Source: Phycisphaerae bacterium
GTDB lineage: Bacteria; Planctomycetota; Phycisphaerae; UBA1845; UTPLA1
Direction of reading: 5' to 3'
Assembly (NCBI GenBank): GCA_016935885.1
Contig: JAFGQA010000042.1
Location: forward strand, 1 to 15,700
DNA length: 15,700 bases
The translations under genes were made by a program, and so were the position numbers. Positions 1 to 15,700 of this stretch are shown piece after piece (position 1 is the stretch's first letter; each line of letters starts with the position of its first letter). Below the pieces are notes generated by a model, which did no database searches, was not told where the DNA came from, and saw nothing but the letters and a program-made list of their open reading frames with translations.

Positions 1-1
1 A

Positions 2-61
2 GCTTCGCCCGCACAGGCTGATTCTCGGGCGCCAGGCGGCGTAGGCCAGGGCACGCAGTAA
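2..61 (+). other. Possible C-terminal tail of a gene entering from the left
   Basis: An open frame runs from base 2 to a TAA at 59-61 and would encode 19 residues (ASPAQADSRAPGGVGQGTQ). It could be the end of a gene that starts outside the window. Against this, bases 12-31 match the repeat unit at 701-726, so the stretch may be only repeat DNA. No function can be read from it. Confidence 0.2.
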
Positions 62-83
62 CTAGTTAAGTGCCAAAGTCCAG

Positions 84-109
84 GCACGGGCTGAAGCCCG
101 TGGCTCTTC
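84..109. repeat. Palindromic repeat, CACGGGCT type
   Basis: CACGGGCT (85-92) and AGCCCGTG (95-102) form a perfect 8-bp palindrome with a 2-nt centre, followed by GGCTCTTC. A decayed copy at 288-313 differs by four transitions, and a further copy at 701-726 keeps the first arm and the GGCTCTTC tail. A reverse-strand relative lies inside priA at 10291-10316. Confidence 0.8.
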
Positions 110-160
110 ATGGTTGTCTCTCGAACAATTCGGACGTAGAATCCGTTGGTACCTACTAGC

Positions 161-255
161 AGCCCGTGGCAAAACTGTGGCACCGGCGTCTCGCCGGTGG
201 TTTCCACGGTCAGGAACGGCGTTTCCGAACCGCTGTTTTCCTTTTACCACGGGCT
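161..255 (-). repeat. 95-bp REP-like element bounded by AGCCCGTGG inverted repeats
   Basis: The ends AGCCCGTGG (161-169) and CCACGGGCT (247-255) are perfect inverted repeats. Inside is a hairpin with arms CACCGGCG (181-188) and CGCCGGTG (192-199) and a TCT loop. The element is the reverse complement of 10366-10461 inside priA. Bases 161-211 match 10411-10461 perfectly over 51 bp, and the rest matches with about seven substitutions and one gap. It is non-coding here and resembles REP or MITE-like DNA, with no transposase nearby. Confidence 0.85.
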
Positions 256-287
256 GCCAGAGGGCGGCCTATGGCGACGCGATGTCC

Positions 288-313
288 GCACGGACTGAAG
301 TTCGTGACTCTTC
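288..313. repeat. Decayed copy of the CACGGGCT palindromic repeat
   Basis: It matches 84-109 at 22 of 26 positions. All four differences are C-to-T or G-to-A transitions, and most of the stem can still pair. Confidence 0.6.
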
Positions 314-343
314 GTTTCGTTTGTAGGGGGGGGATTTGTTATC

Positions 344-471
344 GGTAACCGTTCACGGGCCAAGAGTTGTCCCGGAGGGACATTTGAGAATGGCCCAGCG
401 TTTTAGCGCTGGGATCAAAGACGCCCACCAGGGGACTTAGAACAGCGCTGGCTACCCCGTGAACGGTTACC
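344..471. repeat. 128-bp element with perfect 16-bp terminal inverted repeats
   Basis: GGTAACCGTTCACGGG (344-359) and CCCGTGAACGGTTACC (456-471) are exact reverse complements. An internal hairpin has arms CCCAGCG (394-400) and CGCTGGG (407-413), and a third AGCGCTGG occurs near 434-441. The terminal sequence recurs once more at 672-685. No open frame of interest lies inside. This looks like a small non-autonomous mobile or palindromic element, distinct from the AGCCCGTGG family. Confidence 0.75.
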
Positions 472-611
472 CTGTTCCACTAGCTGTTCAAACACCGACG
501 GTACGTCGGACCGTCTTTCGTTTTGTTGGGAACCAAGGGTCAGGCTCGTGCATCAAAGTCGGTATCTGGGTAAGATCCAGCCCAGGGTGATCAGTCGTCC
601 GGTACTGACGA

Positions 612-632
612 TCCGCCGTGACGGCGGTGCCA
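612..632. repeat. Short CCGCCGT/ACGGCGG palindrome with GTGCCAC tail
   Basis: CCGCCGTGACGGCGG followed by TGCCACAG resembles the unit inside priA at 10504-10523, where CCGCCGAGACGGCGG is followed by TGCC. Both fit the same stem-loop plus TGCCAC pattern as the 96-bp element but with another stem sequence. Confidence 0.55.
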
Positions 633-737
633 CAGTGGAGTCCGCGTTTTTCGGACATATTCTGCAAAACGCCGTGAACGGTTACTGTTATCGAAGGGCC
701 GCACGGGCTGACTCTCGGGGCTCTTCGTCGGCGAGAC

Positions 738-743
738 GGGAGG
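738..743 (+). promoter_or_regulatory. Ribosome binding site that sets the ATG at 751
   Basis: GGGAGG lies 7 nt before ATG 751. An in-frame TTG at 745 sits too close to this site to be favoured, so 751 is taken as the start. Confidence 0.7.
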
Positions 744-750
744 TTTGGTC

Positions 751-2238
751 ATGAGCATCGTCGATCGCCAAGTCAGAAAGGCCCAACACCGGCTTTGGCT
801 GAACCGCTGGCTGAGGCTGTGGGGCTGGTCTCTGCTGATCGTCACGGCGGCGTGGATGATCGCGTGGATCGTTGACCGGCTTTTGCTGCCCGGCTCGTTT
901 CCTCGGGGCTTGTCGGCGCTGATCGGCCTCGGGCTGAGCTTGATTGCCTCGGCAGTCTGGCTGATCCTGACGCGGGAGCCCGCGTTGACCGCCGCCGCGG
1001 TCCTCGACGAGGCGGCCAGCCTTCGCGAACGCGTTTCCACCGGCCTGCACGTCCGGCACAAGACGGCCGATCCGTTCGCCAGGGCCGTGGTGGTCGATGC
1101 CGAGCGGGTCGTTTCCGGCCTTTCCGCCCGCAGGTTCATCCCCATTCGTTGGACGCGTTCGCTCTCGTTCAGTTCGGTCGTGCTCGTCGCGGCCTTGCTG
1201 TCGCTGCTCCTGCCGGCGTTCGATCTGCTCAACAGGTCGGAGGCGGCCGCGGCCGACAGCGAGCGTCTGGCAAAGCTGACCGCGGTGCAGAGCGCCATCG
1301 CCAACCCGGTTTCGGTCATGCGGGACATCGAGAAGAAGCACCCCGATCTCGACCTGGGCGAACGATCGGCGAACTTCGACGATCCCCTGAAGCGTCATCG
1401 CAAGGACGACCCGGACGCCCTTCGCCGCGAGACGGTGAAGAAGCTGGATCGCCTCCAGGATGCGCTGCAACAGAAGGCAAGCGCCGACCGCTTCAAGGCC
1501 CTCAATGAGACCAAGAAACGTCTGAAGCAGCTTGCCGGGCCGGGGGACCCCAAGAGCGAAATGAACGAGCTTCTGCAGGCGCTTTCCGGCGCGGATATCG
1601 AGCAGGCGCGGCAGGCCGTCGAGAAGCTCCAGGAGAAGCTCGCCCAGCGTGCCCGCGACGGCAAGGTGGATGCGAAGACCACCGAGCAGATGCAGAAGCA
1701 GCTCAAGGAACTGGAGAAGAAGCTTCAACAGGCGTCTGAGGACAAGCAGAGCTCACGGGAGTTGCAGAACGCCGGCTTGTCCGAGGCCGAGGCAAAGCGC
1801 GTGCTGGAAGCCCTGGCCAAGAAGGACCCGAAGCAGCTCGAGAAACTGGCCAAGGATCTCGCCCAACGGCTGAAGGATCAGGGTGTGACAAAGCAGCAGA
1901 TGAAACAGATGCTGCAGAAGATCCAGCAGCGCCAGAAGGCCTGCAAGCAATGCCAGAAGATGGGCCAGAAGATGGGCGCCGCCGCCAAGCAGCTCGATGC
2001 GGGAAACACGCAGGGTGCCCAGGACGAATTGGGCGAGGCCGGCGAAATGCTCGGCGAGATGGAGCAAATCGAGCAGGCGCTGAACGAGCTTGAAGCCCAA
2101 ATGTCTCAGTTGAGCGACGCCCGTGATGACTTGGGCGATGACGGGTCCGACGGCAGCGGGAAATGCAAACACTGCAATGGCACGGGCTTCCTGGAGGACG
2201 GCTCACCTTGTCCATGGTGCAAAGGGACGGGCACGTGA
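751..2238 (+). CDS. Membrane-anchored coiled-coil protein with C-terminal CxxCxGxG motifs, ending at an in-frame TGA
   Basis: The 495-residue product has three predicted membrane segments (about residues 25-46, 53-73 and 139-157). A long Lys/Glu/Gln-rich helical region of coiled-coil character follows (about 200-460). Two DnaJ-like zinc motifs come last: C472-x2-C475-xGxG and C487-x2-C490-xGxG. GGGAGG 7 nt upstream supports ATG 751. I do not recognise a characterised family. Proteins of this build are, as I recall, found beside MoxR, DUF58 and VWA genes in planctomycetes, and this one lies upstream of a VWA gene and a MoxR gene. The helical part probably sits outside the membrane as a scaffold or interaction domain, but its role is unknown. 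The frame ends at TGA 2236-2238, yet the same frame continues open for 132 codons with protein-like sequence, so the product may be a truncated form of a roughly 630-residue protein. Confidence 0.85.
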   Translation: MSIVDRQVRKAQHRLWLNRWLRLWGWSLLIVTAAWMIAWIVDRLLLPGSFPRGLSALIGLGLSLIASAVWLILTREPALTAAAVLDEAASLRERVSTGLHVRHKTADPFARAVVVDAERVVSGLSARRFIPIRWTRSLSFSSVVLVAALLSLLLPAFDLLNRSEAAAADSERLAKLTAVQSAIANPVSVMRDIEKKHPDLDLGERSANFDDPLKRHRKDDPDALRRETVKKLDRLQDALQQKASADRFKALNETKKRLKQLAGPGDPKSEMNELLQALSGADIEQARQAVEKLQEKLAQRARDGKVDAKTTEQMQKQLKELEKKLQQASEDKQSSRELQNAGLSEAEAKRVLEALAKKDPKQLEKLAKDLAQRLKDQGVTKQQMKQMLQKIQQRQKACKQCQKMGQKMGAAAKQLDAGNTQGAQDELGEAGEMLGEMEQIEQALNELEAQMSQLSDARDDLGDDGSDGSGKCKHCNGTGFLEDGSPCPWCKGTGT

Positions 2239-2637
2239 CCGGGGGTCGGGGGCGCCGGCGGCGCCCAGGCTCGCGACGACAGTGTCAAGACAGACACCGT
2301 CAACAAAAAGACCAAGGTCAAGACTCGCAAGGGCGGCAGCAGCATTGGGCAGGAGTTCGTCAAGGGACCCATGCTGGAAGGCGAATCCGAGGTTCAGTTT
2401 TACGACGCCACGAGTGCGGCCGAGATGGATCGCACCGAGGCGCTGAACAGGGACCGAATCCCCCGGATTTACCGCAAGGGCGTCAAGGAGTATTTCGACC
2501 GGCTGCCTGACCGTTTTCCCGACCAGCAGCAAGGCCAGGGCTCAACGGGTGAGGCGGACGATGCCAAATCGAACACGGACGGCGAAGAGTCCGACGCAGT
2601 GGGCGAGTCGAAGAGGCCACAGCAGGGATCTGATTAG
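2239..2637 (+). CDS. In-frame continuation of the preceding gene beyond the TGA (132 codons)
   Basis: Directly after the TGA, in the same frame, is a glycine-rich linker (PGVGGAGGAQA) and a basic stretch (KTRKGG). Then comes a compact region with FVKGPMLEGESEVQFYDA, a helix AAEMDRTEALNRDRIPRIY and KEYFDRL, and an acidic tail to TAG 2635-2637. From memory, planctomycete relatives carry a similar KGE...EAL..DRIPR.Y...V..YF region fused to the end of the coiled-coil/zinc protein, which would make this its displaced C-terminus. A separate start is possible at ATG 2371, where AAGGGA lies just upstream, giving 88 residues. Whether it is made by readthrough, by that internal start or not at all cannot be told from sequence. 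Confidence 0.55.
   Translation, partial: PGVGGAGGAQARDDSVKTDTVNKKTKVKTRKGGSSIGQEFVKGPMLEGESEVQFYDATSAAEMDRTEALNRDRIPRIYRKGVKEYFDRLPDRFPDQQQGQGSTGEADDAKSNTDGEESDAVGESKRPQQGSD
2250..2266 (+). promoter_or_regulatory. GC hairpin 11 nt downstream of the in-frame TGA
   Basis: GGGCGCC (2250-2256) and GGCGCCC (2260-2266) pair perfectly around a GGC loop. In the mRNA this would be a stable stem just after the stop codon, a position where a structure can affect readthrough. It also encodes part of the Gly/Ala linker, so codon content alone could explain it. Confidence 0.4.
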
Positions 2638-2648
2638 CTCCCCGGCGC

Positions 2649-2692
2649 AAGGTAACTCGTCATCGGGGTCCAACAGCCCCCGACCAAGGTCG
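2649..2692. repeat. Dispersed repeat, first copy (AAGGTAACTCGTCAT ... AGCCCCCGACCAAGGTCG)
   Basis: AAGGTAACTCGTCATCG (2649-2665) and AGCCCCCGACCAAGGTCG (2675-2692) recur at 12577-12593 and 12602-12619 in the same order and orientation. Here the right arm of the palindrome has decayed to CGAG, so the hairpin is weaker than in the second copy. Confidence 0.65.
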
Positions 2693-2707
2693 AGTACGTG
2701 TTTAGAG

Positions 2708-2803
2708 GCTGTTTCAGAACTGTGGAGACAAGCCAGAGAATGCCCAGCGAATCATCCAATCCACCGACTTGGGCGCCGGTGCCACATAGGGTTCCGAAAC
2801 AGC
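2708..2803. repeat. 96-bp element with GCTGTTTC inverted-repeat ends
   Basis: GCTGTTTCAGAAC (2708-2720) and GTTCCGAAACAGC (2791-2803) are inverted repeats matching at 12 of 13 positions. They enclose about 70 bp with no gene. The inside contains GCCGGTGCCACA, which recalls the AGCCCGTGG-family elements, so families may be nested. No second copy of the ends was seen in this window. Confidence 0.6.
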
Positions 2804-2812
2804 TCCTTGGCT

Positions 2813-2940
2813 GGGTGGCATGGGTAAGCGGAGCCGCCAACGGCGGCGGAGCTTACCCGTGGGCATCCATTCGAGCCTGTCCTCACGGGTAATGAACGAC
2901 CCGCCCCCGTGGGGCGTGTCGTTCGTTACCCGTGCCACCC
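2813..2940. repeat. 128-bp element with 15-bp inverted-repeat ends
   Basis: GGGTGGCATGGGTAA (2813-2827) and TTACCCGTGCCACCC (2926-2940) are inverted repeats with one mismatch. Bases 2854-2928 match the reverse complement of 9740-9814 at 69 of 75 positions. Internal palindromes include GCCGCCAACGGCGGC near 2833-2847. No coding potential was seen. Confidence 0.75.
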
Positions 2941-3025
2941 CGTTTGAACGCTAAACACGTACAGGGTCGAGGGCTCTTGAGCCGTGTCAGGACACCAGCC
3001 TGCCCGTGTCACCCACCCGGAAGCC

Positions 3026-3958
3026 ATGAGATCCTTTCTCGCCGTCTTGTTTGCCGCACAGGTCCTGCTCGTCGGCTGCGAGCGCGCCGAGCCGGACGCC
3101 GCGGCGGTCGAGGTTGTGTTCGGTGGTCCCGGGCTCGGTGCCGGTGAGTTCAGCTATCCGCGCGGCATTGCCGTCTCGCCGGTGGACGGTTGCGTCTTCG
3201 TCGTCGACAAGAGCCCCACTGCCCGCATCCAACGTTTCAGCGCGGACGGCGTGTACCAACACCAATGGCACATGCCCGAATACGAGGACGGCAAGCCCAC
3301 CGGCATCTACGTCGACACTCTCAACCGCGTTTGGGTCCCCGACACCCATTACCACCGCGTCATCGTCTTCGATCGAGATGGAGGCGAGCTCTTCCGCTTT
3401 GGGGAGCAGGGCGAAGGCCCCGGCCAGTTCACCCTCCCCACCACTGTGGCCATCGATCGCGACGGCTACATCTACGTCGGCGAGTTCGACGGGCAGAACG
3501 GCGAGAACGATCGGATCAGCAAGTTTTCGCCGAATCGGGCGTACCTGTTCAGCTTCGCCGACAAGAGCGCCGGCGAGGGTCGGGTCAAGCGGCCCGCCGA
3601 GATCGTGATTGACGAACACGACATCCTGTGGGTGGCGGATTCCTGCAATCATCGCATCTGCCGCTACGACCGCGACGGGCACTTCCTGTCCGCCTTCGGT
3701 TCGCCGGGCACCGGGCCGCAGGAGTTCAAGTACCCATTCGGCCTGGCCATCGAGGAATCGGGAACGCTGCTCGTGGCCGATCGCGGCAACAATCGCATTG
3801 AAAGATACGATCCCAACGGAAAGCTCCTGGGCATTTGGGGTACGGCGGGCCGCGCCCGCGGCCAGATCGCCCAGCCCTGGGACGTCGCCGTGGCAGAAGA
3901 CGGCGGAATATACTGCCTCGACTCGTGGAATAATCGCGTGCAGTTGATAAGGTGGTGA
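3026..3958 (+). CDS. NHL-repeat beta-propeller lipoprotein
   Basis: The 310-residue product begins with a lipoprotein signal peptide (MRSFLAVLFAAQVLLVGC) whose lipobox is L15-V16-G17-C18, so the mature protein should be lipid-anchored at the cell envelope. The rest is built of NHL-type blades with the usual pattern of a Pro-x-Gly-[IV]-x-[IV] strand, a DxDG or D-turn, [IV]-x-V-x-D and N-x-R-[IV]. Clear examples are YPRGIAV, RPAEIVIDEHDILWVADSCNHRICRY, YPFGLAI...LLVADRGNNRIERY and QPWDVAVAEDG. Five or six blades would close a propeller. ATG 3026 is preferred over the in-frame GTG 2984 because it places the signal peptide at the N-terminus. NHL propellers usually bind proteins, sugars or peptides, and the ligand here is unknown. 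It lies between the coiled-coil protein and the VWA protein and may belong to the same envelope system. No catalytic residues were recognised. Confidence 0.88.
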   Translation: MRSFLAVLFAAQVLLVGCERAEPDAAAVEVVFGGPGLGAGEFSYPRGIAVSPVDGCVFVVDKSPTARIQRFSADGVYQHQWHMPEYEDGKPTGIYVDTLNRVWVPDTHYHRVIVFDRDGGELFRFGEQGEGPGQFTLPTTVAIDRDGYIYVGEFDGQNGENDRISKFSPNRAYLFSFADKSAGEGRVKRPAEIVIDEHDILWVADSCNHRICRYDRDGHFLSAFGSPGTGPQEFKYPFGLAIEESGTLLVADRGNNRIERYDPNGKLLGIWGTAGRARGQIAQPWDVAVAEDGGIYCLDSWNNRVQLIRW

Positions 3959-3969
3959 GCAGCACTATC

Positions 3970-3994
3970 GGCTATCGGCCGTGAGCTGATAGCC
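3970..3994. repeat. Small inverted repeat GGCTATC...GATAGCC
   Basis: GGCTATC (3970-3976) and GATAGCC (3988-3994) pair around an 11-nt loop, 68 bp before the VWA gene. Words of the same style (GCTAAGAGCTAATAGC) cluster after that gene at 7167-7220. No T-tract follows, so a terminator is not supported. Confidence 0.5.
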
Positions 3995-4061
3995 GCCAAA
4001 CGGCAAGCCGCACGGGGCCGAAGGCTGAGACCGGACAGATGAAGCTGAAAGTCAACCGCGT

Positions 4062-7000
4062 ATGATCGCTTTCCTGGAGCGTTTCGATAGACCCGCCTGC
4101 CTGTGGCTGGTGTTGCTCGTCGCGCTGATGTGGTGGTTCTCGCGGAGATCGCTCGCCGGCATCGGGCCGATCCGCAGCCGGCTGTGCATGATCGTTCGTG
4201 CTGTCGTCGTCATCCTGCTGGTCTTGGTGATGGCCGGCACGCACAAGATCCTCAAGAACGACAACCTCTGTGTGCTGTTCCTCCTCGATCAGTCGCGCTC
4301 CGTACCGCGGGAGGTCCGCCGGCAGGCCGAACGGTTCATTGCCACCGCCTGTCAGGATATGAAGCCGAATGACCGGGCCAGCGTCCTGACCTTCGACGGC
4401 CAGACGAACATCGAGCAGCTTCCCAGTCGTCCCGGCCCCGACGGCGGCCTTCACGTTCCCACGCCCTTTGCCGACGGGAAGCACCCAGACCGCACCAACA
4501 TCGCCCAAGGTCTTCGCATGGCGGCCGCGTGCGCGCTCGATTCCACGAATAACCGTGTCGTCATTCTGTCGGATGGCAACCAGAACGTCGGCGACCTGCT
4601 CGAGGAGACCAAGACCGCTCGCTCGAACAAGATCACGGTCGACGTCGTGCCGCTTCGGTATGAGCACGGCGCCGAGGTGGTCAATGAGCAGCTTCGCGCC
4701 CCCGCCTACGCCAATCCTCAGGAGCGGGTGCCGTTGCGACTGATTCTGAGAAGTGACCGGACGACCAGCGGCACGATCCTGCTCTATCAGCGCGTCGGGC
4801 AGGAGGAGGAGCTACTCGACCTCGACCCCAGTTCCGGCGCCTACGGCATCTCCAAGACCCTCAAACCCGGCAGGAATGCCTTTCTTGTCAGCGTTCCCAT
4901 CAAGTCCGCCGTGGCCCACGAGTTTCGCTCCGAGTTCATCCCGGACGACAAGACCGCGGACGTCATCGCGCAGAACAACGTCGCGTGCGCCTTCACCAAC
5001 ATCGAAGGCCCCCAGACGGTGCTGTTCATCGGCACCGAGCGCGACCGCGAAGACGACCAGATGCTCGTCGACGCCCTGCGGAAGGAGGAGATCAACGTCC
5101 AGTGCGAGACGGCCGAGTCGGTGAATCTGGATACGTCGGTGATTCAGGGGTTCTCCGCCATTGTCCTGTCCAACGTCCCGGCGGATCTTCTCTCGGCGGC
5201 CCAGCAGCAGGCCATGATGACCTACGTCCGCGACCTCGGCGGCGGATTGGTCATGATCGGAGGGGACGAGAGTTTCGGCGCCGGCGGCTGGCAGGGCTCC
5301 GTTGTGGAAGACATCATGCCGGTCAAGTTTGACGTAGACGCCGTCAAGCAGATCCCCCGAGGGGCCCTGTGCATCGTCATGCACTCGTGCGAGATGCCGC
5401 AAGGCAACAAGTGGGGCATCGATGTGGCCGTTGCTGCCCTCAAGACAATCAGCCGGCTCGATTACTTCGGTGTCGTCGGTTGGAGCCTGATCGGCACGGA
5501 CTGGGAAGTCAAGATGCAGTTGGCCACCAACAAGGACGCCATCGCCCAGACGATCCGCAAGATGCAGAACGGTGACATGCCCGATTTCCAGTCGTCGATG
5601 CAGTTGGCGTACACGGGGCTGATGGGCTGCAAGGATGCCGCCCAACGTCACATGATCATCATCTCCGACGGCGACGCCGCGCCGCCCAGCAACAAGCTCC
5701 TGAACGACCTCGTCGGCGCCAGGATCACGTGCTCGACGGTGACCGTTTTCCCGCACGGCGGTGGCGTCGGCACGATGAAACGGATCGCCGAGGTCACTAA
5801 GGGACGCTACTACCTGCTGAGCAGGCCGGGCGATGAGAAGCGGCTGCCGAGGATCTTCGTCAAGGAGGCCAGGATCGTGCGGCGCCCGCTCATCCGCGAC
5901 GAGCCGTTCAAGCCCAAGGTCTTGCCCAACTTGTCGGACATCATGGTCGGAATCGACGAAAACGATATTCCCGAGCTAAAGGGCTACGTCGTCACGACGC
6001 CGCGCAAGGTGGTCGACGTCGAGATGCCACTGGCGACGCACAAGGGAGACCCGTTGTTGGCGCACTGGCGCTGTGGGTTCGGCCGGACGGTCGCCTTCAC
6101 CAGCGGCCGATGGAAGCACTGGGGCGCCGACTGGCCCGAGTGGGCGAGCTTCAGCAAGCTGTGGGCACAGACCATGCGCTGGGTCATGCAGCAGGGCACG
6201 GCGGCGGACTTCGACGTCTCCACGACCATCGAGGGCGACGAGGGCCACGTCGTCATCGAAAGTGTGGACGATAAACAGGGCTACGACAGTCACGGCCAAT
6301 TCGTCGCCAGGGTCGTCGGCCCGAATGGCACGGCGGACAGCTTGCCCATTGTCCAAACCGGTCCCGGTCGATACGAAGCCAGATTCAAGGTTGGCGAGAT
6401 GGGCACCTACCTGGTGAACATCCAGGCGCAGGGCAAGCAAGAGGGCGGCAGACCGATCGCGATTCGGACCGGTCTGACGCTCGCCTATTCGCCGGAGTTC
6501 AAGGACCTTGTGGTCAACGAAGCGCTGCTGCGGGAAGTCGCCGACGAAACCGCAGGCCGCGTGCTCGCGCCGGAGGTGGATAGCAAGGCGGTGTTCGCCC
6601 ATAATCTGCCGCCGACGATCTCGCGCACGCCCGTTTGGGACCTGCTCCTGAAGATCGCCGTCGTCGTCTTCCTGTTGGATGTGGCCTTCCGCCGCATCGC
6701 CATCGATCCGGTCAAGGTATGGGCCTCTGCGCGGGGCTATGTGGCGAGCCTGGCCGGCCGGTTCGGTGCCGGCAAGCGAGCCGAGGCGACGTTAACGGAT
6801 CTGAAGACCGTCCGCGACAAGGTCCGTGCCGACAGGACCGCGCGGGGCGACGGCAGTGTCCTCGCCGGGACCTCCGAGCCCACGGCAGCGGGGCTCCCCC
6901 AGGCCGAGCCGGGCCCCGCCGCGTCCACCAGGTTCGAGGCCGAGACGAAGCTCAAGAAGCCCGCCCGCGATCTTGCGGAGTCCCTCGGCGGGCATCAGGC

Positions 7001-7130
7001 TGGCCCGGCCGGTCCGGCGGCGCCCAAGGGGGCGTCAGCGAAGGAAGGGCCCCAGGAGTCCACGACCGCCAGACTCCTGAAGGCCAAGAAGCGGGCGAAG
7101 CAGCGGCGGGATCAACAAGACCAGCCATAG
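4062..7130 (+). CDS. Membrane-anchored protein with tandem von Willebrand-like domains and a glutamine-amidotransferase-like region
   Basis: The product has 1022 residues. Two membrane helices open it (about 12-26 and 42-58). The first VWA domain carries an intact metal site (D76-Q-S-R-S80) and a later SDGNQN motif. A Rossmann-like segment starting near 317 (QTVLFIGTERDREDDQMLVDAL) and GGGLVMIGGDESFGAGGW near 391-408 match the glutamine-amidotransferase-like domain found in large bacterial VWA proteins. A second VWA-like domain begins at about 435 with MHSCEMP where DxSxS is expected, and ISDGD follows at 534-538. A third membrane helix lies near 858-878, followed by an Ala/Pro/Lys-rich tail of about 140 residues. 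The middle is probably periplasmic or extracytoplasmic. The MoxR ATPase gene lies 99 bp downstream, as is common for such VWA partners. ATG 4062 has no strong ribosome site. The substrate is unknown. Confidence 0.9.
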   Translation: MIAFLERFDRPACLWLVLLVALMWWFSRRSLAGIGPIRSRLCMIVRAVVVILLVLVMAGTHKILKNDNLCVLFLLDQSRSVPREVRRQAERFIATACQDMKPNDRASVLTFDGQTNIEQLPSRPGPDGGLHVPTPFADGKHPDRTNIAQGLRMAAACALDSTNNRVVILSDGNQNVGDLLEETKTARSNKITVDVVPLRYEHGAEVVNEQLRAPAYANPQERVPLRLILRSDRTTSGTILLYQRVGQEEELLDLDPSSGAYGISKTLKPGRNAFLVSVPIKSAVAHEFRSEFIPDDKTADVIAQNNVACAFTNIEGPQTVLFIGTERDREDDQMLVDALRKEEINVQCETAESVNLDTSVIQGFSAIVLSNVPADLLSAAQQQAMMTYVRDLGGGLVMIGGDESFGAGGWQGSVVEDIMPVKFDVDAVKQIPRGALCIVMHSCEMPQGNKWGIDVAVAALKTISRLDYFGVVGWSLIGTDWEVKMQLATNKDAIAQTIRKMQNGDMPDFQSSMQLAYTGLMGCKDAAQRHMIIISDGDAAPPSNKLLNDLVGARITCSTVTVFPHGGGVGTMKRIAEVTKGRYYLLSRPGDEKRLPRIFVKEARIVRRPLIRDEPFKPKVLPNLSDIMVGIDENDIPELKGYVVTTPRKVVDVEMPLATHKGDPLLAHWRCGFGRTVAFTSGRWKHWGADWPEWASFSKLWAQTMRWVMQQGTAADFDVSTTIEGDEGHVVIESVDDKQGYDSHGQFVARVVGPNGTADSLPIVQTGPGRYEARFKVGEMGTYLVNIQAQGKQEGGRPIAIRTGLTLAYSPEFKDLVVNEALLREVADETAGRVLAPEVDSKAVFAHNLPPTISRTPVWDLLLKIAVVVFLLDVAFRRIAIDPVKVWASARGYVASLAGRFGAGKRAEATLTDLKTVRDKVRADRTARGDGSVLAGTSEPTAAGLPQAEPGPAASTRFEAETKLKKPARDLAESLGGHQAGPAGPAAPKGASAKEGPQESTTARLLKAKKRAKQRRDQQDQP

Positions 7131-7166
7131 CACGTTTGTTATGATGGCGGCCGGAATGATTGAGCC

Positions 7167-7220
7167 GGCTCTCGGCTAACAGCTCTCAGCTAAGAGCTAA
7201 TAGCTAAGAGCCAATAGCTG
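7167..7220. repeat. Cluster of short AGCTA-type repeats before the MoxR gene
   Basis: The run contains GCTCTCGGCTAAC, AGCTCTCAGCTAAGAGC and TAATAGCTAAGAGCCAATAGC, which are variants of an 8-10 bp word, and GCTCTCAGCTAAGAGC is itself nearly palindromic. It ends exactly where the MoxR ribosome site (GGAG, 7220-7223) begins, so it lies in the leader of that gene. The related words at 3970-3994 flank the VWA gene on its other side. Confidence 0.6.
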
Positions 7221-7229
7221 GAGCACGAG

Positions 7230-8249
7230 ATGGCAATCCAAGTCGATCCCGCGATTCGGAAGGCGACGGATGAATTCCGAGCGAAGTTCAAGGCCGTCCG
7301 GGAGGAGATCGGCAAGGCCATTGTCGGGCACGACGAGATCGTGGAGGGCGTGTTGACATGCCTGTTCACGGGCGGCCACGCCTTGCTGGAGGGCGTGCCC
7401 GGCCTGGGCAAGACCTACCTGATCCGCTCGCTGTCCGAGTCGCTGAGCCTCAAGTTCTCGCGGATTCAGTTCACGCCCGACCTGATGCCCGCTGACATCA
7501 TCGGTACGAACATCATCCGAGAGGATCCAGATTCCGGCCGCCGGGGGTTCGAGTTTCAGCGGGGTCCGTTGTTCGCCCAGATCGTCCTTGCCGACGAGAT
7601 CAACCGTGCGACGCCGAAGACGCAGTCAGCCTTGCTCGAAGCCATGCAGGAGAAGACCATCACGGCCGCCGGCACGCGGTATCAGCTCGAGGCGCCGTTC
7701 TTTGTCATGGCTACGCAGAACCCCATTGAACAGGAGGGCACCTATCCGCTCCCGGAGGCGCAGGTAGACCGCTTCTTCTTCAAGCTGATCGTGCACTATT
7801 CCCAACGCGAGGAACTTCACACCATCCTTGACCGCACAACGACAGGGCACAAGCCGGACATCAAGGCCGTGATGTCCGGCGATCAGATCCTCGGCGCCCA
7901 GCGGCTGGTGCAGCGTGTCGTCATCGCCCCGCACGTCCAGGACTATGCCATCCGCTTGACGCTGGCCACGCACCCGGAGGGCGAGTTCGCCACCGAGCAG
8001 GCCAGCCGCTATGTCCGGTGGGGTGCTTCGCCGCGCGGCGCCCAGGCCGTGGTCCTGGCCGCGAAGGTCCAGGCATTGCTGGACGGGCGCTACAACGTCA
8101 GCTTCGACGATGTCCGCAAGATCTTCCTGCCGGCGATGCGCCACCGCGTCCTGCTAAACTTCGAGGCCCAGGCAGAAGGCATCGAACCGGACGTCGTCCT
8201 GCAAGATGTTCTCGACAAGATGCCCACGGCGGTGGAGAAAGTGGCATAA
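7230..8249 (+). CDS. MoxR-family AAA+ ATPase
   Basis: The 339-residue product has the full MoxR/AAA+ set. Walker A is GVPGLGKT (55-62) and Walker B is IVLADEINR with D122-E123. Sensor 1 is ATQNP (161-165), and the arginine-containing motif is YPLPEAQVDRF with R181. The length is normal for the family. ATG 7230 is supported by GGAG 6 nt upstream. MoxR proteins use ATP to remodel or help assemble partner complexes and typically work with VWA-domain proteins. Here the VWA gene lies just upstream, so it is the likely partner. Many MoxR loci also have a DUF58 gene next, but none is seen here; instead a secreted protein follows after 131 bp. A cytoplasmic location is expected. The gene may share a transcript with the VWA gene, as no terminator was found between them. 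Confidence 0.96.
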   Translation: MAIQVDPAIRKATDEFRAKFKAVREEIGKAIVGHDEIVEGVLTCLFTGGHALLEGVPGLGKTYLIRSLSESLSLKFSRIQFTPDLMPADIIGTNIIREDPDSGRRGFEFQRGPLFAQIVLADEINRATPKTQSALLEAMQEKTITAAGTRYQLEAPFFVMATQNPIEQEGTYPLPEAQVDRFFFKLIVHYSQREELHTILDRTTTGHKPDIKAVMSGDQILGAQRLVQRVVIAPHVQDYAIRLTLATHPEGEFATEQASRYVRWGASPRGAQAVVLAAKVQALLDGRYNVSFDDVRKIFLPAMRHRVLLNFEAQAEGIEPDVVLQDVLDKMPTAVEKVA

Positions 8250-8367
8250 CGTTGCCGGACTGGCCGGCGAAGGCAGTGGTGACGCGAGCGTCGGCGCCTG
8301 CACTACAGCTTCGAGACTGTGCCCTATCCATCGGGACGACGTTATACTGTTCGTCAACCTGCGAATC

Positions 8368-8372
8368 GGAGG
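8368..8372 (+). promoter_or_regulatory. Ribosome binding site that sets the ATG at 8381
   Basis: GGAGG lies 8 nt before ATG 8381. The longer open frame that reaches back to 8018 overlaps the MoxR gene and has no such support. A TATACT hexamer at 8343-8348 resembles a -10 box, but no convincing -35 box was found. Confidence 0.6.
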
Positions 8373-8380
8373 TATCTATC

Positions 8381-9076
8381 ATGGCATCGGCACGAGCGAG
8401 CAGGCGAGTTCCGCGGTCCTGGGCGCTGGTTGGCGTGGTCCTGGTCGTTGGCGTGACTGCAATCCTTCACGCCCAGTCGGATCTTGACCCGCGCCTGCCA
8501 ACAACGCAGCCGGCAGCCAGCCAGCCGGGCCCGGCGGGCCTCCAAGGGCCCGCGACGACGCAACCCACGTCTACGGAGCGGAAGGACGAGCCCGCCGCTG
8601 TGGGAGACAAGGGCCGCGACGCCGATCCGGAGCCGCGCCGGGAGCCTTCGCCGACCGAGATCCTGGAGGAGCTTACCAAGCAGAGCAATGCCAGGAGGCG
8701 TCCGCTTGTCCGCCCGATCACGCCGGGCGGGACCGAGCGCACGACGGTCTCCGCGGACACGATTCCAAGCGACGCCATCCGCGCCCCGAGGCCGAAGCTC
8801 CTGCCTGACGGTTATCGTCTCGTCGATCGCCCCGGCCGGTTGACCCGCGAGGGCGACTACTGGGTATTCTCCTTCGAGAGCCGGGGGAAGGGCGCGCCGG
8901 AGTTGCCGATTCGATTGCTGCCAAACCGCCTGCTCGAGGACATGGAGAGGTTCTCCGATGGCGGGACGAAGCCGGTCGTCTTCGTCATCAGCGGCGAGGT
9001 GACCGAGTACCACAATGTGAACTACCTGCTCCTCCAGAAGCTGCTCACGCGACCGGACCTGGGCAACCTCGAATAG
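8381..9076 (+). CDS. Secreted or membrane-anchored protein of unknown function
   Basis: The 231-residue product starts with a basic N-terminus and one hydrophobic segment (WALVGVVLVVGVTAILHA, about 14-31), which is either a cleavable signal peptide or an anchor. A disordered Pro/Thr/Gln-rich stretch follows (about 35-95). The C-terminal 95 residues look folded: LLPDGYRLVDRPGRLTREGDYWVFSFES, then LPNRLLEDMERF, then VFVISGEVTEYHNVNYLLLQKLL. I associate this C-terminal pattern with conserved planctomycete proteins of unknown function, and its predicted strands would suit a small beta-rich domain. GGAGG 8 nt upstream fixes ATG 8381. It lies after the MoxR gene, but a 131-bp gap leaves operon membership open. 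No enzyme motif was seen. Confidence 0.8.
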   Translation: MASARASRRVPRSWALVGVVLVVGVTAILHAQSDLDPRLPTTQPAASQPGPAGLQGPATTQPTSTERKDEPAAVGDKGRDADPEPRREPSPTEILEELTKQSNARRRPLVRPITPGGTERTTVSADTIPSDAIRAPRPKLLPDGYRLVDRPGRLTREGDYWVFSFESRGKGAPELPIRLLPNRLLEDMERFSDGGTKPVVFVISGEVTEYHNVNYLLLQKLLTRPDLGNLE

Positions 9077-9116
9077 GGTCCGTGACAGTTCCGGCGGCAT
9101 CCGATGATGCGTGCCA

Positions 9117-9224
9117 CGCACGGGCGGCTTGCCGGCCCGTGCGGCTTCTGCGGCGGGCGCATGGGGCATCCACACTGGCAGGCAAGCTGCCAGTGGCACC
9201 GGTACTACAGTTTTGCCACGGGCT
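9117..9224. repeat. Two palindromes and a partial copy of the 96-bp REP-like element
   Basis: CGCACGGGC (9117-9125) pairs with GCCCGTGCG (9135-9143). CACTGGCAG (9173-9181) pairs with CTGCCAGTG (9187-9195). Bases 9199-9224 match 10436-10461 of the priA copy at 24 of 26 positions, including the end CCACGGGCT. The first hairpin lies about 40 bp after the stop of the secreted-protein gene, but no T-tract follows. The block ends 10 bp before the ribosome site of the next gene. Confidence 0.7.
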
Positions 9225-9234
9225 GATGGACCGC

Positions 9235-9242
9235 GAGGGAGG
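9235..9242 (+). promoter_or_regulatory. Ribosome binding site that sets the ATG at 9247
   Basis: GAGGGAGG ends 4 nt before ATG 9247. It decides the start against the in-frame extension to 9082, which would be made of repeat DNA. Confidence 0.65.
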
Positions 9243-9246
9243 TTTC

Positions 9247-9558
9247 ATGTCTGTCTTGGCTGAATTCTCGATGTCGCCGTTGGGCAAGGGGGAATCGGTT
9301 TCCGAGTATGTGTCGCGGAGCCTGGAGATTGTCGCCGACAGCGGCGTGCCATATCGGCTGGGGCCGATGGGGACGTGTCTGGAGGGCGACTGGGATGAGG
9401 TCTTCGGCGTCATCAAGAAGTGCTACGAGCGGATGGCGCAGGACTGCCGCCGCGTGAGCTGCTCGATCAAGCTGGACATCCGAGAAGGCCACGACGGCCG
9501 GTTGACGAGCAAGATCGAGAAGATCGAAGACGTGCTGGGGCGGGAGCTGCGGCAGTGA
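9247..9558 (+). CDS. MTH1187-type thiamine-binding protein (DUF77/UPF0045)
   Basis: The 103-residue product is the normal length for this small family. It shows the family's N-terminal strand with a serine-proline turn (LAEFSMSPLGKGESVSEYVSRSL), the segment SGVPYRLGPMGTCLEGDWDEVFGVIKKCYE and the closing strand SCSIKLDIREG. Members form ferredoxin-like oligomers that bind thiamine or related ligands, and the physiological role is not settled. The strong GAGGGAGG site supports ATG 9247 and excludes the longer frame from 9082. It appears to be a single-gene unit between repeat blocks, and nothing nearby points to thiamine synthesis or transport. Confidence 0.9.
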   Translation: MSVLAEFSMSPLGKGESVSEYVSRSLEIVADSGVPYRLGPMGTCLEGDWDEVFGVIKKCYERMAQDCRRVSCSIKLDIREGHDGRLTSKIEKIEDVLGRELRQ

Positions 9559-9739
9559 ATGACGTCTCCGCTTCACGAGCAACCTCCTTGCCCGCAAAAC
9601 GGGCGTACGTGATCGGCGTTCAAACGGGCGGCATGGGTAAGGCGTCTCGCAGGAATAAGATGACCGATTGTGGCGCTTGGCTGGCCTGGCGGCTTGCCGT
9701 TTGGCGGATCAACCGTTCAAGTTGTTTCTTCGCGACCCC

Positions 9740-9814
9740 TAACGAACGACGCGCCCCACATGGGCGGGTCGTTCATTACCCGTGAGAACAGGCTGGAATG
9801 GATACCCACGGGTA
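9740..9814 (-). repeat. Reverse copy of the core of the 2813-2940 element
   Basis: The reverse complement of 9740-9814 matches 2854-2928 at 69 of 75 positions. The outer inverted-repeat arm next to it (TTACCCGTGCCACCC in the first copy) is not recognisable at 9725-9740, so this copy is partial. It sits about 40 bp before priA. The whole 9559-9853 gap holds no other gene or signal that I could support. Confidence 0.75.
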
Positions 9815-9853
9815 GACATCGCAGACTGAGCGCGACTTGAGTTACGTGACATC

Positions 9854-12385
9854 ATGGCCAAGCACAGAACGGACCGCGCGACCCCCTCGCTCATCGACCC
9901 GCCCGAACTCCGCACGGCCGGCGTTGCCACGGTCGCCCTGCTCAGGCCCCTCGACAAGCCGTATAGCTATCGCATCCCCGCTGAAATCGAATCGGCCGTT
10001 TCCCCCGGCGTGCGCGTGACCGTGCCGTTCGGCCGCAACGACCGCCCAACCACGGCTTTCTGCTTGTCCGTCAGCGAGCAGCCTTGGGACTCGACGCTGA
10101 AGCCGATCCTGTCTGCCGTGGACGCGTCGCCGTTGCTGAATGACAAGTTGCTCGAACTCGGGCGATGGATCGCCCGCTACTACGCCGCGCCGCTCGGCCG
10201 CACGTTGGACCTGATGGTCCCAGCCGCCGCCAAGCGCCACGCCGGTTGGAAGAAGGTTCGGTATGCGACACTCGTGGCCGACGGACCACAGGAGAGCCGC
10301 GGGCCTCAGCCAGAGCGGCCTTCGAACCACCAAGCCGGCGACAAGCCGGCGGCCGAGGACCTATCAGCCCGTGGCAAAAGGGAGAACGCCGGTTCGGAGA
10401 CGCCGTTCCAGACCGTGGAAACCACCGGCGAGACGCCGGTGCCACAGTTTTGCCACGGGCTGCTATCGCAGCACTGCGGAACCGGCGTCCCGCCTGTGCC
10501 CTCACCGCCGAGACGGCGGTGCCAAAAGGACGGCGGTGCCGCAGGAGATCGTGGGATAGGCGCCAAACAGGCTGCCGTGCTCGCCGCGCTGCGCGATGCC
10601 GGCGGGACGTGCAAAGTAGACGAGTGTGCGAAAGCCGCCGGCTGCGGGCCTGGCGTCATCAGGACGTTGCAGGCCAGTGGTTTCATCACGATCGAGACGC
10701 GCGACGAGCCCATTCCCCCAGGCGACAGCGGCGTCGATCGACATGAGCCCGATTTCGAGCTCAACGCCGACCAGCGAGCGGCCATCGACCAACTCGCCAC
10801 CGAGATCGCCGCCAGACGGTTTTCCGTCCAGGTCCTTTACGGCGTCACCGGCAGCGGCAAGACCGAGTGCTATGTCGCCGCCATGCGCCGGGCGATTGCC
10901 GACGGCCGGCAAGCCATCCTGCTCGTCCCGGAAATCGCCCTGACCACGCAGACCGTCCGTCGCTTGCAGGCCCGATTCGACCGCGTGGCGACCGTGCACA
11001 GCGGCCTGACCGGCGTCGAACGATCCCGCACCTGGGCCGCTATTGCCTCTGGCGACATCTCCGTCGTCATAGGCACGCGGAGCGCCGTCTTCGCCCCCTG
11101 CGCAGACCTTGGCGTCATCATCGTCGACGAGGAGGCCGAATCGAGCTACAAGAACCTCGCCGCGCCGCGATACCACACGCGCGATATCGCCATCAAGCGG
11201 GGGCACTTGGAAGACATCCCGGTTGTGCTCGGTTCGGCCACGCCGTCGCTGGAAACCTGGAAGAACGTCCAGCAACGGGAGCACTATCACCTGCTACGCC
11301 TGCCACATCGCGTTCGAGGCTTGGCCATGCCCACGATGCACCTCGTGGACATGCGTGTCGAACACAAGGCCCGGCGCGGTGTCCACCTGCTGTCCCGCGC
11401 AATGGAGTGGCACCTTGAGCGCGTCCTCGACCGCGGCGAACAGGCAGTCCTGCTGCTCAACCGCCGGGGCTACGCCAACTTCCTGCACTGTCCACGGTGT
11501 CAAACCGTGGTCACCTGCCCGCACTGTAGTGTCCACATGGTCTTCCATGCCACGACGGGATTGGCCCACTGTCATTACTGCCACGCCCGCCTGGCCGTGC
11601 CGAACAAATGCCAAATGGCCGGCTGCGGTGGCAACCTCGTCCGCTTCGGCATCGGCACACAGCGCGTCGAGGCCGAGATCCGCGAGAAGTTCCCGGCGGC
11701 CCGGCTCCGCCGCGTCGACTCGGACGTCATGCAGCGCGCTGCCGACTACGCCGACGTGCTGGGCGCGTTCGAGCGCAAGGAATTCGACATCCTCGTCGGC
11801 ACGCAGATGATCGCGAAGGGCCTGGACTTTCCGTTCGTGTCATTCGTCGGCGTGGTCAGTGCTGACACGGCGCTGGCACTCGACGACTTCCGCTCCGAGG
11901 AGCGGACCTTCCAGCTCGTGTTGCAGGTTGCCGGCCGAAGCGGTCGCGGCGACGTTGGCGGCCACGTCGTTGTGCAGACGTTTGCAGCCGATACGGCCCC
12001 CATTCGGCACGCGGTCGCCGGCGACTACGAGGGCTTCGCGAAGACGGAACTCGCCAACCGCCGCCGGGCCAAGCTCCCGCCATACACCCGCATGGTCCGC
12101 ATCGTCCTGTCGGACCCGAGGATGACCCGGCTGCGAGACGCCGCCGCGAAGCTGGCCCGAGCCATCCAAGACGCCCTGCGAAAGCGCGGCATCCAGGCCA
12201 CGGTCTTCGGCCCCCATCCCGCAGCCATTGCCCGTCTGAAAGACATGTACCGCTACGACATCCTCCTTGTTTTTCCCGCGCCCGCCGACCTTCTGTCGGC
12301 GATCGACCTCTTCAAGTCCGAAGGCACTTTGAAGACCGGCGCAAGAAGCCTGACCGTTGATGTGGACCCCGTGTCCTTGCAGTAG
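9854..12385 (+). CDS. priA: Primosomal replication-restart helicase PriA with repeat-derived insertion
   Basis: The 843-residue product is longer than the usual 730-750. The N-terminal DNA-binding domain includes ATVALLRPLDKPYSYRIP and PGVRVTVPFGRN, and the winged helix follows an insert (about residues 144-229). Helicase motifs are Walker A GVTGSGKT (330-337), DEEAES (425-430), GSATPSLETW and the C-terminal GTQMIAKGLDFPFV plus QVAGRSGRG. Eight zinc-binding cysteines lie at 546, 549, 555, 558, 573, 576, 586 and 591. PriA unwinds forks after collapse and recruits the primosome. The insert is made of palindromic repeat copies (10291-10316, 10366-10461 and more to about 10540), all read in frame between domains, so activity may survive. 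ATG 9854 has no clear ribosome site and gives about 20 residues before the usual start of homology. Confidence 0.96.
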   Translation: MAKHRTDRATPSLIDPPELRTAGVATVALLRPLDKPYSYRIPAEIESAVSPGVRVTVPFGRNDRPTTAFCLSVSEQPWDSTLKPILSAVDASPLLNDKLLELGRWIARYYAAPLGRTLDLMVPAAAKRHAGWKKVRYATLVADGPQESRGPQPERPSNHQAGDKPAAEDLSARGKRENAGSETPFQTVETTGETPVPQFCHGLLSQHCGTGVPPVPSPPRRRCQKDGGAAGDRGIGAKQAAVLAALRDAGGTCKVDECAKAAGCGPGVIRTLQASGFITIETRDEPIPPGDSGVDRHEPDFELNADQRAAIDQLATEIAARRFSVQVLYGVTGSGKTECYVAAMRRAIADGRQAILLVPEIALTTQTVRRLQARFDRVATVHSGLTGVERSRTWAAIASGDISVVIGTRSAVFAPCADLGVIIVDEEAESSYKNLAAPRYHTRDIAIKRGHLEDIPVVLGSATPSLETWKNVQQREHYHLLRLPHRVRGLAMPTMHLVDMRVEHKARRGVHLLSRAMEWHLERVLDRGEQAVLLLNRRGYANFLHCPRCQTVVTCPHCSVHMVFHATTGLAHCHYCHARLAVPNKCQMAGCGGNLVRFGIGTQRVEAEIREKFPAARLRRVDSDVMQRAADYADVLGAFERKEFDILVGTQMIAKGLDFPFVSFVGVVSADTALALDDFRSEERTFQLVLQVAGRSGRGDVGGHVVVQTFAADTAPIRHAVAGDYEGFAKTELANRRRAKLPPYTRMVRIVLSDPRMTRLRDAAAKLARAIQDALRKRGIQATVFGPHPAAIARLKDMYRYDILLVFPAPADLLSAIDLFKSEGTLKTGARSLTVDVDPVSLQ
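10291..10540. repeat. Block of palindromic repeats inside priA, kept in frame
   Basis: Three repeat copies occur in order. The first is a reverse CACGGGCT-type unit at 10291-10316. The second is the 96-bp element at 10366-10461, with AGCCCGTGG/CCACGGGCT ends and a CACCGGCG-AGA-CGCCGGTG hairpin at 10423-10441. The third is a stretch with ACCGCCG (10504-10510) pairing with CGGCGGT (10514-10520). The translated segment is rich in Pro, Gly, Thr and Arg and includes TGETPVPQFCHG and GTGVPPVP. It carries no stop codon and shifts no frame. Confidence 0.85.
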
Positions 12386-12576
12386 CATGGCTTTCGGCGG
12401 GCTTCGTTGCCGCCGCGTCGCTGGCACGTTGATGCTTCCGTTCGATTCTGGTACGTTCTGCGCTCGCCGTCGCGGCCGGGCTGAGATCACCACCGCGGCT
12501 TTGTGCGTTTGGCGGTGGCGTGCGACGGCGGGGGTTGTGGCACGGGCTTTGAGAGGACTTGTCGACCGTACCGTGT

Positions 12577-12626
12577 AAGGTGACTCGTCATTGCATACAG
12601 GAGCCCCCGACCAAGGTCGGGGGCTC
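12577..12626. repeat. Second copy of the AAGGT(A/G)ACTCGTCAT repeat, with a 12-bp perfect stem
   Basis: GAGCCCCCGACC (12601-12612) and GGTCGGGGGCTC (12615-12626) are perfect inverted repeats with an AA centre. The preceding AAGGTGACTCGTCATTG matches 2649-2665 at 15 of 17 positions. It lies between priA and preT. The hairpin could end transcription, but no T-run follows, so a repeat element is the better reading. Nothing else was seen in the 12386-12678 gap. Confidence 0.7.
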
Positions 12627-12666
12627 TTGGGACTCCAACAGGACGACCTTGCGCTGTTGTAGGGTC

Positions 12667-12672
12667 AGGGGA
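12667..12672 (+). promoter_or_regulatory. Ribosome binding site that sets the PreT start at 12679
   Basis: AGGGGA lies 6 nt before ATG 12679. The frame is open back to 12559, but that part runs through the 12577-12626 repeat and has no homology to the PreT N-terminus. Confidence 0.65.
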
Positions 12673-12678
12673 ACCGCA

Positions 12679-14121
12679 ATGAGCGATTCGGCGTGCGAGG
12701 CGTGTTCGGTTCTGACCGACGCCCAGGCGAAGATGGAGGCGTCGCGCTGTCTGATGTGCGACGATCCGCCGTGCGTGAAGGCGTGCCCGGCGGCGGTGCC
12801 TGTGAAGCATTTCATCAGGGCGATCCGGTTCGATTCGCCCAGGCGGGCCATCAACCTGATTCGAGATCGCAACGTGTTTGCCGGCGTGTGCGGGCTGGCG
12901 TGCCCGGTCGAGGAGCTGTGCGTGGGGGCGTGCACGAGCACGGAGCTGAGCACGCCTATCGCCATCGGCAGGTTGCAGCACTACGCGGCGGTGAAGGAGC
13001 TTGAATCGGGACGCGGGCGCGTAGCGGTCGTTGGCGGGGGGCGGTCGGGAACGACGAGTGGACGTAGGGGCCTCTCCGAAGACTGTGGCAGCGAGGCCAA
13101 GGCTGGTGTTCGTCACAGGCGAGACGCCCGTGCCGCGGGGGGGCGTGCGACAGGTTCCAAGGTGGCCGTCATCGGTGGGGGGCCGTCGGGTCTGGCGGCG
13201 GCGGCGGAACTCGCCCGGCTCGGCCACAAGCCAACGGTATTCGAGAAGCGCAGGCGGCTCGGTGGGATATGCACGTATGCGGTGCCGGGGCATCGGCTGC
13301 CGCAGGAACTCGTGGCGAGCGAGATCGAGTGCATCGAGAGCCTGGGCGTGGAGATTAAGACGAGTGTGGCATTTGGGCGTGGACAAACGGTCGACGATTT
13401 GTTCGCGGCGGGTTACACGGCGGTGTACGTTTCGACCGGCTTGCAGGAGGCCGCGACGCCGCGCGTGCCCGGTGAAGGGCTCGAGGGTGTCACGACGTGG
13501 AAGGCATTGCTGGAGGGCTTCGCCGCATCTCGGCTGGGTGAGGGTGACGAACCGCCGATGACCCGAGATGTGATCGTGGTTGGCGGCGGCAGTGTGGCCA
13601 TGGACGTGGCCGGCGTGGCGAGGCAGTTGGGCGCCGAAGAGATTGATATCGTGTGCCTGGAGGCCCCCAATGAGATGCCGGCGGACGAGAGGGAACTGCA
13701 TGAGGTGTGGGACGAAGGCGTTCGGTTTCACACGCGGTCGATGCCACTGGAAATCACCGGGCAATCCGGGAGGGTCACGGGACTGAGGGCGGTGCGGATT
13801 CGGTGGAAGGAGCCAGACAAGTTCGTGCCGTCGAACGCGGAGCAAATCGAGGGCACCGAGTACTGGCTGCCCGGTTCGATGGTGGTGTTTGCCATCGGCG
13901 CGCGGCCGTCTGCGGGATTGAACGAGGCTTTGCCAGGCGTCGAGTTCGACCATGCAGGACGGATCGTCGTCGACGCGGAAACTGGGGCGACGTCGCGCGA
14001 GGGTGTCTATGCCGGCGGCGACGCAGTCTCGGGTGGCGGCGCGACGATCGTCAAGGCAGTGGCGGAGGGCAAGCGCGCGGGGGCGGCGATGGCGGCGTAT
14101 CTCGTGAAGCGTCCTTCGTGA
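12679..14121 (+). CDS. preT: NAD-dependent dihydropyrimidine dehydrogenase subunit PreT, with an internal insertion
   Basis: PreT is the flavin and NADH-binding subunit. With PreA it reduces uracil or thymine to the dihydro form, the first step of reductive pyrimidine breakdown. The 480 residues start with a GltD-like iron-sulphur domain (Cys 24, 27, 32, 36, 71, 75, 81 and 85). The FAD motif VAVIGGGPSGLAAA follows at 162-175, then the NAD motif VIVVGGGSVAMDVAG near 298-312 and GVYAGGDAVSGGGATIVKAVAEGK near the end. E. coli PreT has about 412 residues. The excess comes mainly from a 47-codon unit at about 115-161, in which a first glycine motif (VAVVGGGRSG, 115-124) precedes repeat-like sequence. 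FAD binding presumably relies on the second copy, which continues into normal sequence. AGGGGA before ATG 12679 supports the start. preA follows 93 bp later. Confidence 0.92.
   Translation: MSDSACEACSVLTDAQAKMEASRCLMCDDPPCVKACPAAVPVKHFIRAIRFDSPRRAINLIRDRNVFAGVCGLACPVEELCVGACTSTELSTPIAIGRLQHYAAVKELESGRGRVAVVGGGRSGTTSGRRGLSEDCGSEAKAGVRHRRDARAAGGRATGSKVAVIGGGPSGLAAAAELARLGHKPTVFEKRRRLGGICTYAVPGHRLPQELVASEIECIESLGVEIKTSVAFGRGQTVDDLFAAGYTAVYVSTGLQEAATPRVPGEGLEGVTTWKALLEGFAASRLGEGDEPPMTRDVIVVGGGSVAMDVAGVARQLGAEEIDIVCLEAPNEMPADERELHEVWDEGVRFHTRSMPLEITGQSGRVTGLRAVRIRWKEPDKFVPSNAEQIEGTEYWLPGSMVVFAIGARPSAGLNEALPGVEFDHAGRIVVDAETGATSREGVYAGGDAVSGGGATIVKAVAEGKRAGAAMAAYLVKRPS
13084..13140. repeat. Decayed REP-like sequence inside preT
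   Basis: Bases 13111-13138 read as a variant of the GGCGAGACGCC...GTGCC core of the priA element, and one of the other frames translates to FVTGETPVPRGG, close to ETTGETPVPQ from the priA insert. It lies between the two copies of the FAD glycine motif of PreT. Its stem has lost perfect pairing. Confidence 0.55.
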
Positions 14122-14175
14122 AGCGTGAAGCGTCAGAGGCCGGCGAAATACGCTTCACGAGGTACGCTTCACTCC
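14102..14175. repeat. TCGTGAAGCGT direct and inverted repeats between preT and preA
   Basis: TCGTGAAGCGT occurs at 14102-14112 and 14116-14126, and its reverse complement ACGCTTCACGA at 14150-14160, followed by another TACGCTTCACT at 14163-14173. The second direct copy and the inverted copy can form an 11-bp stem with a 23-nt loop. The preT stop codon (14119-14121) lies inside the left arm. It could modulate preT/preA expression, or be one more dispersed repeat. Confidence 0.6.
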
Positions 14176-14201
14176 TCGGAAGGCGCGCCACCGAACGGCT
14201 T

Positions 14202-14207
14202 GGAGGA
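14202..14207 (+). promoter_or_regulatory. Ribosome binding site that sets the PreA start at 14215
   Basis: GGAGGA lies 7 nt before ATG 14215. It rules against the in-frame GTG at 14125, which would translate the inverted repeats as a 30-residue leader. Confidence 0.75.
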
Positions 14208-14214
14208 ACAGTTC

Positions 14215-15456
14215 ATGATTACGCACGATCGCGATTTGTCGACCGAGTTCTGCGGCGTCCGGTTTGCCAATCCGTTCCTGTTGTCTGCCGCGCCGCCGAC
14301 GGATGATCTGGACATGGTTCGGGCGGCGTTCGACGCCGGCTGGGCGGGGGCTGTACTGAAGACGACGTCTGTCGAAACCGAGCCGGTCGATCTGGTCTAT
14401 CCGATGATGAGCGCGGTGCACTATGACGGGCACCGCGTCATGGGGCTCGGCAACATCGATCTGATCTCGGAGCATCACATCGACGTGGTCGAGCGTCGGG
14501 CCAAGACGCTCAAGTGGGAGTATCCCGATCGTGTGGTGGCCGTCAGCATCATGGGCTCGAGGAAGGAGGAATGGCAGACGCTGGTCAAGCGGCTGGAGGC
14601 GGCGGGCGTGGACATCATCGAGTGCAGCTTCTCCTGCCCGCAGGGGAGCATGGGCCAGGAGCCGGGGGCGATGTTGGCGCAGAGCGTCGATGCCACCGAG
14701 CGCGTGACGGCGTGGGTGAAGGAGGCGGCCTCGCGTTGCCCGGTCGTCATCAAGATCACGCCGCAGGTGACGGACGTCGTGAAGGTGGCCGAAGCGGTGA
14801 AGCGCGGCGGCGCGGACGCGATCTGCGCGGCGAACACGATTCCGTCGCTAATGGGAGTGGACGTGGACACATTCGTACCGTATCCGAACGTGCGGGGCAA
14901 AAGCACGTACAGCGGGATGTCCGGGCCGGCGATCAAGCCGTTGACGTTACGAACGCTGGCGGAGATCAGCTCGCACGTCGACCTGCCGATCACCGCAACC
15001 GGCGGGCCCGTGACGTGGCGCGACGCAGTGGAGATGATGCTCGTCGGGGCCACGACGGTGCAGTTCTGCACGGCGGTGATGCACTATGGATACGACATCA
15101 TCGATGACCTGCGGGATGGGTTGGCGTTTTATCTGGAGGAGAAGGGATTCGACAGGCCAGCCGATCTGATCGGCAGAAGCCTCGCTCATATCGTCGGGCA
15201 TCAGGATCTGTCGCGTGAGGGGAAGGTCAGGTCGTCGCTCATCGAGGAGCGGTGCGTGAAGTGTGACCTGTGCTACATCGCCTGCCGCGACGGTGGTCAC
15301 CAGGCGATCAAGCTGGAGGAATCGGGGCGCCTGCCAGAGATCGATTCTGAGAAGTGCCCCGGGTGTCGGCTGTGTGTGACTGTATGTCCGGCAGAGGCGT
15401 TGACGATGGTGGAAGCCAATGAGGACGACGCCGGAAGGCCAAAGACACATCGATAG
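14215..15456 (+). CDS. preA: NAD-dependent dihydropyrimidine dehydrogenase subunit PreA
   Basis: PreA is the FMN-binding catalytic subunit that reduces the pyrimidine ring, receiving electrons from PreT through iron-sulphur clusters. The 413-residue length matches E. coli PreA (about 411). The dihydroorotate-dehydrogenase-like barrel shows FANPFLLSAAPPTDD (17-31), GWAGAVLKTTS, the active-site segment ECSFSCPQGSMGQ with the likely catalytic Cys141, VVIKITPQVTD, GGADAICAANTI and SGPAIKPLTLR. A double [4Fe-4S] ferredoxin tail follows: Cys 347, 350, 353, 357 and Cys 381, 384, 387, 391. ATG 14215 is chosen from GGAGGA 7 nt upstream. It lies 93 bp after preT in the usual order, so co-transcription is likely. 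No dihydropyrimidinase or ureidopropionase gene is in the window. Confidence 0.94.
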   Translation: MITHDRDLSTEFCGVRFANPFLLSAAPPTDDLDMVRAAFDAGWAGAVLKTTSVETEPVDLVYPMMSAVHYDGHRVMGLGNIDLISEHHIDVVERRAKTLKWEYPDRVVAVSIMGSRKEEWQTLVKRLEAAGVDIIECSFSCPQGSMGQEPGAMLAQSVDATERVTAWVKEAASRCPVVIKITPQVTDVVKVAEAVKRGGADAICAANTIPSLMGVDVDTFVPYPNVRGKSTYSGMSGPAIKPLTLRTLAEISSHVDLPITATGGPVTWRDAVEMMLVGATTVQFCTAVMHYGYDIIDDLRDGLAFYLEEKGFDRPADLIGRSLAHIVGHQDLSREGKVRSSLIEERCVKCDLCYIACRDGGHQAIKLEESGRLPEIDSEKCPGCRLCVTVCPAEALTMVEANEDDAGRPKTHR

Positions 15457-15500
15457 CGAGAACAGCGGAGCAGACTAGGCGTCACAATGAGATCAGTCTG

Positions 15501-15700
15501 ATGGCTTCAAATGCCGCAGTTCCTCTTCGACACAGATTCGTACGCGCCAGGCATTGGCAACGATTGACCATGTTGGCAGGCCTTGTGCTGACAGCATGCT
15601 TCTTTCTTGCGGTTCTGACTGATTTTCGACAGCACGATTTTGTAATTGTCGTTGGGGCGAGTGGTTACGATGTCAGGACATGGGCTTGGCACTACACAAG
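15501..15700 (+). CDS. Partial small membrane protein running off the right edge
   Basis: An open frame starts at ATG 15501 and has no stop before the end of the window (66 codons). It begins MASNAAVPLRHRFVRARHWQRL, a basic N-terminus, followed by one hydrophobic helix (LTMLAGLVLTACFFLAVL, about residues 23-40). A segment HDFVIVVGASGYDVRTWAWHYT comes next. A basic start followed by a single helix predicts an inner-membrane protein with its N-terminus in the cytoplasm. The pattern recalls small planctomycete membrane proteins of unknown function. Base composition is less GC-rich than the genes before it. The ribosome site is weak and the C-terminus is missing, so the call is tentative. Confidence 0.5.
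   Translation, partial: MASNAAVPLRHRFVRARHWQRLTMLAGLVLTACFFLAVLTDFRQHDFVIVVGASGYDVRTWAWHYT

What the first reader, a model, noticed from the sequence alone, without database searches (positions are those of the whole stretch)
10283..10545. REP-like repeats inserted in frame in the essential helicase PriA
About 85 residues of PriA, between the N-terminal DNA-binding domain and the winged helix, are encoded by three consecutive palindromic repeat copies. The reading frame is kept and all helicase and zinc motifs remain. Mobile palindromic DNA seems to have created new protein sequence (TGETPVPQFCHG and similar) in a conserved gene, tolerated because it falls at a domain linker.
Basis: partly seen in the sequence, partly recalled or inferred. 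Interest (0 to 1): 0.75.

Follow-up and report, generated by a model that had tools for sequence, protein, structure and literature searches.

The report
Mobile palindromic DNA inside PriA gene
A small mobile DNA hairpin sits inside a bacterial replication-restart gene without breaking its reading frame and adds a floppy stretch of new protein at a domain junction; related DNA, and even a whole transposase, turns up in frame inside other core genes of such bacteria.

Summary
The insert is real. PriA (9854-12385, 843 aa) carries a 104-nt element at 10362-10465 with terminal inverted repeats ending in TA; the net gain is 102 nt, codons 171-204. It matches window 157-259 (93%) and at least 51 places in a relative's genome, G001. 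A pair of short inverted REP-like hairpins follows (10481-10520). The first part (10283-10361) is ordinary linker, so about 65 residues, not 85, are repeat-derived. Close relatives lack the insert (P0003, P0004; the latter 71 codons shorter); P0002, from another contig, has exactly one 34-residue unit. PriA looks functional (123 of 123 invariant residues kept; dN/dS about 0.14), and AlphaFold2 leaves residues 146-232 unfolded between the 3'-binding and winged-helix domains. A second gene of the window has a 38-residue in-frame insert with a REP core. This works like the protein-coding palindromes of Rickettsia and intragenic REPs: a new variant of a known kind. Following the family led to something I did not find in print: REP transposase (RAYT) domains in frame in IleRS, ValRS, AlaRS, RecG, PurH and some other PriAs; 60 of 60 aligned cores keep the HUH motif.

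The parts
9854..12385 (+). priA, primosomal protein N' (843 aa), intact
   Evidence: 123 of 123 columns invariant in 63 other PriAs are kept
10289..10549 (+). codons 146-232, predicted disordered linker
   Evidence: pLDDT below 50 and no secondary structure
10283..10361 (+). ordinary variable linker, not repeat
   Evidence: 11 of 200 shuffles match as well; counterpart in P0002, P0003
10362..10465 (+). 104-nt TA-ended element; net insert 10364-10465 = codons 171-204
   Evidence: exactly 34 residues longer linker in P0002 than in P0003
10362..10379 (+). left terminal inverted repeat TATCAGCCCGTGGCAAAA
10448..10465 (+). right terminal inverted repeat TTTTGCCACGGGCTGCTA
10424..10440 (+). REP-like hairpin core inside the element
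   Evidence: 8-bp stem in the predicted fold
10481..10497 (-). first core of the inverted REP pair
10504..10520 (+). second core of the inverted REP pair, with a compensatory G-C to C-G change in the stem
157..259 (-). other copy of the element in the window, outside the listed ORFs of 80 aa or more (ORFs open at the ends were not listed)
   Evidence: 93% over 101 nt
13006..13138 (+). in-frame insert (net 114 nt, 38 codons) with a REP core at 13115-13131 in the Fer4_20/Pyr_redox_2 gene 12679-14121
   Evidence: absent from the G001 homologue (133 nt against 19 nt)

Best explanation
A non-autonomous mobile element (a MITE-like, TA-ended palindrome of 104 nt that carries a REP-like hairpin) inserted at the TA of a CTA leucine codon in the linker between the 3'-DNA-binding domain and the winged helix of PriA. 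With TA present on both sides the net gain is 102 nt, 34 codons, so the frame is kept, and this copy is stop-free in the frame used. An inverted pair of REP hairpins entered just downstream and added about 31 more codons. The new peptide is disordered and lies outside the folded domains, so PriA stayed functional and selection did not remove it. Shown: the element, its copies, the frame, the exact 34-codon difference, its absence in relatives, intact domains, predicted disorder. Inferred: that TA is a target-site duplication, the order of the two events, near-neutrality, and which enzyme moved the DNA.
For: Element and copies. Relatives: (L001 aligns at 77-78% DNA identity on both sides and its PriA is 71 codons shorter). 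Independent carrier P0002. Separate event: P0011 has a TGETPVP peptide in the same linker that P0010, 93.3% identical outside it, lacks. Frame-compatible design: 17 of 20 hairpin-bearing units have a net length divisible by 3 and the PriA frame is stop-free in 17 of 19 units of 103-140 nt (related copies, not independent). Same peptide in frame in other proteins: P0121, P0122 and ORFs of G001. Function kept.
Against: P0001 and P0002 are not clearly sisters: among P0001-P0004 the order is unresolved, and a P0001+P0002 clade is 6.57 log units worse, p-AU 0.054. So one insertion (then lost in P0003 and P0004) and two insertions at the same place cannot be told apart. No DNA of an empty TA site was seen; the L001 counterpart reads CTC. 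No cognate transposase with these ends was found, and none was searched for beyond the IS200-like family. The window's own genome is not held.
Confidence: 0.85

Rival explanations
1. The insert was kept because it does something, for instance as a flexible tether or as an mRNA hairpin that slows translation between two domains.
For: The element folds strongly as RNA (-55.8 kcal/mol, shuffles -35.3, z -5.8, none of 200 as good) and lies exactly between two domains.
Against: The same hairpin is found at many other places of G001 and in unrelated proteins; relatives do without it; strong folding is expected of any palindrome.
Confidence: 0.08
2. priA is a decaying pseudogene here and its open frame is an accident of high G+C.
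For: High G+C makes chance open frames long (73 ORFs of 80 aa or more in the window); a second priA copy could not be looked for because the genome is not held.
Against: No deviation at 123 invariant columns; differences from L001 by codon position are 104, 77 and 333 over 742 codons.
Confidence: 0.03
3. Assembly error joined repeat DNA into priA.
For: Repeats break metagenome assemblies; several G001 contigs begin inside such repeats.
Against: P0002, from another source, has the same unit, length and phase; an error would seldom keep the frame through two repeats.
Confidence: 0.03

Closest known systems
Rickettsia palindromic elements (RPE); passages of PMC2229807 and PMC10969869 seen, the original papers not held or not read
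   Same: About 100-150 bp palindromic element with inverted ends, open reading frame, found in frame in unrelated conserved genes as well as between genes; some RPEs have TA at both ends (PMC2229807)
   Different: Other phylum; interior is a REP-like hairpin; sequence kinship to RPE was not tested
Intragenic REPs (GTAG/CGTC-tagged), PMC3733652: abstract, section 15 and passages seen
   Same: Short hairpin cores, single or as inverted pairs, inside ORFs, many of them repair genes and some tRNA synthetases
   Different: PriA is not named in the main text (0 occurrences; supplements not seen); no GTAG or CGTC tag was established here; the main unit is TIR-bounded and about three times longer
Bacterial MITEs with TA ends (Correia/NEMIS, RUP, ERIC), PMC2229807 passages
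   Same: Terminal inverted repeats, TA ends, several size classes with common ends; the 107-bp Correia form is open and intragenic while the 155-bp form is closed, much as the hairpin-bearing classes here are open and keep the frame while the 144-nt class changes it
   Different: No parent transposon known; ends unlike any named family that I recall (no comparison run)
RAYT / TnpA_REP REPtrons, PMC6006769 and PMC3733652 passages
   Same: HUH and Y..NP motifs; inverted REP cores flank the RAYT in G001 IleRS
   Different: Known RAYTs are taken as free-standing genes (subclass medians 148-325 aa); [quoted passage not shown] Here they lie in frame in core enzymes

Membership tests
MITE | terminal inverted repeats, short, no transposase gene | tested here: met
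   39 TIR-bounded units of 53-167 nt among the loci held, 2 in the window; 18 regions had been fetched because they showed such pairs or neighbours
MITE | target-site duplication (TA) | tested here: inconclusive
   TA at both ends in 29 of 39 units (left 32, right 33); net 102 nt in P0002 fits; no empty site seen
MITE | autonomous parent with the same ends | not tested
   only IS200-like transposases were searched in G001
REP | short multi-copy hairpin with covarying stem, often in inverted pairs | tested here: met
   216+241 places in G001, control 0+0; every exact match in the listing that I read keeps the stem paired as G..C or C..G; inverted neighbours such as C1:1417(-)/1444(+)
REP | GTAG or CGTC tag at one end | tested here: inconclusive
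   flanks of cores printed show no clear tag; not analysed systematically
REP | RAYT gene flanked by the repeat | tested here: met
   one case: cores at L026 1297-1313 (-) and 1823-1839 (+) around the RAYT, a variant core. Of eight RAYT loci L022-L029, L024, L025 and L028 show no core or TIR, and matches in L022, L027 and L029 are single, degenerate or doubtful
RPE-type protein-coding palindrome | in frame inside several unrelated genes | tested here: met
   PriA, P0121, P0122, and inside DUF58 (L009), GT87 (L087) and FabA-type (L063) ORFs of G001
RPE proper | sequence kinship with a named RPE family | not tested
   no RPE sequence was fetched
PriA | 3'BD, helicase lobes, zinc region, C-terminal domain | tested here: met
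   the Zn-ribbon model scores 24.7, just under its cut-off of 26, but the cysteines are among the invariant columns kept
RAYT (guests in other genes) | HUH motif and catalytic Tyr | tested here: met
   HUH in 60 of 60 aligned cores; strict Y[IVL]..N[PA] in 56 of 60, three more show a Tyr there by eye, P0181 does not

The most novel reading that the evidence does not exclude
REP transposons of Planctomycetota and Verrucomicrobiota live as in-frame guests inside loops of core proteins, intein-like but with no sign of splicing: the stop-free RAYT gene with flanking REPs is translated as part of IleRS (two sites), ValRS, AlaRS, RecG, PurH, GcvP, MetH or PriA, keeps its catalytic residues, and is shielded from nonsense and frameshift loss by the host gene. 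The PriA insert of the window is the small, non-autonomous form of the same lifestyle.
Probability: 0.45. Interest if true: 0.87.

Novelty: new variant of a known kind. Interest (0 to 1): 0.62.

Why it matters
It extends protein-coding mobile palindromes, best known from Rickettsia, to the Phycisphaerae branch of Planctomycetota, with a clear case in a replication-restart helicase and a natural experiment: the same linker with no unit, one unit, or one unit plus a REP pair. The RAYT fusions reached from it would, if confirmed, show a transposase persisting inside indispensable enzymes, which would make the question of how RAYTs persist testable.

Tried and rejected
Three consecutive copies: rejected. 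Left part 10283-10361 as repeat: rejected (11 of 200 shuffles as good). P0001 and P0002 as clean sisters sharing one insertion: not supported. The group table shows one change only because rows without a label were not counted; its drawn tree puts P0002 with P0003 and P0004 at 90/53.

Frame count: wrong for the hairpin classes, because my orientation test let both strands match; redone, whose numbers are used. In it the PriA frame is stop-free in 6 of 8 units of 103-110 nt (the window's own copy at 157-259 and L004 are not) and in 11 of 11 of 134-140 nt.

Vertical descent of the RAYT with IleRS: not shown. Identities correlate weakly (rho 0.39, p 0.08 for site 1; 0.29, p 0.03 for site 2) and the two sites are mixed on the RAYT tree (5 changes each). 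RAYT is more conserved than IleRS at site 1 (0.72 against 0.61) but not at site 2 (0.67 against 0.66), and RAYTs from different sites are as alike (0.69) as those from one site.

Open frames around RAYTs in G137 and G264 were plain upstream read-through, and L138 (G078, open frame 529) gave no ORF by my motif. Of 30 element- or core-spanning ORFs of G001 that I chose for Pfam, 8 had a hit; in three of these (SRP54-type GTPase tail L067, S8 peptidase N-part L069, VWA N-part L076) the element lies near an end and may be outside the true gene. Shorter spanning ORFs were not scanned.

The element outside G001: in its family 7 of 17 genomes match at E <= 1e-3, six of them only over the short core; in 198 genomes of the class only G001 matched at 1e-8, with at most 4 candidates scored per genome.

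Literature: six searches on coding palindromes, Planctomycetes, REP or MITE and four on RAYT with other genes or fusions showed nothing on PriA inserts or on RAYTs in essential enzymes in their listings. bioRxiv and subscription journals are not in that library, and supplements could not be read.

Full report
What is there. The ORF 9854-12385 (+) encodes an 843-aa PriA with the PriA domains and matches solved PriA structures on both sides of a gap (query residues 22-125 and 301-818). Read codon by codon, residue 170 is Leu, CTA at 10361-10363; the TA of that codon is the left end of a 104-nt element that runs to CTGCTA at 10465. The 102 nt of 10364-10465 are exactly codons 171-204. The ends are 18-nt inverted repeats, TATCAGCCCGTGGCAAAA and TTTTGCCACGGGCTGCTA (one mismatch), and the inside holds the hairpin ACCGGCGAGACGCCGGT. 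Downstream, codons 205-236 hold two further cores in inverted order, the second with a compensatory change in the stem.

Is it more than chance? Against the rest of the window the element scores 148 bits; 200 dinucleotide shuffles reach at most 29.2. The REP pair scores 32.8 against a shuffle maximum of 31.0. The other copy, 157-259, lies outside the listed ORFs.

Is it mobile? The window's own genome is not held. A relative, MAG CSMAG_386 (L001, handle G001), whose PriA is 80% identical outside the linker, has 51 matches to the element, a lower bound since 40 of 460 candidates were scored. Its TIR pattern occurs 81+83 times with up to 3 mismatches (reversed control 4+5), the hairpin core 216+241 times with up to 2 (control 0+0). 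Among the loci held there are 39 TIR-bounded units (37 in G001, 2 in the window) of 53 to 167 nt, 29 of them with TA at both ends: one set of ends, several interiors, as in MITEs. The set is not random, since 18 regions were fetched for showing such ends. Units with the hairpin translate in the PriA frame to much the same peptide, AARGKRENSGSETPF..TTGETPVPQFCHGLL; that frame is stop-free in 17 of 19 units of 103-140 nt, and 17 of 20 hairpin units have a net length divisible by 3, whereas 12 of 14 units of 143-144 nt, which lack the hairpin, do not. These copies are related, so the counts are not independent.

Is the insert absent in relatives? Yes. L001 aligns at 77-78% DNA identity on both sides and its PriA is 71 codons shorter. 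P0003 and P0004 (the latter is the L001 protein by length and identity) lack it; P0002, from another contig, carries one 34-residue unit and no REP pair. The four branch in unresolved order, so one event with losses and two events cannot be told apart. P0011 has a TGETPVP peptide in the same linker that P0010, 93.3% identical outside it, lacks. Some other homologues have repeat-looking peptides of other kinds there (P0015, P0033, P0034); that is my reading, not tested.

Is PriA still working? The window's PriA deviates at none of 123 columns invariant in 63 other PriAs. Against L001, differences by codon position are 104, 77, 333 over 742 codons outside the linker; pN 0.123, pS 0.545, dN/dS about 0.14. 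AlphaFold2 (64 rows, mean pLDDT 83.1) leaves residues 146-232 below 50 without secondary structure and folds both neighbours well. The insert is most likely a tolerated disordered loop.

Is PriA special? No. A search with residues 168-232 alone (48 candidates) gave the window's PriA and two other proteins with the same peptide in frame: a TrmE/MnmE-like GTPase (P0121) and an HDOD/histidine-kinase protein (P0122). Of 30 chosen ORFs spanning copies or cores in G001, 8 have Pfam hits. In DUF58 (L009, 110-nt copy), GT87 (L087), a FabA-type protein (L063, 167-nt copy) and, with REP cores only, an SNF2 helicase (L084), the repeat is inside the gene. In the window itself the Fer4_20/Pyr_redox_2 gene (12679-14121) has 133 nt where the G001 homologue, 84% identical upstream and 70% downstream, has 19: net 38 codons at the domain junction, with a degenerate core.

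Where the trail led. A Y1_Tnp (RAYT) hit in G001 lies inside an isoleucyl-tRNA synthetase ORF with an open frame of 1385 codons, flanked by inverted REP cores. A search with that RAYT segment, limited by the tool to proteins 0.55-1.75 times the query's length, gave 61 proteins among 356 candidates, one of them G001's own. Host genes, named from the listed Pfam accessions and by reading (recall): IleRS 20 (two sites), RecG 12, AlaRS 5, PurH 5, ValRS 4, PriA 4, a DUF1156-type group 4 (three near-identical), MetH 2, ThrRS-like 2, DnaK 1, ThiE 1, one unassigned (P0183). In a few (P0144, P0153, P0156, P0158, P0173) the RAYT is near the N-terminus of a possibly cut sequence, and in P0182 at the C-terminus, so 'inside' is not shown for every one. 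In 60 of 60 aligned cores (P0183 left out) the HUH motif is kept, the strict Tyr motif in 56. RAYTs group by host gene on their tree (19 changes, shuffled mean 42.4) and the four PriA guests are one clade. In those four PriAs, one named Verrucomicrobiota, the RAYT sits just before the Walker A motif, not in the linker studied here. Among the 17 genomes of G001's family: IleRS in G001, G004 and G013, PurH in G006, GcvP in G013 (names by reading). In a sample of 392 genomes of the phylum, 14 RAYTs of this subfamily were found at E <= 1e-25 in 12 genomes; three (G001, G320, G336) are inside synthetases.

How it compares. In-frame palindromes are known: RPEs in Rickettsia genes (19 reading frames in the account of PMC2229807; also PMC10969869; passages seen) and intragenic REPs in many species, with many repair genes and some tRNA synthetases (PMC3733652, section 15 read). 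The PriA insert works like these and is a new variant: a MITE-like unit with a REP-like heart, another phylum, another target. RAYT guests in core enzymes did not appear in my searches; PMC6006769 mentions long RAYT proteins only as discarded fusions or annotation errors.

Noticed in passing
L026 427-3201 (G001:C438); proteins P0123-P0183: RAYT (Y1_Tnp) domains in frame in IleRS, ValRS, AlaRS, RecG, PurH, MetH, PriA and others, with REP-like peptides on both sides in many; in G001 IleRS inverted REP cores flank it.
   Followed up: partly
window 13006-13138: Second in-frame insert in the window: 38 codons with a degenerate REP core between the Fer4_20 and Pyr_redox domains, absent from the G001 homologue.
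   Followed up: yes
window 2854-2928 and 9740-9814: Another inverted repeat pair of 75 nt, 92% complementary, holding the palindrome TAATGAACGACCCGCC..GTTCGTTACC; a different repeat family of this genome.
   Followed up: no
L140-L157 (G001): A 144-nt TIR family with the same ends but another interior (TGTAGCGGCCGACCCCCGTGTCGGCC), plus 53-nt and 91-nt forms; 12 of 14 units of 143-144 nt would shift a reading frame.
   Followed up: partly
window 9199-9228: A right-end piece of the element, 27 nt at 93%, just upstream of a small ORF (9247-9558).
   Followed up: no
L084 507-4001 (-), G001: SNF2 helicase with a long stretch of REP-like and other low-complexity sequence between the ATP-binding motif and the next helicase motif.
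   Followed up: no
PriA linkers of P0010, P0015, P0033, P0034: Other repeat-looking peptides (NPQSAI, NSKLET, IPNSAFRIPNS) at the same linker; it may take up several kinds of repeat DNA.
   Followed up: no
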